This document shows positions 1 through 64,000 of a DNA stretch of 64,000 nt, one piece after another; position 1 is the stretch's first letter, and each line of letters begins with the position of its first letter. The notes below the pieces were generated by a model. It searched no databases. It was given only the letters and a program-made list of their open reading frames with translations, and was not told the origin of the DNA. Origin of the DNA: Cyanobacteriota bacterium (GTDB taxonomy: Bacteria > Acidobacteriota > Vicinamibacteria > Vicinamibacterales > UBA2999); NCBI GenBank assembly GCA_019752015.1, contig JAIEMQ010000005.1, positions 62,001 through 126,000 on the forward strand. The letters are read 5' to 3'. Both the position numbers and the translations under genes were made by a program.

Positions 1-725
1 CCGAGGTGCGCGAGCGCGTTGTCTTCGAGCGGCACCGAGCCGTGGCCGGCGACACCGCGCGACGTGACCGTAATCGCACGCGGGATCTTCTCGACGGTCT
101 GGATCGACGCGAACTTCACCACGCCGCCGGTGCGCGTGACGCTGCCGCCTTCGGCGTAGCAGAACTCGGCGTCGATGGCGTCGTAGTGCTCGTTGGCCAT
201 GAACTGGATGCCGAGGCTCGACGTTCCTTCCTCGCCGGCTTCGAAGAGCGCGATCACATCGCGCTCGAGCGCGACGTTCATGCGCTTCAGGCTCAGCATC
301 GTCATCAGCGTCGCGATGACGTTGTCCTTGTCGTCAACGGTGCCGCGGCCGTAGATGTAGCCGCCTTCGCGATCGGCGGAGAACGGCGGGTGCGACCACT
401 TCTTCTCATCGACGTTGACCGTGTCGGTATGTCCCATCAGCAACAGCGGCCGTTTCGCGCCATTGCCCTTGATCCGCGCGACGAGATTGGGCCGATTGGG
501 ATCCTTGAGGACGAAGGTTTGCGTCGGAATGCCCTCGGCTTCGAGCACCTGCCGGAGATAGTCGACGACGGGCTTCTCACCGCCCGGCGGATCGGTGCTG
601 TTCATCTTGATGATGGCCTGAAAGTGCTCGAGGGACTCGGCGTCGATGGCCGGCCAGTTCGGTTGTTGTCCCTGCGCGAGGAGGGACGTCGACAGCATCG
701 CAGCAATCAAAAGCGTCTTTCGCAT
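1..725 (-). CDS. M20 family metallopeptidase, 3' end outside window
   Basis: Reading the minus strand from the ATG at 725 gives about 241 residues open to the window edge, so the C-terminus is missing. The product starts with a short signal peptide ending near Ala-Gln-Gly. It then shows the di-zinc M20/M28-clan motifs: GHTDTVN (metal-binding His and Asp) near residue 90, a YGRG...DDKD stretch with the bridging Asp, and the EAGEEG segment with the catalytic Glu. It also has the LPLEDN-like GHGSVPLEDNALAHL region typical of the dimerisation-domain side. The family hydrolyses peptides or acylated amino acids, and the signal peptide suggests periplasmic or extracellular action. It begins 11 nt after the stop of the VWA gene on the same strand, so the two may be co-transcribed. 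No convincing Shine-Dalgarno is seen before the ATG. Confidence 0.9.
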   Translation of the reverse strand, partial: MRKTLLIAAMLSTSLLAQGQQPNWPAIDAESLEHFQAIIKMNSTDPPGGEKPVVDYLRQVLEAEGIPTQTFVLKDPNRPNLVARIKGNGAKRPLLLMGHTDTVNVDEKKWSHPPFSADREGGYIYGRGTVDDKDNVIATLMTMLSLKRMNVALERDVIALFEAGEEGTSSLGIQFMANEHYDAIDAEFCYAEGGSVTRTGGVVKFASIQTVEKIPRAITVTSRGVAGHGSVPLEDNALAHL

Positions 726-736
726 AGCCGGTAAAT

Positions 737-1639
737 CTACCTCACTACGCCTCGTCTGGCGCGGACTGTGTAGGCCTTGTTCGTGACCCTGACGCGAATC
801 GTGTGATACCTGCCATCGCCGCGCGCTGCGGGCGTGTAGCCAATCACGTATTGATGATTCAGCTCCTCGGCGATCCGCTCGGTGGCGGGCCCGAGCTCCT
901 CGGTGCTGTGGATGATCTCGGTGTAGCCGCCGCCCTGGCTGGTCAGCTCCTGCAGCGCGAACGGATTGATGCGCGTCGAGTTCCGCGCGTCGATGGTGTC
1001 GATGCCGATCGCATACAGGAACACGTCGCTGCGCACCAGCTTCTGCTTCAGCTCCGTCGTCGAGATGTCGCTCGCCGTGTCGCGGCCGTCGGACACCACC
1101 AGCAGCGCCGCGCGCGGATGCTGGCGCGATTCGAACAACGGCAACGCCGCATCGATCGCGTCGAACATCGCCGTCCCGCCGGTCGGCCGGATCGCCTCGA
1201 GCTTGGCGCGCATGCCGGCGCGCTCCGTCGTCCACTGCGCGAGCATGCGCGTCTCGTGATTGAAGCCCAGCAGCGACGCCTCGTCTTCGACCGCGAGGAG
1301 CTTGTCCAGAAAATGCGCCAGCGCGCCGCGCGCGTCGGCAATGCGCTGGCCGCGCATGCTGTCGCTGATGTCGAGCGACAACGACAGGCTGACCGGCACG
1401 CGCTCCCTGGTGAACTGCGTGATCGGCTGCGCCACGCCGTCTTCTTCGATGATGAAATCGGCTTGCTCGAGGTTGGTGACGAGGCGTCCGTCAACATCGC
1501 GTACGGTGACGGCGGTCGTGACGAGCTCGGATGCCGCGCGGAAGGGAGCCTGTTGGCGCGCGTCAACCTTCTGACCTTCGACACGCTCGTCGAGGACCAC
1601 AACCGACAACGCCGCGACGAGAAGAACGCTACTTCGCAA
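737..1639 (-). CDS. VWFA-related Acidobacterial domain protein (TIGR03436 type)
   Basis: Exported von Willebrand factor A-like protein of about 300 residues. From the TTG at 1639 the N-terminus is a compact signal peptide (RSSVLLVAALSVVVL). A longer reading from ATG 1711 adds 24 polar residues ahead of it and overlaps the upstream gene by 83 nt, so I prefer 1639 although neither has a good Shine-Dalgarno. Features: an N-terminal beta domain with the VTVRDVDGRLVTNLEQADF pattern, a canonical MIDAS DISDS near residue 95, and the family-typical C-terminus YVIGYTP followed by GDGRYHTIRVRV. The family is greatly expanded in Acidobacteriota and its function is unknown; metal-dependent protein binding in the periplasm is an inference from the MIDAS. 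It overlaps the end of the PQQ-like gene, which suggests an operon. Confidence 0.88.
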   Translation of the reverse strand: MRSSVLLVAALSVVVLDERVEGQKVDARQQAPFRAASELVTTAVTVRDVDGRLVTNLEQADFIIEEDGVAQPITQFTRERVPVSLSLSLDISDSMRGQRIADARGALAHFLDKLLAVEDEASLLGFNHETRMLAQWTTERAGMRAKLEAIRPTGGTAMFDAIDAALPLFESRQHPRAALLVVSDGRDTASDISTTELKQKLVRSDVFLYAIGIDTIDARNSTRINPFALQELTSQGGGYTEIIHSTEELGPATERIAEELNHQYVIGYTPAARGDGRYHTIRVRVTNKAYTVRARRGVVR

Positions 1640-3098
1640 AGTTGTAAAGTGCGCTTCGCGTCCGGATAAAGAGCTCGCCGTCGGCGGGCACCGGCGTGGC
1701 GAACACTTCATCGTCGAGCGTGTTGACCTGCAGCGCTTCCCAGTCGCCCTTCGCGCTGATCACCGACACGGTGCCGTCCTGGCTGACCAGCCAGATCTTT
1801 CCATCGGCGCCGATCGGCGACGCGAAGTACTTGTCGATCGCGCCCTTCAGGCGTCCCTGCTTGATGACGTTGCCGGTGGCGGGATCGAACGAGATCAGAA
1901 TCCCGCTGTCGTTCACCATGTAGAGCACGCCTTGATAGAGCACCGTCGAGGGGACCTGCGGTACGGGCCGCAGGTATTTCCACTTCAGCGCGGTCGCGGT
2001 CATGTCGCCTGAGCCGCCGAGCTTGATCGCCATCAAGCCGTTTTCGGCGGCGAGCATCGCGCGGAAGATCTCCCAGTCCTTCGCATCGAGCAGGCCGTCG
2101 CGATTGCCGTCGAACGCATCGAAGCCCGCTTCCGGCTTCAGCATGCGCTCCATGCGATCAGCCGGGGTGTGCGCGATCATTTCTTCGCGGCTGATCAATC
2201 CGTCCTTGTTCGGATCGAGCCGCGTGAGTCCGGTCTTGAAGTCGACCGTTGGAATCTGCGTGCCGGCCTGGTTCTGTCCGAAGCCCCAGCCGTTGATGTA
2301 GAGCGTGTCATCGTCGATGCTCGCGACCGATTTCATTTCGCACGCGAGGCCGCGCACGTACCACAGCTGCTTGCCGTTCTCGAGCGAGTAGGCCGTGAGC
2401 TGGAACGATTCGGGGATCAGGATCTGCGCCGGTCCGCCGCTCTTCGGACGCCAGATCGTCGGCGTCGAGTAGCCGGAGATCACGTGCGGCCGCGGCACGC
2501 GCCATCGCTCGCGGCCGGTGCGCGCATCGACGGCGAGCAAGTACGCCGTCAGATCCTGATCGACCGGAAGAATCAGCAGGCCGTCTTCGAGAATCGGTGA
2601 CGCGCCGAAGCCGTAGAACATCGTGAACGGCCCGAGCGGCATGCGCCAGCGCTCCTTACCGTCGGCGGTGTAACTAATCAGCCCGTATTCCTGGAAGAAG
2701 AAATAGACGTTGGTGCCGTCGGTCACCGGACTCGGTGATGCCGGTCCGTTCACGAGCTCGAGACGGCCTTTGTTCCGCCGCTCGATCACACGCCGCCACA
2801 ATTCCTTGCCGGTCTTGCGATCGAGTCCAAGCACGAACAGCTTGTAGTTGTCCTTCTCCGGCGAGTGCGCCGTAAGAAAGATGTGCGTGTTGGTGAAGAC
2901 CGGCGAGGAGTGCCCGGGCGGAAGCGCGGTCTTCCACTTGACGCTCTTCTCGGGGCCAAACTCAACCGGAAGGTTGGTCGCGCTCGAAACACCGGTGCCG
3001 TTAGGGCCGCGAAACCGCGACCAATTTTCTGCAGCCTGTAACCCAATCCCAAGCACGGCGACGCAAAGGATGGTGATCGCTAGACCCAATGTCCGCAT
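1629..3098 (-). CDS. Exported PQQ-like beta-propeller protein with paired EF-hands
   Basis: 489 residues with a clear signal peptide (LAITILCVAVLGIGLQA). The mature protein begins with the NWSRFRGPNGTG motif and has repeated propeller blades (DRKTGKELWRR, DARTGRERWRV, ENGKQLWYV, DPATGNVIKQG) of the BamB/PQQ-dehydrogenase-like fold. An insert around residues 285-335 holds two EF-hand loops, DPNKDGLISREE and DGNRDGLLDAKD, with calcium ligands in the expected 1-3-5-12 positions. Propellers of this class in Acidobacteria and Planctomycetes are of unknown function. Catalytic PQQ residues are not evident, so a scaffold or binding role is as likely as a dehydrogenase. It starts a minus-strand group with the VWA and M20 genes. 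An AAGG stretch lies 8 nt before the ATG. Confidence 0.88.
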   Translation of the reverse strand: MRTLGLAITILCVAVLGIGLQAAENWSRFRGPNGTGVSSATNLPVEFGPEKSVKWKTALPPGHSSPVFTNTHIFLTAHSPEKDNYKLFVLGLDRKTGKELWRRVIERRNKGRLELVNGPASPSPVTDGTNVYFFFQEYGLISYTADGKERWRMPLGPFTMFYGFGASPILEDGLLILPVDQDLTAYLLAVDARTGRERWRVPRPHVISGYSTPTIWRPKSGGPAQILIPESFQLTAYSLENGKQLWYVRGLACEMKSVASIDDDTLYINGWGFGQNQAGTQIPTVDFKTGLTRLDPNKDGLISREEMIAHTPADRMERMLKPEAGFDAFDGNRDGLLDAKDWEIFRAMLAAENGLMAIKLGGSGDMTATALKWKYLRPVPQVPSTVLYQGVLYMVNDSGILISFDPATGNVIKQGRLKGAIDKYFASPIGADGKIWLVSQDGTVSVISAKGDWEALQVNTLDDEVFATPVPADGELFIRTRSALYNFAK

Positions 3099-3153
3099 GC
3101 GTTAATCCTTACAACATGGCCGAGTTGTTGCAATAGCAGATGTCGGAGGAAGT

Positions 3154-3330
3154 ATGTCGAATCTCGCAATCTTCGTCATCGGATTCATCATCCTGATCGC
3201 CGGTCTCGCCTATGGCGCCAGCATGGCCGGCGTCAGCGCGCAGTGGATCGGCGTCGGCGTGGCGGTGCTGGCCGGCATCGGGCTCGTGATGGGCGTTACC
3301 AAAACGCGAACCAAAGAGCTCCCGCACTAG
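3154..3330 (+). CDS. Small two-helix membrane protein (58 aa)
   Basis: A short gene from ATG 3154 to TAG 3330. Its start is backed by a strong Shine-Dalgarno (GGAGGA at 3145-3150, 3 nt before the ATG). The product has two hydrophobic segments, roughly residues 4-24 (AIFVIGFIILIAGLAYGA) and 30-50 (WIGVGVAVLAGIGLVMGV), and a short basic tail ending TRTKELPH. It resembles small conserved inner-membrane proteins without assigned function. It lies divergent from the PQQ-like gene. A palindromic repeat begins exactly at its stop codon. Confidence 0.75.
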   Translation: MSNLAIFVIGFIILIAGLAYGASMAGVSAQWIGVGVAVLAGIGLVMGVTKTRTKELPH

Positions 3331-3396
3331 GGGCGCGGTTGGTGCTTTGCACCAACGACGCCCCGCCCGGTTGGTGCTTTGCACCAATGACGCCCC
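3330..3396. repeat. 67-bp double-hairpin repeat, copy 1
   Basis: Two tandem hairpin units built on GGTTGGTGC-TTT-GCACCAAC, each followed by GACGCCCCG. The whole 67-bp block recurs in inverted orientation at 15630-15696 with only a few differences, one of them in each loop (TTT here, GAA on the plus strand there). It starts on the last base of the small membrane-protein stop codon and ends before the 2Fe-2S gene. Confidence 0.85.
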
Positions 3397-3408
3397 GTTC
3401 GGTGCAGA

Positions 3409-3885
3409 ATGGCCCGCATGGCAATCACCCTCACGGTCAACGGGCAGGCCCGTTCGCTCGACGTCGAGCCGGACACGCCTTTGCTCTGGGCGATCCGCGA
3501 CACGCTGGGCCTGACCGGCACCAAGTTCGGGTGTGGCGTCGCCGCCTGCGGCGCCTGCACGGTGCACATCAACGGCAAGGCCGAGCGCTCGTGCTCGATC
3601 CCCGTGTCGGCGATCGGCGGCGCATCCATCATCACGATTGAAGGCCTCGCCGCCGGCGGCAAGCTCAACGCCGTGCAACAGGCGTGGCTCGATCAGCAAG
3701 TGCCGCAGTGCGGCTATTGCCAGTCCGGCATGATCATGGCGGTCTCGGCGCTGCTTGCTGAGAAGCCGCACGCCACCGACGCCGAAGTCGATCACGCCAT
3801 CACCAACATCTGCCGCTGCGGCACCTTCGCGCGGATCAGGAAGGCGATTCAAACGCTCGCCGCCGATCAGGGAGGAGGTGCGTAA
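3409..3885 (+). CDS. (2Fe-2S)-binding small subunit of a molybdenum hydroxylase (IorA/CoxS type)
   Basis: 158 residues. The N-terminal plant-type ferredoxin domain carries Cys42, Cys47, Cys50 and Cys62 ([19 protein letters not shown]). The C-terminal all-helical domain carries Cys101, Cys104, Cys135 and Cys137 (QCGYCQSG and ICRCG). This is the two-cluster electron-transfer subunit of the xanthine dehydrogenase/isoquinoline oxidoreductase family. An in-frame ATG at 3418 is an alternative start. It is coupled to the next gene (TAATG at 3883-3887). There is no FAD subunit nearby, which fits the two-subunit isoquinoline 1-oxidoreductase-like class that passes electrons to cytochromes. The substrate cannot be read from sequence. 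Confidence 0.93.
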
Positions 3886-6047
3886 TGGGCAAGTGGACGC
3901 GACGCGCCTTCATTGGCGCCGGCGTACTGGTCGGCGGCGGATTGGTGATCGGCGTCACCGGCGCGGCGCTGGCGCCCGTGCGCCACGGTCTTCGCGATGA
4001 AGACGCAGAGAACATCGGACAGCTCACGACGTGGATCCTGATCACGCCTGACAACGCCGTGACGGTGCTGATCCCGCATTGTGAGATGGGACAGGGCGCG
4101 CAGACCGCGCTGGCGATGATGGCGGCGGAAGAAATGGACGCCGACTGGGCGAACGTGCGCGTGAAGGAGGCGCCGGCGACGGATGAATATGCGAACGCGT
4201 ACATCGTTCGCGCGTTCGTCAACGATGTGCCCGGTCCCTTCGAGCGCGGTTTCGATTACGGCACGTATCGTCTCGCGCGATGGTTTGGCCTCCAGGTCAC
4301 CGGCGGATCGATGTCGGTGCGCGGCACCGGTCATCACGGCATGCGAGTGGCGGGCGCCGCCGCGCGCGAGATGCTCGTTGCCGCCGCGGCGAAGACATTC
4401 GGCGTCAGTGCCGGCGAGTGCACCGTCGCGAATTCACGCGTCACGCATGCGGCGTCGAATCGTTCGGCGACCTTCGGCGAGCTCGCGAAAGCGGCGACGC
4501 AGGAATCGGTGCCGACGCATCCGGCGCTGAAGGATCCGAAGAGCTACACGCTTCGCCGTAAACCGCAGCAGCGGATCGATCTTCGATCGAAGGTCGACGG
4601 CAGCGCGATCTACGGCATCGATTACACGATGCCGGGCCTGCTGCACGCGGCGGTGGAGATCGCTCCGGTGATCGGCGGCAAGCTCGTCTCCGTCGATACG
4701 TCGGCGGCGGAAAAAATGCCCGGCGTGAAGAAGGTCGTTCAGCTCGAAGAAGCCGTCGCGGTGGTAGCGGACAGCTACTGGCGCGCGCGCACCGCGCTCG
4801 CCTCGCTCAAGCCGCAGTTCGATGACGCGGGTCACGGTGCGGTGTCGAGCGCGAGCATTGCCGAGGCGTTCGATAAGGCGATCGGCGCGGCGCCCGAGAT
4901 GCCCGCGGCTGCAACTGTGATCAAGGCCGATTACACCGTTCCGTTCCTGCCGCACGCGACGATGGAGCCGATGGCGTGTACGGCGAGAGTGAATGGCGAT
5001 CGCGCGGAGATCTGGGCGGGCACGCAGGATCCGCTGAACGCGCGCAAGACCGCGGCCGATGCGCTCGGCATCAGCCCCGAGAACGTGCAGTACACGAACC
5101 TCGCGCTCGGCGGGGGCTTCGGCAGAAAGCTGCCCGGCAATCTCGACTTCGTCGGCATGAGCGCGCGCATTGCGAAGGCGGCGTCGCCGGCGCCGGTGAA
5201 GATGATCTGGAGCCGCGAGACCGACATGCAGCACGGTTATTACCGTCCCGCGGGCATGTCGCGATTTGCCGGCGCGCTCGATGCGTCGGGCAGGCCGGTC
5301 GCGATCACGTCGTTGTACGCCGGCGGCGGCGACGGCGAATCGACGTTCATGCCGTATGCCATCGACGACATGAAACACAGTGCGCGCGATGCAAAGCATC
5401 CGGTTCGCACCGGACCATGGCGATCGGTGCTCAACTCGCAGCACGGTTTCTTCAAGGAGTCGTTCATCGACGAAATGGCGCACGCGGCCAAGAAGGATCC
5501 GTTTGCGTTCCGGCGCGATCTGATGACCGATCAACCGCGCTTCAAGGCGGTGCTCGAGCGGCTGGCGGCGATGGCGAACTGGGGCAGCCCGCTGCCGCCA
5601 CGCGAGGGACGCGGCATTGCGATCTGCGAATCGTTCGGCTCGATCGTCGGCGAGATCGCGCACGTGTCGGTGTCTCCTGAGGGCGTGCTCAAGGTGAAAG
5701 AAGTGTGTGCCGTCGCCGACTGTGGCGATGTGGTGAATACCGACACCGCGGCGGCGCAGCTCGAAGGCGGCGTGATGTTCGGGTTGTCGGCCGCGCTGCT
5801 CGGCGCCGTCACGATCAAGGACGGCAAGGTCGAGCAGACCAACTTCTACGACTTCCGGACGATGATTCTCAGGGATGCGCCGACGGTGCGCGTCGATTTC
5901 GTGATCTCCGGCGCGCATCCGGGCGGCCTCGGCGAGCCGGGCGTGCCGCCGATTGCCGCCGCGGTCACGAACGCGATTTTTGCCGCGACCGGCATTCGAG
6001 TGCGTGAGCTGCCGATCAAGAACGCGAAGCTGGCGGCGACGACCTAG
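3885..6047 (+). CDS. Molybdopterin-binding large subunit, IorB-like, Tat-exported
   Basis: 720 residues. The N-terminus has a twin-arginine signal ([15 protein letters not shown]), as in exported isoquinoline oxidoreductase-like enzymes. The body has the aldehyde oxidase/xanthine dehydrogenase domains. Visible cofactor motifs are [14 protein letters not shown] near residue 65, GGGFGRK near 410 and the catalytic-Glu loop GLGEPGVPP near 685. It overlaps the small-subunit stop by one base, and a strong Shine-Dalgarno (GGGAGGAGG at about 3870) precedes the start. The pair should form a periplasmic molybdenum hydroxylase oxidising an N-heterocycle or aldehyde. Maturation factors (XdhC, MoCo) are not in the window. 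The family is assigned with confidence; the substrate is not known. Confidence 0.93.
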
Positions 6048-6053
6048 CGCCGG

Positions 6054-7641
6054 ATGAGCCTCGCCGAAGCGATCGCCAGATCGATCACGTGCTGGCTGGC
6101 GTTGACCGCGATCGCCGCCTATGCGATCGACGCCGCGGGCTTCGGCGTGCGTCCGTGGGCGTCCGTTGGGGTTGCGCTCCTGCTCACTCGCGGCGCCGCG
6201 ATCCGCCGGCCGCGTCCAGTTGGCCCACAAGCCGCCGATCTCTATGCGTGGCTTGGCATCGTGGTGTTCCTGATCGCGATGTTCCTGCGGATGTCCTGGC
6301 CCTCGCTCGTGCCGCCAAGCCGCGGTCCCGATCTCACGCATCACCTGCTGCTCGTCGATTACATCGAGCAGAGTGGTCACCTCGTCCACGATCGAGCGCT
6401 CGACGGATCGATGGGCGAGATGGCGCACTACACGCCGGCGTCGCACTTGCTCGCGGTGATCGCCGGCGCGGTGTTTGGCGCCGACGGGTTGCGCGCGTTT
6501 TTCCCGCTCACCGCTGTCTGCGCTGCGCTCACCGCCGGATGGACCTTCCTGATCGCTCGCCGCGCCGGCATCCTGCTGCCGTACGCCATCGTTTCCGTCT
6601 CGCTGTTGTTTTTCGCCGCGCAGTATTTCTTCGGCGCCTTCACGCACGACGGCTTCCTCTCGCAAACGGTGTCGACGCTGTTCGCGGTCGCCACGTGGTG
6701 GGCGATCGCCGAGTGGGACGATCGACCGACGATCGAAGGCGCGATTGTCATCGCCGTATTCGTAGTTGCGACATTTCTGTCGTGGCCAATCTGGATCGGA
6801 CCGCCCCTGGTCGTGTTCCTTGCGGTGCTGATGAAGGCGGAGCTGCCGCATCGCGATCGCGCGACCGAGCTCGCGATCGTGCTCGTGCCGCTGCTGGCGA
6901 TCTTCCTCCTGCATTCCTGGAACCGCTGGGGCTGGCTGGCGATCGTGCGCACCAGCGGCGCCGTGCTGCATCCCTCGCTCGACAGTCTCGGCTGGTTCAT
7001 GCCGCTGCTCGCGATGGCCGGCCTGGTGCTGGCCGGACCCGATCGCCACGCTCGCGTCACGATCGTGATGCTCACCGTGATCGTGCTGCAGGGGATCACG
7101 CTGCTGACGATCGCCAAGGCGAACGGCGCCGACACGCCGTATATGGCGTTCAAGATGGTGTATCTCGCCATCTATCCGCTGGCCGTTCTCGCGGCGTATG
7201 CCATTGCGAGGAGCATGCCTCGAAGCGCGCAGGAACCGCTCGGATGGCTCCTTGCCGCGGTCTTCCTTCTCGGCGCCGTGCGGCCGGCACTGGCGGCACC
7301 GCGCGAGATTCCAGTGGTCGACCTCGATCTGCAGGCGGCAGGGCAGTGGCTGCGCGCCAACGGTGGCGCGACGTGCGCCGACTATCTGGTTGCCGATGCG
7401 GAAGCGGCGTACTGGCTGCACCTCGCGGTGCTCGGCAATCCACGATCCGGTCCACGGATGGCAGAGCTCGATCGCTATGATGCGCGGGCGGCGATCGCGC
7501 CGTGGATCACAGCCGAAGGACGCACCTACGCGATCGCTGATCTCCGTCTACTGCCCGACGAGGTCAGAAGCCGTGTGCAGATCGTGAAAGAAGTGGGTCA
7601 CGGCGCGGTGATCCGGAGACAGGGTGCTACAATGAAGGGTT

Positions 7642-7649
<8 letters not shown>
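6054..7649 (+). CDS. Polytopic membrane protein, probable GT-C-like glycosyltransferase
   Basis: 531 residues with about ten to twelve hydrophobic helices. The first periplasmic loop holds a GPDLTHHLLLVDYI segment, reminiscent of the acidic/His motif of GT-C lipid-phosphosugar-dependent transferases. The C-terminal about 120 residues are soluble (YLVADAEAAYWLHLAVLG onward), again as in GT-C proteins. No characterised orthologue is recognised, so the glycosyltransferase call is by topology and motif only. It starts 6 nt after the molybdenum subunit and overlaps the ABC-F start by 8 nt, so it is probably in the same transcript. Confidence 0.6.
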
Positions 7650-9232
<1,583 letters not shown>

Positions 9233-9243
<11 letters not shown>

Positions 9244-10093
9244 GCTTCAGGCACGCCACTTCAATCCGGCGATTCACGGCGCGGCCGAGATCGCTGTCGT
9301 TATCAGCGATCGGCCGCGTTTTACCGTACCCCTTCGATGTCACTTTCGCGGCCGGCACGCCGTGCGCCACCAGCCACGACGCGACAATCTTCGCGCGGCC
9401 GGCCGACAGCGTCTGACGCGACGCGACTCCCGCTTCACCGATGTTGTCGGCGTGTCCCTGGATTTCCACCGCCGGCGCGTGTTTCGCCTTCAGCAGGTCT
9501 GCGAGCTTTTCGAGCGTCGGCTCCGACTCGTATTCGCGCAGCGTCGGCCGATCGAGATCGAAGTGCAGGCTGGGAATCCGCACGCGGCAGTCGCGCGCCA
9601 GCGCGCCCTTCCAGTCTTCGGCGCCGACATCGGCGACGTTGATCTCATACGGCCCATCCGGCTCCATCGTGACGCGCGCGTAGATGTTGCGGCCGTTGCT
9701 CATGTAATGCGCCGATACCGTCACGGTCTCGGGCTGCATGCGCTGTTCGTCGAGCTTCGTCACGTCGATCAGCTTCCAGCCGGCCGCGAATAAGGCGTCG
9801 CGATAGCTCGCGACGAAACGCTGCGAGCTGATTGCGCTCGTGCGCGCGTAGATCTTCCTGGTGTACGACGTCCCCGCCAGCACCGCTTCGTCGTCTGCGG
9901 TCGCGGACTTGAGCTCCAGCGCGCCGTCGACACGCACGGTCTCCGTCAAGCGCGCGCCCGGCGGCGGCGGGAGAAACGGGAAGTCCTGGGTGTTGCCGAC
10001 GACTTCCGGCAGCGCCGCCGGTTGCGGAAACGAGACCGGTTGCCGCTGAGCGGCGACCAAGGCAATCGCGAAGGCGATTGCGAACGACTTCAT
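9233..10093 (-). CDS. OmpA family C-terminal domain protein
   Basis: 286 residues with a signal peptide (FAIAFAIALVAAQ). Residues about 30-165 form an uncharacterised N-terminal domain. Residues about 170-280 are the OmpA/MotB peptidoglycan-binding domain, with IQGHADNIGEA, LSAGRAKIVASWLVAHG and the NRRIEVACL end. This places it in the periplasm, tied to the cell wall, probably associated with the outer membrane. A TAGGAT hexamer lies 6 nt before the ATG with no Shine-Dalgarno, so a leaderless start is possible. A palindromic repeat sits immediately upstream. Confidence 0.9.
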
Positions 10094-10110
10094 ATCTCGA
10101 TCCTAACAGC

Positions 10111-10181
10111 GGTCCGCCTAAAGGCGGACCCTCACAGGATCCTCCTGAACGTACTTGTGAGGGTCCGGCTTTAGCCGGACC
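10111..10181. repeat. Paired-hairpin repeat (GGTCCGGC/GGTCCGCC family), copy 1
   Basis: Two hairpins, GGTCCGCC-TAAA-GGCGGACC (10111-10130) and GGTCCGGC-TTTA-GCCGGACC (10162-10181). They are separated by a spacer whose ends, CTCACA and TGTGAG, also pair. A second, inverted copy lies at 45596-45654 and a single hairpin of the same kind at 47354. It forms the 3' coding end of the neighbouring decayed gene. Confidence 0.85.
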
Positions 10182-10679
10182 GTTCGATGACGATCGACCC
10201 AGTATGCCCAGATCACGAACAGCCACGACAAATGTCCGGCCGCCGCGATCGCGTTCGCGTTCGGCGGCGGCGGCCCGTAGAGCGCCGCGAAATAGCTGGC
10301 CACGACCGTGACGATCAATGCGTAGAGAGCGATACGGCCAATCCGATCGCGGGCGCGCGTCGCGCTCATCTACAGCGTGGTGCCGAAAATGAACATCACC
10401 GATTCGATGGCGAGCGTCGTCCCCGGATAATTCCACAATCCGAATCCGATCCGCCGCGAGCCGGTGAGCGTGATCGGCATGTCGGGCCGGATAGTTGATG
10501 AAGTTCAGCGGCGTCACCACCGTGTTGCCCGGATCGATTTCGACGCGCTCGTAGCCGAGCACCAGCAGCGTCGGCCACAGCAGGTCGGCGAACTGGCAGG
10601 CGACAAACAGCGTGCCGAGCGACATCATCGGCGCCACCTTCTTGGCGCTGAAGGCGAGCGCGTAATGGCCGATGAACAT
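10118..10679 (-). pseudogene. Decayed membrane-protein gene (N- and C-terminal remnants)
   Basis: The ATG at 10679 opens a normal-looking hydrophobic N-terminus (FIGHYALAFSAKKVAPMMSL, then DLLWPTLLVLGYERVE...) for about 60 residues up to FINYP. After that the frame breaks. About 120 nt further the other frame shows GFGLWNYPGTTLAIESVMFI, an in-frame TAG, and then TRARDRIGRIALYALIVTVV ... WAYWVDRHR. From memory of this family the intact proteins are about 220-230 residues, so the middle seems to have been deleted, with a frameshift, followed by a nonsense codon. The last ~20 codons (TVRLKPDPHKY...) are read out of the palindromic repeat at 10111-10181. I call it a pseudogene; what the intact protein did is unknown. 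Confidence 0.72.
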
Positions 10680-10682
10680 GGC

Positions 10683-12053
10683 CTACCGCGCGGGCGGCGC
10701 GTGCTCGAGCATCAGGCCCACTGCGGTCGCGCGCTTGAAACCTTTCCAGTAGGTGTGCGCCGGCAGCGGCTTGCCGTCGCGATCGACGGACCACACCGCA
10801 TCCTTGCCGCTCGGCACGACGTCGAGATACGCCTGCTTGTCGTGTTCGCCCTTGAGATGGACGCTGAAAAACGCGGTCGCGAAGTGATTGAAGATGTTGT
10901 TCATGCGCACGTTGTCCCAGACCGCGTCCGCATAATGCGTGAACGGATAGCCGCGCTGCGCCTCCGAGTACGCGTAGGTCTCGGCCGGCGCCGGAATCGG
11001 CGCGGCGGCGTTGTGATTGGCGTTGATGAAGGTCAGCAGATATCGATCCGCGTTCACCGCGCCCTGGTAGATCGCGCGCGTCCCCTTTTCGTATCCCGAC
11101 GTCTCGTCGTTGCTGCCGGCCACGAACATCACCGGGGTGCGAATGCCTTTCAATCCTTCAGCGTCCCAGAATCCGCCCTGCATGCCCCACGGCCCGATCG
11201 CGATTGCGGCCTTGATCCGCGGATCGCGCGCCTGCTGATACGCCGCATTGCTCGCGCCGCGCTCGCTCAGCATCTTGTTGGGCGGCGCGTTGGAAAACGC
11301 CGCGCTCGCAGTGCTGTAGCCCCCGCCAATGACGTTGACGACGCCGTAGCCGCCCATCGAGTAACCGATGATTCCGCTGCGCGACGCATCGACGAGGCCG
11401 GCGAGAAAGCTGCCCGAGCCGGTCTTGCTGAGGCGATCGATCTCGCTGACGACGAACAACTGATCGAATGGACGGTTATAGAGCGTGCTGCCGAACGATT
11501 TCTGATCGTCGTAGGTGCTGTCCTTGTGATCGATCGAGACGGCGACGAAGCCCTTGCTCGCGAGGTTCTCGCCGATGTGCGACATCAGGAAGCGGTTGCC
11601 CGGATAACCATGGGAAATGATCACCAGCGGATATGGCGCGGAAGTGACAGAGCCCGGCGACCCCGAGGCAGCGAGGACGCGGGCATCTCGAACGGCCTTG
11701 CCGTAGAGCGTTGCCATCACCGCCGGATCGCGCGTGATGACGCGATACTCGCCGCCGGGTTTCTGGCCGGGCGCGAGCGACGCGGGATACCAGACTTCGA
11801 GCGTCAGCGTTCGATCGGAGCGGACCAGCGGACCGCCCTCCTTGATGTTGAGGATGTCGGGACGGTTCTTGTCGGTGACCGTAATCGTCCGCACGCCGAC
11901 GTCGTTCGCTCCGAATGCCGCCAGCTCCGGCGCGGCCGGCGTGACGACGTCGATGCGATTTCCGCCTTCGCCAGGCTTCGGCGCGACAGGCTGCTGTGCG
12001 GTGAGAACGATCGCCGCACCGGCGGCGATCAGGACGGTCAGGGCTCGGCGCAT
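10683..12053 (-). CDS. Exported alpha/beta hydrolase (dienelactone/PAF-acetylhydrolase-like)
   Basis: 456 residues with a signal peptide (ALTVLIAAGAAIVLTA). An oxyanion-type stretch PLVIISHGYPGNR lies near residue 145, the nucleophile elbow GYSMGG near 232, and a candidate acidic residue after VMFVAGSND. The layout fits bacterial lipase/PAF-acetylhydrolase-like or dienelactone-hydrolase-like esterases acting outside the cytoplasm. The final His could be in FINANHNAAAP. It lies 10 nt downstream of the TPR gene and is probably co-transcribed with it and the serine hydrolase. The substrate is not predictable. Confidence 0.82.
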   Translation of the reverse strand: MRRALTVLIAAGAAIVLTAQQPVAPKPGEGGNRIDVVTPAAPELAAFGANDVGVRTITVTDKNRPDILNIKEGGPLVRSDRTLTLEVWYPASLAPGQKPGGEYRVITRDPAVMATLYGKAVRDARVLAASGSPGSVTSAPYPLVIISHGYPGNRFLMSHIGENLASKGFVAVSIDHKDSTYDDQKSFGSTLYNRPFDQLFVVSEIDRLSKTGSGSFLAGLVDASRSGIIGYSMGGYGVVNVIGGGYSTASAAFSNAPPNKMLSERGASNAAYQQARDPRIKAAIAIGPWGMQGGFWDAEGLKGIRTPVMFVAGSNDETSGYEKGTRAIYQGAVNADRYLLTFINANHNAAAPIPAPAETYAYSEAQRGYPFTHYADAVWDNVRMNNIFNHFATAFFSVHLKGEHDKQAYLDVVPSGKDAVWSVDRDGKPLPAHTYWKGFKRATAVGLMLEHAPPAR

Positions 12054-12063
12054 GAGGCCCGGA

Positions 12064-12648
12064 TTATGGCATCTTCAAGTGCACGCGCGCGACATCGTGC
12101 ATGTAGCCGCCGACTCTGGCGAAGCGATCTTCGGCGGCGATTTCGATCTGCGCGCGGCCGGCTGCACGGTCACCGGTCGCTTCGAGATACAGGCCGATAT
12201 AGAGGCGCGCGAAGAACTGCGCGGACGGATCCGGGCCCGCGGCCTTCATCACCTGCGCCTGCGTCAATTCGCCTTTGAACATCCGATACACCTCGCGCAT
12301 CGGCACGCGCGCATCGGGACCGACCGGCAGAATCTGCCGGCGCGCCGCCTCGGGCGATTCCGCGCGAGCGACGCAGAGAAAATGCCACGCCGCGTTTTCC
12401 ACGTCGTCTGGATTCACGGTGCGATGCGAGATGAACATGTCGCGGCATTCGCGGAACTTGCCCGCGTAGTACTGCGCGATGCCGCGCTGCCAGAGAAACG
12501 GCGCTTCCGCCGGCCACAGCAGCGCGACTCGATCGAATCCCGCCAATGATTGCTCGACGCGTCCGGCGCGAAAGTCCGCCATCGCGCGATCCATGATCGC
12601 GGGCGCGCGTTGCGCCGAAATCAACAGCGTCGCAAGCAGCAGCCTCAT
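12064..12648 (-). CDS. Exported TPR-like protein (194 aa)
   Basis: 194 residues with a short signal peptide (MRLLLATLLISAQRA). Helical repeats follow the TPR consensus (FRAGRVEQSLAGFDRVALLW; LWQRGIAQYYAGKFRECRDM; FFARLYIGLYLEATGDRAAG). The overall pattern resembles the short TPR lipoproteins related to NlpI but lacks a lipobox Cys. A protein-protein scaffold role in the periplasm is inferred. It starts 6 nt after the serine hydrolase stop, in the same operon. Confidence 0.75.
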   Translation of the reverse strand: MRLLLATLLISAQRAPAIMDRAMADFRAGRVEQSLAGFDRVALLWPAEAPFLWQRGIAQYYAGKFRECRDMFISHRTVNPDDVENAAWHFLCVARAESPEAARRQILPVGPDARVPMREVYRMFKGELTQAQVMKAAGPDPSAQFFARLYIGLYLEATGDRAAGRAQIEIAAEDRFARVGGYMHDVARVHLKMP

Positions 12649-12654
12649 GAAGGG

Positions 12655-14058
12655 CTACTTCTTCTCAAACCGCAAGTCCCAGACGCGATCCTGATTGATG
12701 CTCAAGCCGGAGATCGCTCCCGAGGCGTTGCGCATGAATGTCACCGTGCCGATCGAGCCACGAAACTTGTCGGGGCCGATCGCGGTCATCTTGATCACCG
12801 TGTCGGGACGCCGCTTCAGCACCAGCGCGCCTTGATCGACGGCGGCGGTGAGCACGGTCTCGGCCTCTTCGCTCCAGTAATTGCCGCTGAGCGCGTTCAG
12901 CTGATCCGCGGAGGGCGGCGGATTCAACGGGGCAGGCGGTGTCGCGGCCGGCGCCGCCGGCGGCGCAGGCTTGAGCCGCGGGCCGAGGAATACATCGGAC
13001 ACGCGATTCGCCGTTCTCGTGGCGTCGCCATTCGAACCGTTGCACAGCACCGCGACCGAAATCATCGCGCCGGGAAAGCGGTTGACGTGCGCGCGATAAC
13101 CGGCGGTCGAGCCGCTGTGATACACGTTCCGCAGCCCGCGGTAGTCGTTGATGAAAAAGCCAAGACCGTATTCGAGCGGTCTGCCGTCGTTGAACTGGCC
13201 GACCGTGGTCATCTCGCCGATCAGTTTCGCATTGCCAACCTTCGGGCTCACCAGGTTGGTGTTCCACGTCAGCAGGTCCCGCACCGTGGTGAGCAGCCCG
13301 CCGTTGCCGTGGACGTTTTCAAACGGCATCTCGATGCGGTACTCGCCGTTCGTCTCGGTATAGGCAATCGCGCGTCCCTTGACGATGCGCGTGTGATCGT
13401 CGCGCCACGACGTCCGCGTCATGCCGAGCGGCTGGAAAATGCGCTGCTTCGAGAACTCGGCGAACGACATCCCGCTGACGCGCGCCACGATGACCGCGGC
13501 GAGATTGAAACCGGTATTGCTGTACGACCAGTTCGTGCCCGGATCGAAGTTCAACGATTTCTGGCGCGACACGATGTCGAGCACATGCGCATGCGTGTAC
13601 TCTCGCGTCGTCCGCGGCCAGCCGGCAATGCTTGCCACGCTGCCCCAGTCGCGCAGACCGCTGGTGTGCGACAGCATGTGTCGGATGGTGAGCGGCTTGC
13701 CGTAATCTGGCAGCTCCGGAATGTATTTGCTGACTGGATCGTCGAGCGACAGCTTTCCTTCGCTCGCGAGCAGCTGCACCGCCATCGCGGTGAATTGTTT
13801 GGAGACGGATCCCGCTTCGAAGATCGTGTCCGGCGTGTTGCGCACGTCGTGTTCGAGGTCGGCCATGCCGTAGGCCCTGAACAACACCGGCCGCGGGCCG
13901 GCCGACACGCCGACGGCACAGCCCGGCGTCGCCGTGGTCCATTTGGAGAAAATCCGATCGACCATCGGCGCCGGATCGACGACGACGTCCTGCTGTTGCG
14001 CGGGCGCGATCGGCTGGACGAGCACGACGAAAGCGGCAATCAGCAGCGTTCGCTTCAT
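12655..14058 (-). CDS. Exported serine hydrolase, beta-lactamase class C/DD-peptidase fold
   Basis: 467 residues with a signal peptide. Penicillin-binding-type motifs: SVSK at 84-87 (nucleophile Ser and general-base Lys), YSNTG near 170 (YxN), and HSGSTAG near 320 (HxG in place of KTG). A C-terminal beta-rich extension of about 120 residues follows a Pro/Ala-rich linker. Such proteins are esterases, D-aminopeptidases or beta-lactamase-like enzymes, and the HxG triad argues against a true beta-lactamase. TAGCAT stands 6 nt before the ATG without a Shine-Dalgarno. Confidence 0.88.
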   Translation of the reverse strand: MKRTLLIAAFVVLVQPIAPAQQQDVVVDPAPMVDRIFSKWTTATPGCAVGVSAGPRPVLFRAYGMADLEHDVRNTPDTIFEAGSVSKQFTAMAVQLLASEGKLSLDDPVSKYIPELPDYGKPLTIRHMLSHTSGLRDWGSVASIAGWPRTTREYTHAHVLDIVSRQKSLNFDPGTNWSYSNTGFNLAAVIVARVSGMSFAEFSKQRIFQPLGMTRTSWRDDHTRIVKGRAIAYTETNGEYRIEMPFENVHGNGGLLTTVRDLLTWNTNLVSPKVGNAKLIGEMTTVGQFNDGRPLEYGLGFFINDYRGLRNVYHSGSTAGYRAHVNRFPGAMISVAVLCNGSNGDATRTANRVSDVFLGPRLKPAPPAAPAATPPAPLNPPPSADQLNALSGNYWSEEAETVLTAAVDQGALVLKRRPDTVIKMTAIGPDKFRGSIGTVTFMRNASGAISGLSINQDRVWDLRFEKK

Positions 14059-14080
14059 GCGCGCATGCTACATCAGTTGG

Positions 14081-14257
14081 TTAGCCGCCGTGGTATCCCG
14101 GGGCTTCGCGCTCCAGCTTCCGCACCAGGCGACGGACGGCCTGCGGCTCGTTCGCCACCTGCCACGTCACCGGCGTCTTCTCGTTGCCAATCAGCATCGC
14201 GACGAACAGATCCTTCTTGTGTGCATCGATACCCACGTACGTAGTAACGTTCTTCAT
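14081..14257 (-). mobile_element. IS110-family transposase, N-terminal fragment
   Basis: The minus-strand ATG at 14257 opens 58 codons: TYVGIDAHKKDLFVAMLIG, then TPVTWQVANEPQAVRRLVRK and LEREAPG. This is the start of the RuvC-like DEDD domain of IS110 transposases, with the first catalytic Asp in GIDAHK. After about residue 54 the similarity ends and a stop follows at 14081, so more than 80 percent of a typical IS110 transposase is missing. The piece cannot be an active enzyme. It lies between the serine hydrolase and the M23 gene. Confidence 0.85.
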
Positions 14258-14376
14258 GACCGGCTCCCTTCGATGCGGCTCTGGCGCCCTCGGGCGCTAA
14301 CCCGCGAACCTGGTGGCTCAAACCACCGTGTTGAGTGCTGCGAGGCACGACAACGTTACGATGGAGAGCCGGTCAT
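14258..14376 (-). other. Non-coding left-end remnant of the IS110 element
   Basis: The stretch upstream of the truncated transposase has no gene. It holds two hairpins on the minus strand, GCGCCC-GA-GGGCGC (14284-14297) and GGTGG-TTTGAG-CCACC (14312-14327). An imperfect inverted repeat (GACCGGCTC next to the transposase ATG, GAGAGCCGGTC near 14366-14375) flanks the region. In the IS110 group the non-coding left end is transcribed into the bridge RNA that guides recombination, so this may be what is left of that region. That is inference from position and structure only. Confidence 0.4.
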
Positions 14377-14408
14377 TCCATATTGTCTGGAATAATGGAC
14401 ACGCTTTC

Positions 14409-15521
14409 ATGATTTGGCTGTTCCTTGTCGCTCTCGTCAATGCGCTTGCGGGAGCGCCAGGCCCGCAAAGTCCCGCGCCGGTCGTGCAATCGGTCCACAT
14501 CGAGGTGCCGTTCGCGCCGGTGGTCTTTACCCAGGAGCACCGCACGCAGCTGGTCTACGAACTGCACATCACCAACTTCCAGCGGACCGACGTGACGGTG
14601 ACGGCGGTTACTGTCGAAGCGCCGAACACAGTGCTCGGCCAGTTTACGGATGCCGATCTTCGCCAGCGCATGGTCCGGCCCGGCCTGCGGAACGATCACG
14701 CGACGCCACAGGTGATTGGTCCGGGCATGCGCGCTGTCGTCAACGTGTGGCTGCAGACGATGGAGCCGTTTGGCCCTGAATCGGTGACGAACATTGTTGA
14801 CGTCGAACTCGCCTCGGCCCGCGCGCAGGTGCGCAACACAATTCCTGTTCGGCAGGTGTATCGACCGGCCACGGTGCTCGATGCGCCGCTCGGCGCCGGC
14901 CAGTGGGTGGCGATTTACGATCCGTTGCTCAAAGGCGGACATCGCACCGCCATCTACACGTTGGACGGCCGCGCCCGCATTCCCGGACGGTTCGCGATCG
15001 ATTTCATTCGCATGCCGTCCGGGGGCGCCTATGCGCGGACGCCCGAGGCCGGAGACTGGAACGGCCGCGGCGCCGACGTGCTCGCGGTCGCCGACGGCAC
15101 GATTGCCGCCGCCGTCGACGGCGAGCCCGACAATCCGCTGTCGCCGGTCCCGGCGGACAAGGCGAGCGGCAACTACATCACCATTGACATGGGCGCCGGT
15201 CAGTTCGCCTTCTACGAGCACTTGCTGCGAGGCAGCGTCCGCGTCAAAGCGGGCCAGGCCGTCAGGCGCGGTGACGTGATCGCGCAGGTCGGATCGAGCG
15301 GCAGTTCCTCGATCGGGCCGCACCTGCACCTCCATGTCGCCGACGCCAATTCCGTCCTGGGCGCAGAGGGCACGCCGTTCGTATTCCGCCGCTATACGGG
15401 TTTCGGCGGCTTCAGTTCGATCGACGCGCTCATGAAGGGCGAACAATGGCAACCAGGCACTTCGGCGTCGGTCAGATTCAACGCCCGACCTGGCCCGAAC
15501 ACCGTCATCAGTTTTCGGTAG
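14409..15521 (+). CDS. Exported M23-type metallopeptidase
   Basis: About 370 residues from ATG 14409, which begins a clean signal peptide (MIWLFLVALVNALAGA). Upstream in-frame ATGs at 14313 and 14361 would run through the IS110 left end and are less likely. An N-terminal beta domain (about 30-190) precedes a lysostaphin-like domain: GADVLAVADGTI, a long beta region, then the metal-binding GPHLHLHV near residue 310. The usual first zinc motif HxxxD appears altered (DWNGRGAD), so activity is uncertain. M23 enzymes cut peptidoglycan cross-bridges; in this subgroup regulation or binding is also possible. Confidence 0.82.
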   Translation: MIWLFLVALVNALAGAPGPQSPAPVVQSVHIEVPFAPVVFTQEHRTQLVYELHITNFQRTDVTVTAVTVEAPNTVLGQFTDADLRQRMVRPGLRNDHATPQVIGPGMRAVVNVWLQTMEPFGPESVTNIVDVELASARAQVRNTIPVRQVYRPATVLDAPLGAGQWVAIYDPLLKGGHRTAIYTLDGRARIPGRFAIDFIRMPSGGAYARTPEAGDWNGRGADVLAVADGTIAAAVDGEPDNPLSPVPADKASGNYITIDMGAGQFAFYEHLLRGSVRVKAGQAVRRGDVIAQVGSSGSSSIGPHLHLHVADANSVLGAEGTPFVFRRYTGFGGFSSIDALMKGEQWQPGTSASVRFNARPGPNTVISFR

Positions 15522-15550
15522 GATTCCCGCGTGCGGGTCGGCACTAAACC

Positions 15551-15630
15551 CGCCTCCCGTAACTGCTTCCAGCTGAACAAGTTAGCTGCACAGGTTGATG
15601 ATTTCCTGTCTACTTTGCGCCATAAAGTTG
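15551..15630. repeat. 80-bp dispersed repeat, copy 1
   Basis: An 80-bp segment beginning CGCCTCCCGTAACTGCTTCC and ending TACTTTGCGCCATAAAGTTG. A close copy lies at 18298-18378 in the same orientation. The last part contains the small hairpin ACTTT-GCGCCAT-AAAGT. It is immediately followed by the second copy of the 67-bp double hairpin, so two unrelated repeat families abut here. Confidence 0.8.
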
Positions 15631-15696
15631 GGGCGTCGTTGGTGCGAAGCACCAACCGGGCGGGGCGTCGTTGGTGCGAAGCACCAACCGCGCCCC
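15630..15696. repeat. 67-bp double-hairpin repeat, copy 2 (inverted)
   Basis: The reverse complement of the block at 3330-3396, differing at a few positions. The two units carry GGTTGGTGC-TTC-GCACCAAC when read on the minus strand. It occupies the convergent gap between the M23 and DUF5916 genes. Confidence 0.85.
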
Positions 15697-15704
15697 CTGG
15701 CATC

Positions 15705-17909
15705 TTACAGGCGGAAGAGGCGGTTGAATTTGATGACCCAGGCGCGGTTGCGGAGGGCGGTCGCGTCGTGGCGATCGAACAGCTCGGTGTTGAAGTCGTC
15801 GGTGTAGACGACAAACAGCTCGCTCCCGGGACGGTACTCCCAGCGGAAGCGGACGTTACTGCCGAACGAGGTGCCGGCGCTGTTGTATTGCACGATGCCG
15901 CTGACGAACATGCGCGGCGTGATCGTGTAGGTCGCCCGCGTGCGCGCGACTTTGGCGGTAAACGAGCCCTGCACGAGATCGACCCAGTTGATCGAGAAGC
16001 TCGGCTCGAGCGACATCTGCGGCGTGACCTGCACGCGCGCCGCGTTCACCGACACCGTCCGGCGATCGCCGTTGTAGAACCTGCCGAGCTCGAGCACGAC
16101 TTCGCCGGACGCGCGCCGCTGTTGACCGGCGGTGTAACCGATGCGCGTGGTGTAGAAATCGTAGCCGCCGACCGGCAGCGTCACGCCGGTCGCGATCGCA
16201 AACGGCCGCACCAGCCGCTCGTAGCTGTCGGTGAACGACACGCTGAACAGATCGCTGTTGATGAATTCCGCTTCGGCGCGCGCGACGCCCTCGCGCGTAT
16301 CGAGTCGATCCTGGTTGTTGGTCAGGTAGTTGAAGCTGGCTTGCGTGGTGATGCGGCGAAGATGCGGCACGCTCCGCGGCCGCGGGCTGTAGCGCGCCAT
16401 CGCGAAGTTGCGGCGCATGTCGGTGCGGCGCACGAATCCGATCTCGGGAAGGAAGTTCGGCTCGACGACGAGGCGCTCCGCCTGGAGGCCGTATTTATCG
16501 CCGTTGTAATCGAAGAAGCCGCGGTAGCTGAGGTTGTCGCCGTCGCGCCCTTCGGTGCGCGTCCCGGCAAGATACGCATCGAAGCGAACATTCTGAAAGA
16601 ACGACATCGCCGCATCCACGCCGTAGCCGTCATTCGATCCGATCCGCCCCGGCGTCGCCGTGCGATGCGTGAACATGCCGCCGATGCTGCTGCGCCGGAG
16701 GATGTCGCGCTTGGCGCGAAGCACGGTGAAGTTCGCCTGCTCGATCCGCGCCGCATCGTCATCCCCCGTCTGCACATTGAGCGCGCCGAAGGTGAAGTTG
16801 CCCGCCTTGCCGGTGACGCGGCCGCCGGCGCGCAGCGGAATCACGCGGCCCTGATCGAGACCGATCCGCCGGCTGAAGAAGAGATACGGCGCATCGCCGA
16901 ATCCGGCGGCGAGTCCGGCGCTGGCGCGGCCCGCAAAGGCGAACGTGCCCAGGCCCTCGAGGAAGAAGTCGCGCTTTTCCGGAAAGAACAGGTTGAAGCG
17001 CGTGAGGTTCACCTGCTGCTCGTCGACTTCCACCTGCGCGAAGTCAGTGTTGACCGTGAGATCCGCGGTGATGCTTTGCGTGATCCCGTACTTCACATCG
17101 CCGCCGATGCGGCCGTCGCGCTCGTTCGAGACCGCCGGGCTCAGCGTGTTGTCGGTGGACAGGCCCGCGAGCGCAAATGGCTTCAACTCGAGGTTCGCGC
17201 TGCCGGATGGGACCTGCAGCCCTTCGAGATTGCCGGCCGACGAAATCTTCAGCAGCCCGCGAAACGTGGTGAGCGCGCGAGGCACCTGCGCGAGATACGA
17301 CCACTCGTTCTTCCAGCGCACGACGCGCCGCAGGTTGATGCCCCAGGTCTGGTCGCTGCCGGGTTGATAGCGCAGCGACTTGAACGGGATCGCCATCTCG
17401 ATCGTCCAGCCGCCGTCGAATTCGGCGGTCCGCACGTCCCACACCGTGTTCCAGTCGGTGTTGGGCGGGCCCTCATCGGTGACCTGGCTGTCAGCGAAGC
17501 CGCCGATCGCGTTCGCGTAGAAGATGTAGCCGTTCCGCCGGTCGTGGAAGGTGTCGAACATCACGCCGAAGGTGTCGTTCTGGCGGAGCTGGTTGGTGTC
17601 GCGGCGCATTTCATTCGCGACGCGCCGCTCGGGATGCGTCTCGTAGTTCTTCGCCGAAATGTAGATGTTGTTCGCGTCGAAGAAGATCCACGCTTCGGTC
17701 TTCTCGGTGGCCGGCTTGAACTCGTCGGGCTCCTGCTGGACGAAGTCGGCAATCGCCGGCGTGGTCTTGTAGAGCTCTTCATCGAGGCGTCCGTCGATGC
17801 GGATCGGCTCGGGCGCGCGATAGGCACGCACGGTCGGAGCGGGCCTGGCTTGTGCAAACGCCGATGCCGCCGCTGCGAGCACCAGCACCGCCACCCACAA
17901 CAAATGCAT
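15705..17909 (-). CDS. CBM9-like/DUF5916 outer-membrane protein
   Basis: 734 residues with a signal peptide (VAVLVLAAAASAFAQA). Residues about 30-230 are a carbohydrate-binding family 9-like sandwich (IRIDGRLDEELYKTTPAIAD, DTFGVMFDTFHDRRNGYIF, GGWTIEMAIPFKSLRY). The rest is the DUF5916 region, rich in alternating aromatic beta-strands and ending in VIKFNRLFRL with a terminal aromatic-hydrophobic pattern as in outer-membrane barrels. The function of the family is unknown; surface glycan binding or transport is possible. It is transcribed divergently from an HxlR regulator, and the shared operator overlaps its -35. Confidence 0.88.
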   Translation of the reverse strand: MHLLWVAVLVLAAAASAFAQARPAPTVRAYRAPEPIRIDGRLDEELYKTTPAIADFVQQEPDEFKPATEKTEAWIFFDANNIYISAKNYETHPERRVANEMRRDTNQLRQNDTFGVMFDTFHDRRNGYIFYANAIGGFADSQVTDEGPPNTDWNTVWDVRTAEFDGGWTIEMAIPFKSLRYQPGSDQTWGINLRRVVRWKNEWSYLAQVPRALTTFRGLLKISSAGNLEGLQVPSGSANLELKPFALAGLSTDNTLSPAVSNERDGRIGGDVKYGITQSITADLTVNTDFAQVEVDEQQVNLTRFNLFFPEKRDFFLEGLGTFAFAGRASAGLAAGFGDAPYLFFSRRIGLDQGRVIPLRAGGRVTGKAGNFTFGALNVQTGDDDAARIEQANFTVLRAKRDILRRSSIGGMFTHRTATPGRIGSNDGYGVDAAMSFFQNVRFDAYLAGTRTEGRDGDNLSYRGFFDYNGDKYGLQAERLVVEPNFLPEIGFVRRTDMRRNFAMARYSPRPRSVPHLRRITTQASFNYLTNNQDRLDTREGVARAEAEFINSDLFSVSFTDSYERLVRPFAIATGVTLPVGGYDFYTTRIGYTAGQQRRASGEVVLELGRFYNGDRRTVSVNAARVQVTPQMSLEPSFSINWVDLVQGSFTAKVARTRATYTITPRMFVSGIVQYNSAGTSFGSNVRFRWEYRPGSELFVVYTDDFNTELFDRHDATALRNRAWVIKFNRLFRL

Positions 17910-17929
17910 GGGGTGGAATGCTACGCGTA

Positions 17930-17952
17930 GTGACTTGCATTTTGCAAGTTAC
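17930..17952. promoter_or_regulatory. HxlR-type operator within a divergent promoter
   Basis: A 23-bp inverted repeat, GTgACTTGCA-TTT-TGCAAGTtAC, with one mismatched pair. It overlaps both -35 candidates. Towards the regulator: TTGCAT at 17935-17940, a 17-bp spacer, TAGACT at 17958-17963, then GTG six nt later. Towards the DUF5916 gene: TTGCAA (complement of 17942-17947), an 18-bp spacer, TAGCAT (complement of 17918-17923), then ATG eight nt later. Binding here should repress both genes. Confidence 0.78.
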
Positions 17953-17969
17953 ACTCGTAGACTTCGGCC

Positions 17970-18323
17970 GTGCCCCGTTCGCGCGCCCGCCGCTCCCGCT
18001 GCCCGGTCGCCTGCACCCTCGACGTGCTCGGCGATCGCTGGTCGCTGCTCGTCGTTCGCGACGTGATGCGCGGCAAGCGGCGCTACGCCGAATTCCTCGA
18101 GTCGCCCGAAGGCATTCCCACCAACATCCTGGCGGATCGATTGAAACGGCTCGCCGCGAAGGGCGTCATTCGATCGCGTCGCTACAGCCGGCACCCGCCG
18201 CGCGTCGAATACGAGCTGACGCCCAAGGGCGAGGACCTGCGTCCAATCATGCGGGCGATGGTCGACTGGGGGATCCGCCATGCTGGCGGCCGCACCCCGC
18301 CTCCGGTAACTCCTTCGCCCTGA
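17970..18323 (+). CDS. HxlR-family transcriptional regulator
   Basis: 117 residues from the GTG at 17970. A winged helix typical of HxlR proteins: CTLDVLGDRWSLLVVRDVM (helix 1-2), IPTNILADRLKRLAAKGVI (recognition helix region) and the wing YELTPKGEDLRP. Two Cys, near residues 11 and 15, could be redox or electrophile sensors as in HypR/QorR-like members, but this is inference. It is divergent from the DUF5916 gene with a palindrome between them. The start lies 6 nt after TAGACT with no Shine-Dalgarno, so a leaderless mRNA is likely. The last ~9 codons are contributed by the 80-bp dispersed repeat. Confidence 0.93.
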   Translation: MPRSRARRSRCPVACTLDVLGDRWSLLVVRDVMRGKRRYAEFLESPEGIPTNILADRLKRLAAKGVIRSRRYSRHPPRVEYELTPKGEDLRPIMRAMVDWGIRHAGGRTPPPVTPSP

Positions 18324-18378
18324 ACGAGTTGCCTGCACAGGTGGATAATTTCACTGTCTACTTTGCGCCATAAAGTTG
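18298..18378. repeat. 80-bp dispersed repeat, copy 2
   Basis: A close copy of 15551-15630. It covers the 3' end of the HxlR gene, including its stop codon, and ends directly at the TATAAT box of ispH. The conserved 3' portion TACTTTGCGCCATAAAGTTG is identical in the two copies. Confidence 0.8.
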
Positions 18379-18384
18379 TATAAT
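18379..18384 (+). promoter_or_regulatory. -10 box of ispH, leaderless arrangement
   Basis: A perfect TATAAT lies 9 nt before the GTG start of ispH, so transcription would begin at or within a few bases of the start codon. No Shine-Dalgarno is present. No good TTGACA is seen; the -35 region falls inside the 80-bp repeat. Confidence 0.65.
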
Positions 18385-18393
18385 TGACGGCAC

Positions 18394-19662
18394 GTGAACG
18401 AAACGTATTTCCAGAAGGGTTTCGGCCTGAAATCCGAGGTCGGGCCGGTTCTGGCGCGTACCTACCAGAGCGCCGTCGTCGAACGTCTCAAGGCCCTCGG
18501 TTACGAGGCCGGCGCGGGTGGACTCCACTTCAAGCTGGCCAGGGAATTCGGGTTTTGTTACGGCGTCGATCGCGCCGTCGACTACGCGTATCAGACGCGC
18601 CGCCGGTTTCCCGATCGCCGCGTGTTCCTCTCCGGCGAAATCATTCACAACCCGGACGTCAACCGGCGCATCCAGGACATGGGGATTCGCATCCTCGATC
18701 ACGACGGCGATCCCGTGCAGCGGTTCGCCGAAGTCGCCGCCGGCGACGTCGTGATTCTGCCGGCGTTCGGCGTCAGCGTCCCCGAGCTGACGCACCTCAA
18801 ATCGAAGCAGTGCGTGCTCGTTGACACGACGTGCGGCAGCGTGCTCAACGTCTGGAAGAAAGTGCACTACTACGCGCGTGACGGCTACACCGTGATCATT
18901 CACGGCAAGCATCATCACGAGGAGACGCGCGCAACGGCCTCGCAGGCGCTGACGCACGACGGCGGCCAATACCTGTGCGTGCGCGACGTTGCCGAGACCG
19001 AGATGGTGTGCGATTACATCCGCGGCAAGGTGAGCGCCGAGGATCTGATGGCGCGCTTCCGCGACGCGGCGAGCGAGAATTTCGATCCGGCAGTGCACCT
19101 GCAGCGCATCGGCCTCGCCAACCAGACGACGATGTTGATGAGCGAGACGCTGAAGGTGCAGGAAACGCTGCGCCGCGCCATGGTCGATCGGTACGGCGAG
19201 GATGGACTCGAATCGCGCTTCCGCGCCTTCGACACGATCTGCTCGGCGACGCAGGAACGGCAGGACGCGGTGCTCGAAATGCTCGAGCAGGGCGGCCTCG
19301 ACCTGATGATCGTGATCGGCGGCTACAACAGCAGCAACACGCAGGCGCTGGCGCGGATGTGCGCGCCGCGCGTCACGACGTATTACGTCGACAGCCCGCA
19401 GTGCGTGACCGATGCCGGCATCCGGCACAAGATGGTCGGCGCCGCTGAAGAAGCGCTGACGGTCGCGTGGCTGCCGGCCGGCGACGCCCGCATTGGCATC
19501 ACCGCCGGCGCCTCCACGCCCGACAGCGTCGTCGGCGACACCATCGAACGCATCCTGGCCCTGCGCGGCCGGACGGCCGCGGATTTGACGCAGGCGGCCG
19601 AAATGGAGCAAGGTTCGCCCACCTCCGACAAGGCTACGGTGGGCAGGCAGAGCTACGCATGA
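18394..19662 (+). CDS. ispH: 4-hydroxy-3-methylbut-2-enyl diphosphate reductase
   Basis: 422 residues from the GTG at 18394. Last enzyme of the MEP isoprenoid pathway, a [4Fe-4S] reductase giving IPP and DMAPP. Cluster ligands are recognisable as Cys55 (FGFCYGVDRAV), Cys147 (VDTTCGSV) and Cys283 (TICSATQERQ). Substrate-binding His and Thr are in HGKHHHEETRATA and NQTTMLMSET. At about 420 residues, with the extra N-terminal segment, it belongs to the longer cyanobacterial/plant-like IspH class rather than the ~315-residue E. coli type. The last ~15 residues (EQGSPTSDKATVGRQSYA) are encoded largely by an inserted GCCCACC/GGTGGGC palindrome. Its stop overlaps the next gene. Confidence 0.95.
   Translation: MNETYFQKGFGLKSEVGPVLARTYQSAVVERLKALGYEAGAGGLHFKLAREFGFCYGVDRAVDYAYQTRRRFPDRRVFLSGEIIHNPDVNRRIQDMGIRILDHDGDPVQRFAEVAAGDVVILPAFGVSVPELTHLKSKQCVLVDTTCGSVLNVWKKVHYYARDGYTVIIHGKHHHEETRATASQALTHDGGQYLCVRDVAETEMVCDYIRGKVSAEDLMARFRDAASENFDPAVHLQRIGLANQTTMLMSETLKVQETLRRAMVDRYGEDGLESRFRAFDTICSATQERQDAVLEMLEQGGLDLMIVIGGYNSSNTQALARMCAPRVTTYYVDSPQCVTDAGIRHKMVGAAEEALTVAWLPAGDARIGITAGASTPDSVVGDTIERILALRGRTAADLTQAAEMEQGSPTSDKATVGRQSYA
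19617..19644. repeat. Intragenic palindrome GCCCACC...GGTGGGC in ispH
   Basis: A 7-bp perfect stem around a 14-nt loop lies in the last codons of ispH, after the conserved enzyme core. A related element (GCCCGCC...GGTGGGC) is at 31018-31048 inside another gene. Confidence 0.6.
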
Positions 19663-20729
19663 TGAGGACCCGTCCGACGGAGCTGACGCTGACCCTGGCG
19701 CCACAACGCCGTTTCGAGGCCATCGACGTGAACCGCCGCATTGCCGACGAGTTCGGCGATCTGCTGCGCCGTCATCGCCGCGCGCTCTACACGTCGTTTC
19801 ACACCACCGCCGGCTATCTCGATCAAAGCCTGTCGCTGCGCCTGAACCACCAGCAGGACCTGGTCTCGCAGTTTTTCCGCGCGTTCCACGCGCTGTTCCC
19901 GCAGGGCGGTGAGTACCGCCACGATCAGATGCACCTGCGCAGCGAGCTCACCGACGAGCAGAAGATCGTCGAGCCGCGCAACGGCGATTCGCACCTGACC
20001 TTCATCGGCGCCGGCATGCGCAACTGCGTGACTTACCGCACGCGGCCCGATTCGCCGGTGTATTTCATCGAGCTCGACGGCAAGACCGACGCCTTGAGCA
20101 GGCAGCGCCGCACCACCGTGGTCGCCTACGACCATGACGAAGTGGTGGCGCGGACGTCAATTACCATCCCGGTCTCGAAGCACCCGATCGATTCGATCAA
20201 CCTCGCCGATCCGAAGCTCGGTCTGCTCGAGCGCGTCAACGAGATCGTGGCTCGCGCCGGCGTCGAGCGCGCGCGCGTCGATCTGGTCGTCGATCCCAGC
20301 GAGCGCAACGTCGGCCTGACCGTGAACGAGTACGAGACGCTGCTGATGCAGCACGATCTCGTCGAAGTGCTGCGCAACCCGATGCGCTTCGCGCGGATCA
20401 AGGCCGGCAACATGATCAACGACCCGCGCGCCATTCCCGGCAAGACGCTGAACTACGCGAAGTACGACGTCGTGCACGTCCTCAATTCGCTGATGGAAGC
20501 GCTGCGGCTGGATCAGGGTTCGTTCGAGCGGCTGGTGGCGAAGGTGATGTCGCTGCCGGCGCGCCGCTTCCTGCGCTCGCGCCGCGTCAGCTTCCTGGCC
20601 GGATCGGATCGCGACTCACACGTGCCGGTGCTGCTGCGCGGCACCTATCAAAGCCCGATCCTTGTACAGTGGCAGCCTGCCGAAAAGCAGGAGCGTCACA
20701 TCGACATCGTCGTCGTGCAGTTCTCCTAA
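19659..20729 (+). CDS. YjbQ-like (UPF0047) domain protein coupled to ispH, function unknown
   Basis: About 356 residues from the tandem ATGs at 19659/19662, overlapping the ispH stop (ATGATG). Residues about 40-155 match the YjbQ/UPF0047 fold: SFHTTAGYLDQSLSLRLN (HTTAG core), EYRHDQ, and NGDSHLTFIGAGMRNCVTY with VYFIELDGKT. This corresponds to the family pattern HTTAG...GNSDAHLK...GSSVTIPV...IYFVELDG. YjbQ members have weak thiamine-phosphate synthase-like activity in vitro. The remaining ~200 residues (ITIPVSKHPIDSINLADPKL onward) are unlike short YjbQ proteins and I do not recognise them. Tight coupling suggests a role linked to isoprenoid or iron-sulfur metabolism, but this is inference. 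Confidence 0.75.
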   Translation: MMRTRPTELTLTLAPQRRFEAIDVNRRIADEFGDLLRRHRRALYTSFHTTAGYLDQSLSLRLNHQQDLVSQFFRAFHALFPQGGEYRHDQMHLRSELTDEQKIVEPRNGDSHLTFIGAGMRNCVTYRTRPDSPVYFIELDGKTDALSRQRRTTVVAYDHDEVVARTSITIPVSKHPIDSINLADPKLGLLERVNEIVARAGVERARVDLVVDPSERNVGLTVNEYETLLMQHDLVEVLRNPMRFARIKAGNMINDPRAIPGKTLNYAKYDVVHVLNSLMEALRLDQGSFERLVAKVMSLPARRFLRSRRVSFLAGSDRDSHVPVLLRGTYQSPILVQWQPAEKQERHIDIVVVQFS

Positions 20730-21388
20730 CGGAGCCCCGCAATCACCGCGAAGCTGTCTCGCCGGAACGTCACTTCGACGCTGAAGCCCGCTTCCTTCAA
20801 CAACTCGACTTCGCGATCGAGCGTGAAGTAGACGTCTTCTCTCGCCCACGTGCGGAGGAATGTTTCCGCCTTCCTGGCCGAGTGATGTTTCTTCAAGTGC
20901 GCCAGCCAGGCATCGCGGTGACGCTTCTGCATCGGCTTGTTGGCGGCGAGATAACAGTCCGCGGACACGAACATGCCGCCCGGGCGAAGCGCGGCGAAGC
21001 AGCGCTTGTAGACGGCGGCCTTGCGGCGCCCGGTCGGGATGTGATGCAGCGAGAACGACGCCGAGACGACGTCGCATCGCGGAATCAGGATGTCCTCGAA
21101 GTTCTCCTCGATCGTCTGGATCTTGCCGCGCAGCCGCTTTGATGCGGCGGCCAGCATTGTCGCGTCGGCGTCGATGCCGATCAGGCGCGCCTTCGGCCGC
21201 ACCTTGAGGATGCGCTGCGCGAGCGTCCCGGACCCCGTTCCGAGATCGACGACCGCCGGCGTCAGCCGTGCCACGGCGTCCACGGCCGCGGCGGCGCCGT
21301 CGAGCAGCTCGGAGTAATGCGGAATCAGCGTTGCGATCGCCCGATCGTATTCGCCCTGCTTGATGCCCAGATGTGCCGCGGCGCCCAT
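20726..21388 (-). CDS. Class I SAM-dependent methyltransferase
   Basis: 220 residues, no signal peptide. Motif I VVDLGTGSGTLAQR near residue 47, motif II LIGIDADATML, and post-I/IV SASFSLHHIP and LRPGGMFVSAD. The N-terminal HLGIKQGEYDRAI motif is seen in small-molecule methyltransferases of the UbiE/TrmR-like set; the substrate is unknown. It follows the PLP enzyme by 3 nt, so it is the third gene of the metX-hom operon. Its 3' end overlaps the convergent YjbQ-like gene by 4 nt. Confidence 0.88.
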   Translation of the reverse strand: MGAAAHLGIKQGEYDRAIATLIPHYSELLDGAAAAVDAVARLTPAVVDLGTGSGTLAQRILKVRPKARLIGIDADATMLAAASKRLRGKIQTIEENFEDILIPRCDVVSASFSLHHIPTGRRKAAVYKRCFAALRPGGMFVSADCYLAANKPMQKRHRDAWLAHLKKHHSARKAETFLRTWAREDVYFTLDREVELLKEAGFSVEVTFRRDSFAVIAGLR

Positions 21389-21391
21389 GTG

Positions 21392-22816
21392 TCAGATCCC
21401 CAGAGAAGCAGCGCGCGAGCGCTGCCAGTGTTCGATGTCGGCCGCCGTCACAGTATCACCGTGGTGGAGCGTCCAGTTGAGCGCGGCGATCAGGTCGCCG
21501 GCGTCCTCGAGGCCGACGGCAAGGCGAACGAGCCGATCGAACCCATTGCGCTTCAACTGCTCGAGCGCGGTGAAGTATTCGGAAACGGTGCGGTGATGAT
21601 TGACCTTCGTCGTCAGCCCGTCGAACGACAGCGCGTAACGGACCACGACGGTTGTTGCCAGCACGTCGGCATAATGACGCGTCTGATCTTCGTCGGCGCC
21701 GGCGACGCGGAACGACAGCATCGAGCCATGGCGCGCGTAGTGCTTGTCGATCGCCGCGCGATCGGGATGGCCAGGCAGCGACGGGTGGAATACTTCGCTG
21801 ACTCGTGGGTGCGCGCTCAAGAACGCGGCGACCTTCGCCGCCGTCGCCGATCGACGCGCGTGCGAATCGCTCGCGCCGTCGAACGCAGCCGCCACCGCGA
21901 CGGCGCGCCGCCAGTCGAGGATGCCGCCGCGCATGGCGATCAGATCCATTACCGAATTCGCGAACTGCGTGTCGTTGGTCGCGATGTAACCCCACATGTC
22001 GCGATCGTTCCCGCCGAGCGACTTGGTGCCGCTGGCAACAACAATGTCGACGCCGTTGGTGAGCGGCGGACGCTTGAACGCCCAGGGCGAGGCGATCGTG
22101 GTGTCGAGCACGAGACGAACCGCCGGCGCGACCAGGCGCGCCTCATCGATCGCGCTGCGCAACGCATCGAAATCCTGCGCGCGCACCAGCGGGTTGGTGA
22201 ACGTTTCCGCGAAGACGAAGCGCGTCTCAGGCCTGATCGCGGCGCGCAGCGCAACGCTGTCGCCGTCATCGACGATCGTCACCGTTCCGCCGACGCGGGC
22301 GGCCATCCACTCGAGATAGCTGCGCGTCTTGTTGTAGACCTGCCGCATCAGCACGGCGTGCGCGCCAGGCCTGCCCTGAGCGTAGTCGAAGGGCTCCATC
22401 AACACATCGAATGCGAGCGCCGTCGCCTGCATGCCTGAATCGCAGACCAGCGCCGCCGATGCGTGCTCGAGCGTCTTCAGCCTCGCGATCAGCTCACTGG
22501 TGGCGTTGGTGCCGTATCGCGCATACAGCGCCGGGAGCTCCGACCAGCAGCCTTCACTGGCAAACAGGAACGCGGCCTTGCCCTCCTGCCACTCGATGAC
22601 CTGTTTCGATCCGAGCAGATCGAGCTGCACCGTTGGCTCATCGGGGTGCAGATAGGGGACACCAGCGCGGCGCGCATGCGCGTCGAGGGCCTCGTGCAGA
22701 TCTCTCGTCTGCGCGCTCATCGCGTCGAGAGGCGGACGCTCGGCTGGACACGACTTCGGATCGAGCCAATCGGCAATCGCCACGGTTCCCGGCTCCCGGC
22801 TCCCGGTTCCCGGCAT
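21392..22816 (-). CDS. PLP-dependent trans-sulfuration enzyme (cystathionine gamma-synthase/O-acetylhomoserine sulfhydrylase-like)
   Basis: 474 residues from ATG 22816, which overlaps the stop of the metX-hom fusion by one base. Later starts are possible because the first residues are encoded by a CCGGGAGCCGGG repeat. The Cys/Met-metabolism fold is clear: YARYGTNATSELIARLK...LE, CDSGMQATAL, FAETFTNPLV, and the PLP Lys265 in VASGTKSLGGN. It lacks the exact signature aromatic after the Lys, so the branch (gamma-synthase, sulfhydrylase or lyase) is uncertain. Context with homoserine acetylation favours conversion of O-acetylhomoserine to cystathionine or homocysteine. Residues 143-150 (FDYAQGRP) come from an inserted repeat. 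Confidence 0.85.
   Translation of the reverse strand: MPGTGSREPGTVAIADWLDPKSCPAERPPLDAMSAQTRDLHEALDAHARRAGVPYLHPDEPTVQLDLLGSKQVIEWQEGKAAFLFASEGCWSELPALYARYGTNATSELIARLKTLEHASAALVCDSGMQATALAFDVLMEPFDYAQGRPGAHAVLMRQVYNKTRSYLEWMAARVGGTVTIVDDGDSVALRAAIRPETRFVFAETFTNPLVRAQDFDALRSAIDEARLVAPAVRLVLDTTIASPWAFKRPPLTNGVDIVVASGTKSLGGNDRDMWGYIATNDTQFANSVMDLIAMRGGILDWRRAVAVAAAFDGASDSHARRSATAAKVAAFLSAHPRVSEVFHPSLPGHPDRAAIDKHYARHGSMLSFRVAGADEDQTRHYADVLATTVVVRYALSFDGLTTKVNHHRTVSEYFTALEQLKRNGFDRLVRLAVGLEDAGDLIAALNWTLHHGDTVTAADIEHWQRSRAASLGI
22369..22395. repeat. Intragenic CCCTGAGCGTAGTCGAAGGG element
   Basis: A short imperfect palindrome sits inside the PLP enzyme gene and adds the residues FDYAQGRP in frame. 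The same kind of element (CTTCGAC...GCTCAGGG) is widespread as an intergenic repeat in many bacterial genomes, from general knowledge. It lies between conserved blocks, so the enzyme can remain functional. Confidence 0.55.
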
Positions 22817-25167
22817 CAGTCGAGCACTCCGAGACACAGGAGACGATCGACGCGCGCGAGCTTCTCGACAGCCGCCGCAACATCGGCAATCTGTGAGCCC
22901 GTGCTCGGCGAAATCATGAACGCGATGTCGACGCGATCCCGCTCGCCTCGAGTGGCGCGGTTTTGAACGACCAGACCGAACCGGCGCACCAGGCCCTCGA
23001 ACTTCCGCTCGAGGCCCGGATGCGGCTGGCCGGTGATGCGCAGGTAATGCCGGCGGAGCGACGGCGCCACCGCCGAACCTTCCTTCGCAACCGGTAACGG
23101 TTGCGGCACGGGCCAGCGCGCGGAATTGTCCTGCGCGAGATCGATTAAGTCTCCGAGCATGGCGGTGGCCGTCGGCAGCGAGCCCGCGCCCTTGCCGAAC
23201 AAACTCAAGTCGCCCGAGGAGACGCAGCGCAGGTACACGGCGTTGTATTCCTCTTCGACCGATGCGAGCAGGTGCCACGACGGCAGCAGCAGCGGCTCGA
23301 CCGCCATGTCGAGCGCGCCGTTGACACGCACCGCGCGCGCGATCTGGCGGATGCGGAAGCCCATCGACTCGGCGAGATCGCAATCGGCCGGATCGATCTC
23401 GCGAATGCCGCGGACCACGAAGTCGTCGGGACGCACCCACGCGCCGAACGCGCGGTAGGCGAGGATCGAGAGCTTCGCCGCGGCATCGAGACCGTCGATG
23501 TCGGCGCCTGGATCGGCTTCGGCAAAGCCGAGGCGCTGCGCTTCTTCGATCGCGGCCTCGAGCGTCAGATCGCCCTGTTCGAGACGCGTCATGATGAAGT
23601 TGCAGGTCGCGTTGACGATGCCCCACAAGCTGTCGATCTCGTCGGCGCGGTGGCTGAGATGGCGGATGATCGGGATCGCCGCCGCTGCAGCCGCCTCGCA
23701 GTAGAGCGGCGTCTCGGTTCGTTGCGCGAGCACGCCGAGCTCCGCCAGTTTCGAGGCGAGCAGCTCCTTGTTGGCGGTGACGACCGGTTTACCCGCCGCC
23801 AGCGCGGCGACCAGGATCGGCTCGACCGCCTTGCCGCCCGCGGCTTCGACGACGACGTCGACTTCGGGGTCGCTGACGAGCTCGAGCGCGCGATCGGTGA
23901 TCGGAATGCCGGTGACGCGCGGTCCGCGGTTCTTCTTCACGTCGCGCACCGCGATCCGTGACACGCGGAACTTCACGCCGTAGCGATCGGCGATCGCGCT
24001 GCTCTGGCGATCGATCATTTCCAGCAGGCCGCGCCCGACCGTGCCGCAGCCGACCAGGCCGATGCGAATCTCGCGCACCGGCTCCACGCCGACGCCCTCG
24101 AACTTCGGCCGCGACGCCGTCTTCAGCGGCTTGCCGAACGCCTCGGCGCCGCGCAGCAGATCGGCGAGCTTGTCCTGATCGGCAAGAAACGCATCGTGTC
24201 CGTAGAGCGATTCGAGCTTCCAGAGCGACGAGTCCGCGCCCGCGGCCTGCAGCGCGCGATGCAGCTCCACCTGCAGCGCCCACGGGAACAGCATGTCGCC
24301 GGGCACGCCGATGACGATCGTTTCCGCGTTGACGCGCGTGCACGCCTCCCGCACCGCCTGCGCGTCGCCCATCGATTCGCGATCGATCGCCTCGCTCAGC
24401 AGCAGGAAGGTCTTGACCGGGAAGCGCTCCGCGAATCGCCGGCCGTGGTGATCGAGATACTCCGCCACCGGCGGACGCTCGAGATGCGGCAGCAGCTTGC
24501 CGAACCGCGTGTCGAGCTCGTCGCGGCCGCGATACGTCAGCATGCCGAGCTGCCGGGCGCGCGTCATGCCGGTGGCGACGTCGCCGTTGCGGAGGCCGTC
24601 GCGCACGAGCTCGCGTTGAAGATGCCGCGTGGCGGTGCCCCATCCATCGGGACGAAGGCCGGCGGAGATCGTGATCAGCTTCGCGCAGCGCTCGGGGTGA
24701 CGTGCCGCGAACACCACGCCGACCATGCCGCCGAGGCTCGCGCCGATCCACGTCACCGGGATCGTGCAGCCGCAGCCGTCGAGCCACGCCGCCACGAGAT
24801 CGGCGAGGCCCGCGACGGAAATGATCTCGTGCGAATGCGGATCGTCGAAGCCCCGCCACGTCGATCCGTTGCCCGGCCACGACGGGCAGAGGACGGTGTA
24901 CTTCGCCGGATCGATCAAATCCGGCGCGCACAACGCCGGCCACCACGCCGCGCGTGGATCCTCGCCTTCCGATTGCCCGTCGCCGAAGGGAAATGGAGAG
25001 GCGGTGATGCCGCCGACGATCAGGACCGCCGGCGCGGTGCCGAGCTCGGGTCCATAGACCCAGCCGCCAAGCTGCACATCTTCGAGCTTGCGCCCCTCGA
25101 TGGTGAGCGAGAGGTGATCGATGACCAGCCGCCGGGCGCGAAGCTCGGTGGCTGCCAGGGTGGCCAT
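22816..25167 (-). CDS. Fusion of MetX-like homoserine O-acyltransferase with homoserine dehydrogenase
   Basis: 783 residues from ATG 25167. Residues about 1-345 are an alpha/beta-hydrolase acyltransferase of the MetX type: PAVLIVGGITAS, nucleophile Ser144 in GASLGGMVG, acid Asp291 in GVPGDMLFPW, and His324 in LYGHDAFL. After a short linker, residues about 366-783 are homoserine dehydrogenase: Rossmann IRIGLVGCGTVGRG, TANKELLA, the active-site EADPGADIDGLDAAAKLSIL, and a C-terminal ACT domain (HYLRITGQPHPGLERK). One polypeptide would thus reduce aspartate semialdehyde to homoserine and acylate it, the committed step to methionine. The ACT domain suggests threonine or methionine feedback. A TACAAT lies 6 nt before the ATG. 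There is no frame break between the two parts. Confidence 0.92.
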   Translation of the reverse strand: MATLAATELRARRLVIDHLSLTIEGRKLEDVQLGGWVYGPELGTAPAVLIVGGITASPFPFGDGQSEGEDPRAAWWPALCAPDLIDPAKYTVLCPSWPGNGSTWRGFDDPHSHEIISVAGLADLVAAWLDGCGCTIPVTWIGASLGGMVGVVFAARHPERCAKLITISAGLRPDGWGTATRHLQRELVRDGLRNGDVATGMTRARQLGMLTYRGRDELDTRFGKLLPHLERPPVAEYLDHHGRRFAERFPVKTFLLLSEAIDRESMGDAQAVREACTRVNAETIVIGVPGDMLFPWALQVELHRALQAAGADSSLWKLESLYGHDAFLADQDKLADLLRGAEAFGKPLKTASRPKFEGVGVEPVREIRIGLVGCGTVGRGLLEMIDRQSSAIADRYGVKFRVSRIAVRDVKKNRGPRVTGIPITDRALELVSDPEVDVVVEAAGGKAVEPILVAALAAGKPVVTANKELLASKLAELGVLAQRTETPLYCEAAAAAAIPIIRHLSHRADEIDSLWGIVNATCNFIMTRLEQGDLTLEAAIEEAQRLGFAEADPGADIDGLDAAAKLSILAYRAFGAWVRPDDFVVRGIREIDPADCDLAESMGFRIRQIARAVRVNGALDMAVEPLLLPSWHLLASVEEEYNAVYLRCVSSGDLSLFGKGAGSLPTATAMLGDLIDLAQDNSARWPVPQPLPVAKEGSAVAPSLRRHYLRITGQPHPGLERKFEGLVRRFGLVVQNRATRGERDRVDIAFMISPSTGSQIADVAAAVEKLARVDRLLCLGVLD

Positions 25168-25173
25168 CGCGGC

Positions 25174-25183
25174 ATTGTATGAT
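25174..25183. promoter_or_regulatory. Overlapping bidirectional -10 element (metX-hom / cyclase)
   Basis: The 24-bp gap between the two divergent starts contains ATTGTATGAT. Read on plus it gives TATGAT, 8 nt before ATG 25192. Read on minus it gives TACAAT, 6 nt before ATG 25167. The identical decamer stands between the divergent genes at 48254. Neither start has a Shine-Dalgarno, so both transcripts should be leaderless. Confidence 0.65.
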
Positions 25184-25191
25184 GCCTCGCC

Positions 25192-26193
25192 ATGCGTACA
25201 GCTATCACCGTCGCGATTTTCGCCGTGGGCGCAATTGCATCCGGCTTCACGCCCAACGATCACGCGTCCGCCTTCGCCGAGGCTGCGGCGAGACAGGCTC
25301 GTTCTCCGGTGAATGCCGAGGAATTCGATCAGATGTTCCAGCAGGTCAAGAACTGGGGACGCTGGGGCGCCGAGGACCAACTCGGATCGGTCAACCTGAT
25401 CACTGCCGCGAAGCGGAAGCAGGCGCTGTCGCTCGCGAAGACAGGGCAGACGGTCTCGCTCGCGCACAATCCGATCACCGACAAGTCCGACGATAACGCC
25501 AGTCCGTTCGAGCACACCATGCTGCCCGGCTTCAGCATGGACCGCTACGCCGTGTCGTATCACGGCTACTCGCACAGCCACCTCGACGCGCTGTGCCACA
25601 TCCTTTACAAGGATCAGACCTACAACGGTTACGCGCGCGCCGTCGTCAACACCGAGAAGGGCTGCACGAAGTTAAGCATCGACAATCTGAAGCAGGGATT
25701 GATCACGCGTGCCGTGCTGCTCGACATCCCACGCCTCAAGGGCGTGCCGTATCTCGAGCCCGGCACGGCGGTATATCAGGAAGATGTTGAAGCGTGGGAA
25801 AAGATGTCGGGCGCGAAGATTCAATCCGGTGACGTGATCCTGCTGCGCACCGGCCGGTGGGCGCGGCGAGAGAAGGTTGGCCCGTGGGCGGTCGGCAGGA
25901 GCGCGGCCGGGTTCCACGCCTCGATCATTCCGTTCATCAAGGCTCGCGGTGTCGCGATTGTCGGCAGCGACGCCGCATCCGAAGTGTCGCCGTCGATGGT
26001 TGAAGGCATCGGCCTTCCCGTTCACACGCTGCTGATCACCGCGCTCGGCGTGAACATCCTCGACAATCAAGATCTCGAGGCGTTGTCTGAAGTTGCCGCG
26101 AAGCTGAAGCGATGGGAGTTCATGATCACGATCAATCCGATTCCGGTCACCGGCGGCACCGGCTCGCCGCTGAACACGATCGCGGCCTTCTGA
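25192..26193 (+). CDS. Exported cyclase-family (kynurenine formamidase-like) hydrolase
   Basis: 333 residues with a signal peptide (AITVAIFAVGAIASG). PF04199-type core: WGRWGAEDQLGSVNLIT near residue 55, the metal-binding motif YHGYSHSHLDALCH near 125 (family HxGTHxDxxxH), and GDVILLRTGRW. The usual GTH is GYSHSH here, which keeps the His/Asp ligands. Members hydrolyse amides or lactones, including N-formylkynurenine and isatin, using manganese or zinc. It is divergent from the metX-hom fusion with only 24 nt between starts. The substrate is unknown. Confidence 0.88.
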   Translation: MRTAITVAIFAVGAIASGFTPNDHASAFAEAAARQARSPVNAEEFDQMFQQVKNWGRWGAEDQLGSVNLITAAKRKQALSLAKTGQTVSLAHNPITDKSDDNASPFEHTMLPGFSMDRYAVSYHGYSHSHLDALCHILYKDQTYNGYARAVVNTEKGCTKLSIDNLKQGLITRAVLLDIPRLKGVPYLEPGTAVYQEDVEAWEKMSGAKIQSGDVILLRTGRWARREKVGPWAVGRSAAGFHASIIPFIKARGVAIVGSDAASEVSPSMVEGIGLPVHTLLITALGVNILDNQDLEALSEVAAKLKRWEFMITINPIPVTGGTGSPLNTIAAF

Positions 26194-26745
26194 CTATTCG
26201 AAGAACGCGCGGGCGGCGACCGCGAATCCCGGCAGCGCGTTCGACGACACGACGGCGTCGCCGGCGAAGACGTTTCGCGCAATTGTTGTCGCTGTGGCAG
26301 CCGTCAGGTCAATCACTGTCACGGACTGCTGGATCGGGTCGATCAACCAGTATTCGCGGACCCCGTATTCCTGATACATCTCGAGCTTGGTGACGCGGTC
26401 GTAATGCTGGCTGCCCGGAGATTCGACCTCGACTGCCAGATCGGGCGCGCCGTTGATCTGGTTACCCGCCAGCGAGAGCCGTTCGCTGGCGATATACGTT
26501 ACGTCCGGTTGTAGAACGAGCGCCTTGTGGAAATCGAGAATCACGTCGACGGGCGAGACAACTACCGCGCCCAGCTGATTGCGGCGGACGTACTCATCGA
26601 GCAGCACGGTGGCGCGAGTGACGATCAGCTGGTGACTGAAAAATGGCGCCGGCGGCTCGTGGACCCGGCCGAAGAGCAGCTCGCGCCGTTCGGTCGTTTC
26701 TGCACTTGTCAGGTATTCGCTCGCAGAGAGCCGATCGTTCGACAT
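26194..26745 (-). CDS. Uma2 family PD-(D/E)xK protein
   Basis: 183 residues from ATG 26745, preceded by GAGGTG at a good distance. Same-frame starts at 26874 and 26913 would add a tail that does not resemble the family. Core motifs: LQPDVTYI, GAPDLAVEVESPGSQHYDRV and KLEMYQEYGVREYWLIDP, giving the D...E-x-K-like restriction-endonuclease fold typical of Uma2 (DUF820). These are common in cyanobacteria and Acidobacteria; their role is not established and they are often solitary. It is convergent with the cyclase gene, which ends immediately next to it. Confidence 0.85.
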   Translation of the reverse strand: MSNDRLSASEYLTSAETTERRELLFGRVHEPPAPFFSHQLIVTRATVLLDEYVRRNQLGAVVVSPVDVILDFHKALVLQPDVTYIASERLSLAGNQINGAPDLAVEVESPGSQHYDRVTKLEMYQEYGVREYWLIDPIQQSVTVIDLTAATATTIARNVFAGDAVVSSNALPGFAVAARAFFE

Positions 26746-26791
26746 GTTCACCTCGACGACGACGATGCCATCGTCTTCGGTGAAAATCAAG

Positions 26792-27005
26792 TCACCAACG
26801 CGTTCGGGACGAAAAAGGCGGCCCGCCGTGGCCGGCAGCGCGAAGGTGATCCGGCCGTTGACGGCGTTCGACATCGGCACGACGAACCACGTCAATGACG
26901 AAGTAGGCGGCAACGCCGAACACCACGCCGCATACCACCCCCGGCGGTCAGGCCGCCGCCGAGAATGGCCCGCGCCGTTGTCACTCCTGCAGTTCGCTTC
27001 ACCAT
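26792..27005 (-). pseudogene. Possible frameshifted small membrane-protein gene
   Basis: From ATG 27005 the minus strand reads RTAGVTTARAILGGGLTAG. Then a run of five G falls at the point where skipping one base gives VVCGVVFGVAAYFVIDVVRR, a convincing transmembrane helix, and runs to a stop at 26792. Without the shift the frame closes soon after. This could be decay, a sequencing error, or chance. It lies in the roughly 410-bp gap between Uma2 and the lipoprotein gene, where no intact gene is seen. Confidence 0.25.
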
Positions 27006-27046
27006 TGTCCTATTGGCCACGTTCTATTTGGTCCGGCCCTCCGGCG

Positions 27047-27136
27047 GCGCCGGTGCGGCTGAAAAGCGGTGCGTCGCTGGCGTTGAGCCGCACCTATCGC
27101 TCGCGGCTCGAGGAGCGATTCGGCCGCCGCCTCTGA
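27047..27136 (+). pseudogene. Possible C-terminal remnant of a LytTR response regulator
   Basis: The last 29 codons before the TGA at 27134 read PVRLKSGASLALSRTYRSRL, then EERFGRRL. This resembles the end of LytTR DNA-binding domains (a Gly, then Leu-x-x-Ser-Arg-x-Tyr, then Arg-x-x-Leu). Nothing of the receiver domain is visible upstream. It is a short match and should be treated as a hint only. Confidence 0.35.
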
Positions 27137-27155
27137 GCCGCAGTAAACTCACTGC

Positions 27156-27806
27156 ATGCACGCAGCGCGAGCGTGGCTCGCGGCCGCCAGCGTCGTGGCG
27201 ATCGTCGCCGCCGCATGCTCGGGTTCGCCGTCGTCGCCAACGCCGGCGGTGATGATCCCGCTGCAGAGCAGCGCGTGGGAGACGATCAGCGATCCGCAGC
27301 CGTTCGCGCTGGCCAACGACGGCGCGGCGCTGACGTTCGAGTTTCCCTCGAGCGGATCGATCAACTACCTGTTCACGGCGGCGTCGATTCCCAATTTGCA
27401 CGGCACGCTCTCGATCACCGTTCGCATCACCACCAGCGGTCCGGTGATCTTCAACTCGCTCGATCCACAGACGCCGTCGTGCACCATTCCCTCGTCGGTG
27501 CGCCCATTCATCTGGGCGAACGGCAACGGCAACGGCGAATCCGATCGCTGGTGGTCGAACCCGCGCTCGATCACACTGGCGGCGGGCACGCAGACGCTCA
27601 ACGTGCCGCTCACTGCGGACGCGTGGTCGAACGTCAACGGCAAGTTCGCCAGCGCCGACGGCCCCGCGACCGTCGCGTTCGGCCGCGCGCTGTTGAATCT
27701 GTCCCGCCTGGGCCTGACGTTTGGCGGCGGATGTTCGTTTGGCCACGGGATTAACGTGCAGAACGGCACGGCAAGGTTCGCGATTACCGAATACGCTGTT
27801 CGCTAG
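27156..27806 (+). CDS. Predicted lipoprotein of unknown function
   Basis: 216 residues. A signal sequence ends in AIVAAACSGS, a plausible lipobox with Cys near 21. The mature part (about 190 residues) is beta-rich with Thr/Ser/Asn and no recognised motif (LHGTLSITVRITTSGPVIF; RSITLAAGTQTLNVPLTADA). It looks like a jelly-roll or carbohydrate-binding-like sandwich, but this is only an impression. TAAACT lies 6 nt before the ATG and there is no Shine-Dalgarno. It is monocistronic by position. Confidence 0.7.
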   Translation: MHAARAWLAAASVVAIVAAACSGSPSSPTPAVMIPLQSSAWETISDPQPFALANDGAALTFEFPSSGSINYLFTAASIPNLHGTLSITVRITTSGPVIFNSLDPQTPSCTIPSSVRPFIWANGNGNGESDRWWSNPRSITLAAGTQTLNVPLTADAWSNVNGKFASADGPATVAFGRALLNLSRLGLTFGGGCSFGHGINVQNGTARFAITEYAVR

Positions 27807-27921
27807 GCGAGCCTCCGGCCGCCTGTCACTCCCCAATCACATTTTTCATCCCACCGCACACTTTCGAGACCGATTCGGCAAATACTCCGTAGAATTCGAA
27901 AACTCCCGGGAGGGTGGGTTG

Positions 27922-28449
27922 ATGAGGAAATTCTCTGTCTTCACGATGATCACGATCGCGGCGTTGATGCTCGGCGCATCGGCCGCGGCCGCGCAGACCA
28001 CGACGCCGAAACCGCCGCCGACTTACGAGCAGACCATCGTCAATCGCTGGAAGGCGATTCACGACAAGATCCTGGTAATGGCGAAGGACACGGTCTATCC
28101 GGAAGCGAAGCTGAGTTACAAGCCGCATCCCGATTCGCGCACGATGTTCCAGGAGCTCCGTCACGTCACGATCGGTCTCGAGATGACCACCGCCCAGGCC
28201 AAGGGCGAGAAGTACGACTTCGGCGCGAAGGAAAAAGAATACGACGCGCGGCCGGGGTCACGGGCGGCGATCGTGAAGGAAATGGAAGCGGCGATCGCGG
28301 CGTCGTACGCCGTGCTCGACGCGCCGGGCTACAAGCCGCCATCGTCGCTGATTGGCTGGCTCGAGCATCAGGGCGAGCACTACGGCAAGATGGTCACGTC
28401 GTATCGCGTCAACGGCGTCGTGCCGCCGATCAGCCGGCCCAAATCGTAG
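27922..28449 (+). CDS. Exported DinB-like four-helix protein
   Basis: 175 residues from ATG 27922, preceded by GGGAGGG. The signal peptide ends at AAAAQ. The mature part has the DinB/YfiT-like helical layout with candidate metal-binding His residues in LRHVTIGLE and LEHQGEHYGKMVTSYRVNG. The ending YRVNGVVPP is typical of the family in Acidobacteria. DinB-like proteins are metal-binding thiol or S-transferases, and periplasmic versions have no known role. It abuts the convergent M28 gene with no gap. Confidence 0.82.
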   Translation: MRKFSVFTMITIAALMLGASAAAAQTTTPKPPPTYEQTIVNRWKAIHDKILVMAKDTVYPEAKLSYKPHPDSRTMFQELRHVTIGLEMTTAQAKGEKYDFGAKEKEYDARPGSRAAIVKEMEAAIAASYAVLDAPGYKPPSSLIGWLEHQGEHYGKMVTSYRVNGVVPPISRPKS

Positions 28450-30141
28450 TTACTGCAAATTCGTCAGCGGCTTTGGACGCGCGGCTGCATTGGCCAGGTT
28501 CCAGCTCGCCTGGTGGATCAGCCGCGCGATCTTTTCCATCTTCACGTAATTGATCTTCTCGGGCCGGTCGTACTGCGTGTGGTAGTCGGGATGCAGGCCG
28601 GTCATGAAGCCGAGCGCGGGCACACCGCGCTGCAGGAACGGCCATTGATCGCTGCGGCGAACCAGGTTTGACGTGTTGTTGTCGTAGCGTTTCTTGATCT
28701 CGATCCCGATGCCGGCGTTCGCGGCATCGACGATCACGGCCAGCTCCGGCGCGCGCGCAAAGCCCATCATGTTGACCGCGTTGGCGTTTGATTCCGCAGT
28801 CTGCACTTCGAAACCGTTGAAGCGATTGCCGCCGCCGACCTGCACTTCCTCGTTCCGGCCGATCATGTCCATGTTCAGCACGCCGGCGATGTTCGCGAGC
28901 GGCGCGGTCGGGAATTCGGTGAACGCCCACGCGCCCAGCAGTCCCCGCTCCTCGGAATTCCACGCGCAGAACAGCACGCTGCGCTTCGGCCGCTGTCCCT
29001 GCTGCGCCGCGGCGGCGTAGGCGTCCGCGATCTCGAGCAGCGCGACGGTGCCGGAGCCGTTGTCGTCGGCGCCGTTCAGGATCTGCGTGCCGTTGACGCC
29101 GTCGTGATCGAAGTGCGCGGTGACCAGCACCCATTCATCCTTCAACTTCGGATCGCTGCCTTCGATCATGCCGAGCACGTTGCGATCGGGAACGATGTGG
29201 CGATCGACCGCCGTCCTGATCGTGACCTCGCGGCCGAGCGCGATCGGCGTGATGCCGCCGGCCGCTTCGGCGCGCTTCGCCATCTCGTCGAGCGTCGGTC
29301 CGGATGACGGCATCAGCGTGGCCGCGAGCGCCGGAGAGATCTGCACCGCTGGAATACGAATGCGATCGGTCCACGTCGCGAGCGTGTAGTTGGGGATGCG
29401 CGCAGGCGCCCCTCGACGCTGCTCGGGGCTGGCCTGAGCCATGTCGAAGGCCGTTGCCGGCCAGAAGTTGCGCGCGGCCTGCTCGAAGTTCGCCGCATCG
29501 GGATGGTTGTGCACGTCGCTCACGTAGAGGATGCCGACGGCGCCTTTTTCCTGCGCGGCCAGCGCCTTGCGCCATGGCGCGGCGGGCTCGGCGGTCACCA
29601 CGCCTTCGAACGCGCTCTTCGGATCGCGCTCGCCGGGCTCGTGATCGAGCACCATCACGATCGCGCCGCGTACCCCATCCTTATAGTCGTCGTGGTTCCA
29701 CTTCGGCGCGACGATACCGAAGCCGGCGAAGACGACGCGGGCCGTGGCCGCTCCGCTGGCGCTGAAGCGCTGCGGATAAAACTCCTGCCCGCTCCTGTAT
29801 TCGCGCGTGCCGGTGGTCGTGCCGCCGACCACGTTCGTGACCACGCTGACGCTGTTGCCTTCACCGAGCGTCGCGCTCATCAGGTTGTAGTTGTGGAAAT
29901 ACGAATTGCCGGCCGCCGGCTTCAGCCCGGCGCGCTCGAATCGCGCGCGGATGTAATCGGCCGTCGCGCGATTCTCGTTGGTGTCGGTGAGCCGGCCGCG
30001 CATGGCGTCGCCGGCGAGGAAGAAGAGATCGGCGCGCAGATCCGCCTGCGTGATCGTGTCGTTGCCGGGCGCCCGCTGTTGCGCCGCAAGACTCGTGGTG
30101 AGAACAACGGCTGCGACAATGGCGAGCGCCCTACGCTTCAT
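28450..30141 (-). CDS. Exported M28 family peptidase
   Basis: 563 residues with a signal peptide. A PA (protease-associated) domain region (about 130-260) is inserted before the catalytic core. Zinc motifs: VTAHFDHDG near 345, LNGADDNGSGTVALLE with the bridging Asp, CAWNSEERGLLGA with the catalytic Glu, and NMDMIGRNE. The last ligand is in GLHPDYHTQYDRPEKINY. It is an aminopeptidase acting in the periplasm or outside the cell. The segment QASPEQRRGAP near 238 looks repeat-encoded. The start codon is preceded by an 8-bp tandem repeat that supplies the GAGG Shine-Dalgarno. Confidence 0.9.
   Translation of the reverse strand: MKRRALAIVAAVVLTTSLAAQQRAPGNDTITQADLRADLFFLAGDAMRGRLTDTNENRATADYIRARFERAGLKPAAGNSYFHNYNLMSATLGEGNSVSVVTNVVGGTTTGTREYRSGQEFYPQRFSASGAATARVVFAGFGIVAPKWNHDDYKDGVRGAIVMVLDHEPGERDPKSAFEGVVTAEPAAPWRKALAAQEKGAVGILYVSDVHNHPDAANFEQAARNFWPATAFDMAQASPEQRRGAPARIPNYTLATWTDRIRIPAVQISPALAATLMPSSGPTLDEMAKRAEAAGGITPIALGREVTIRTAVDRHIVPDRNVLGMIEGSDPKLKDEWVLVTAHFDHDGVNGTQILNGADDNGSGTVALLEIADAYAAAAQQGQRPKRSVLFCAWNSEERGLLGAWAFTEFPTAPLANIAGVLNMDMIGRNEEVQVGGGNRFNGFEVQTAESNANAVNMMGFARAPELAVIVDAANAGIGIEIKKRYDNNTSNLVRRSDQWPFLQRGVPALGFMTGLHPDYHTQYDRPEKINYVKMEKIARLIHQASWNLANAAARPKPLTNLQ
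29408..29446. repeat. Possible intragenic repeat in the M28 gene
   Basis: GCCCCTCGACGCTGCTCGGGGC followed by CTGAGCCATGTCGAAGG-type sequence lies within the PA-domain part of the peptidase gene. It encodes AFDMAQASPEQRRGAP. The CCCC/GGGG arms and the wording resemble the dispersed CTCAGG...TCGA repeats. Identity as an insertion is inference. Confidence 0.35.
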
Positions 30142-30148
30142 GTTGTTT

Positions 30149-30200
30149 ACCTCAAGACCTCAAGACCTCAAGACCTCAAGACCTCAAGACCTCAAGACCT
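30149..30200. repeat. 8-bp tandem repeat ACCTCAAG, 6.5 copies
   Basis: Perfect head-to-tail copies of ACCTCAAG lie between the M28 start (30141) and the stop of the upstream gene (30199-30201), which it slightly overlaps. On the coding strand the unit is CTTGAGGT. The last copy places GAGG 8 nt from the ATG, so the repeat provides the ribosome-binding site. Confidence 0.9.
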
Positions 30201-31095
30201 ACTGTGTGACCGTCACCTTGACGATCGCCGTCGTCCAGCAGCAGCCGGTCTCGCCGGATCCCCTGCCTGAGAAGTCGTCGACGTTGAGATGCAGCGCGTA
30301 TTCGCCCGGCGCGCTGAACGTGACGTTGGTCGTCGCGTGGCCCTTGAACTCGGCGCCGATCGGCCCGCCGGCTTCGATCGTCAGCTTGGGAATGCGCGCA
30401 TCGAACGTCACGTCGCCCGGCCCGCGATACTTCGACCACTCGAACTCGACCGGTGGCGGCGCGTTGCGCGGTTGCGCGTTCGATCCGCTCGTGTACTTGC
30501 CGTCGTCGACCGCGTAGGTCGTGATCGGCAGCGGCACGCCGACGCGCGCCTTCAACGTCGGCGCCTTCGCCAGCGACGCAATCGGCCCCTGCACTGTGGG
30601 GCCGGTGGGTGAGAAGCGGATCACCGGCGGCGTGTTGCCGACGGCGATGTCGCGGAACGGCTGCAGCACGTAATCGGGCACGAGCTTCAGCGGAATCGCG
30701 TTGGTCCTGCCGTTGACCGTGATGCTCCACGTCAGCCGCGATTGCCCGAAGTCCTTCGGCACGGTAATCGTGAACATGCCGAGCTGGCGATGCGGCATGA
30801 AGTGCGTCGGCTGGCCGTAGTCAGGACCGCCCGGCTCGATCTTGTTGTTCTCGCCGATCGGCACGTCGATTTCCATCTTCGCGTTGCGATTCAGGTAGCC
30901 GACGATGAACGTCTTGGTGCCGTCGGGATTGTCGAACCAGCCCTCCATCGACGCCGTGATGCTGGTGCCGAATTCGCGCGGCGGCTCCATCGGCAATTGA
31001 TACGGCGGTGCCTGCTTGCCCGCCGTAGCGCGAAGCGCGAAGGTGGGCGCAGACACCAATATCGTCGCCGCGAAAACAAGAGCGAGCGTCTTCAC
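30199..31095 (-). CDS. Exported protein of unknown function, partner of the cytochrome c/PHM-like gene
   Basis: 298 residues with a signal peptide (LALVFAATILVS). No catalytic motif is recognised. The body is beta-rich and appears to hold two or three immunoglobulin-like segments (about 45-150: PHRQLGMFTITVPKDF; about 225-298: PGEYALHLNVDDFSG...). It ends with GETGCCWTTAIVKVTVTQ, containing a vicinal Cys-Cys. Residues about 16-28 (APTFALRATAGKQ) are encoded by an inserted palindrome next to the signal cleavage region. It overlaps the upstream gene by 4 nt, so the two are translationally coupled and probably act together in the periplasm. Confidence 0.72.
   Translation of the reverse strand: MKTLALVFAATILVSAPTFALRATAGKQAPPYQLPMEPPREFGTSITASMEGWFDNPDGTKTFIVGYLNRNAKMEIDVPIGENNKIEPGGPDYGQPTHFMPHRQLGMFTITVPKDFGQSRLTWSITVNGRTNAIPLKLVPDYVLQPFRDIAVGNTPPVIRFSPTGPTVQGPIASLAKAPTLKARVGVPLPITTYAVDDGKYTSGSNAQPRNAPPPVEFEWSKYRGPGDVTFDARIPKLTIEAGGPIGAEFKGHATTNVTFSAPGEYALHLNVDDFSGRGSGETGCCWTTAIVKVTVTQ
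31018..31048. repeat. Intragenic palindrome GCCCGCC...GGTGGGC at a signal-peptide boundary
   Basis: GCCCGCC-GTAGCGCGAAGCGCGAA-GGTGGGC with an inner GCGC-GAA-GCGC hairpin. It encodes the FALRATAGK residues of the hypothetical exported protein. It is related to the ispH element at 19617-19644. Confidence 0.6.
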
Positions 31096-32462
31096 TGCTT
31101 TTGATCGCGCTCGGTGGTTGTCTTGGCCTTGCGCTCGGCCAGCAGCGCCTTGTATTCGGCGTCGTCGAGGTAGACGACGTTCATCCAGGCGTGGGCCATT
31201 TCATCGACGGTGCGATCGCCATAACCGACCCACTGTTCCGGATCGGGATTGGTCGGGTTGTTCCTGGTGTTGTCGTACCACGCGCTGACGTGGATCACCG
31301 TGCCCTTCGGGAACACCGGCGCCGCGTCGTCGTCGTAGATGTAATTCGTCATCCAGTTGAAGTTGAAGTTGCCGACGTAGCTGATGATCTGGCGCGCGCC
31401 GTCCGGCAGGATCGCTTCGACCTGCATCGCCTTGCCGCGCAGGTGGAAGTGCGGCTGGAAGTTGGTGATGATCGTGTTCTCCTTCAGCACCGTGAAGCCT
31501 TCGGTGAAGGAGAGCGAGTTGGGCGGAATGTCGAGGAAGCCGCGCTCGCGCAGGCCGGTGAAGCCAATCAGGTAGCTGCGCTTCTTCGGCTCCTGGCCTT
31601 TCGGATAGAGCCACAGGCCGATCTCCGATCCGCTCGACACCTCTTCGCCGACGGCGTGAATGTGCTGGTCCCACGAAATCTTTTCGCCGGGAAGAATCAG
31701 CTTGCCGGTGCCTTCGCGGAACCGATCGTAGCCCTTGCCGATCGCCCACTCCATCAGCTGCGGGCGGCGCGCGACGAGATCTTCACGCGATGCCGCGGGC
31801 GCGGGTCCGTTGGCCGTGCCCTGGTTCACCGCGTCCGGATCGTCGTTGAGCAGCAGATACGCGATCGAGTGATGAATCGTCTTGCGCGCCTTCAGGTTCG
31901 ACGGGCGGATTTCCACCATGCGCACCCAGCGCGGCTCGGTGATCGGCAGATCGTTCGACGGGCGATACCAGACGTCCTGGTGATTCGCCGGCATCTTGTA
32001 TTCCGACGACTTGACGACGATGTCGGGAGGACCGAAGCCGTCCTTCACGCCCTGCCACTCGTTGTCGTTGGAGAGCGGCAAGGGCTTCGGCAGGTCCTTC
32101 GGATCGCCCTGCGGCGCGCCGGCATCGACCCACGCCACGATCGTGTCGATCTGTTTCTGCGTCAGCGACATGTCGTTCTGGAATTTCTGGACGCCGACGC
32201 TCTGGTCGATGTGCCAGGGCGGCATCTGGCGCGTCGAGACGCGGTTCTTGATCGAGCGGGCCCACGGCCGCGACTCGGCGAACGAGATCAGCGACATCGG
32301 CGCGATCGAGTTCGGTTGATGGCACGCCTGGCACTTGGCCTGGAAGATCGGCGCGATGTCCTTCGAGAAGGTCGGCGCGGCCGCCGTTGAGGTCTGCGCG
32401 GACGCAGCCGCCGCAAACAGGATGACGCCGCCGAAAGACGCTGCCATGAGCACACGACGCAT
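31092..32462 (-). CDS. Exported cytochrome c fused to a PHM-like copper monooxygenase domain
   Basis: 456 residues with a signal peptide (GGVILFAAAASAQ). Residues about 30-125 are a small c-type haem domain with CQACHQP and a distal-side Met (possibly MPPW). Residues about 145-430 resemble the two-domain type II copper, ascorbate-dependent monooxygenase (PHM/DBM) fold, with candidate copper ligands in TIHHSIAY, DQHIHAVG and FQPHFHLRGKAMQ. A haem domain beside a copper hydroxylase fold would let electrons come from the respiratory chain instead of ascorbate. Substrate and activity are unknown. The coupled downstream gene is likely a structural partner. Confidence 0.8.
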   Translation of the reverse strand: MRRVLMAASFGGVILFAAAASAQTSTAAAPTFSKDIAPIFQAKCQACHQPNSIAPMSLISFAESRPWARSIKNRVSTRQMPPWHIDQSVGVQKFQNDMSLTQKQIDTIVAWVDAGAPQGDPKDLPKPLPLSNDNEWQGVKDGFGPPDIVVKSSEYKMPANHQDVWYRPSNDLPITEPRWVRMVEIRPSNLKARKTIHHSIAYLLLNDDPDAVNQGTANGPAPAASREDLVARRPQLMEWAIGKGYDRFREGTGKLILPGEKISWDQHIHAVGEEVSSGSEIGLWLYPKGQEPKKRSYLIGFTGLRERGFLDIPPNSLSFTEGFTVLKENTIITNFQPHFHLRGKAMQVEAILPDGARQIISYVGNFNFNWMTNYIYDDDAAPVFPKGTVIHVSAWYDNTRNNPTNPDPEQWVGYGDRTVDEMAHAWMNVVYLDDAEYKALLAERKAKTTTERDQKQ

Positions 32463-32531
32463 ACGTTTCCCCCTGCCCCGATCAAATAGGGCGTTCAGTA
32501 CGCGAATTTTGCCACAGAAAGCTACATTTGG

Positions 32532-32593
32532 GGCCAGCCCCCGACTGTAGCCGGCCAGCCCCCGACTGTAGCCGGCTACGCTCGGGGGCTGGC
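32532..32593. repeat. Tandem and inverted repeat of GGCCAGCCCCCGACTGTAGCC
   Basis: Two direct 21-bp copies (32532-32552 and 32553-32573) are followed by an inverted, slightly diverged copy, GGCTACGCTCGGGGGCTGGC (32574-32593). The whole can fold into a long stem. It lies between the VOC gene's 3' end and the start of the cytochrome/PHM gene on the minus strand, where it could act as a terminator or processing site. Confidence 0.8.
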
Positions 32594-32605
32594 ACCGGAC
32601 GTAGC

Positions 32606-33127
32606 CTATTTCGGTGGTTTGTCCCCGAGGACGCCGGTGCCGCCGATGTATTTCACGTCCTGCAATTGCACGCGGATGCCGTCCGGATCGGTGAAATACA
32701 GCTCCTTCGTATCGCCGCGCATGCGGATGTTGCCCTTGATGCCGCGGTCGGTCAGCTGCTTGAGGACGGTGTCGGCGTCGAAATTCTCCATCCCGAAGCA
32801 GACGTGATTGACGGATCCCGTCGTCGCGCCGGCGGGCGCCGGATAAATGCCCCAGAACGACGATCCCGCGGAGAGATTGATGCCCTCTCCCTGTCGCGTG
32901 AGGATCGGCATGCCGAACAGGCCCTGGTAGAAGTCCACGGACTTCTGCACGTTCGGCACGAACGCGGTGACGTGATTCATCGACTTGACGGCGCCGATCG
33001 GCTTCGCCGTCTGCGCCGCGCTCGAGGCAGCAGGAGCGGCCACGAGCAACGCGAGCGCGGCAAGCAGATCGCGCCGCGACAGTGATCCGTTTTCGTATTG
33101 ATTCAAGAGCGCCTCAAGGTTCGTCAT
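32606..33127 (-). CDS. Exported VOC/glyoxalase-fold protein
   Basis: 173 residues. An N-terminal helix (TNLEALLNQYENGSLSRRDL) is followed by a twin-arginine-like signal (SRRDLLAALALLVAAPAASSA). The mature domain has the vicinal oxygen chelate pattern, with metal-ligand candidates His in MNHVTAF and NHVCFGM and Glu in KELYFTDPDGIRVQLQD. This resembles fosfomycin-resistance or glyoxalase-like proteins, but export by Tat suggests a periplasmic dioxygenase or isomerase-like role. The substrate is unknown. The start overlaps no other gene; a terminal-inverted-repeat element lies 4 nt upstream. Confidence 0.83.
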   Translation of the reverse strand: MTNLEALLNQYENGSLSRRDLLAALALLVAAPAASSAAQTAKPIGAVKSMNHVTAFVPNVQKSVDFYQGLFGMPILTRQGEGINLSAGSSFWGIYPAPAGATTGSVNHVCFGMENFDADTVLKQLTDRGIKGNIRMRGDTKELYFTDPDGIRVQLQDVKYIGGTGVLGDKPPK

Positions 33128-33130
33128 GCG

Positions 33131-33249
33131 CTAATTAGGGGTCAGACCCTGAAATTATGCAAATTGCAGCGCAGGTGCCAGATCTGATTATTGCGGGTCT
33201 GTCCCCGGTCGAGCCTTTTGCGTAATTTCAGGGTCTGACCCCTGATTAG
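33131..33249. mobile_element. 119-bp MITE-like element with 29-bp terminal inverted repeats
   Basis: Left end CTAATTAGGGGTCAGACC... and right end ...GGTCTGACCCCTGATTAG are inverted copies with two mismatches over 29 bp (33131-33159 and 33221-33249). The inner sequence has no gene. The GGGGTCAGACCCTGAAATTA wording resembles the palindromes found near REP-associated tyrosine transposases in several phyla, from memory. No transposase is nearby, so it would be non-autonomous. It is not clear whether the TAAT ends reflect a target duplication. Confidence 0.75.
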
Positions 33250-33471
33250 CATCGATCCAGTCTTCGATTTGGGACCAGACGGCGGCCGACAGCCGTCGAC
33301 GACGAACTCGCCGTCGTGCTCGGCGCGCGCAAGGCTGCGTTGAGAAGCGACGGCGAAACACCCATGGCGCTCGTTCCGTGGGGCGCCGATCATCGGCAGC
33401 TGCGATCTTGCTAGCAGCGCGGCTGCCGCCGCGAGGATGACCACGATTGCCAGCACGCGTCGCATATTCAT
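33142..33471 (-). CDS. Questionable small exported protein, 3' end in the MITE-like element
   Basis: From ATG 33471 there is a signal-peptide-like start (MRRVLAIVVILAAAAALLAR) and an unremarkable, Arg-rich body of about 60 residues. The last ~35 codons (GQTLKLRKRLDRGQ...) are read from the repeat element. No family is recognised and no Shine-Dalgarno is visible. It may be a gene truncated by insertion of the element, or chance. Apart from this, the 33250-33615 stretch shows nothing. Confidence 0.3.
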   Translation of the reverse strand: MNMRRVLAIVVILAAAAALLARSQLPMIGAPRNERHGCFAVASQRSLARAEHDGEFVVDGCRPPSGPKSKTGSMLIRGQTLKLRKRLDRGQTRNNQIWHLRCNLHNFRV

Positions 33472-33615
33472 TTCGACGCCAGCGGCCGCGCATCGTCCGA
33501 GTGAATTCGATTTACTTCGTGGTACGCTCCGCTCGCTGTGACGCAGCCGCCTTCGGCGGGCCCGCGGGATGGTTCGCGAAGCCGTGCGCCGTCTTGATGC
33601 TGCCTTACGCCTGTC

Positions 33616-34581
33616 GTGAAATTTTTCTGGCTCAACTTTCATCTTCCATACGCCTGCCGTCACAGCGGCATGTGCTGCACGTCGGGATGGCCGATTCCGG
33701 TCGAGCGCGCGCGTGTGGCCGCGATCGATGACCGAATAGCCGCGAATGTGATTCCGCTGCAAGTCGAACCCTGGCTGACGACCGGCGCGAATCTCCCGGA
33801 AGACGTCGAGGGAACCCTCGCGCTCGGCGACAACGGTCACTGCGTCTTCTTCGAAGCGGGCCGTCCCGGCTGCGCCATTCACGACGCCAAGCCGGCATCG
33901 TGCGCGCATTTTCCGTTCGTTTGCCTGATCGATCAGCGCGGTATCCACGTCACGTTGTCGCACTTCTGCCCGACGTCGACTTCGCTGCTGTTCGAGCATA
34001 CCGGGCCGATCGAAGTCGTCGAAGGTCCATCACCATTGCCGGATCTCGAAATGCTCGAAGGCCTGGACGCGCGCGACGCGCTTCCGCCGGTGATGCCCGG
34101 CGCCGGCGAGCGGTTGATGTCGTTCGACGAGCTCGATGCCTGGCAGCACGATCGGATCGCGCATGCGAGCATCGGCGAGTTGCAAGCCGACGACATCGCG
34201 GCGTTCAATCGCGCGAGAGCCGCGGTCCCATCACCGCTGTCGTGGCCCGCGGCCCCGGATCAGCTCGAGTCGATTTGGTTTGCGCAGGTCGCGCCGGCGT
34301 GGCGGGACTTTGAAGAGGTGCTGACGCGCTACGCCGCGGCGAAGGCGTTTGCGTCGTGGTCGCTGTATCTCGGGGGCGGTATTGACGCCGCCGAACGGAC
34401 GGCACGCATCGCGCACGCGGTGGTGCGCGTCGAATGCGCGCGGCAGTGCCGCGCCGCCGGCCGCCCGCTCGATCGCGAGCTATTGATGAACGCGATCGAG
34501 CAGAGCGACCTGTTGCTCGTGCATTACGCCGATCCGGAAGCACTCGCTACTTCGCCTTCGACGGATCGTCGGCGGGATTGA
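33616..34581 (+). CDS. YkgJ-type cysteine-cluster protein
   Basis: 321 residues from a GTG at 33616, no signal peptide. The N-terminal half holds the metal-binding cysteine pattern of the YkgJ/CxxCxxCC family: CRHSGMCCTSGWPIPV near 14, then CVFFEAGRPGCAIHDAKPASCAHFPFVC near 76-103. The C-terminal half is helical and not recognised. The family is a probable zinc or iron-sulfur ferredoxin-like protein of unknown function, longer here than the usual ~150-250 residues. Its 3' end overlaps the convergent cupin gene by 35 nt. Confidence 0.8.
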   Translation: MKFFWLNFHLPYACRHSGMCCTSGWPIPVERARVAAIDDRIAANVIPLQVEPWLTTGANLPEDVEGTLALGDNGHCVFFEAGRPGCAIHDAKPASCAHFPFVCLIDQRGIHVTLSHFCPTSTSLLFEHTGPIEVVEGPSPLPDLEMLEGLDARDALPPVMPGAGERLMSFDELDAWQHDRIAHASIGELQADDIAAFNRARAAVPSPLSWPAAPDQLESIWFAQVAPAWRDFEEVLTRYAAAKAFASWSLYLGGGIDAAERTARIAHAVVRVECARQCRAAGRPLDRELLMNAIEQSDLLLVHYADPEALATSPSTDRRRD

Positions 34582-35404
34582 CGTAGTTGACGACGAACGG
34601 TCCGACGCCGTGCACCTGCACGACGGTCGCGCCCTTCGCCTGCGCATGATGCGCCATCGTCGCCGCCATGTTTGCATAACTGCCAGGCGCGAAATCCGTG
34701 AGCGCCTTGTCGTCCCACTTCGGGCCCATCGCGGCGCGGAACGTTCCCGACAACACCGTGACGTGCTCGTCGGTCGGATGCGTGTGCGGCGCGATCTTGT
34801 AGCCGTCGGGCATCTGCAGACGGATCGTGAACGGTTCGGGCTTGCTCGGATCGCCGATCAGCACGGCGAGCTTTGCGCCCTTCGGAAGAAACGGCGGCGC
34901 ATCCATCCACTTCACGCTTGCGGCCGGGACGACGACGGCGGGCGACAACAGCGCGCCCGGCGCGTCTGACGTGGCCGTGTCCTCGATGACTTTCCACGTG
35001 CCGTTGATCTTCTTCCACGTCGTCTGCCCCTTGCCGGTCTCGGTGACCGGTATGCCGCCGGGGGTGGCGGTCTTCAACGTGTAGCTGACGATCGTGTAGC
35101 CGAGATCGCCTGACGCGGCCACATCGGCGCGCTCGGTTTTCCATGTCAGCGAGAAGCCGGGGCTGCTCATCATCGGGGTCATCGCAGCGCGAATGGCTTT
35201 TTCACCCTTGAAGGCCGGCGCGCCTGAAATCGCCAGCGTGGCGTCAGGGGCCACGTACGAGAGGAATTTGTCGACGTTCGTGGTGGACTTCGACCATTCG
35301 GTGTCGATCGCCATCAAGGCGGCCTTTTCCTGTTCGACATTGACGGTCTGTGCACACGACGCGGCGAAGACGGCGACGACGACGAACGTTGCCTGTCTGC
35401 GCAT
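34547..35404 (-). CDS. SnoaL-like plus cupin two-domain lipoprotein
   Basis: 285 residues. The signal sequence ends VFAASCAQT, a probable lipobox (Cys16). Residues about 25-145 are a SnoaL/DUF4440-like domain (KAALMAIDTEWSKS...LGYTIVSYTLK...GTWKVIEDTA). Residues about 165-275 are a cupin with metal motif HTHPTDEHVTVLSGTF and the second motif around MAHHAQAKG. Such cupins (ChrR/DUF4437-like) bind zinc or iron; catalysis is unproven. AGGAG stands 9 nt before the ATG and TATATT about 43 nt upstream, so unlike its divergent neighbour it has a normal leader. Confidence 0.82.
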   Translation of the reverse strand: MRRQATFVVVAVFAASCAQTVNVEQEKAALMAIDTEWSKSTTNVDKFLSYVAPDATLAISGAPAFKGEKAIRAAMTPMMSSPGFSLTWKTERADVAASGDLGYTIVSYTLKTATPGGIPVTETGKGQTTWKKINGTWKVIEDTATSDAPGALLSPAVVVPAASVKWMDAPPFLPKGAKLAVLIGDPSKPEPFTIRLQMPDGYKIAPHTHPTDEHVTVLSGTFRAAMGPKWDDKALTDFAPGSYANMAATMAHHAQAKGATVVQVHGVGPFVVNYVNPADDPSKAK

Positions 35405-35446
35405 ACACCTGGTCTCCTGATGAAGCTCATCCGTGGTGAGCGGGCG

Positions 35447-35453
35447 TAATATA
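35447..35453. promoter_or_regulatory. Overlapping bidirectional -10 element (cupin / D-aminoacylase)
   Basis: TAATATA gives TAATAT on plus, 11 nt before ATG 35464, and TATATT on minus, 43 nt before ATG 35404. One symmetrical AT-rich heptamer in a GC-rich surrounding thus serves both directions. Confidence 0.5.
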
Positions 35454-35463
35454 GCGCTTTGTA

Positions 35464-37356
35464 ATGGGGTCTGACACTTTTACACACCGTTTTGCTGCAA
35501 TTCTTGCGATCGCGGTCACGGCGACGTTGTCAGGAGCTGCGCAGACCGCGACTTACGACGCGATCATCCGGGGCGGGACGATCCTCGACGGCAGCGGCAA
35601 TCCGCGCTACGACGCCGACATCGCGATCAAGAACGGCTTCATCGTCGCGATCGGCAATGTGACGGGGTCTGCGACCGACGAAATCAACGCGCGTGGGATG
35701 TTCGTCGCGCCTGGCTTCATCAACATTCACAGTCACGCCTCGCCGGACGCGCTTCCGACCGCGGTCAACATGCTCACACAGGGCGTGACAACGGAGATCT
35801 TCAACGCCGACGGCAGCGGCGCCGTGGACATCGCCGCGCAGTTGCAGCGCGTGTCGACACCGGGGCTGGCCGTCAATCTCGGCGGCTACATCGGCTTCAA
35901 CTCGGTCTGGCAAACGGTCGTCGGCGCCGCCGATCGCCGGCCGTCGGCCGAAGAGATCGAACGCATGCGCGGCATGATTGCGGCTGGTCTCGATCAAGGC
36001 GCGTGGGGCGTGTCGGCGGGGCTGGACTACAAGCCCGGTTACTTCGCGCAGACCGAAGAGGTCATCAGGATCGTCGACGTCGCGAAGAACGCGCGCACCA
36101 ATTTCACGAATCACGATCGCGTGATACCGGAGACGGGCTTCAGCTCGAGGGCAGGCATCGACGAGACGCTGGCAATCGGCGAAAAATCGGGACTCGTGCC
36201 GGTCGTCACGCACATGAAGGTCACCGGCCGCGAAAAGGGCACGGCGGCGACAGTGATTGCGTCACTGGCCGAGGCGACCAAGCGCGGCCGCTACACCGCG
36301 GCGGATGCGTATCCGTATCTCGCCGGACAAACGGGTGTCGGCGCCCTGATCATCCCGGCATGGGCCGTGGACGGCGGCCGCCCGGAGATGTTGAAGCGCT
36401 TCGCGGATCCGGTGTTGCGGGCGCGGATCATCACGGAAGCCGAGGAGGCGATCGCCGGGCGATTCGGCGGACCGCAAAGTATTTACCTGCCGCGCACGCA
36501 GCAGGAGCTGACCGCGGTGATGAAAGAGATGAACGCCGGCGCCGGCGAGACCATCCTGCGGATTCTCGAGCAGGGGCCCGATCCGGGAGCGATCATCCAC
36601 TTCGGCGCCGAAGAGGACTTGATCAAGATTCTGCAGCACCCCGCCACGTCGATGGCCTGCGATTGCGGCGCGACCACCGCGACGCGCGTGCATCCGCGCT
36701 TCTATGGATCGTTTCCGCGAGTGCTCGGCCGTTACGTGCGCGAGCAGAAGATCCTGTCGTGGGAGCAGGCGATCCGGAAGTCGTCGTGGCTGCCGGCATC
36801 GACGATCGGCATGAGCGATCGCGGATTGATCGCGGTCGGCATGGCGGCGGACGTCGTCGTCTTCGATCCGAACACGATCATCGATCACGCGACGTATGAA
36901 GATCCGGCCTTGCCGTCCGAAGGCGTCAAGCACGTATTCGTGAACGGCAAGCTGGCGTTGGAGGACGGCGCGGCCACCGGCGCCCGCAGCGGCCGCGCGC
37001 TGTTTCGATCGCCGCACATGCCGAGCCGCGCCACCCACATCGATCTGCGATCGATGAAGATCGACAGCACGAGCCGCAGCCACGCCATCCGGATCGATCT
37101 GACGCAGGGCGCCGGCGTTCGCGACGCGAAAGGCACGTTGATCGTGGACGGCGTGACGTATCGTCCCGGCTTCCTGCAAGTCACTCGTGATTGGGCGACG
37201 GTCAGCGGTGTGGATGACGCCGGCCACGCGATCCTGCTGACACTGGATCTGGACAAGCGAACGAATCTCGGCACCACGATCGTCGCAATAATTGACGGCC
37301 GGGAAGCCTGGCGTACGCAACATCCGCCAGGCAGTAGCAGTATCCGAGGTTTGTAA
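35464..37356 (+). CDS. N-acyl-D-amino-acid deacylase family amidohydrolase
   Basis: 630 residues with a signal peptide after a short N-terminal stretch that is encoded by a GGGGTCTGAC repeat half. Amidohydrolase core: IIRGGTILDGSG, APGFINIHSHASPD with the first zinc His pair near 90, a central Lys/Cys-His region, VVTHMKVTGREKGTA near 240, and a late CDCGATT with the catalytic Asp. It releases D-amino acids or trims N-acyl-dipeptides, here outside the cytoplasm. A C-terminal domain of about 110 residues (HIDLRSMKIDSTSRSHAIRI...) is unlike standard D-aminoacylase. It heads a four-gene run with overlapping stop/start codons. Confidence 0.9.
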   Translation: MGSDTFTHRFAAILAIAVTATLSGAAQTATYDAIIRGGTILDGSGNPRYDADIAIKNGFIVAIGNVTGSATDEINARGMFVAPGFINIHSHASPDALPTAVNMLTQGVTTEIFNADGSGAVDIAAQLQRVSTPGLAVNLGGYIGFNSVWQTVVGAADRRPSAEEIERMRGMIAAGLDQGAWGVSAGLDYKPGYFAQTEEVIRIVDVAKNARTNFTNHDRVIPETGFSSRAGIDETLAIGEKSGLVPVVTHMKVTGREKGTAATVIASLAEATKRGRYTAADAYPYLAGQTGVGALIIPAWAVDGGRPEMLKRFADPVLRARIITEAEEAIAGRFGGPQSIYLPRTQQELTAVMKEMNAGAGETILRILEQGPDPGAIIHFGAEEDLIKILQHPATSMACDCGATTATRVHPRFYGSFPRVLGRYVREQKILSWEQAIRKSSWLPASTIGMSDRGLIAVGMAADVVVFDPNTIIDHATYEDPALPSEGVKHVFVNGKLALEDGAATGARSGRALFRSPHMPSRATHIDLRSMKIDSTSRSHAIRIDLTQGAGVRDAKGTLIVDGVTYRPGFLQVTRDWATVSGVDDAGHAILLTLDLDKRTNLGTTIVAIIDGREAWRTQHPPGSSSIRGL

Positions 37357-38777
37357 TGAAGACTGACATCGCACCCCTCCAAATCGCTACATTCCTGGCG
37401 ATCGCCTTCGTCGGAACCGTCGCAGTTTCTGCGCAGTCGCCAACACTGCAATCGTTAACGCCTGCCGATCTCGATGCGTTCATCACACGCGTCGTCGCGG
37501 AGCAGAAGGCGATCGGGGTCACCGTTGGCGTGATGCAGGACGGCAAGGTCATCTTCAACAAGGGCTTTGGCCTCGCGAACGTCGGCCGCAACGCGCCGGT
37601 CACCCCCAACACGCTGTTTGCGATTGGATCGGTCACCAAGCAATTCACGTGCGCGGTGGCACTGCAGCTCGAACAGGAAGGCAAGCTGTCGTTCGACGAT
37701 CGCCTGTCGCGCTACAACGCCGACTTCGGCCACTCGAACGAGATCACGCTGCGCGATCTCGGCAATCACGTCTCGGGCTATCGCGATTACTATCCGCTCG
37801 ACTTCGTCGATCGCCCGATGGCAAAGGAGATCGACGAGTACCAGCTGCTCAAGACATTCAGCAATAAGCCGCTCGATTTTCCTCCGGGCTCCCGCTATTC
37901 CTACAGCAACACGGGCTATTTGCTGCTTGGTCACGTTGTGTCGCTGGTCGGGAGAAAACCGTTCGAGCAGTCGCTGCAGGAACGCATCATCACTCCGCTC
38001 GGATTGACGATGACGCGCTTCGAGCCAACGCGCGGCGCACCGGGACTCGCGGAGGGCTACACGCAGTTTGGTCTCGGCCCTTCTGAAGTCGCGGTGCCCG
38101 AAGGCCGCGGCTGGATCGGCGCCGCCGGCGGCATCTGGTCGACGTCTGGCGATCTGTTGAAATGGGATCTTGCGTTGATGGACGGCACGGTCGTGAACGC
38201 GAAGTCATGGAAGACGATGACCTCGCCGCGCGAGCTGACCGGCGGCCGCTCGAGCGCGTACGGGTGCGGACTGCAGCTGCGCGATCGCGGCCCGCAGCTG
38301 ATCCTCGTCCACAGCGGCGGCGTCAGCGGCTTCGGCGCGCGAAACGCGATGATCCCGGCGACGAAATCCGCGGTGGTCGTGATCGCCAACGCCGATTATT
38401 CCGGCGGCGTGCTCGACACGATCCAGGAAGCGGTGCTGGCGAAGCTGCTGCCTGTCGCCAATGCGCCGGCGATTGCCGGCCCGCCCGCGCGGGACGCGGC
38501 GCTCGAGATGCTGCGCCAGATCCGATCCGGCACTGTCGATCGATCGAAGCTCTCCGACGAATACAACGCGTTCCTCACCCCCGAGCGCCTGGCGGCGATG
38601 GCGAAGTCGCTGCGCGATGCCGGCGAGATCAGCGACGTACAGGCCGGATCGATCGGCGAGCGCGGCGGCCTCGAAGTATCGACGCTGAGAATGCTCGCGG
38701 GCAACACGCCAATCAGCACGCTGATGTATCGCGCCCCAGACGGTAAGATCGAGGAGTTCCTCTTCAGCCGTCGATGA
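37356..38777 (+). CDS. Exported serine hydrolase, beta-lactamase class C fold
   Basis: 473 residues, translationally coupled to the D-aminoacylase (TAATG). It has a signal peptide (IATFLAIAFVGTVAVSAQ). Motifs: SVTK at 92-95, YSNTGYLLLGHVV near 180, and HSGGVSGFGA near 315 (HxG type). A C-terminal domain of about 100 residues follows. Together with the D-aminoacylase it suggests processing of D-amino-acid-containing peptides or cell-wall fragments, an inference from proximity. It is a paralogue in fold of the serine hydrolase at 12655-14058. Confidence 0.88.
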   Translation: MKTDIAPLQIATFLAIAFVGTVAVSAQSPTLQSLTPADLDAFITRVVAEQKAIGVTVGVMQDGKVIFNKGFGLANVGRNAPVTPNTLFAIGSVTKQFTCAVALQLEQEGKLSFDDRLSRYNADFGHSNEITLRDLGNHVSGYRDYYPLDFVDRPMAKEIDEYQLLKTFSNKPLDFPPGSRYSYSNTGYLLLGHVVSLVGRKPFEQSLQERIITPLGLTMTRFEPTRGAPGLAEGYTQFGLGPSEVAVPEGRGWIGAAGGIWSTSGDLLKWDLALMDGTVVNAKSWKTMTSPRELTGGRSSAYGCGLQLRDRGPQLILVHSGGVSGFGARNAMIPATKSAVVVIANADYSGGVLDTIQEAVLAKLLPVANAPAIAGPPARDAALEMLRQIRSGTVDRSKLSDEYNAFLTPERLAAMAKSLRDAGEISDVQAGSIGERGGLEVSTLRMLAGNTPISTLMYRAPDGKIEEFLFSRR

Positions 38778-39199
38778 CCGATACCGCCAGACGCATCCTG
38801 CTCGCCATCCTGCTGCTCGGCGTCTTCGGGATCGTGGCGGAGCTCTTCCTCCTCAATCACATCGAGGACGCGACGCAGTGGATCCCAATCGCGCTTGGGC
38901 TGTTGACGGTCTTGCTGAGCCTGGCCGTGGCCACCAGGCCGACCAGCGCAACGATTCGCCTCTTCCAGCTCGTCATGATCCTGATGATCGTCAGCGGCGG
39001 CGTCGGGATGTATCTCCACCTGCGGGCGAACATGGAATTCCAGCTCGAAATGGACGCGACCCTCACCGGCTTCGCGCTGTTCAGGAAATCGATCGTCGCC
39101 AAGGCCCCGCCGGCGCTGGCCCCCGGCGCGATGGCGCAACTGGGACTGATCGGACTAGCCTATACATTCAGGCACCCAGTCCTGGGGAGGACACCATGA
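38774..39199 (+). CDS. Small polytopic membrane protein
   Basis: 141 residues with three strong hydrophobic segments (about 9-27 LLAILLLGVFGIVAELFLL; 37-54; 65-85 FQLVMILMIVSGGVGMYLHL) and possibly a fourth near 120-132. The start overlaps the serine hydrolase stop (ATGA). No family is recognised; similar small proteins occur beside HhH genes in Acidobacteria, but I cannot verify this. It is expected in the inner membrane as part of the four-gene operon. Confidence 0.75.
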   Translation: MTDTARRILLAILLLGVFGIVAELFLLNHIEDATQWIPIALGLLTVLLSLAVATRPTSATIRLFQLVMILMIVSGGVGMYLHLRANMEFQLEMDATLTGFALFRKSIVAKAPPALAPGAMAQLGLIGLAYTFRHPVLGRTP

Positions 39200-39822
39200 T
39201 CCGGTTCGTCGCATTCGCGCTCGCGCTCCTTCTGACCGCTCCGGCCTTCGCGCAGGTCGGCAAATCGCAGGGCGTCGTCGACGCCAACACGATCAGCGAG
39301 GCGGATCTCACCAGGCTGCCGGGCATGACGCCGGCGATCGCCAAGGCGCTCGTCGCCGCTCGCCCGTTCGACAGCATCACCGCCCTCAACACGTTCCTGC
39401 TCGGCCAGAAGCTGACGCAGGATCAGGCCAGCGCGCTCTATCGGAATATCTTCGTCAACATCAATCTCAACACCGCGAGCGCGGCGGAGATCATGCTGAT
39501 TCCCGGCGCCGGCAAGCGCATGGCCCGCGAGTTCGAGGAGTACCGGCCGTGGAAGTCGTATGCGCAGTTCGAGAAGGAGATCGGCAAGTACGTCGATGCG
39601 AAGGAAGTCGCGCGCCTCGCGCAGTACACCTTCATCCCGCTCAATCTCAACACCGCCACCCAGATCGACTTCATGACGATCCCCGGCGCCGGCAAGCGCA
39701 TGGCCCACGAGTTCGAGGAATACCGCCCGTGGAAGACGCAGCAGCAGTTCGAGAAGGAGATCGGCAAGTACGTCGACGCCAGGGAAGTGCGCCGCTTCTG
39801 GCGCTACATGGTTATTCAGTAG
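39196..39822 (+). CDS. Exported helix-hairpin-helix protein with duplicated ComEA-like module
   Basis: 208 residues from ATG 39196 with Shine-Dalgarno GGGGAGG and ATGA coupling. The signal peptide ends at PAFAQ. Three HhH-like units follow: about 28-60 (VVDANTISEADLTRLPGMTP), then two near-identical modules of about 66 residues (INLNTASAAEIMLIPGAGKR and LNLNTATQIDFMTIPGAGKR, each followed by EFEEYRPWK and FEKEIGKYVDA). The NLNTA...IPGxGxxxA core is that of ComEA-type DNA-uptake proteins, which bind DNA non-specifically in the periplasm. ComEA usually has one such unit, so the duplication is unusual. No ComEC is in the window. Confidence 0.85.
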   Translation: MIRFVAFALALLLTAPAFAQVGKSQGVVDANTISEADLTRLPGMTPAIAKALVAARPFDSITALNTFLLGQKLTQDQASALYRNIFVNINLNTASAAEIMLIPGAGKRMAREFEEYRPWKSYAQFEKEIGKYVDAKEVARLAQYTFIPLNLNTATQIDFMTIPGAGKRMAHEFEEYRPWKTQQQFEKEIGKYVDAREVRRFWRYMVIQ

Positions 39823-39878
39823 GCCGGCAGATCGATCCCTGATTCCAACCGGTTGCATTAGAATTAGACTGGCGTCGA

Positions 39879-42266
39879 ATGTCTGTGGTCCGGGCCTTCG
39901 GCGCTGCTGCACGCAACCTCCGTCGAGCTCGGTCGTTTACCGCTCTGGTGATCCTGACGCGGGCGCTCGGCATCGGCGCCACCACCGCAATGTTTTCCGT
40001 CGTCGATACGGTGGTGCTCAATCCACTGCCCGTCCCCAATGCGGACCGCATCATCGAGGTGTGGACGTTTTTCCAGGAGGGCGCGGGGCGCGCGCCCGGT
40101 GCGACCAGCGCCGTAATCTCCACTCTTCGCACGGAAGCCGGATTGTTCGAGGCGGTCGGCGCCTATCAGTTCGGCGCCGGCACCATCACCGGCGCGGGTG
40201 AGCCGGAGGTGGTGTCAGTCGCGGGCCTTGCGCCGAGTGTCTTCAGCGTGTTTCCGGCTGCGCCGCTACTGGGCCGGCTCTTCAATGACAACGACGTTGC
40301 GTCCACGCAACCTGCGATTCTGATCAGCGAGCGCATGTGGGCGACGCGCTTCGGGCGCGACCCCGGCGTGATCGAGCGCGTACTCACGATCGATGATCTG
40401 CCGCACCGCATCGTCGGCGTCCTGCCGGCGCGATTCACCGTGCCCGAAAGTTCCGTGAGCGTGTGGAGGCCGATCGACGTCGAGAGCGCCAATGCGCGTC
40501 TGCGCGTGCAGCTCGTCGGGGTAATGCGGCCCGGTGTCACCCGGGCTGCGGTTGATGATCGCTTGAAAGTCCTCACCGTGTCGCTTCAGGAGTCCGGCGC
40601 GCTGCCGAAAGGCCAGTATCTCGTCACCGACGTGCCCGTCCAGGTTGGCGCCGCGAGAAGCGGCGCTAAGGCGCTCTACCTGTTGCTGGGCGCGGTCGGC
40701 GTTCTCTTGCTCGTTGCCTGCGTGAACATCACCAACTTGATCCTGGTGCGTGCGTCGAGCCGGCGCAGCGAGCTGGCGTTGATGGCGGCACTCGGCGCCG
40801 GGCGCGCGCGCCTGCTGCGCGACGCCGCGATCGAAAGCGCACTGCTCGCGGTGATCGGCGGGGCGCTGGGCGTGTGGCTCGCCGGCGGTGTGTTGCGCTT
40901 GATCCTTGGCCTGGCGCCTGACAGCCTGCTGATGCTGTCGAGCGCGACCGGCGAGCTGCATCCACGCGCGGTCGTCTTCGCGATCGCGGTTACGTTCATC
41001 ACGTGCGTGCTGTTCAGCGTGCTGCCGGCGTGGCGAGCGTCGCGGGTCGATCCGGTCGACGCGTTGAAACAGCAGTCGCGATCGTCGCAACGCGACGACC
41101 ACTGGTGGCAAGGCGTGCTGGTGTCGACGCAAATCGCACTCGCGGTCGTCCTGCTCGCCGGCGCGGGATTGCTGCTGCGCAGCTTCGTCAAGCTGAACCA
41201 GGTCGATCTCGGTTTCCAGGCCGACGGCCTGGTCCTGCTCGACATCCAGATGCCGCCGAAATATCGGAAGGGCGGCGCGGCGCGCGCGTTCATGCGCGAC
41301 GTCGAGCGGCGCATCGAATCGGCGCTCGGCACCCCGGCAACGATCGTCTCGGCATCACCAGTCAGGAGAGGCGGCTACTCCTCCGGCGTGCGTCCTGAAG
41401 TCGAGGGGCTGCCGGCGCCGGCACGATCGATCTCGTTGCCATCGTCCCGCGTCTCGGCGGACTTCTTCGAGGTGGCCGGGATCCCGCTGCTCGAAGGGCG
41501 GACGTTCATTCCGGAAGATGGAGAGGACGCGATCATCATCAACGATGTCCTGGCCCGCATGTATTTCGGCAACACCTCTCCGATTGGACGGCGATTCAAG
41601 ACCAACGCTACGCAGCCGTGGCTGACGGTGGTCGGGGTTGCCGCCGACATCAAGACGATGGGTCCCGCCGATGCGATCGGCGAAGGCACCGAGGTCTACT
41701 TGCCGATGGGCGCAACCGGTGACTCCAATTTTCTGACGTTGATGGCGCGCGCCGACGGCCGCGAGGCCGTCGCGCTGCAGGAGCTGCGGCGCAGCGTCTG
41801 GGATATCGATCCGAACATGCCGATTCTCGAGGCGCGGACAATGGCGGAGGTGTTCGGTGATTCGATTGCGCGGCCGAAGTTCCTCGCCAGCCTGAGCGGT
41901 GCGTTCACGATCTGCGCCGTGGTGATCGCCGCGGTCGGTGTCTACGGCGTCGCCGCGTATTGGGTCGCACGGCGGCGGCGCGAGCTCGCGATTCGGCTGG
42001 CTGTAGGCGCGTCGCCGGACCGCTTGATCCTCGCTGTAATCGGGCGCAGCCTCCGCCTGACCGCCATTGGCACCATCGCCGGTCTCGCCATCGCAGCGGC
42101 CGGCGGCCGCATCATGACGACGCTGCTGTTCGCGACCGATCCGCACGATCCCGTCACCTTCGCGGTCATCATCGTGCTGCTCGGCGCGATTGCGATTGCC
42201 GCATGCCTGGTTCCGGCCCTCAGGGCTGCTCGCGTCGATCCGATGACGACGTTGCGGGCGGAGTAA
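39879..42266 (+). CDS. ADOP family MacB/FtsX-like permease
   Basis: 795 residues, the Acidobacterial duplicated orphan permease architecture. An N-terminal TM (SFTALVILTRALGIGATTAMFSV) is followed by a MacB periplasmic core domain, three FtsX TMs (LYLLLGAVGVLLLVACVNIT...), a second TM and periplasmic core (SADFFEVAGIPLLEGR), and a last three-helix FtsX block ending ALRAARVDPMTTLRAE. These proteins lack their own ATPase gene nearby and are of unproven function, probably export or mechanotransmission in the envelope. A second, partial member begins at 62851. It begins 57 nt after the HhH gene. Confidence 0.93.
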   Translation: MSVVRAFGAAARNLRRARSFTALVILTRALGIGATTAMFSVVDTVVLNPLPVPNADRIIEVWTFFQEGAGRAPGATSAVISTLRTEAGLFEAVGAYQFGAGTITGAGEPEVVSVAGLAPSVFSVFPAAPLLGRLFNDNDVASTQPAILISERMWATRFGRDPGVIERVLTIDDLPHRIVGVLPARFTVPESSVSVWRPIDVESANARLRVQLVGVMRPGVTRAAVDDRLKVLTVSLQESGALPKGQYLVTDVPVQVGAARSGAKALYLLLGAVGVLLLVACVNITNLILVRASSRRSELALMAALGAGRARLLRDAAIESALLAVIGGALGVWLAGGVLRLILGLAPDSLLMLSSATGELHPRAVVFAIAVTFITCVLFSVLPAWRASRVDPVDALKQQSRSSQRDDHWWQGVLVSTQIALAVVLLAGAGLLLRSFVKLNQVDLGFQADGLVLLDIQMPPKYRKGGAARAFMRDVERRIESALGTPATIVSASPVRRGGYSSGVRPEVEGLPAPARSISLPSSRVSADFFEVAGIPLLEGRTFIPEDGEDAIIINDVLARMYFGNTSPIGRRFKTNATQPWLTVVGVAADIKTMGPADAIGEGTEVYLPMGATGDSNFLTLMARADGREAVALQELRRSVWDIDPNMPILEARTMAEVFGDSIARPKFLASLSGAFTICAVVIAAVGVYGVAAYWVARRRRELAIRLAVGASPDRLILAVIGRSLRLTAIGTIAGLAIAAAGGRIMTTLLFATDPHDPVTFAVIIVLLGAIAIAACLVPALRAARVDPMTTLRAE

Positions 42267-42287
42267 CCTTTCAGCCAGCGCGGCAAA

Positions 42288-43527
42288 TTGATCCGCATGC
42301 GTCGCATGCGTCGCATCGTCTTCGCTCTGTTGGCTTCCACGGCCGTCACGTCCGCGCAACCGCCAACGTTCGAGCCACCCGCGCCAACCGGGAAGTATGC
42401 GATCGGGACGACGAGCTGGATCGTCACCGATCAATCGCGTGACGAGACGTTCGCGCCAGGACGCAAACGCGACATCGAAGTAATCGCGTGGTATCCACGC
42501 GCGGGTGCATCGGGTGCATCGGGTGCGCCTTATGTTCGCGACAGCATGGAGGAAGTGTTCGCCTTCGCGCGATTGACCAAGTCGCGCGATGCGTGGAACG
42601 GCCTCGCCTCGGTGAAGACGCACGCGGCGATCGATGCGGCGCCTGCCGCATCGCCGGCGCGCTTCCCCGTGATCGTGTTTCAGCACGGCTACACCGGACT
42701 CCCGAGCTCGTACACCGTGTTGCTCGAGGACCTGGCGTCGCATGGCTGGGCGGTCCTCAACGTGATTCATCCTTACGAAGCCGCCGGCGCGAAGCTGGCC
42801 GACGGCACGATCGTGACGACGCTCGACGACAAGGGCGGGCTGCGATCAGGGATCACCGACGTGCTCGGCGAATGGGGAGCCGAGGACAGCACGATGGCAA
42901 AGGTCACCAGCGCCGCGACCGATGCCGGGAAGGAAAAATTCATGCGCGGTTATCTCGATACGCTCGACAAGAGCGTGCGGGTCGTCGAGCGCTGGACGCT
43001 CGACGTGAAATACGTGCTCGATCATCTTCCGAAAGACGGCGCCGCCGGCCGCGTCGCCGCGAAGCTGGATCTCTCACGACTCGGTGTCGCCGGCCACTCG
43101 ATGGGCGGCGTCGCCGGCGCGCAGTTCTGCGTCGAGGATCGCCGCTGCAAGGCCGCGCTCAACCTCGACGGCAGTCCGCAGTACGGCCCGATGATCGACG
43201 CGAAGATGCCGGCGCCATTCCTGATGATGTATTCGGCGCGACCCGGCCGCACCGGCGCGAGCGACATCATCTACAAGCGCTCGGCATCGAAGTACTCCCG
43301 CGTCGACGTCAAGGACACGCTGCACATCGACTTCAGCGACATCAACTTCTGGGGCGGCCCGCTGCGCGAGCGGCGCGTTCGGCAAGATCGATCCAGCTCG
43401 AGCGGCGGCGATCACGCGGACGGTCGTGCGCGAGTTTTTCGGCCAGGAGATTCTCAAACAGCCGTCGCCGTTCCTGGGCGGAAAACAAACCATGCCTGAC
43501 GCGACAGTGATAGAAGTGAAGAGATGA
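42288..43527 (+). pseudogene. Exported alpha/beta hydrolase with C-terminal frameshift
   Basis: From ATG 42288 the gene reads a signal peptide, then a PAF-acetylhydrolase/dienelactone-hydrolase-like domain: VIVFQHGYTGLPS near 128, the nucleophile elbow AGHSMGGVAG near 260, and DTLHIDFSDINFW with a likely catalytic His near 345. After LRER at about 43373 the frame as given runs through an unnatural tail to 43499. In the +1 frame the sequence continues sensibly (AFGKIDPARAAAITRTVVRE, FFGQEILKQPSPFLGG) to a TGA at 43527. That TGA overlaps the msrB ATG, so one inserted base near 43371-43377 is the simplest explanation. The truncated version may still fold. The first codons contain tandem CGCATGCGT units and residues 72-80 a GASGASGAP run. 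Confidence 0.7.
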
Positions 43528-44027
43528 CGACCGTTTCGGTGAAGGTGTTCAACGATCAGGGCGAGCTGGTCGGGCCCGTCGACCTGCCACGTGTCGAGAA
43601 GAGCGAAGCCGAGTGGAAGGCGCAGCTGACGCCGCAGCAATTTGCGATCGCTCGCGCCCACGGTACCGAGCGCCCGTTCTGCGGGACGCTGCTCGACAAC
43701 AAGCTGACCGGCGTTTACTCGTGCATCTGCTGCGGGCTGCCGCTGTTTGCGTCGAACGCCAAGTTCGATTCGGGCACCGGCTGGCCGAGCTTCTTCCAGC
43801 CGATCGCCGACGAGAACGTCGCGACCCGCGCCGATCGCAGCTACGGCATGGTCCGCGTCGAGATTCTCTGCGCGCGATGCGATTGTCACCTCGGCCACGT
43901 GTTTCCTGATGGCCCGCCGCCGGCGCGGCAGCGTCACTGCGTCAACTCGGAGTCGCTGGCATTTACCGGCGTCGACGAGCTCGCGTCGCTCGCCGATTCC
44001 GCCGTTTCGCAGTCCGACTCGCGATAA
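43524..44027 (+). CDS. msrB: Peptide-methionine (R)-S-oxide reductase
   Basis: 167 residues, cytoplasmic. Zinc-binding pairs CICC near 73 and CARC near 118. The substrate cleft motif is FDSGTGWPSFFQPI, and the catalytic Cys is in RHCVNSESLAF near 140. It repairs methionine-R-sulfoxide in proteins using thioredoxin. The first ~35 residues before LTPQQF are a family-variable extension. The ATG overlaps the stop of the restored hydrolase frame. It is convergent with the amidase gene, with no gap. Confidence 0.95.
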   Translation: MTTVSVKVFNDQGELVGPVDLPRVEKSEAEWKAQLTPQQFAIARAHGTERPFCGTLLDNKLTGVYSCICCGLPLFASNAKFDSGTGWPSFFQPIADENVATRADRSYGMVRVEILCARCDCHLGHVFPDGPPPARQRHCVNSESLAFTGVDELASLADSAVSQSDSR

Positions 44028-45578
44028 TTATCGCAGCGGCGGCGCGCTCTCGGGCGGACGGCGATGGTGCGTCGCCTGCTCGTACGCGTATGCGTACTTG
44101 ATCAACGCCGGCTCCGACCATGCGCGTCCGAAGAAGGTGATGCCCGCCGGCAATCGTCCGCCGCGCGTGTACCCCATCGGCACCTGAATAGCTGGGAAGC
44201 CCGTCGTCGGCGAAAAGAACTGGCTGTTGTCTCCGCCCGGCGTGTTCAGGTCGCCGATCAACCGCGGCGGGTTGCTCCACGTCGGATACACCCACGCGTC
44301 GATCTTCTGCGCATCCATCGCCTTGTTCACCGCCGCGCGCACCTGATCGCGATACGTGATCTCCGCCTTGCACGCCTCGCTCTCCGGACCATTCACGACG
44401 CCCGCTTCGGCCGACTCGAGCCGCGTCTGCACGCTCGGATGGAAGCGCCGCGACTTGATCACTTCGGTGAGGCTCTTCACCGGGATTTTGTCGCCGTGAT
44501 CGGCGAAGAACCGGTTGATGTCGTACTTGAAGCCCATGCACGGACCAACGCCCGACTGGCGGCGAATGTCGCCGATACCGTCGATCACGCCGGGATCGAC
44601 GATCGTCGCGCCCGCGTACTTAAGATCTGCGACCGCCCGCATGAACACGTCCACGATCTCCGGATCGGTGGTGTCGCGCTCGTATGCGAACCGCAGTACG
44701 CCGATGCGCGCGCCCTTCAATCCATCGCGCACCAGCGACGCGGAATAATTCTGCGGAAGGTGAGACGCCGCGGCAGCGGTCACCGGATCCGCTGCATCGC
44801 TACCGACGACTACCTGGAAGACAGCGACGGCATCTTCGACCGTTCGCGCCATCGGCCCGGCAATGTCCGCGAGCAGATTGAGCGGGAAGACGCCCGCGCG
44901 GCTGGTCAATCCCATCGTCGATCGAATGCCGACCAGCGACTGGTGTGACGAGGGACCGCGGATGGAATTGCCGGTATCGCTGCCGAGACCCACGGTGGCG
45001 TAACTCGCCGCGACGCCCGCGGCGGTGCCGCCGCTCGATCCGGCGGTGACGCGATCGAGCGCGTACGGATTCTTCGTATAGCCCGGCAGGATCGAATTGA
45101 TCGTTTCGACGGGGCTGAACGCCCACTCCGCCATGTTCGTCTTGGCGATCACGATCGCGCCGGCGTCCTTGATCTTCTTGACCTGGAACGCGTCCTTGTC
45201 GGACACGAATCCCTGCAGCGACAGCGAGCCGTTGGCGCTCTGCAGCCCGATGGTCTCGAAGTTGTCCTTCACGAGCATCGGGATGCAATGCAGCGGACCG
45301 ACTGGTCCGCTCTGCTTGAAGCGCTGATCCATGGCGTCGGCCTGCTTCCGCGCGCCGGTGTTGGTGACGACGATGGCGTTGATCGCGGGGCCGTTCTTGT
45401 CGAACGCATCGATGCGCCGGAGATACTGTTCGACGAGACCGCGGCACGTGATGCGGCCGGCTTTCATCGCGGCATGAATCTGCGCAATGGTGGCTTCCTG
45501 CACTTCGAACGGTGGAAGAGTCTGCGCGGAAGGAAAGGCCGCAAGTAGGAGAACGAGCGTCAAAAGCTTTCTAAACAC
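44028..45578 (-). CDS. Exported amidase signature enzyme
   Basis: 516 residues from the GTG at 45578, the first start giving a signal peptide (FRKLLTLVLLLAAFPSA). A longer reading from 45773 would begin inside the divergent FG-GAP gene and run through the palindromic repeat (VRLKADPHRNLVRG), so it is rejected. Amidase triad: Lys104 in MLVKDNFETIG, cis-Ser near 182 in TAGSSGGTAAG, and nucleophile Ser206 in GSDTGNSIRGPSS. It hydrolyses amides; exported members in soil bacteria are of unknown substrate. The 5' region between it and the FG-GAP gene holds the paired-hairpin repeat. Confidence 0.9.
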   Translation of the reverse strand: MFRKLLTLVLLLAAFPSAQTLPPFEVQEATIAQIHAAMKAGRITCRGLVEQYLRRIDAFDKNGPAINAIVVTNTGARKQADAMDQRFKQSGPVGPLHCIPMLVKDNFETIGLQSANGSLSLQGFVSDKDAFQVKKIKDAGAIVIAKTNMAEWAFSPVETINSILPGYTKNPYALDRVTAGSSGGTAAGVAASYATVGLGSDTGNSIRGPSSHQSLVGIRSTMGLTSRAGVFPLNLLADIAGPMARTVEDAVAVFQVVVGSDAADPVTAAAASHLPQNYSASLVRDGLKGARIGVLRFAYERDTTDPEIVDVFMRAVADLKYAGATIVDPGVIDGIGDIRRQSGVGPCMGFKYDINRFFADHGDKIPVKSLTEVIKSRRFHPSVQTRLESAEAGVVNGPESEACKAEITYRDQVRAAVNKAMDAQKIDAWVYPTWSNPPRLIGDLNTPGGDNSQFFSPTTGFPAIQVPMGYTRGGRLPAGITFFGRAWSEPALIKYAYAYEQATHHRRPPESAPPLR

Positions 45579-45595
45579 GGCGACATGATACCTGC

Positions 45596-45654
45596 GGTCC
45601 GGCTCAAGCCGGCCCCTCACAAGATTTCTGTGGGGGTCCGCCTTCAGGCGGACC
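45596..45654. repeat. Paired-hairpin repeat (GGTCCGGC/GGTCCGCC family), copy 2
   Basis: GGTCCGGC-TCAA-GCCGGCC and GGTCCGCC-TTCA-GGCGGACC are separated by a CCTCAC...GTGGGG spacer. It is inverted relative to the copy at 10111-10181 and has a shorter spacer. It occupies almost all of the gap between the divergent amidase and FG-GAP starts, so the promoters must lie within or beside it. Confidence 0.82.
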
Positions 45655-45666
45655 AGAATAGGCGCC

Positions 45667-47145
45667 ATGCGACCAGCCGTGCTTCTCATTGCCGCGCTCC
45701 TGCTGCAGGACGCCAGTCCGCTGTTCGAGCCGATGCAGCCGGATGTGATGGGCGCCGGGTCGAACTTCACCAACGCCTTCGCCGATTACGACAGCGACGG
45801 CGATCTCGACCTGTTCGTCGGCTTCGACGGCAAGCCGAACCGGCTCTATCGCAATGACAAGGGCACGTTCACCGACGTCGCCGCCACGGCGGGTGTCGCC
45901 GACTCGCGGCCGACGCGCGCGGCGGCGTGGGGCGACTTCGACGCCGACGGCGATCCTGATTTGATGGTCGGCTTCACGCCTAACAAGGAAGCGTCTGTCG
46001 TGAAGCTGTACCGCAACAACGCCGGTGTCTTCGCGGATGCGACGGCAGACTCCGGTCTCGGACTGACGGCCGGAGCCGTGCGCCAGCCGGCGTGGATTGA
46101 TTTCGATTCGGACGGCGATCTCGATCTCTTCATCGCGTTTCGCGACCGCGCCAACGCGATGTATCGCAACGATGGCGGGAAGTTCACCGACGTCGCCGCA
46201 TCGGTGGGCCTCAACGATGCGCGGCGCAGCGTCGGCGCGGTGTGGTTCGATTTCGACGAAGACGGCGATCTCGATGCGGCCGTGGCCAACATGGACGGTG
46301 ATGCCAACGGTCTGTTCCGCAATGACGGCGACAAGTTCACGGATGTGGCGGAGTCGGCCGGCGTGGCGTGGGGCGGCCGCGCGCCGAAGCTCGCAGGCAA
46401 CGGCACCGTGCGCGTCTGCGCAGCTGACGTCGAGAACGATGGCAAGATCGACTTGTTCGCCGCCAACTATGGACCGCTTGGCCTCTTCAGCAATCTCGGC
46501 AAGGGCAAGTTCGAAGACCAATCCGCCGCCATGAAGATCGCGATCGATTCACGCTACGACGCCTGCGCGTTCGCCGATGTCGATCACAACGGCACGCTCG
46601 ATCTCTACGTCAACGGCACCGTGACCGGCGGTGCCAGCTGGCAGGACTCGCTGTTCATGAACACGCCGTCCGCATTTGCGCCTGGCGCGTCGTTCGTCGA
46701 CATGACCCCGCCGGTGATCCGCAAACAGCAGGCCGATCATGGCGTGCAGTGGGCCGACGTCGACGGCGACGGCGATCTCGATCTCGCGCTCACCGGATCA
46801 CGCCCCGACGGCACGCACGTGATCATGCGCAACATGCTGCCGGCGGCCGACGCTGCCCGCCACGTTCACGTCCGCGTCGTCGATGCGAAGGGCGCGGCCA
46901 CGCGCGCCGGCGCCGAAGTCCGGCTCTTTGCCGTCGGTTCGAAGATTGAAGGTTTGATTGGGACGCGGCTGCTCGACAGCGGCTCGGGCTACGACTCGCA
47001 GAACGACATGCCGGTGCACTTCGGCGTGCCGTCCGGCGTGCCGCGAGTGGACGTGCAGGTGATCGCGCCGTTCGGCGGCAAGCGCATGGCGATCTGGCAG
47101 CGCGGCGTCGCGCCCGGAAGAACGATTACGGTTCGAACCCGCTGA
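45667..47145 (+). CDS. FG-GAP/VCBS repeat protein with C-terminal ASPIC/UnbV domain
   Basis: 492 residues with a signal peptide. Seven calcium-binding VCBS-type loops are visible (DYDSDGDLDLFV, DFDADGDPDLMV, DFDSDGDLDLFI, DFDEDGDLDAAV, DVENDGKIDLFA, DVDHNGTLDLYV, DVDGDGDLDLAL), enough for a full seven-bladed propeller like integrin alpha or CRTAC1. Residues about 395-490 (HVHVRVVDAKGAATRAGAEV...) are the ASPIC/UnbV domain. Extracellular adhesion or ligand binding is the usual suggestion. The 3' end overlaps the decayed sulfotransferase fragment on the other strand. Confidence 0.9.
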   Translation: MRPAVLLIAALLLQDASPLFEPMQPDVMGAGSNFTNAFADYDSDGDLDLFVGFDGKPNRLYRNDKGTFTDVAATAGVADSRPTRAAAWGDFDADGDPDLMVGFTPNKEASVVKLYRNNAGVFADATADSGLGLTAGAVRQPAWIDFDSDGDLDLFIAFRDRANAMYRNDGGKFTDVAASVGLNDARRSVGAVWFDFDEDGDLDAAVANMDGDANGLFRNDGDKFTDVAESAGVAWGGRAPKLAGNGTVRVCAADVENDGKIDLFAANYGPLGLFSNLGKGKFEDQSAAMKIAIDSRYDACAFADVDHNGTLDLYVNGTVTGGASWQDSLFMNTPSAFAPGASFVDMTPPVIRKQQADHGVQWADVDGDGDLDLALTGSRPDGTHVIMRNMLPAADAARHVHVRVVDAKGAATRAGAEVRLFAVGSKIEGLIGTRLLDSGSGYDSQNDMPVHFGVPSGVPRVDVQVIAPFGGKRMAIWQRGVAPGRTITVRTR

Positions 47146-47350
47146 TCGGCTCGACGCGGAACGTCGTCATCACGCCTTCGACGACATGTGCCACGTGACG
47201 GAGTCGGGCGCGACTTCGTACGCTTCGGTCGGGCCGCTCGAGCCGTTGCGGCCCTGCTGCATCCCGAACGCGATCAGCGTGTTGCCGTTCGCCAGCCGGC
47301 GCGCCGAGCTGACCGCCGCGGCGCTGCGTTCCGTGGATGGTGACATCCTG
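47126..47350 (-). pseudogene. C-terminal fragment of an arylsulfotransferase-like gene
   Basis: The minus strand shows SSARRLANGNTLIAFGMQQG and TEAYEVAPDSVTWHM. After a frame change near 47185 it continues VVEGVMTTFRVEPISGFEP and a stop at 47126. The RLxNGNTLI and EV-P-G-VTW phrases are those of the last blades of ASST-type propeller sulfotransferases. Only about 70 residues remain and no start is present, so it is a decayed 3' end. A GGCGGA hairpin lies just beyond its upstream border. Confidence 0.6.
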
Positions 47351-47353
47351 AGA

Positions 47354-47369
47354 TCCGCCCGAAGGCGGA
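47354..47369. repeat. Single hairpin of the GGTCCGCC family
   Basis: TCCGCC-CGAA-GGCGGA. It resembles one half of the paired-hairpin elements at 10111 and 45596. It sits between the sulfotransferase remnant and the stop codon at 47372 of the next minus-strand gene. Confidence 0.6.
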
Positions 47370-47371
47370 CG

Positions 47372-48247
47372 CTACCTGATCGTCCGGAACTTCCCGTATT
47401 CGGCGCGGCCGGTAATGCGCTCGCCGGCGCGCACGTATGACTCGCGCATTTCCACCGGCACCAGGAATCCCATCAGCGGCTCTGATTGATAACTGACCGT
47501 GACGCGCGCGTTGACGCCGCCGCCGTCGAGGAGCATCTCGCTGATCAGGACGCTGCCGTTGTCCGGTTCGATCCAGAAGCGGCCGCGCGCCGGCAAACTG
47601 GATCCATCGAGTCTCCTGACGAGCGTCTGGCCACCGCGTTCTTCGAATTCGATCACCCACATCTCGGTCGTGACGCGAAACACCGCGGCGTCGTTCGCCG
47701 CCGCGTCCTGCCTGTTCGTGAACACCGGCGTGGCTTTGTCGACGTGCTTGAAGCGGACGCGGGCCTGTCGAGATGGATCCAGGAACTGCAGCGCCATCAA
47801 CGGCGTGTTGATGGTTCGCGTGATGGTGCCGATGTTGTAGCGCGCGCTCTCTTTGAGGATGGAGCCGATCTGCGCTTCTGCGGCCACGGACGGATCCCGC
47901 AGCAGTTTCTCCAACCGCGCCTGACGATCGCGCACCGGTACGCCGTTCACCTCGAAGACGTCGCGCAGCTCCACGTAGCGGGTCGAGTCAGCCGGCTTCA
48001 CGAGGAGCAGATCCGACTTGAGCCGCCGCGCCGGCGCAACGATGACCGCGTCCGCGTAGCGCTGGTCGGTCGCGGTGTCCTGCCAATAGTCCTCTTCCGC
48101 GACGATGCCCGACAGTTGTTTGTGAAAATCCGCAACGTAAGCGGCGGCACGCTTCAGCACGTCGTCCAGCGACGGCTGCTGCGCGGCGGGGTGCGACGCC
48201 AGGAATCCGGCGACGAGCGCCGTCGACATCAGTCGCCATTTCGACAC
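47372..48247 (-). CDS. Exported protein of unknown function
   Basis: 291 residues from the GTG at 48247. That start lies 6 nt after TACAAT and gives a proper basic signal-peptide start (SKWRLMSTALVAGFLASH); ATG 48229 is an alternative. There are no enzymatic motifs. The C-terminal ~120 residues (TEMWVIEFEERGGQTLVRRL, RGRFWIEPDNGSVLISEM) form long amphipathic strands as in LolA-like or outer-membrane-sorting folds, which is only a visual impression. Similar proteins recur in Acidobacteriota. It is divergent from the PafA-like phosphatase. Confidence 0.72.
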   Translation of the reverse strand: MSKWRLMSTALVAGFLASHPAAQQPSLDDVLKRAAAYVADFHKQLSGIVAEEDYWQDTATDQRYADAVIVAPARRLKSDLLLVKPADSTRYVELRDVFEVNGVPVRDRQARLEKLLRDPSVAAEAQIGSILKESARYNIGTITRTINTPLMALQFLDPSRQARVRFKHVDKATPVFTNRQDAAANDAAVFRVTTEMWVIEFEERGGQTLVRRLDGSSLPARGRFWIEPDNGSVLISEMLLDGGGVNARVTVSYQSEPLMGFLVPVEMRESYVRAGERITGRAEYGKFRTIR

Positions 48248-48253
48248 GCGCTG

Positions 48254-48263
48254 ATTGTATGAT
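48254..48263. promoter_or_regulatory. Overlapping bidirectional -10 element (hypothetical / phosphatase)
   Basis: ATTGTATGAT, identical to the decamer at 25174. Plus reading TATGAT is 12 nt before ATG 48276. Minus reading TACAAT is 6 nt before GTG 48247. The gap between the divergent starts is only 28 bp. Confidence 0.62.
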
Positions 48264-48275
48264 GCGTGCCGCGAT

Positions 48276-49940
48276 ATGAAGCAGACCGCCGCCCTCGCAT
48301 TGCTTCTCCTGCTTGCGGCAATTACGCCGAGCGCGCCCGCCTCCGCGCACGGCGCTGCCGCGCGGCAGGCTCCCTCGGCGCCGGCCGCGTCGAGCAAGCC
48401 GAAGCTGATCGTCATGCTGTCCGTCGATCAGATGCGCGGCGATTACATCGACAAATTCCGTCACCAATGGACGAAGGGGCTGCATCGCCTCGTCACCGAA
48501 GGCGCGTGGTTCAGGGACGCGAACTATCCCTACTACACGACCGTGACGTGCGCCGGTCACGCCAGCATCGGCACCGGCACGGTGCCCGCGGTCCATGGCA
48601 TGGTCGCGAACACGTGGGCGGACCGCAACAACGCGCGCACCGTCAGCTGCACCGACGACGAGACGGCGAAGCTGATTCCGTACGCCGCGCCGGTGACGAG
48701 CGTCGCGCACAGCGCGAACAACCTGATGGCGCCGACGCTCTCCGACGAAATGCGTTACCAGTCCTGGCCGGCGCCGCGCGTGGTCGGCATTTCGCTGAAG
48801 GCGCGTTCGGCGATCAATCTCTCCGGCCACCGTCCCGATGTCGTGGTGTGGCTCGACGAGCGCGATGGCGGCTGGGTCACCTCAACGGCGTTTGCAAAGG
48901 CACCGGCGCGTTTTCTCCAGGAGTTCTTCGCGAAGCATTCGATGACCGAGGAGATGGGCCGCACGTGGAACCGGTCGATGCCGGCGGATCAGTATTTATA
49001 CGAATACTCGAAGGAGAACCGGCGCCGCACGCCGCACGCGTCGGTCGAGTTCCCGCACGTAACCAGGGGCCGCGGCGACGAAGTCGGCGGCGCGATCACC
49101 GACGCGTGGGAGGCGAGTCCGTATTCCGATGCCTACCTGAACGCCATGGCAATGGCGTCGCTCGACGCAATGAAGCTTGGCCGCGGCGCTGGAACAGACT
49201 TTCTGGCGATCAGTTTCTCGGCACTCGATCTGACCGGGCATTCGTACGGGCCGCTGTCGCACGAAGTGCAGGACGTCCTGTTCCGCCTCGACGAGCAGAT
49301 CGGGCTGCTGCTCGACAAGCTCGATCGCGACGTCGGCCGCGGCCAGTATGTTGTCGGCCTGAGCGCCGATCACGGCGTGGCGCCGGTGCCGGAGGCCATG
49401 AAGGCAGACGGATTCGATGCCGGGCGAGTTGCAGCCGCCGCAATGGGCCAGGCCGTCGACGCCGTGCTGGCGCGCGAGCTCGGTCCGGGCTCCTATCGCA
49501 CGCGCGTGCTCGGCAACGACGTCTATTTGAACGACGGCATTTACGCGAAGCTGTTGCAGAATCCTGCCGCGATGGAAGCGGTGCTCGGCGCCGTGCGCAG
49601 GACCGAAGGCGTGTTCCGCGTCTACCGGAAGGACCAACTATCGGCGACGGATCCACTGACGCGGCAGCTGTTCCTCAGTCACTACGAAGGACGCAGCGGC
49701 GACATCAAGTTCCTGCTCCGCGCCTACTGGATCAACTCGCCGTCGACGAGCACGCACGGCACCGGCAATCGATACGACACGCACGTGCCGGTGCTGTTGT
49801 ATGGCTTCGGCATCAAGAAGGGGGAGTATCTCGAACCGTCGGCGCCGATCGATCTTGCGCCGACGCTGGCGTTCCTGAGCGGCGTCACGCTGCCGAACGC
49901 GATGGGACGCGTACTGACAGAGGCGTTGCAAAGACGCTGA
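48276..49940 (+). CDS. PafA-like alkaline phosphatase-superfamily enzyme
   Basis: 554 residues from ATG 48276 (an upstream ATG at 48255 would lie inside the promoter). It has a signal peptide. Alkaline phosphatase/NPP-type metal sites: SVDQMRGDYID near 49, the nucleophile Thr in YYTTVTCAGHASIGTG near 88-95, SALDLTGHSYGP, SADHGVAPVP, and YDTHVPVLLYG near 510. The Thr nucleophile with the TCAGHAS context matches the PafA branch, a periplasmic phosphomonoesterase scavenging phosphate. Adjacent genes do not add to the assignment. Confidence 0.88.
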   Translation: MKQTAALALLLLLAAITPSAPASAHGAAARQAPSAPAASSKPKLIVMLSVDQMRGDYIDKFRHQWTKGLHRLVTEGAWFRDANYPYYTTVTCAGHASIGTGTVPAVHGMVANTWADRNNARTVSCTDDETAKLIPYAAPVTSVAHSANNLMAPTLSDEMRYQSWPAPRVVGISLKARSAINLSGHRPDVVVWLDERDGGWVTSTAFAKAPARFLQEFFAKHSMTEEMGRTWNRSMPADQYLYEYSKENRRRTPHASVEFPHVTRGRGDEVGGAITDAWEASPYSDAYLNAMAMASLDAMKLGRGAGTDFLAISFSALDLTGHSYGPLSHEVQDVLFRLDEQIGLLLDKLDRDVGRGQYVVGLSADHGVAPVPEAMKADGFDAGRVAAAAMGQAVDAVLARELGPGSYRTRVLGNDVYLNDGIYAKLLQNPAAMEAVLGAVRRTEGVFRVYRKDQLSATDPLTRQLFLSHYEGRSGDIKFLLRAYWINSPSTSTHGTGNRYDTHVPVLLYGFGIKKGEYLEPSAPIDLAPTLAFLSGVTLPNAMGRVLTEALQRR

Positions 49941-50003
49941 ATCTTTTGACCGCTTGATCGGTTGAACGGTTGACCAGCCGTCTCAGATCAATAGATCAAC
50001 AGC
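49941..50003. repeat. Low-complexity TTGA-based repeats between convergent genes
   Basis: TTGACCGCTTGATCGGTTGA continues with ACGGTTGACC on the plus strand, followed by an inverted-sense series (GATCAATAGATCAACAGCTC, AAGAGTTCAACAG). The unit is a degenerate 8-9 nt TTGA motif. It lies between the phosphatase stop and the PfkB stop. No classical terminator hairpin is seen. Confidence 0.5.
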
Positions 50004-50918
50004 TCAAGAGTTCAACAGATTCCCGATCTCTTCCAAATTTGGAATACCGGCCATCGCTCCCGCGCGTGTGACGCTGATCGCTGCTGCCGCATTTGCGAAC
50101 CGCAACATCTGCTGGGGCGAATACTCATTCAGCATCGCGTAGATGAACGCCGCGCGAAACACATCACCGGCGCCGGTGGTGTCGACGGCGGTCACCGTGA
50201 ACGCCGGCTCGGAGATGATCTCGTCGCCGATCATCAGCATCGCGCCGCTCGGCCCGAGCGTGGCGCACAACAGGCCATCATGCGATCGGCGCACCACCTT
50301 CAGGCCGCGCGTCAGATCCTCTTCGCCGGTGATCGCCGGCAGCACGTGCTGCGCGAACATCGGAATGCCGACGGCGGCAACCAGATCCTTGGTGCGATCG
50401 GTGATGCGATCGATGTCGCTGGTGCACGGCACGCCGGCGCCGCGCGCCGCCGCCGCCACCGCGATGGCGGCCTCTTGATCCTCGTCGTCCACGTGGACGA
50501 CCCGCGCCGAGGCGATCAGAGTAGCGTTGATGTCGCGCGTCCGGAGATTCAGCCGATCGTCGCGGTCCCACAGCACGATCCGCTCGCCCGACGTCTCGTC
50601 GACGGTAATCACCGCAAACCGGTTGGCGCACTCGCGCGTCATCACATGTGAGACATCGACGCCGCGCTGCTGGAGCTCGCTGAGAATCAGGCGGCCGTTG
50701 TGATCGTGGCCGACCGCGCCGACATACGTGGTCTTCAACCCGAATCCGGCGCACGCGGCCATCGCCGTCGCCATCTGTCCCCCGCACATCGTCGCGTGGC
50801 TGGAGATGCGCAACTTGGCGGTGGGACTGTCGGCTTTGGGGGACGCGGGCAGCCGGTAGACGTGATCGACGGAGTTACAACCCACGCCGAGCACGTCCCA
50901 CTGCTTGGGACCTGGCAT
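50004..50918 (-). CDS. PfkB-family carbohydrate kinase
   Basis: 304 residues, cytoplasmic. N-terminal GVGCNSVDHVYRLPASPKAD and GGQMATAMAACAGFG (sugar-binding di-glycine region), and the catalytic signature VDTTGAGDVFRAAF near 245 with the Asp base. This is the ribokinase/PfkB fold; substrate could be ribose, a nucleoside, adenosine or a ketosugar acid. Nothing in the neighbourhood fixes it. TATACT lies 7 nt before the ATG without a Shine-Dalgarno. It is divergent from the VWA gene. Confidence 0.9.
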   Translation of the reverse strand: MPGPKQWDVLGVGCNSVDHVYRLPASPKADSPTAKLRISSHATMCGGQMATAMAACAGFGLKTTYVGAVGHDHNGRLILSELQQRGVDVSHVMTRECANRFAVITVDETSGERIVLWDRDDRLNLRTRDINATLIASARVVHVDDEDQEAAIAVAAAARGAGVPCTSDIDRITDRTKDLVAAVGIPMFAQHVLPAITGEEDLTRGLKVVRRSHDGLLCATLGPSGAMLMIGDEIISEPAFTVTAVDTTGAGDVFRAAFIYAMLNEYSPQQMLRFANAAAAISVTRAGAMAGIPNLEEIGNLLNS

Positions 50919-50925
50919 CGGGGTC

Positions 50926-50933
50926 AGTATAGT
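50926..50933. promoter_or_regulatory. Overlapping bidirectional -10 element (PfkB kinase / VWA protein)
   Basis: AGTATAGT gives TATAGT on plus, 6 nt before ATG 50940, and TATACT on minus, 7 nt before ATG 50918. The divergent starts are separated by 21 bp, too few for separate leaders. Confidence 0.68.
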
Positions 50934-50939
50934 ACGGCT

Positions 50940-52745
50940 ATGCGTGTCCTTATAACGTTGCTGATTGCCGGAGCAGTCGTTTCGGCGTCACAACAGCCGG
51001 GACAACCCATCTTCCGCGCGGGCACCGATCTCGTTCGCGTCGACGTCACGGTCACGCAGCGGGGCGACGAGGCCGTGGCCGATCTCAAGATGGAGGACTT
51101 CGAGATCACCGAAGACGACGTGCCGCAGACCGTCGAGACCCTGAAATTCATCAAGGTCGATGGGACGCGGACGTCGAACCTCGACGAGCCGCTCGAAATC
51201 CGATCGAAAGACCACGCGCTGCTCGAAGCGGCGCGCGAAGACGTGCGGCTGTTCGCGATCTTCCTCGATGACTATCACATCTCGAAGCGGCCGGACATCA
51301 CGCTGCCGCTCCGCGATGCGCTCACCAGGTTCATCAACCAGCTTGGCCCGAACGATCTGGTCGCGTTGATGGATCCGCTGACGACGCTGTACGACCTCAA
51401 GTACACGCGATCGAAACCCGATCTACTGGCGCGGGTGCGGAACTTCGAAGGCCGCTACGGCGAGACCTTCCCCGTGAAGAGCGCGATCGAGGAGGCGCAG
51501 CTGTCGCAGCGCAACTGGATGGAGCTGCGCAGCGGCGTGACGTTGTCCGCGCTCAAGGCGCTTGCGACTCAGATGGGCGGCCTGCGCGACGGCCGCAAGT
51601 CGATCCTGTTTTTCAGCCAGGGGCCCGGCGTGCGTCCGGGCAGTCCCAACGATCAATTGATGCGTGAGATCGATGAGGCGGCCAACCGCGGCAACGTCAC
51701 GATTCACGTGATCGATCCCCGGCCGCTCGGCACGGTTGGCTTCGGCGGCGACCAGATCCTGCGCCGGCTTGCTGCCGATACCGGCGGTCGCGCCATCGTC
51801 AACACCAACGATCCGATGGAACAGCTCGGCGGCGTGATGGCGGATGCGAGCGCGTATTACCTGGTCGGCTACACCCCGACGCGCCGCAGCAACGACGGCA
51901 GGTTTCACGAGATCAAAGTGCGCGTCAAGCGGCGCGGGGTTCGCGTCAACGCGCGGCGCGGCTACTGGGCGGCAAGCGAAAAGGAACTGACCGCGGCCGC
52001 CGAGGCCGCGGCGACGCCGGCCAACACCGCGTTGACCGGCGCGCTGTCGGCGTTGTCCGACTCGGTCAACACGCGCGCGGTCGCGATCTGGACCGGCTTC
52101 GCGAAAGCCGGCGCGGACAAGACGCGCGTGATGTTCACGTGGGAGCCGAATCAGCCGGTGCCGGCGCAGAAGCCCGCGCGCCTCGAGATTCAGCCCGTCG
52201 ACGACACCGGCAAGGAAACCACGACGGCGCAAGTGATTGGCGGCGCGCCGGGCGAGCTGCCGCTGATGGCGCGGTTTGATTTCACCGCGGGCCGTCAGCG
52301 CCTGCGATTCACGTCGTTGACCGCGTCAGGGGAAGTGATCGATCGCTGGGTGCAGGCGCAGGCGATCCCCGACTTCACCAGGCAGCCGCTGGTGCTGGCG
52401 ACGCCAAAGATCCTTCGCGCGCGAAACATGGTGGAGTTCCGCGCCATTGAAGCGAATCCATCCGCATCGCCGACCGCGACCACGAGATTCGGCGCCACCG
52501 ACCGCATCCTGGTCGAGCTCGAAGTGCAGGCGCCGGACGGCGTGACGCCGCAAGTGAAGATCGATCTGCTCAATGCGAAGGGCGATTTCCTGCAGACGCT
52601 GCAGACGTTGACGGTCACCGGCGGCAAGGCTCGGATGCCGCTGCCGGTCGGCAGCCTCGCGAACAGCACGTATGTGCTCCGCATCGAAGCGACGGCCGGC
52701 GACGAAACAGCGCAGCAGTGGGTTGCCTTCCGCGTCCAGCGCTGA
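50940..52745 (+). CDS. VWFA-related Acidobacterial domain protein, long form
   Basis: 601 residues with a signal peptide (LITLLIAGAVVSAS). It has the same N-terminal pattern as the gene at 737 (FRAGTDLVRVDVTVTQRG...LKMEDFEITEDDVPQ). The VWA domain begins LFAIFLDDYHISKRPD, where the usual DxSxS MIDAS is degenerate. The family tail YYLVGYTPTRRSNDGRFHEI and ARRGYWA follow. An additional C-terminal region of about 180 residues is beta-rich and unrecognised. Export is likely; metal-dependent binding is doubtful because of the MIDAS change. Confidence 0.88.
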   Translation: MRVLITLLIAGAVVSASQQPGQPIFRAGTDLVRVDVTVTQRGDEAVADLKMEDFEITEDDVPQTVETLKFIKVDGTRTSNLDEPLEIRSKDHALLEAAREDVRLFAIFLDDYHISKRPDITLPLRDALTRFINQLGPNDLVALMDPLTTLYDLKYTRSKPDLLARVRNFEGRYGETFPVKSAIEEAQLSQRNWMELRSGVTLSALKALATQMGGLRDGRKSILFFSQGPGVRPGSPNDQLMREIDEAANRGNVTIHVIDPRPLGTVGFGGDQILRRLAADTGGRAIVNTNDPMEQLGGVMADASAYYLVGYTPTRRSNDGRFHEIKVRVKRRGVRVNARRGYWAASEKELTAAAEAAATPANTALTGALSALSDSVNTRAVAIWTGFAKAGADKTRVMFTWEPNQPVPAQKPARLEIQPVDDTGKETTTAQVIGGAPGELPLMARFDFTAGRQRLRFTSLTASGEVIDRWVQAQAIPDFTRQPLVLATPKILRARNMVEFRAIEANPSASPTATTRFGATDRILVELEVQAPDGVTPQVKIDLLNAKGDFLQTLQTLTVTGGKARMPLPVGSLANSTYVLRIEATAGDETAQQWVAFRVQR

Positions 52746-52789
52746 CGTAGAATAGCGTCCCCCGGCGTGCCCCCCGCCAGGTCCGATCC

Positions 52790-54034
52790 ATGCTGTCACC
52801 TCTTGGGCTCACTCTCGCGTACTCGACGTCTGCGCTGATTAGCATCGCTGCGGCCAGCGCGGTGATCAACCGCCGCGAAGTCCGCGGTGGCCGCGCACTG
52901 GGCTTGATGCTGCTCGCCGCCGCGTTGTGGGCGGCCTGCGACGCGATCGAAGTGCACCTGCCGACGGTTGAAGGCCGTCGCTTCATCTCGCAGATCCAGT
53001 ACTTCGGCGTCGTCTCGTGCGCGCCGTTTTTCTTCCACGCCGCGATGGAGCTGGCGCGCCGCGAGCACGTGCTGACGCGGCCGGTGCTGGCGCTGGTGTG
53101 GATTATCCCGATCGTGTCGCTGTTCATGGCGTGGACCAGCGAGTGGCACGACATGCTGTGGACCAGCATCGAGCTGCCGAAGCCGGGGCAGGTCCTCTCC
53201 ACCTACAACTACGGCTGGTGGTTCTGGGTGCTCGCGATCCAGCACTACACGCTGACGCTGATGAGCACGATCGTGCTGCTCGCCGCGCGGCGGCGCGTGA
53301 CGCGCGCGTTCCGCGCGCCGATGATGGCCGTCGTGATCGCCGTCGCCATCGCGTGGGTCGGCAACTTCCTCTACATCTTCAAGCTCGGCCCGTGGCCGGG
53401 ACTCAACTACCTGACGATGTCGCTTGGTTTGAGCGGCGCGGTGCTGGCGTGGGCGGTGGTCAGCGAGGGACTGCTCGATCTGCTGCCGCGTGCGCGCGAA
53501 GCGCTGATCGATACGATCGCCGACGGCGTGATCATTCTCGATCGATCCGATCGCGTCATCTACGCGAACAACACGGCGCAGGATCATCTCGGCATGTCGA
53601 TCGATGCGGCGCACGTGCCCGCCGCCGTGCGCCTGCCCGAGCGCAACCGCTCGTCGGCGCCGTGGCTCGGCGAAATGGCGGTGCCGGGCGGCAACGGCAC
53701 GCGCTGGATCGACGTGCGCGTCGATCCCGTCAGCGATCGATGGGGCGACGTGGCCGGACGCCTGGTCGTGACGCGCGACATCACTGTCCGGAAGGCGCTC
53801 GAGGCCGAGCGCGAGCGGCTGATCGGCGAGCTGAAGACCGCGCTCAACGAAGTCCACACGCTCGAGGACCTGCTGCCGATTTGCGCCAGCTGCAAGAAGG
53901 TGCGCGACGACAAGGGCTACTGGAGCCAGCTCGATGTGTATCTTCGCAACCGGGCTGCCGTAGAATTCACGCACGGCATATGTCCAGACTGCGACGCACG
54001 GTTGTACGGTCAGCTCAAAGAGCAGCCCGAATGA
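52790..54034 (+). CDS. 7TM-PAS sensor protein with C-terminal four-Cys motif, no kinase domain
   Basis: 414 residues. Residues about 1-225 are the histidine-kinase N-terminal 7TM region (YFGVVSCAPFFFHAAMELAR, YNYGWWFWVLAIQHY). Residues about 235-345 are a PAS domain (ALIDTIADGVIILDRSDRVI...RLVVTRDIT). A coiled stretch then leads to LLPICASCKKVRDDKGYWSQ and HGICPDCD, a pair of CxxC motifs seen at the end of many PAS and receiver proteins. There is no HisKA or HATPase, so output must pass through the Cys motif or a partner. It overlaps the PQQ dehydrogenase start (ATGA), suggesting linked expression. Confidence 0.85.
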   Translation: MLSPLGLTLAYSTSALISIAAASAVINRREVRGGRALGLMLLAAALWAACDAIEVHLPTVEGRRFISQIQYFGVVSCAPFFFHAAMELARREHVLTRPVLALVWIIPIVSLFMAWTSEWHDMLWTSIELPKPGQVLSTYNYGWWFWVLAIQHYTLTLMSTIVLLAARRRVTRAFRAPMMAVVIAVAIAWVGNFLYIFKLGPWPGLNYLTMSLGLSGAVLAWAVVSEGLLDLLPRAREALIDTIADGVIILDRSDRVIYANNTAQDHLGMSIDAAHVPAAVRLPERNRSSAPWLGEMAVPGGNGTRWIDVRVDPVSDRWGDVAGRLVVTRDITVRKALEAERERLIGELKTALNEVHTLEDLLPICASCKKVRDDKGYWSQLDVYLRNRAAVEFTHGICPDCDARLYGQLKEQPE

Positions 54035-56064
54035 GTGGACGGATCGCGTGCGCGATGACGATCGCCGCGTTGCTGGCGACGCTCAGCGCTGAACAAACCG
54101 CCGTGTCGTCGACGGCGATTGGCGAATGGCCGACATACGGCGGCGATCTCGCGAATTCCAAGTACTCTCCGCTCGATCACATCAATGCCGGCAACTTCGG
54201 CTCGCTCCGCATCGCGTGGCGCGCGAAATCTCCGGACGCCTTCCTCAGCATGACGCTGCCCGACGGCACCGAGTGGTCCGCGGATTCGAAATTGATCTTC
54301 GAGGAGCTGAGCCGGGTCGATCCGAAACGCTGGCGCGACAACCAGCCGCCGTTCGTGCAGAACTTCAAGGCCACGCCGTTGATGGTCAACGGCACGCTCT
54401 TCGTCAACACGCCGGCATCGGTCGGTGCCGCCTTCGACGCGCGCACCGGCGCGTTGAAGTGGATCTACAACCCGAAGAGCTACGAGTCGGGCACGACGAC
54501 GATGAGCCTGCGATGGAATCAGCGGGGCGTCGCGTACTGGCGAGACGGCAATGATGAGCGCGTTTACTGGGGAACCGGCGACGGCTATCTGGTCGCGGTG
54601 AACGCGAAGACCGGCCGTCCCGTCCAGGGCTTTGGCCACAACGGCAAGGTCGATCTGATGGAAGGCCTGCCGCGCGCGAAGCGCGGCACGCGCGATTACC
54701 TGAACGCGCTGACCTACTCGGTGCAGTCGCCGCCGATCGTCGTCAAGGACATGATCGTCACGCCGGCGGCGATCTCGTCGTTGATCAAGACGAAAGAGCA
54801 GATCCCCGGGTGGATTCGCGCCTTCGACGCGCGCACCGGCAAGGTGCGATGGACGTTCCAGCCGATTCCGCAGAAGGGTGAATTCGGCAGAGACACCTGG
54901 CAGGACGGCTCGAACCAATACGCGGGCAAGGTCACGGTATGGACGATCATGAGCGCGGATGAGGAGCTCGGTCTCCTGTATCTGCCGACCAACACCACCG
55001 CTCCCGATTTCTACGGCGCGCATCGGCTCGGCAACAACCTCTTCGCCGAAAGCATCGTCGCGCTCGACATCAACACCGGCACGCGCGTGTGGCACTTCCA
55101 GACGGTGCATCACGGGTTGTGGGACTACGACAATCCCGCGGCGCCGAACCTGCTCGACATCAATGTCAACGGCGCGCGAGTGAAAGCGCTCGCGCAGATC
55201 ACCAAACAGGGTTTCGTCTACACGTTCGATCGGGCGACGGGAAAGCCGATCTGGCCGATCGAAGAGAAGCCGGTGCCGCCGTCTGATGTGCCGGGCGAGA
55301 AGGCATCGCCGACGCAGCCGATTCCGTCGAAGCCGGCCCCATTCGAATATCAAGGCGTCACCGTCAACGACCTCGCCGACTTCACGCCGGAGATCCGCGC
55401 CGCGGCGGAGAAGGCGATCCAGGGTTTCCGAACCGGCCCGCTGTTCACGCCGCCGTCGATCGAGGGCACGATCGTTCGACCGGGCACGGTCGGGGGAGCG
55501 AACTGGACCGGCGCTGCCGTTGATCCTGCGACCGGCATGCTCTACGTGCCGTCGCGCCATCAGTACGCAGTGAGCAAGCTGAGCCCGCCGGACAAGGCGC
55601 TCGACAGCAATTTGCTCTACATGCAGACGCCGGGACGCAATCCGCAAATGCCGGACGCGCTGCCGCTCTTCAAGCCGCCGTATTCCCGCATGACGGCGAT
55701 CGACATGAACACCGGCAATCATGCCTGGATGGTGCCGACAGGAAATGGCGATCGGATTCGCAACAACCCGCGGCTCAAGGGCGTGAATTTGCCGCCCGTC
55801 GGCGGCGACGTCACCTACAGCGGACCGCTGCTGACGAAAACGCTGCTCATCTTCGCTCTGACTGCAGGCGGATCGAACGGCGGCGCGCGACTGGTGGCCT
55901 ACGACAAGGCCACCGGCAAGGAGCTCGCCTCCGCCGATCTTCCCGGCGCCGCGATCGGCACGCCGATGACGTATTCGATCGGCGGCAGGCAATACATTGC
56001 CATCACCGTGAGCGGCCGCGGCTCGACGGACATTCCCGAGCTGATCGCGCTGGCGCTGCCGTAG
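54031..56064 (+). CDS. Exported PQQ-dependent dehydrogenase
   Basis: 677 residues with a signal peptide. An eight-bladed quinoprotein propeller: WPTYGGDLANSKYSPLDHIN at the N-terminus, FDARTGKVRWTFQPIPQKGE, VHHGLWDYDNPAAPNLLDI (active-site region of membrane-type glucose/alcohol dehydrogenase relatives), and FVYTFDRATGKPIWPIEEKP. There is no haem c domain. It is a periplasmic oxidase of sugars or alcohols using PQQ; the substrate is unknown and PQQ biosynthesis genes are absent here. It is coupled to the 7TM-PAS gene. Confidence 0.9.
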   Translation: MSGRIACAMTIAALLATLSAEQTAVSSTAIGEWPTYGGDLANSKYSPLDHINAGNFGSLRIAWRAKSPDAFLSMTLPDGTEWSADSKLIFEELSRVDPKRWRDNQPPFVQNFKATPLMVNGTLFVNTPASVGAAFDARTGALKWIYNPKSYESGTTTMSLRWNQRGVAYWRDGNDERVYWGTGDGYLVAVNAKTGRPVQGFGHNGKVDLMEGLPRAKRGTRDYLNALTYSVQSPPIVVKDMIVTPAAISSLIKTKEQIPGWIRAFDARTGKVRWTFQPIPQKGEFGRDTWQDGSNQYAGKVTVWTIMSADEELGLLYLPTNTTAPDFYGAHRLGNNLFAESIVALDINTGTRVWHFQTVHHGLWDYDNPAAPNLLDINVNGARVKALAQITKQGFVYTFDRATGKPIWPIEEKPVPPSDVPGEKASPTQPIPSKPAPFEYQGVTVNDLADFTPEIRAAAEKAIQGFRTGPLFTPPSIEGTIVRPGTVGGANWTGAAVDPATGMLYVPSRHQYAVSKLSPPDKALDSNLLYMQTPGRNPQMPDALPLFKPPYSRMTAIDMNTGNHAWMVPTGNGDRIRNNPRLKGVNLPPVGGDVTYSGPLLTKTLLIFALTAGGSNGGARLVAYDKATGKELASADLPGAAIGTPMTYSIGGRQYIAITVSGRGSTDIPELIALALP

Positions 56065-56099
56065 AACTTTTCGGTCGTTTCGGAGTCTAAACTGCGCCA

Positions 56100-57674
56100 A
56101 TGCGTCTCCGCGCGCTGCTCCCTGTCTGCCTGTCCGCCTGCCTGCCTGTCTGCCTGTCTGCCTTGCTCTCAGGCTGTGCTCCGAAAGGACCATCACCGCA
56201 GCTCGTCGCCGAGCTGGCAAAGGCAGACTCGTTGCGGAGCGAGGGCTGCTACAACTGCCTGAAAGAATCAGCCGCCATTCTCGAAAAGATCAGCCAGGCC
56301 AAAGTGCAGCCGGCCGGCGTTGCAGAGAAGCGATTCGACACGGCGCTGCTGATCGCGGTTCGCGAAAAAGAGCTCGGCATGCCGTCCGACGAGGCGATGG
56401 CCTTGGCCAAAAAGCTCGTCGTGCCGCTGCGGCAATCCGTGCTCGATGCGGCGGAGCTGATTATCGGCGACAGCAGCGGTCTCGACCCTGAAATGCGCGC
56501 GTTCGTGGCCGGGCGCAATCGGCCGGCGGTCGAGCCTGACAATCCGAAGCGCCGCGCGCTCGACGCGTTCCCGCCAACGGATCTCACCGCGACGTACATC
56601 GGCCTCGCCATCGACTGCGAACAACAGAAGTTGATCGAGAGCGTCGACATGAAGGCGCTGACCGCTCAGTATGCGGGCTCGCCGCTGATCCGGTTCCGTT
56701 TGTCCACGTGCGGCCGTCCTTTGCCGCCGAACGTCGGCGCGCTGCGAGAATCGAATCCGCGCTGGACCGACACGTTGTATTGGGACGCACGCCGCGAGAT
56801 GGTCGCATCGCTCGGCCAGGCGATCGACTTGTCGAAAGTCATTGGTTTGTACGGCCAGGGACGCGAAGCGTTCCCGCGATCGTTGATGCTGACGATGGCG
56901 TGGGCCAATGCGAACCTTGCGGCCGAAGAGTACGAAAGCGCGTTGTCGGGTTTCGAAGACGTGCTGAAGACGTTTCCAACGCATCGCGATGCGATCAACG
57001 GCAAGATGCAGTCGCAGAGTTACCTGATGCGCCATCCGGAAGCGATCGCGACCGCGACGCAGCTGCTCGACCTCGGCACCTGGCACATTCCCGACGCGAA
57101 TTACTGGCGCGCGTGGAACCGGTATCAGCTCAAGGAATACGAGAGCGCCTGGATCGACGTTGAGAACGCGACCAAAGGACTGTCGAACTCGCGCGTCTAC
57201 ATGCTTGCCGGACTGATCGCCTATGCGCGCCAGGCCCTGCAGACCGCGGTCGACCGTTTCGATACCGCGTTCGCGGCCGATCCGAGCGCCTGCGATGCGG
57301 TGTGGATGTCTGGGCTGGTCAGCATCGACCAGAACGAGCTCGCGGTGGCAGGCCCGAAGTTCGCGCGCAGCATGACGTGCTTCGCCAGCGTGGCGAAGAT
57401 GCTGCGCCAGGACCACGCGACCCTCGAGATGACGATTCAAAAGCGCGGCACGCCCAAGAATGCGAGGGATCAGCGAAATCTCGATCGTCTTCAGCGCGAC
57501 GCAGACACCGCGGAGCTGAAGTCGGCGCAGTCCGGCTTCAATGGCGCCCAGTGCTACGCGCGCACCGGCGGTAAGGCCGTGGCGCTCGGTATGATCGACG
57601 TGGCGATTGCGCATCCCGCCATGAAGGAAAAAGCGGAGGCGCTGAAGGCGTTGATCGAGAAGCTGCCTAACTGA
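56100..57674 (+). CDS. TPR-containing lipoprotein
   Basis: 524 residues. The signal sequence CLSACLPVCLSALLSGCAP contains a lipobox (LLSGC) and is coded by tandem CTGCCTGT units. The mature part is helical with TPR-like pairs (ANLAAEEYESALSGFEDVLK; YWRAWNRYQLKEYESAWIDV; LIAYARQALQTAVDRFDTAF). It is anchored in a membrane facing the periplasm and probably part of an assembly. It begins 35 nt after the PQQ dehydrogenase and may share its transcript. The 3' end overlaps xth by 8 nt. Confidence 0.82.
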   Translation: MRLRALLPVCLSACLPVCLSALLSGCAPKGPSPQLVAELAKADSLRSEGCYNCLKESAAILEKISQAKVQPAGVAEKRFDTALLIAVREKELGMPSDEAMALAKKLVVPLRQSVLDAAELIIGDSSGLDPEMRAFVAGRNRPAVEPDNPKRRALDAFPPTDLTATYIGLAIDCEQQKLIESVDMKALTAQYAGSPLIRFRLSTCGRPLPPNVGALRESNPRWTDTLYWDARREMVASLGQAIDLSKVIGLYGQGREAFPRSLMLTMAWANANLAAEEYESALSGFEDVLKTFPTHRDAINGKMQSQSYLMRHPEAIATATQLLDLGTWHIPDANYWRAWNRYQLKEYESAWIDVENATKGLSNSRVYMLAGLIAYARQALQTAVDRFDTAFAADPSACDAVWMSGLVSIDQNELAVAGPKFARSMTCFASVAKMLRQDHATLEMTIQKRGTPKNARDQRNLDRLQRDADTAELKSAQSGFNGAQCYARTGGKAVALGMIDVAIAHPAMKEKAEALKALIEKLPN

Positions 57675-58431
57675 AGTCGAACCGCACGACCACCGGGCCG
57701 TGATCGCTGCTGCCCACTTCGCGCTGCACGACCGCTGACGTTGCTTTCTCCGCCAGCGCCTTCGACGCCAGCACGTAATCAATCCGCCAGCCGATGTTCT
57801 TCTCCTTCTGCTGGCGCCACGGCGCCCACCACGTGAACAGATTGTCGTTGTCGTTCTCGAACTGGCGATGCACGTCGGCCAGGCCGAGGGAGATGATTCG
57901 CGCCAGCAACGCTCGCTCTTCCGGTGTCGCCCCGATCATGTGCGGCTTGCGCAGCTTCGGATGAATGTCGCGCTCCTCGAGCGCGACGTTGAGATCGCCG
58001 CACACGATCAGCAGCTTGCCGTCGCGATTCGCTTCTGCGACGTACGATTCGAGCGCGTGCAGGAACCGCATCTTCGCGTCGAAGTCCTTGCCGCCGTTCG
58101 GCACGTAGACGGACGCAATCATGATGTCTCCGGCAGGCGAGGGGACACTCGCGCACGCGATGCGCTGTTCGAAATCGAAACCAGGGTGCGAGCACGCCGG
58201 CATCGCGCCGGCCAGCGACTTCGACACCAGCAGCGCTACGCCTGAGTAGCCCTTGTCGCCGTGCCAGTAGCTCCAGTAGCCCTCCATGTCGCGCAGCTCG
58301 AAGGTCAGCTGATCGTGCGACGCCTTGATCTCCTGCAGGCAGACGATGTCGGGCTTCTCGGCGGCGAGCCAGTCGAAGAGCTGCGCTTGTCGCGCGCGAA
58401 TGCCGTTGACGTTCCAAGCCGCGAGTTTCAT
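57667..58431 (-). CDS. xth: Exodeoxyribonuclease III
   Basis: 254 residues, the normal length. Endonuclease/exonuclease/phosphatase core: AAWNVNGIRAR (metal-binding Asn), CLQEIKA (catalytic Glu), VYVPNGGKD, VCGDLNVALEE (Asp/Asn pair), and the C-terminal RIDYVLAS and SSDHGPVVV (catalytic Asp-His). It acts in base-excision repair as AP endonuclease and 3' exonuclease. ATG 58431 overlaps the end of the PD40 pseudogene by 4 nt. Confidence 0.95.
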   Translation of the reverse strand: MKLAAWNVNGIRARQAQLFDWLAAEKPDIVCLQEIKASHDQLTFELRDMEGYWSYWHGDKGYSGVALLVSKSLAGAMPACSHPGFDFEQRIACASVPSPAGDIMIASVYVPNGGKDFDAKMRFLHALESYVAEANRDGKLLIVCGDLNVALEERDIHPKLRKPHMIGATPEERALLARIISLGLADVHRQFENDNDNLFTWWAPWRQQKEKNIGWRIDYVLASKALAEKATSAVVQREVGSSDHGPVVVRFDFS

Positions 58432-60090
58432 TTGTAGTGATGCACGATCGTCGCGGCCGCGGGCGAGTGGTTGCTGGCGGAAACGTTGATCAGGAAGCGT
58501 CCGTCGCGGCTGACGTCATAGGAGCGAATCGTCGTGCCGGCATCGAACAGCCTCGCGATCGATCGTACTTCGGATCCGGCGAGCGTGATCACATGAATCT
58601 CGCTGCCACGCCTGAAGTAGAGCTCGCGGCCGCCGGCGCTCCACCTCGGCTCCGTCCCGCCGGCGGTTGTCACCCGCATGCGAGTGCCGGCCTTCGGGAA
58701 CGTATCGATGTAGATATCGAATTGCCCGGATTCATTCGACGCGTAGGCGATCGATCGGCCGTCCGGTGAGAACACGCCGTCGACCTGGTCGAACGGCGCT
58801 GCGGCATATGGCGTGGCGGTCGAGCCTTCAACCGGCGGTTGAATCCACAGATCATCCCCGGTGCCGTTGCTGCGCCTTCCGATCAACAGCGATCGCGAAT
58901 CGCGCGACCAGTCCCACACCTGCACCGGTGTGTCGAACGTGGCGATCGTCTGCTCGGGCAGTACGGCGCCGGCGCCTCGTATCATTACCTTGCGACGTTG
59001 TCCTGCCCATGCGATACGCAGGCCATCCGGCGACCACACCCCGCTCTCATCCACATCCGTCGACAACGACAGCCGTGCGGGCGCCGGTTGCGATCCGGTG
59101 CGAATGAAGACATCGAGCGTGCGTAATTGACGATCGATTTCGGTGACGACAATGCGTTTGCCGTCGGGAGCGATGCGAACGTCCCACGCATCGATCGGCT
59201 CGCTGGTCGATCCGGCCGGCGTGCCATCGCGCTTGACCCATCGCAGCTCGCGAAACGTTGTGGCCGGAGCGCCGTAGATCAGCACATCATCCGATGCGGT
59301 CGCGAAGAGCTGTCCGATCGGGCCGCGGCCGGCATTGAGCCCTACCGCTTCGGCGCGGCCGGTGAGCTCGAGGGATTGCGGATCGATCGCATGCTCGACG
59401 AGTGCCAGGTCGCGCAGGTAGAGCAGCGAGCCGTTCGCGACGATCGCTTGCGCGTCGGAAGCGGTCAAGCGCCTCGATCCGGACGGATCGTCGAGTGATG
59501 TGATCCAGATTCCCGATCGCGATGACTGCGACGACGTGATCAGAAATATGACGTGACGTCCGTCCGGAAGAAACGACGGCCAGGCATGCGACGTATCGCC
59601 GGAGGCGAGTGTGGTGAGCGGCACGATCGATCCCGATGCATCCCGCTTCATCAAGCCGCCGTTCGGCGTCGGCGCGAACACGACGATGCCGTCGCGATTC
59701 CACGATCCGCCCGCGGCCGGTCGCTGCGTCAGCCAGATCGGTTGCAGTGCCGCTCGCCAATTCAAGTGCGCGCAGTTTGCCGCCGGCGAAGAAGCCGATC
59801 TTCGTCATGTCTGGCGACCAGAACGGCATTGCGGCGCCGCTCGTGCCCGGCAATTCTCGCGTGCCGCCGCTCGAGAGATTGTGCAGCCACAGCGACATCA
59901 CCCCGGCTTTGGCGGCAGGGTAGACGAGCTGTCGGCCATCCGGCGCGATCGACAGTCCAAATAGATAATCGGCCCCTGCGCCGGCATCGAGACCATCCGG
60001 AGCGATCCATGTGCTCCGAAGCGGTTGAGCTGGGGGAACCGGCGCAGGCGGCCGTTCGCGCCAGTGACGAATGGCGGGAACGGCAAACAC
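58428..60090 (-). pseudogene. Truncated and frameshifted PD40 (TolB-like) propeller gene
   Basis: The frame opens near 60165 without a plausible ATG and carries a TM helix (TAAALVAAVVFAVPAIRHW) like the one between kinase and PD40 parts of Acidobacterial Ser/Thr-kinase or winged-helix proteins. Propeller motifs follow (FGLSIAPDGRQLVYPA; MPFWSPDMTKIGFFAGGKLR). At about 59721 the reading frame changes by one base: upstream GTATDLADAA, downstream PAAGGSWNRDGIVVFAP in the other frame. Later blades (SFLPDGRHVIFLI, IAPDGKRIVVTEI, VFSPDGRSIAYASNE) run to a stop at 58428. The effector domain is missing at the 5' end, because the divergent methyltransferase promoter sits there. Either half might still be translated; I treat it as decayed. 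Confidence 0.7.
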
Positions 60091-60171
60091 AACAGCGGCA
60101 ACCAGCGCGGCGGCGGTGACGAACGTTCGGTTCGGTATACTTAAACCCCCGGACCAAGGAGGTTACTTCGA

Positions 60172-60726
60172 ATGCGTACTCGTCTTCTCGCCCTGGCCGT
60201 GACGCTGCTCGTCGCGGGTCTGCCCGGCGCTACTTCGGCGCTTGCGCAGACAGCCGCGCCGACGCGCCGCCCCGACGTGATTTACGTGCCCACGCCGGAG
60301 CCGGTGGTGGAGGCCATGCTGCAGGTCGCCAACGTCACCAAGAACGACGTCGTGTATGACCTCGGCTGCGGCGACGGCCGCATTCCCGTGACCGCGGCGC
60401 GCAAGTATGGCGCGCGCGGCGTGTGCTTCGACATCGATCCCGAGCGCATCAAGGAAGCGAACGATAACGTCGCCAGGAACAATGTCGGCAACCTCGTCAG
60501 GGTCGTGCACGCCGATCTGTTCGAGCAGGATCTCAGCGGCGCATCGGTGATCACGCTCTACCTGCTGCCGTCGCTCAACGTGAAGCTGATGCCGAAGCTG
60601 ATGAAGGAGCTGAAGCCGGGCACACGCATCGTCTCGCACGCGTTCGACATGGGCGACTGGAAGCCTGAAAAGGAACTCGACGTCGAGGGCCGCAAGGTTT
60701 TCTTTTGGACGATCCCGAAGCGATAA
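60172..60726 (+). CDS. Exported SAM-dependent methyltransferase-fold protein
   Basis: 184 residues. The signal peptide is clear (LLALAVTLLVAGLPGATSALA). The mature domain has a class I methyltransferase fold: VYDLGCGDGRIPVTAAR near 63 (motif I), GVCFDIDPERIKEA (motif II), and VITLYLLPSLNVKLMPKL (motif IV/V). It has a canonical promoter-leader: TATACT at 60136 and a perfect AAGGAGGT at 60156-60163, 8 nt before the ATG. A methyltransferase with an export signal is odd, since SAM is cytoplasmic. It may be retained by a membrane anchor or have another ligand. Confidence 0.85.
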   Translation: MRTRLLALAVTLLVAGLPGATSALAQTAAPTRRPDVIYVPTPEPVVEAMLQVANVTKNDVVYDLGCGDGRIPVTAARKYGARGVCFDIDPERIKEANDNVARNNVGNLVRVVHADLFEQDLSGASVITLYLLPSLNVKLMPKLMKELKPGTRIVSHAFDMGDWKPEKELDVEGRKVFFWTIPKR

Positions 60727-62450
60727 CACTGAAGAGACGATTCTTTCTCGCGCTCGCTGCGGCACTTGCTGTCGTAGCTGTCTTATTGGCCGTCAGCGGT
60801 GGGTTTCGCACCACCGCTGGCGGCCTTCGCATTTCCGCGCGATCGCCGCTGCCGATCGCGTTGCTCGCGCTGATCAATTTCACATTGTGGCTGTCGTGGG
60901 CGCGGCGTGCGCAGGCGATCGAGAGCGATCTCGAAGTGGCGTGCACTCGCCTCACGAATCGCGCGAGCGTGATTGCGATCGCGTCAATCGTCGCAGCGCT
61001 CAGTACCGTTTTTGCGACTCATTCCGCTTCCGGAGCCGATCCGTCGGGATATCTGAGCCAGGCGCGGATGTGGTCGCACGGCGAACTCATTCACATCAGT
61101 GACATTCTTCCGGAGACGGGCGGATGGCTGACCACGCCGCTCGGTTGGCGTCCGATGGACTGGACCGATCAGGAAATCGGCGCGCAGGTACCGACATACC
61201 CGCCAGGTCTGCCGCTGCTGATGGCGATTCCGCACGCGATTGCGGGAATCGACGGCGCGTCGGCCGTCGTGATCTTTTCCGCGGGAGTGGCGGTCGTAGC
61301 GACCGCGCTCCTTGCCGCCGAAGTAGCGGGAGCCCTCGCGGCCGTGATCGCGGCGACGTTTCTCGCGTTCACTCCGGTCTTTCTTTACCAATCCATCCAG
61401 CCGATGAGCGATGTGCCGGTAACCGCGGCGTGGATGCTGTGCTTTGTGCTGCTCGCTCGTCGAGGCGCATCCGCGCGTAGAGGGGCGTCGTTAGACGCCT
61501 CTGCGGGTATTGCGTGCGCAGTCGCCGTCCTGATCCGCCCTAACCTCGCACCACTTGCCATCGTTCCGCTGGCAATCGCTCAACATCGCGTCTGGTTTGC
61601 CGCGCCGGTGGCGATCGCAGGTCTCTTTCTCGCGTCGATTCAGACGTTGTGGTACGGATCGCCGCTGCGATCGGGTTATGGCTCGGCGGAGGAGTTGTTC
61701 GCGCTGTCGAACATCGGCGCGAATGCATCGCGATACTTCAGGTGGACGATCGCCACGGCTCCGGTGATGTTGCTCGGCGTGATCGGCTTCTTCCGACTGC
61801 GGCGCGAGCGCATCGCGCAGGCGATCGGCGCATTCGCGATGCTGGTGATCGCGTCGTATCTCGTATATGCCGTGTTCGACGTATGGTCCTACCTGCGATT
61901 CCTGCTGCCGGCGCTCGCGGTGCTGGCGCTCTTCGCGGCGGCGGCGCTGTCGGCGTGGCTCACGCGATGGCCGATCGTGATTCGTGTGCCGCTGTTGTTT
62001 GTGTTGCTCCTTGGCGTGACTGCATACAACGTCTTCACTGCGCGCACGCTTGACACATTCCGGCTGCGGGATCAGCTCGGCCGCGTATCGACGGTGGCGA
62101 ATTACATCAACGCCAATGTTGACGCGAACGCGGTGATCCTGTCCGGCGAGCAGAGCGGATCGATGCGCTACTACACGCATCGATCGATCCTGCGCTGGGA
62201 AGCGGCCACGGCTGAATCGCTGGCGAACGCCGTGACGACGCTCCAGCAGGAGAGCCGGCCCGTGTTCATCGTCCTCGATGCGTGGGAGGACGAGCCGTTC
62301 CGGAAGAAGTTCGCGGCCTATCCCGCCGGCGCGCTCGACTGGCCGCCGATGCTCGAAGCGGGCCGCAGCCACCGCACCCGCCTCTGGAAACTCAGCGACC
62401 GCGATCGCTTCCTCCGCGGCGACCCCCTCCACATCGTCCGATTGCCGTAG
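60705..62450 (+). CDS. GT-C family membrane glycosyltransferase (GT39/PMT-like)
   Basis: 581 residues from a TTG at 60705, overlapping the methyltransferase by 22 nt; no better start is seen. About eleven TM helices. The first external loop holds GADPSGYLSQARMW, with the conserved Asp of dolichyl/undecaprenyl-phosphate-mannose-type transferases, and YPPGLPLLMAIPHA. The C-terminal ~110 residues are soluble. It would transfer a sugar from a lipid carrier on the outer face of the inner membrane. Residues around RRGASARRGASLDAS (about 255-270) include a repeat-encoded stretch. Confidence 0.75.
   Translation: MDDPEAITLKRRFFLALAAALAVVAVLLAVSGGFRTTAGGLRISARSPLPIALLALINFTLWLSWARRAQAIESDLEVACTRLTNRASVIAIASIVAALSTVFATHSASGADPSGYLSQARMWSHGELIHISDILPETGGWLTTPLGWRPMDWTDQEIGAQVPTYPPGLPLLMAIPHAIAGIDGASAVVIFSAGVAVVATALLAAEVAGALAAVIAATFLAFTPVFLYQSIQPMSDVPVTAAWMLCFVLLARRGASARRGASLDASAGIACAVAVLIRPNLAPLAIVPLAIAQHRVWFAAPVAIAGLFLASIQTLWYGSPLRSGYGSAEELFALSNIGANASRYFRWTIATAPVMLLGVIGFFRLRRERIAQAIGAFAMLVIASYLVYAVFDVWSYLRFLLPALAVLALFAAAALSAWLTRWPIVIRVPLLFVLLLGVTAYNVFTARTLDTFRLRDQLGRVSTVANYINANVDANAVILSGEQSGSMRYYTHRSILRWEAATAESLANAVTTLQQESRPVFIVLDAWEDEPFRKKFAAYPAGALDWPPMLEAGRSHRTRLWKLSDRDRFLRGDPLHIVRLP
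61479..61502. repeat. Intragenic hairpin in the glycosyltransferase gene
   Basis: AGAGGGGCGTC-GTTA-GACGCCTCT lies between two TM segments. It shares GGGGCGTCGTT with the 67-bp element at 15630 (plus-strand sense). It adds a short Arg/Ala/Ser loop to the protein without breaking the frame. Confidence 0.55.
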
Positions 62451-62790
62451 TAGTAGTTGGTGCCTGGCACCCGTTGCCGGTCCGTGCCGTAGTAGTAGTT
62501 GGTGCCTGGCACCCGTTGCCGGTCCGCATCGACAGTGGGTGCCTGGCACCGCTTGCCGGTGACCGTGGCACTTTCCGCAAACACTCTTACAAAACTGCGG
62601 AACTGAAGCCGCCACTGGCACTGGGTGCCAGGCACCTGTGAGCGTTGTAGTTGGTGCCAGGTGCGGATTCTGCCGGCCGGATACGACCGTTACGACCGTT
62701 CGACCGTTATCGGGTGCCAGGCACCCAATGCCAGATACGACCGTTCGACCGTTATCCGACCGTTATCGGGTGCCAGGCACCCAATGTCGG
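62451..62790. repeat. Cluster of GGTGCCTGGCACC palindromes
   Basis: Palindromes lie at 62459, 62501 and 62538 (GGTGCCTGGCACC), and at 62624, 62713 and 62769 (GGTGCCAGGCACC), with a partial one near 62653. The first two sit in a 42-bp tandem duplication (TAGTAGTTGGTGCCTGGCAC and CCGTTGCCGGTCCG). Interspersed are repeated CGACCGTTAT strings and a doubled CAATGTCGGTCCCACCA. No gene is present in this 400-bp stretch between the glycosyltransferase and the ADOP permease. The palindromes are not evenly spaced, so it is not a CRISPR. Confidence 0.85.
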
Positions 62791-62850
62791 TCCCACCACC
62801 CAATGTCGGTCCCACCAACCGGTGTGAGATAGTGGCCGTCAAAGGTCGAC

Positions 62851-64000
62851 ATGAGAGACGTGCGGGACGCGGTGCGGTCGGTTTCGCGGACGCCCGGGTT
62901 TGCCGCGGTCGTCGTGCTCACGCTCGGGCTTGGCATTGGCGCGGCCGTGACGACGTATAGCGTCATGGAGGCGGTGTTGTGGAGACCGCTGCCATATCCC
63001 GACGCCGATCGGCTCCTGCTGCTCGATGCCACGCTCAAGAATCGCAAGAACTCCGGTATCGCGCCGTTCGAGGCGCGCGAGCTGCGGGCGCGCGCGAAGA
63101 CGATCGACCGCATTGCGGCGGTGTCGGGCGTCAGCGCCAATCTCAATATCGACGGCGAACTGGAGCGCGTCTTCGCCGCCAGCGCCAATGACGATGCGCT
63201 GAGAATCCTCGGCGCGGAGCCGCCGGTACTCGGCCGGCTGACCCGCGATCGTGAGGACATCGGCGCCGACGGATACATCAGCGCCGTTGCGATCAGCGAT
63301 GCGCTGTGGCGCCGACACTTCGGCGCCGATCCCTCGGCGATCGGCCGGCGCATCCAGGTCAACAACATCGACGCGCAGATCGTCGGCGTGCTGCGCCCGG
63401 GCCTCAAGGTCTTCCTGCCGGCAATGTCGAACGCCGCCGAGGAGATCGACGTCTGGTTCCCGCGTGGCGACAGCGATCGGCTGGACGTCCGCGACCCGGC
63501 CACGATCGCGCGGCTGGCGCCCGGCGTCACGATCGCGGAGGCACAGGCGGAACTCGATACCTTCGCGCGCGCCTTTGCCGCCGATCGGCCTGGCGCGTAC
63601 GCGGGCGGGTTCGCGTTGCTCGCGAGCCCGCTGCAGGATCTCCTCACCGAACGGGTCAAACCGGCGTTGATGGCGCTCGGCGCCGCAGTGGCGTTCGTCC
63701 TGCTGATTTCGTGCGTGAACGTCACGAACCTGATGCTGGCGCGCGCGAAAACGCGCGAGCGCGAGATCGCGGTGCGATCGGCATTAGGCGCAAAGCGCGG
63801 CAGATTGATCGCGCAGATGCTTGCCGAGAGCATCGTGCTGGCCGGCGGAGGCGCAGCACTCGGTTTGGCGATTGGCGCCGGCGGTATCGCGCTGCTCGAC
63901 TGGCTGCGGCCCACGCACCTGCCGAGGCAGTCGCAGATCGCGATCGACAGCGGCGTCGCGATCTTCGCGATCGGCATCGCGGCGTTGGTCTGTCTCGTGT
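62851..64000 (+). CDS. ADOP family MacB/FtsX-like permease, 3' end outside window
   Basis: 383 codons from ATG 62851 to the window edge. It has the same architecture as the gene at 39879: a first TM (VVVLTLGLGIGAAVTTYSV), a MacB-type periplasmic core (EPPVLGRLTRDREDIG; VVGVLRPG-like NIDAQIVGVLRPG), then the FtsX TM block (LGAAVAFVLLISCVNVTNL, ALGAKRGRLIAQMLAESI). The second half is missing because of the window boundary. AAAGG stands 6-10 nt before the ATG. The upstream region is the GGTGCC repeat cluster. Confidence 0.92.
   Translation, partial: MRDVRDAVRSVSRTPGFAAVVVLTLGLGIGAAVTTYSVMEAVLWRPLPYPDADRLLLLDATLKNRKNSGIAPFEARELRARAKTIDRIAAVSGVSANLNIDGELERVFAASANDDALRILGAEPPVLGRLTRDREDIGADGYISAVAISDALWRRHFGADPSAIGRRIQVNNIDAQIVGVLRPGLKVFLPAMSNAAEEIDVWFPRGDSDRLDVRDPATIARLAPGVTIAEAQAELDTFARAFAADRPGAYAGGFALLASPLQDLLTERVKPALMALGAAVAFVLLISCVNVTNLMLARAKTREREIAVRSALGAKRGRLIAQMLAESIVLAGGGAALGLAIGAGGIALLDWLRPTHLPRQSQIAIDSGVAIFAIGIAALVCLV

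Follow-up and report, generated by a model that had tools for sequence, protein, structure and literature searches.

Two short gaps between divergent genes of an Acidobacteriota genome carry an identical decamer that probably serves as a bidirectional −10 promoter core

The window, that is, the whole stretch of 64,000 nucleotides analysed here, belongs to a genome (G000) whose relatives are Acidobacteriota. It contains two head-to-head gene pairs separated by 24 bp (pair 1, a metX-hom fusion and a putative cyclase) and 28 bp (pair 2, an uncharacterised protein and a phosphodiesterase-like protein), and both gaps hold the decamer ATTGTATGAT. A third pair with a comparable gap was found close to pair 2. 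The features are as follows.

22816-25167, minus strand: metX-hom fusion, 783 aa, with a homoserine dehydrogenase match above cut-off and an N-terminal MetX-like acyltransferase part
25174-25179, minus strand: predicted −10 hexamer TACAAT of metX-hom, 6 nt before ATG 25167
25174-25183, both strands: candidate bidirectional −10 core ATTGTATGAT of pair 1, 10 of 10 bases kept in the congener G004
25178-25183, plus strand: predicted −10 hexamer TATGAT of the cyclase gene, 8 nt before ATG 25192, kept in G004
25192-26193, plus strand: putative cyclase, 333 aa (PF04199)
47372-48247, minus strand: uncharacterised protein, 291 aa, GTG start
48254-48259, minus strand: predicted −10 hexamer TACAAT, 6 nt before GTG 48247; same spacer length and GTG in G004
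48254-48263, both strands: candidate bidirectional −10 core ATTGTATGAT of pair 2, 10 of 10 bases kept in G004
48258-48263, plus strand: predicted −10 hexamer TATGAT, 12 nt before ATG 48276 (9 nt in G004)
48276-49940, plus strand: type I phosphodiesterase / PafA-like protein, 554 aa, PafA model match below cut-off
50004-50918, minus strand: PfkB-family kinase, minus partner of pair 3
50926-50933, both strands: third candidate bidirectional core, AGTATAGT, with TATACT on the minus strand (50926-50931) and TATAGT on the plus strand (50928-50933)
50940-52745, plus strand: plus partner of pair 3, no Pfam hit

Each copy of ATTGTATGAT is made of two −10 hexamers, TATGAT on the plus strand and TACAAT on the minus strand, with a common central TA. 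The first-pass annotation had called the decamer self-overlapping; the two hexamers are there, with an overlap confined to that TA. The rest of its description was borne out: the same ten bases lie in both gaps, the hexamers stand 6-12 nt from the start codons, and no Shine-Dalgarno-like run was seen by eye in the four spacers. The two copies are also the sole ones, both in the window (each of 100 shuffles gave 0) and in the assembly of 5,917,992 bases, where the reversed pattern does not occur. Searches returned no tRNA and no RNA family at gathering score. The N-terminal part of metX-hom matched MetX models below their cut-offs.

At both loci the opposite-strand −10 elements have bases in common, which is the arrangement described for the symmetrical −10 bidirectional promoters of the Grainger group (PMC12825309, PMC10268837). 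According to these accounts, the paired TSSs of such promoters are spaced by 18, and also by 10 and 23 bp, with the 18-bp class being the commonest in E. coli and Salmonella, and bidirectional promoters on the Salmonella chromosome are biased to gaps between divergent genes. From this layout we consider it quite probable that each decamer is the core of a bidirectional sigma-70-type promoter with leaderless or near-leaderless genes on both sides. RNA polymerase would bind in one of two orientations, each excluding the other, with the self-complementary TA providing positions −12/−11 of each −10 element. Since the optimal distance from −10 to TSS is 7 bp (PMC12825309), the minus RNAs would begin with the start codon itself, giving leaderless mRNAs, and the plus RNAs at the start codon or within about 5 nt of it; in pair 2, whose plus start lies 12 nt from the −10, the predicted leader is about 5 nt long. 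The spacing would put the TSSs about 23-25 bp apart, where the class is defined by divergent TSS pairs 7-25 bp apart, and the geometry would fit the 23-bp class, although the step from a −12/−11 TA to 23 bp is our own arithmetic. What distinguishes the present decamers from the Grainger-group promoters, as far as those are described, is that a TSS is predicted at, or very close to, each of the two start codons, so that the 24-28 bp between the genes would consist almost wholly of core and spacers.

The survey of Zheng et al. 2011 (PMC3160421) describes leaderless genes in which TANNNT stands about 12 bp upstream of the start codon, and reports leaderless genes in three of three Acidobacteria genomes, at an average of 13.3%. 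In the same way, the first T of TACAAT lies 12 nt before both minus starts, ATG 25167 and GTG 48247. For the cyclase the first T of TANNNT is 14 nt before ATG 25192, and the hexamer gap falls inside the 6-12 nt range of this genome. Gene 48276 lies outside that pattern, its first T being 18 nt before the start (15 nt in G004). The earlier suggestion that both transcripts of each pair are leaderless would thus fit the two minus genes and probably the cyclase, and would not hold strictly for gene 48276 with its 12-nt spacing.

Among eight congeners compared, G004 is the only one with both divergent pairs, and 20 of 20 decamer bases over the two loci are identical between it and G000; none of the other seven has a copy of the decamer. 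The four proteins are 89, 79, 70 and 66% identical between the two genomes, with agreement at 260 of 437, 97 of 137, 137 of 231 and 55 of 101 four-fold sites (54-71%), and of the four-fold sites ending in A or T only 16 of 91 are kept (5/38, 6/20, 4/25 and 1/8). The decamer's 20 of 20 may partly reflect general conservation, because a count by eye finds the spacers fairly conserved as well, with 11 of 14 bases identical for pair 1 and 6 of 6 for the minus spacer of pair 2. A search of 43 genomes of the family returned seven copies of the decamer, spread over five genomes, and 0 for the reversed control; six of these copies have a start codon 6-12 nt downstream (by eye, frames unchecked in G009 and G053).

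The two directions differ in how strictly spacing is kept. The minus spacer is 6 nt at both loci in both genomes, and the plus spacers are looser, 8 and 12 nt in G000 and 8 and 9 nt in G004. This difference in G000 is what would be expected if the decamer were a one-way leaderless −10 for the minus genes, with the plus genes being transcribed from promoters inside their neighbours and carrying ordinary leaders. The same reading draws on metX-hom itself, since ACAAT followed by 6 nt and ATG is present there in nine of nine genomes, our own and the eight congeners, seven of which lack the adjoining cyclase. However, the TGAT bases that would serve the plus hexamer alone are kept in G004 at both loci, even if the pair 1 spacer is conserved too, and the short divergent gaps of G000 are two-sided far above shuffles, as detailed below. 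No other promoter-like site was scored in the 601 bases around each gap, which is a weak test because the scan demands a −35 and leaves the decamer itself unscored; likewise, no recognisable −35 or consensus promoter was scored at either decamer. Taken with these points, we regard one-way use as unlikely, and prefer the bidirectional core.

The bidirectional reading was compared with other divergent genes in a sample of 1.26 Mb, or 21% of G000 (the window, L003-L022 and L113-L152). Genes and starts were taken from a simple codon-based caller, leaving out those with a codon score below 30, and pairs with long gaps were left out, which kept 102 of 127 pairs in G000, 35 of 42 in G026 and 25 of 32 in E. 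coli. TANNNT before 254 starts of divergent genes showed a sharp edge, with 1 occurrence at a gap of 5 nt and 18 at 6 nt; gaps of 6-12 nt held 77 occurrences, against 14.7 per 7 nt further out. For the other 702 starts these numbers were 68 and 16.9. Predicted leaderless or short-leader starts are common in the G000 sample. With the same pipeline, 250 kb of E. coli gave no TANNNT peak (4 vs 9.9, 64 divergent-gene starts), and 280 kb of G026, a genome of the same order, gave a weak one (10 vs 4.1, 84 divergent-gene starts). In the G026 sample 0 of 35 pairs were two-sided; the habit is thus unproven beyond the genus, and order-wide generality is not claimed.

The comparison with shuffled gaps that the first-pass annotation had proposed was run on this sample. 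Of 16 called divergent gaps of 1-40 nt, 8 were two-sided (TANNNT 6-12 nt from both starts), 6 had overlapping elements and 4 had the shared-TA form, whereas 1000 dinucleotide shuffles gave means of 0.51, 0.43 and 0.23, and none of the 1000 reached the observed counts. The counts were 8, 6 and 4 for 27 gaps up to 60 nt, and 10, 6 and 4 for 48 gaps up to 100 nt, and these were never reached by shuffles either. Neither of the two reported pairs belongs to the 40-nt set, because the caller's starts are wrong there (25309 and 48229). When alternative in-frame starts within 120 nt were allowed, the two reported pairs entered the count, and of the 102 pairs 17 were two-sided, 13 had overlapping elements and 8 had the shared-TA form. 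On the same pairs, 59 composition-matched patterns gave means of 3.5, 2.5 and 0.17, with maxima of 14 two-sided (T...AT), 10 overlapping (T..A.T) and 3 shared-TA (T...AT and also.TA.T.); the top two-sided control, T...AT with 14 vs 17 observed, is itself part of TANNAT. Counted per site, 8 of 243 A...TA...T cores had the two starts of a called divergent pair at a distance of 6-12 nt on either side (6 of 241 without the reported two), compared to 0/433, 0/716, 0/746 and 0/38 for control cores containing TA and 3/1088 for the reversed core. The difference between A...TA...T and T...TA...A gave a Fisher p of 0.00026 with the reported pairs counted.

Position, conservation in G004 and the shuffled-gap test together support the earlier view of a shared −10 that would be read both ways with very short leaders or none. 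The two loci would be one case of a habit of G000, in which many genes are predicted to be leaderless and very short divergent gaps often hold a symmetrical −10. These data also bear on the possibility that the decamers are chance AT-rich stretches in short gaps with no promoter function. Start codons and AT-rich gaps are easily found, starts in the sample were assigned by codon score, and the spacers are conserved along with the decamer; set against this, all 20 bases are kept, the shuffles fall far short and the 6-nt edge is sharp, and we consider chance very improbable.

Within the two-sided pairs, the 23-bp arrangement was picked eight times and the 18-bp arrangement once. The per-site counts, 8/243 and 3/129, do not bear this out, and a real preference over the 18-bp class is unproven. 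For the 21-bp form A.TATA.T the per-site count was 5 of 13. A further count was set aside: ATNNTANNAT exceeded its reversal in 21 of 21 genomes (957 vs 303), but two TA steps are required in the reversal, and the scarcity of TA (0.0132 vs 0.0447 for AT) could by itself yield a ratio of this kind. As for −35 elements, no upstream position stood out in a set of 107 hexamers lying 6-9 nt before called starts, and TTG[AC] at about −35 was present in 1 of 19 short-gap cases and 7 of 88 others, the 19-sequence set being too small for a position-by-position comparison.

The same 107 hexamers show how much the identity of the two decamers means. Two identical copies 23 kb apart, none elsewhere in the genome, and both kept in G004, could point to a common regulator site or a small regulon co-controlling both pairs. 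But TACAAT occurs 8 times and TATGAT 3 times among the 107, the chance that two such hexamers agree is 0.039, and about 38 shared-TA units extrapolated to the whole genome would give about 2.1 identical decamer pairs of any kind. By our own arithmetic the expectation is about 1.5 when the extrapolation is made without the two reported units, and the estimate is rough, being based on 107 hexamers and on 8 extrapolated units of which two are the reported ones. In three other genomes of the family, moreover, single copies lie 7 and 6 nt before one ATG only, or before no start (by eye). The identity is therefore unsurprising and no pointer to a regulon, the 23-kb distance is a single feature noticed after the fact, and a shared regulon, highly improbable in our judgement, was rejected on the hexamer estimate. 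A meaning of the identity beyond that of common −10 hexamers is not supported, and the decamer as such is not enriched, the genome having just its two copies.

Further candidate cases of the bidirectional arrangement were found in the genome and genus. An earlier gap scan on a first sample of 464 kb gave pair 3, whose 21-bp gap (50919-50939) holds AGTATAGT with overlapping −10 elements 7 and 6 nt from the starts at 50918 and 50940. In G008, G003 and G004 the same gap carries the shared-TA form AGTATAGGAT, and in G005 the form is 4 bases longer. The 47372 gene has relatives in G001, G002, G006 and G008 and a further one in G000; they are found next to ATTATAGACT or ATTATAGTGG and face an upstream CAT (by eye), the partner frame being checked in G000 alone.

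In order to trace the origin of the pairs, the window was compared with the matching regions of G004, G008, G005 and G003. All four keep metX-hom and the phosphodiesterase-like gene in the same order, along with most of the shared genes that lie in between, and the cyclase and the 47372-48247 gene occupy these places in G004 alone. The simplest reading is that both genes were probably inserted in the lineage of G000 and G004, while their loss in the other congeners is possible. In the seven congeners without the decamer, the hexamer before metX-hom is CACAAT in six and GACAAT in one, which suggests that the TA that would be used in both directions came from a CACAAT-to-TACAAT change.

About 35-55 nt upstream of metX-hom, seven of seven other congeners have a palindrome of the type ATCCACNTATGTGGATAYGTT with at most one mismatch. 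It is absent there in G000 and G004, which have single 3-mismatch matches elsewhere. A related palindrome with 3 mismatches is present in six of the seven, and in the four that were read it overlaps the start of a gene with an ArsR-type HTH and a methyltransferase part (family search on one), adjoined by what looks by eye like a methionine synthase-like gene. The ArsR-type gene is kept in G000 and G004 (82 and 78% identity), with a similar palindrome at its start. The palindrome is probably an ArsR-type operator of metX-hom, and the gene and its site may resemble those of SAH-responsive ArsR repressors. As the palindrome stands at metX-hom in the seven congeners and in neither G000 nor G004, the cyclase probably occupies the place of a former methionine-type repressor operator. 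A two-site methionine regulon is probable in the genus (L221 2969-2989, and upstream of metX-hom in L055-L061), the metX-hom site having been lost in G000 and G004.

These observations lead to a broader proposal, which we put forward tentatively, as possible rather than probable. In this genus a self-complementary −10 may make up most of the intergenic region in a sizeable share of divergent pairs, as the 13 overlapping two-sided cases in 102 sample pairs would suggest, with two leaderless or near-leaderless mRNAs from each core. New pairs would arise when a gene comes to lie next to an existing leaderless −10, whose mirror reading would immediately drive its transcription; in the metX-hom case the ArsR-type operator would have been displaced in the process, so that an amino-acid gene would have lost its repressor site and become tied to an unrelated gene. 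If the bidirectional reading is right, two protein-coding genes would depend on one core as their only promoter, each mRNA beginning at the start codon or right beside it, and a single base change or a clash between polymerases would consequently affect both. An inserted gene would gain expression simply by borrowing the mirror reading of its neighbour's −10, and genomes of the genus that carry the inserted gene and others that lack it would form a natural before-and-after comparison.

Bidirectional −10 promoters are known in kind, and bidirectional −10 elements have already been linked to mRNA synthesis in other bacteria (PMC12825309); the present cores would add a leaderless twist and a visible probable origin. 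A related case, lysG-lysE of Mycobacterium tuberculosis, has divergent, overlapping promoters and a leaderless transcript mapped by RNA-seq (PMC5648196). It differs in its 108-bp gap and dependence on a regulator, and, as described there, the overlapping promoter is not the source of the leaderless lysE transcript, which is made from a second one. The words 'divergent' and 'bidirectional' do not occur in the main text of PMC3160421, and two leaderless genes served by one symmetrical −10 were not described in the titles and abstract openings searched, which lay mostly outside subscription journals, nor in passages of PMC6448022 and PMC4287449.

Two observations concern the database records. Proteins that match most of metX-hom are present in records carrying the labels Acidobacteria, Deltaproteobacteria, Kofleriaceae and Myxococcales (L158-L198), which makes it a widely distributed fusion of two enzymes at the methionine branch. 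The G004 record VFZG01000002.1 (L158) is titled Acidimicrobiia bacterium, yet its genus-mates are labelled Acidobacteria, and it is possibly a mislabelled MAG.
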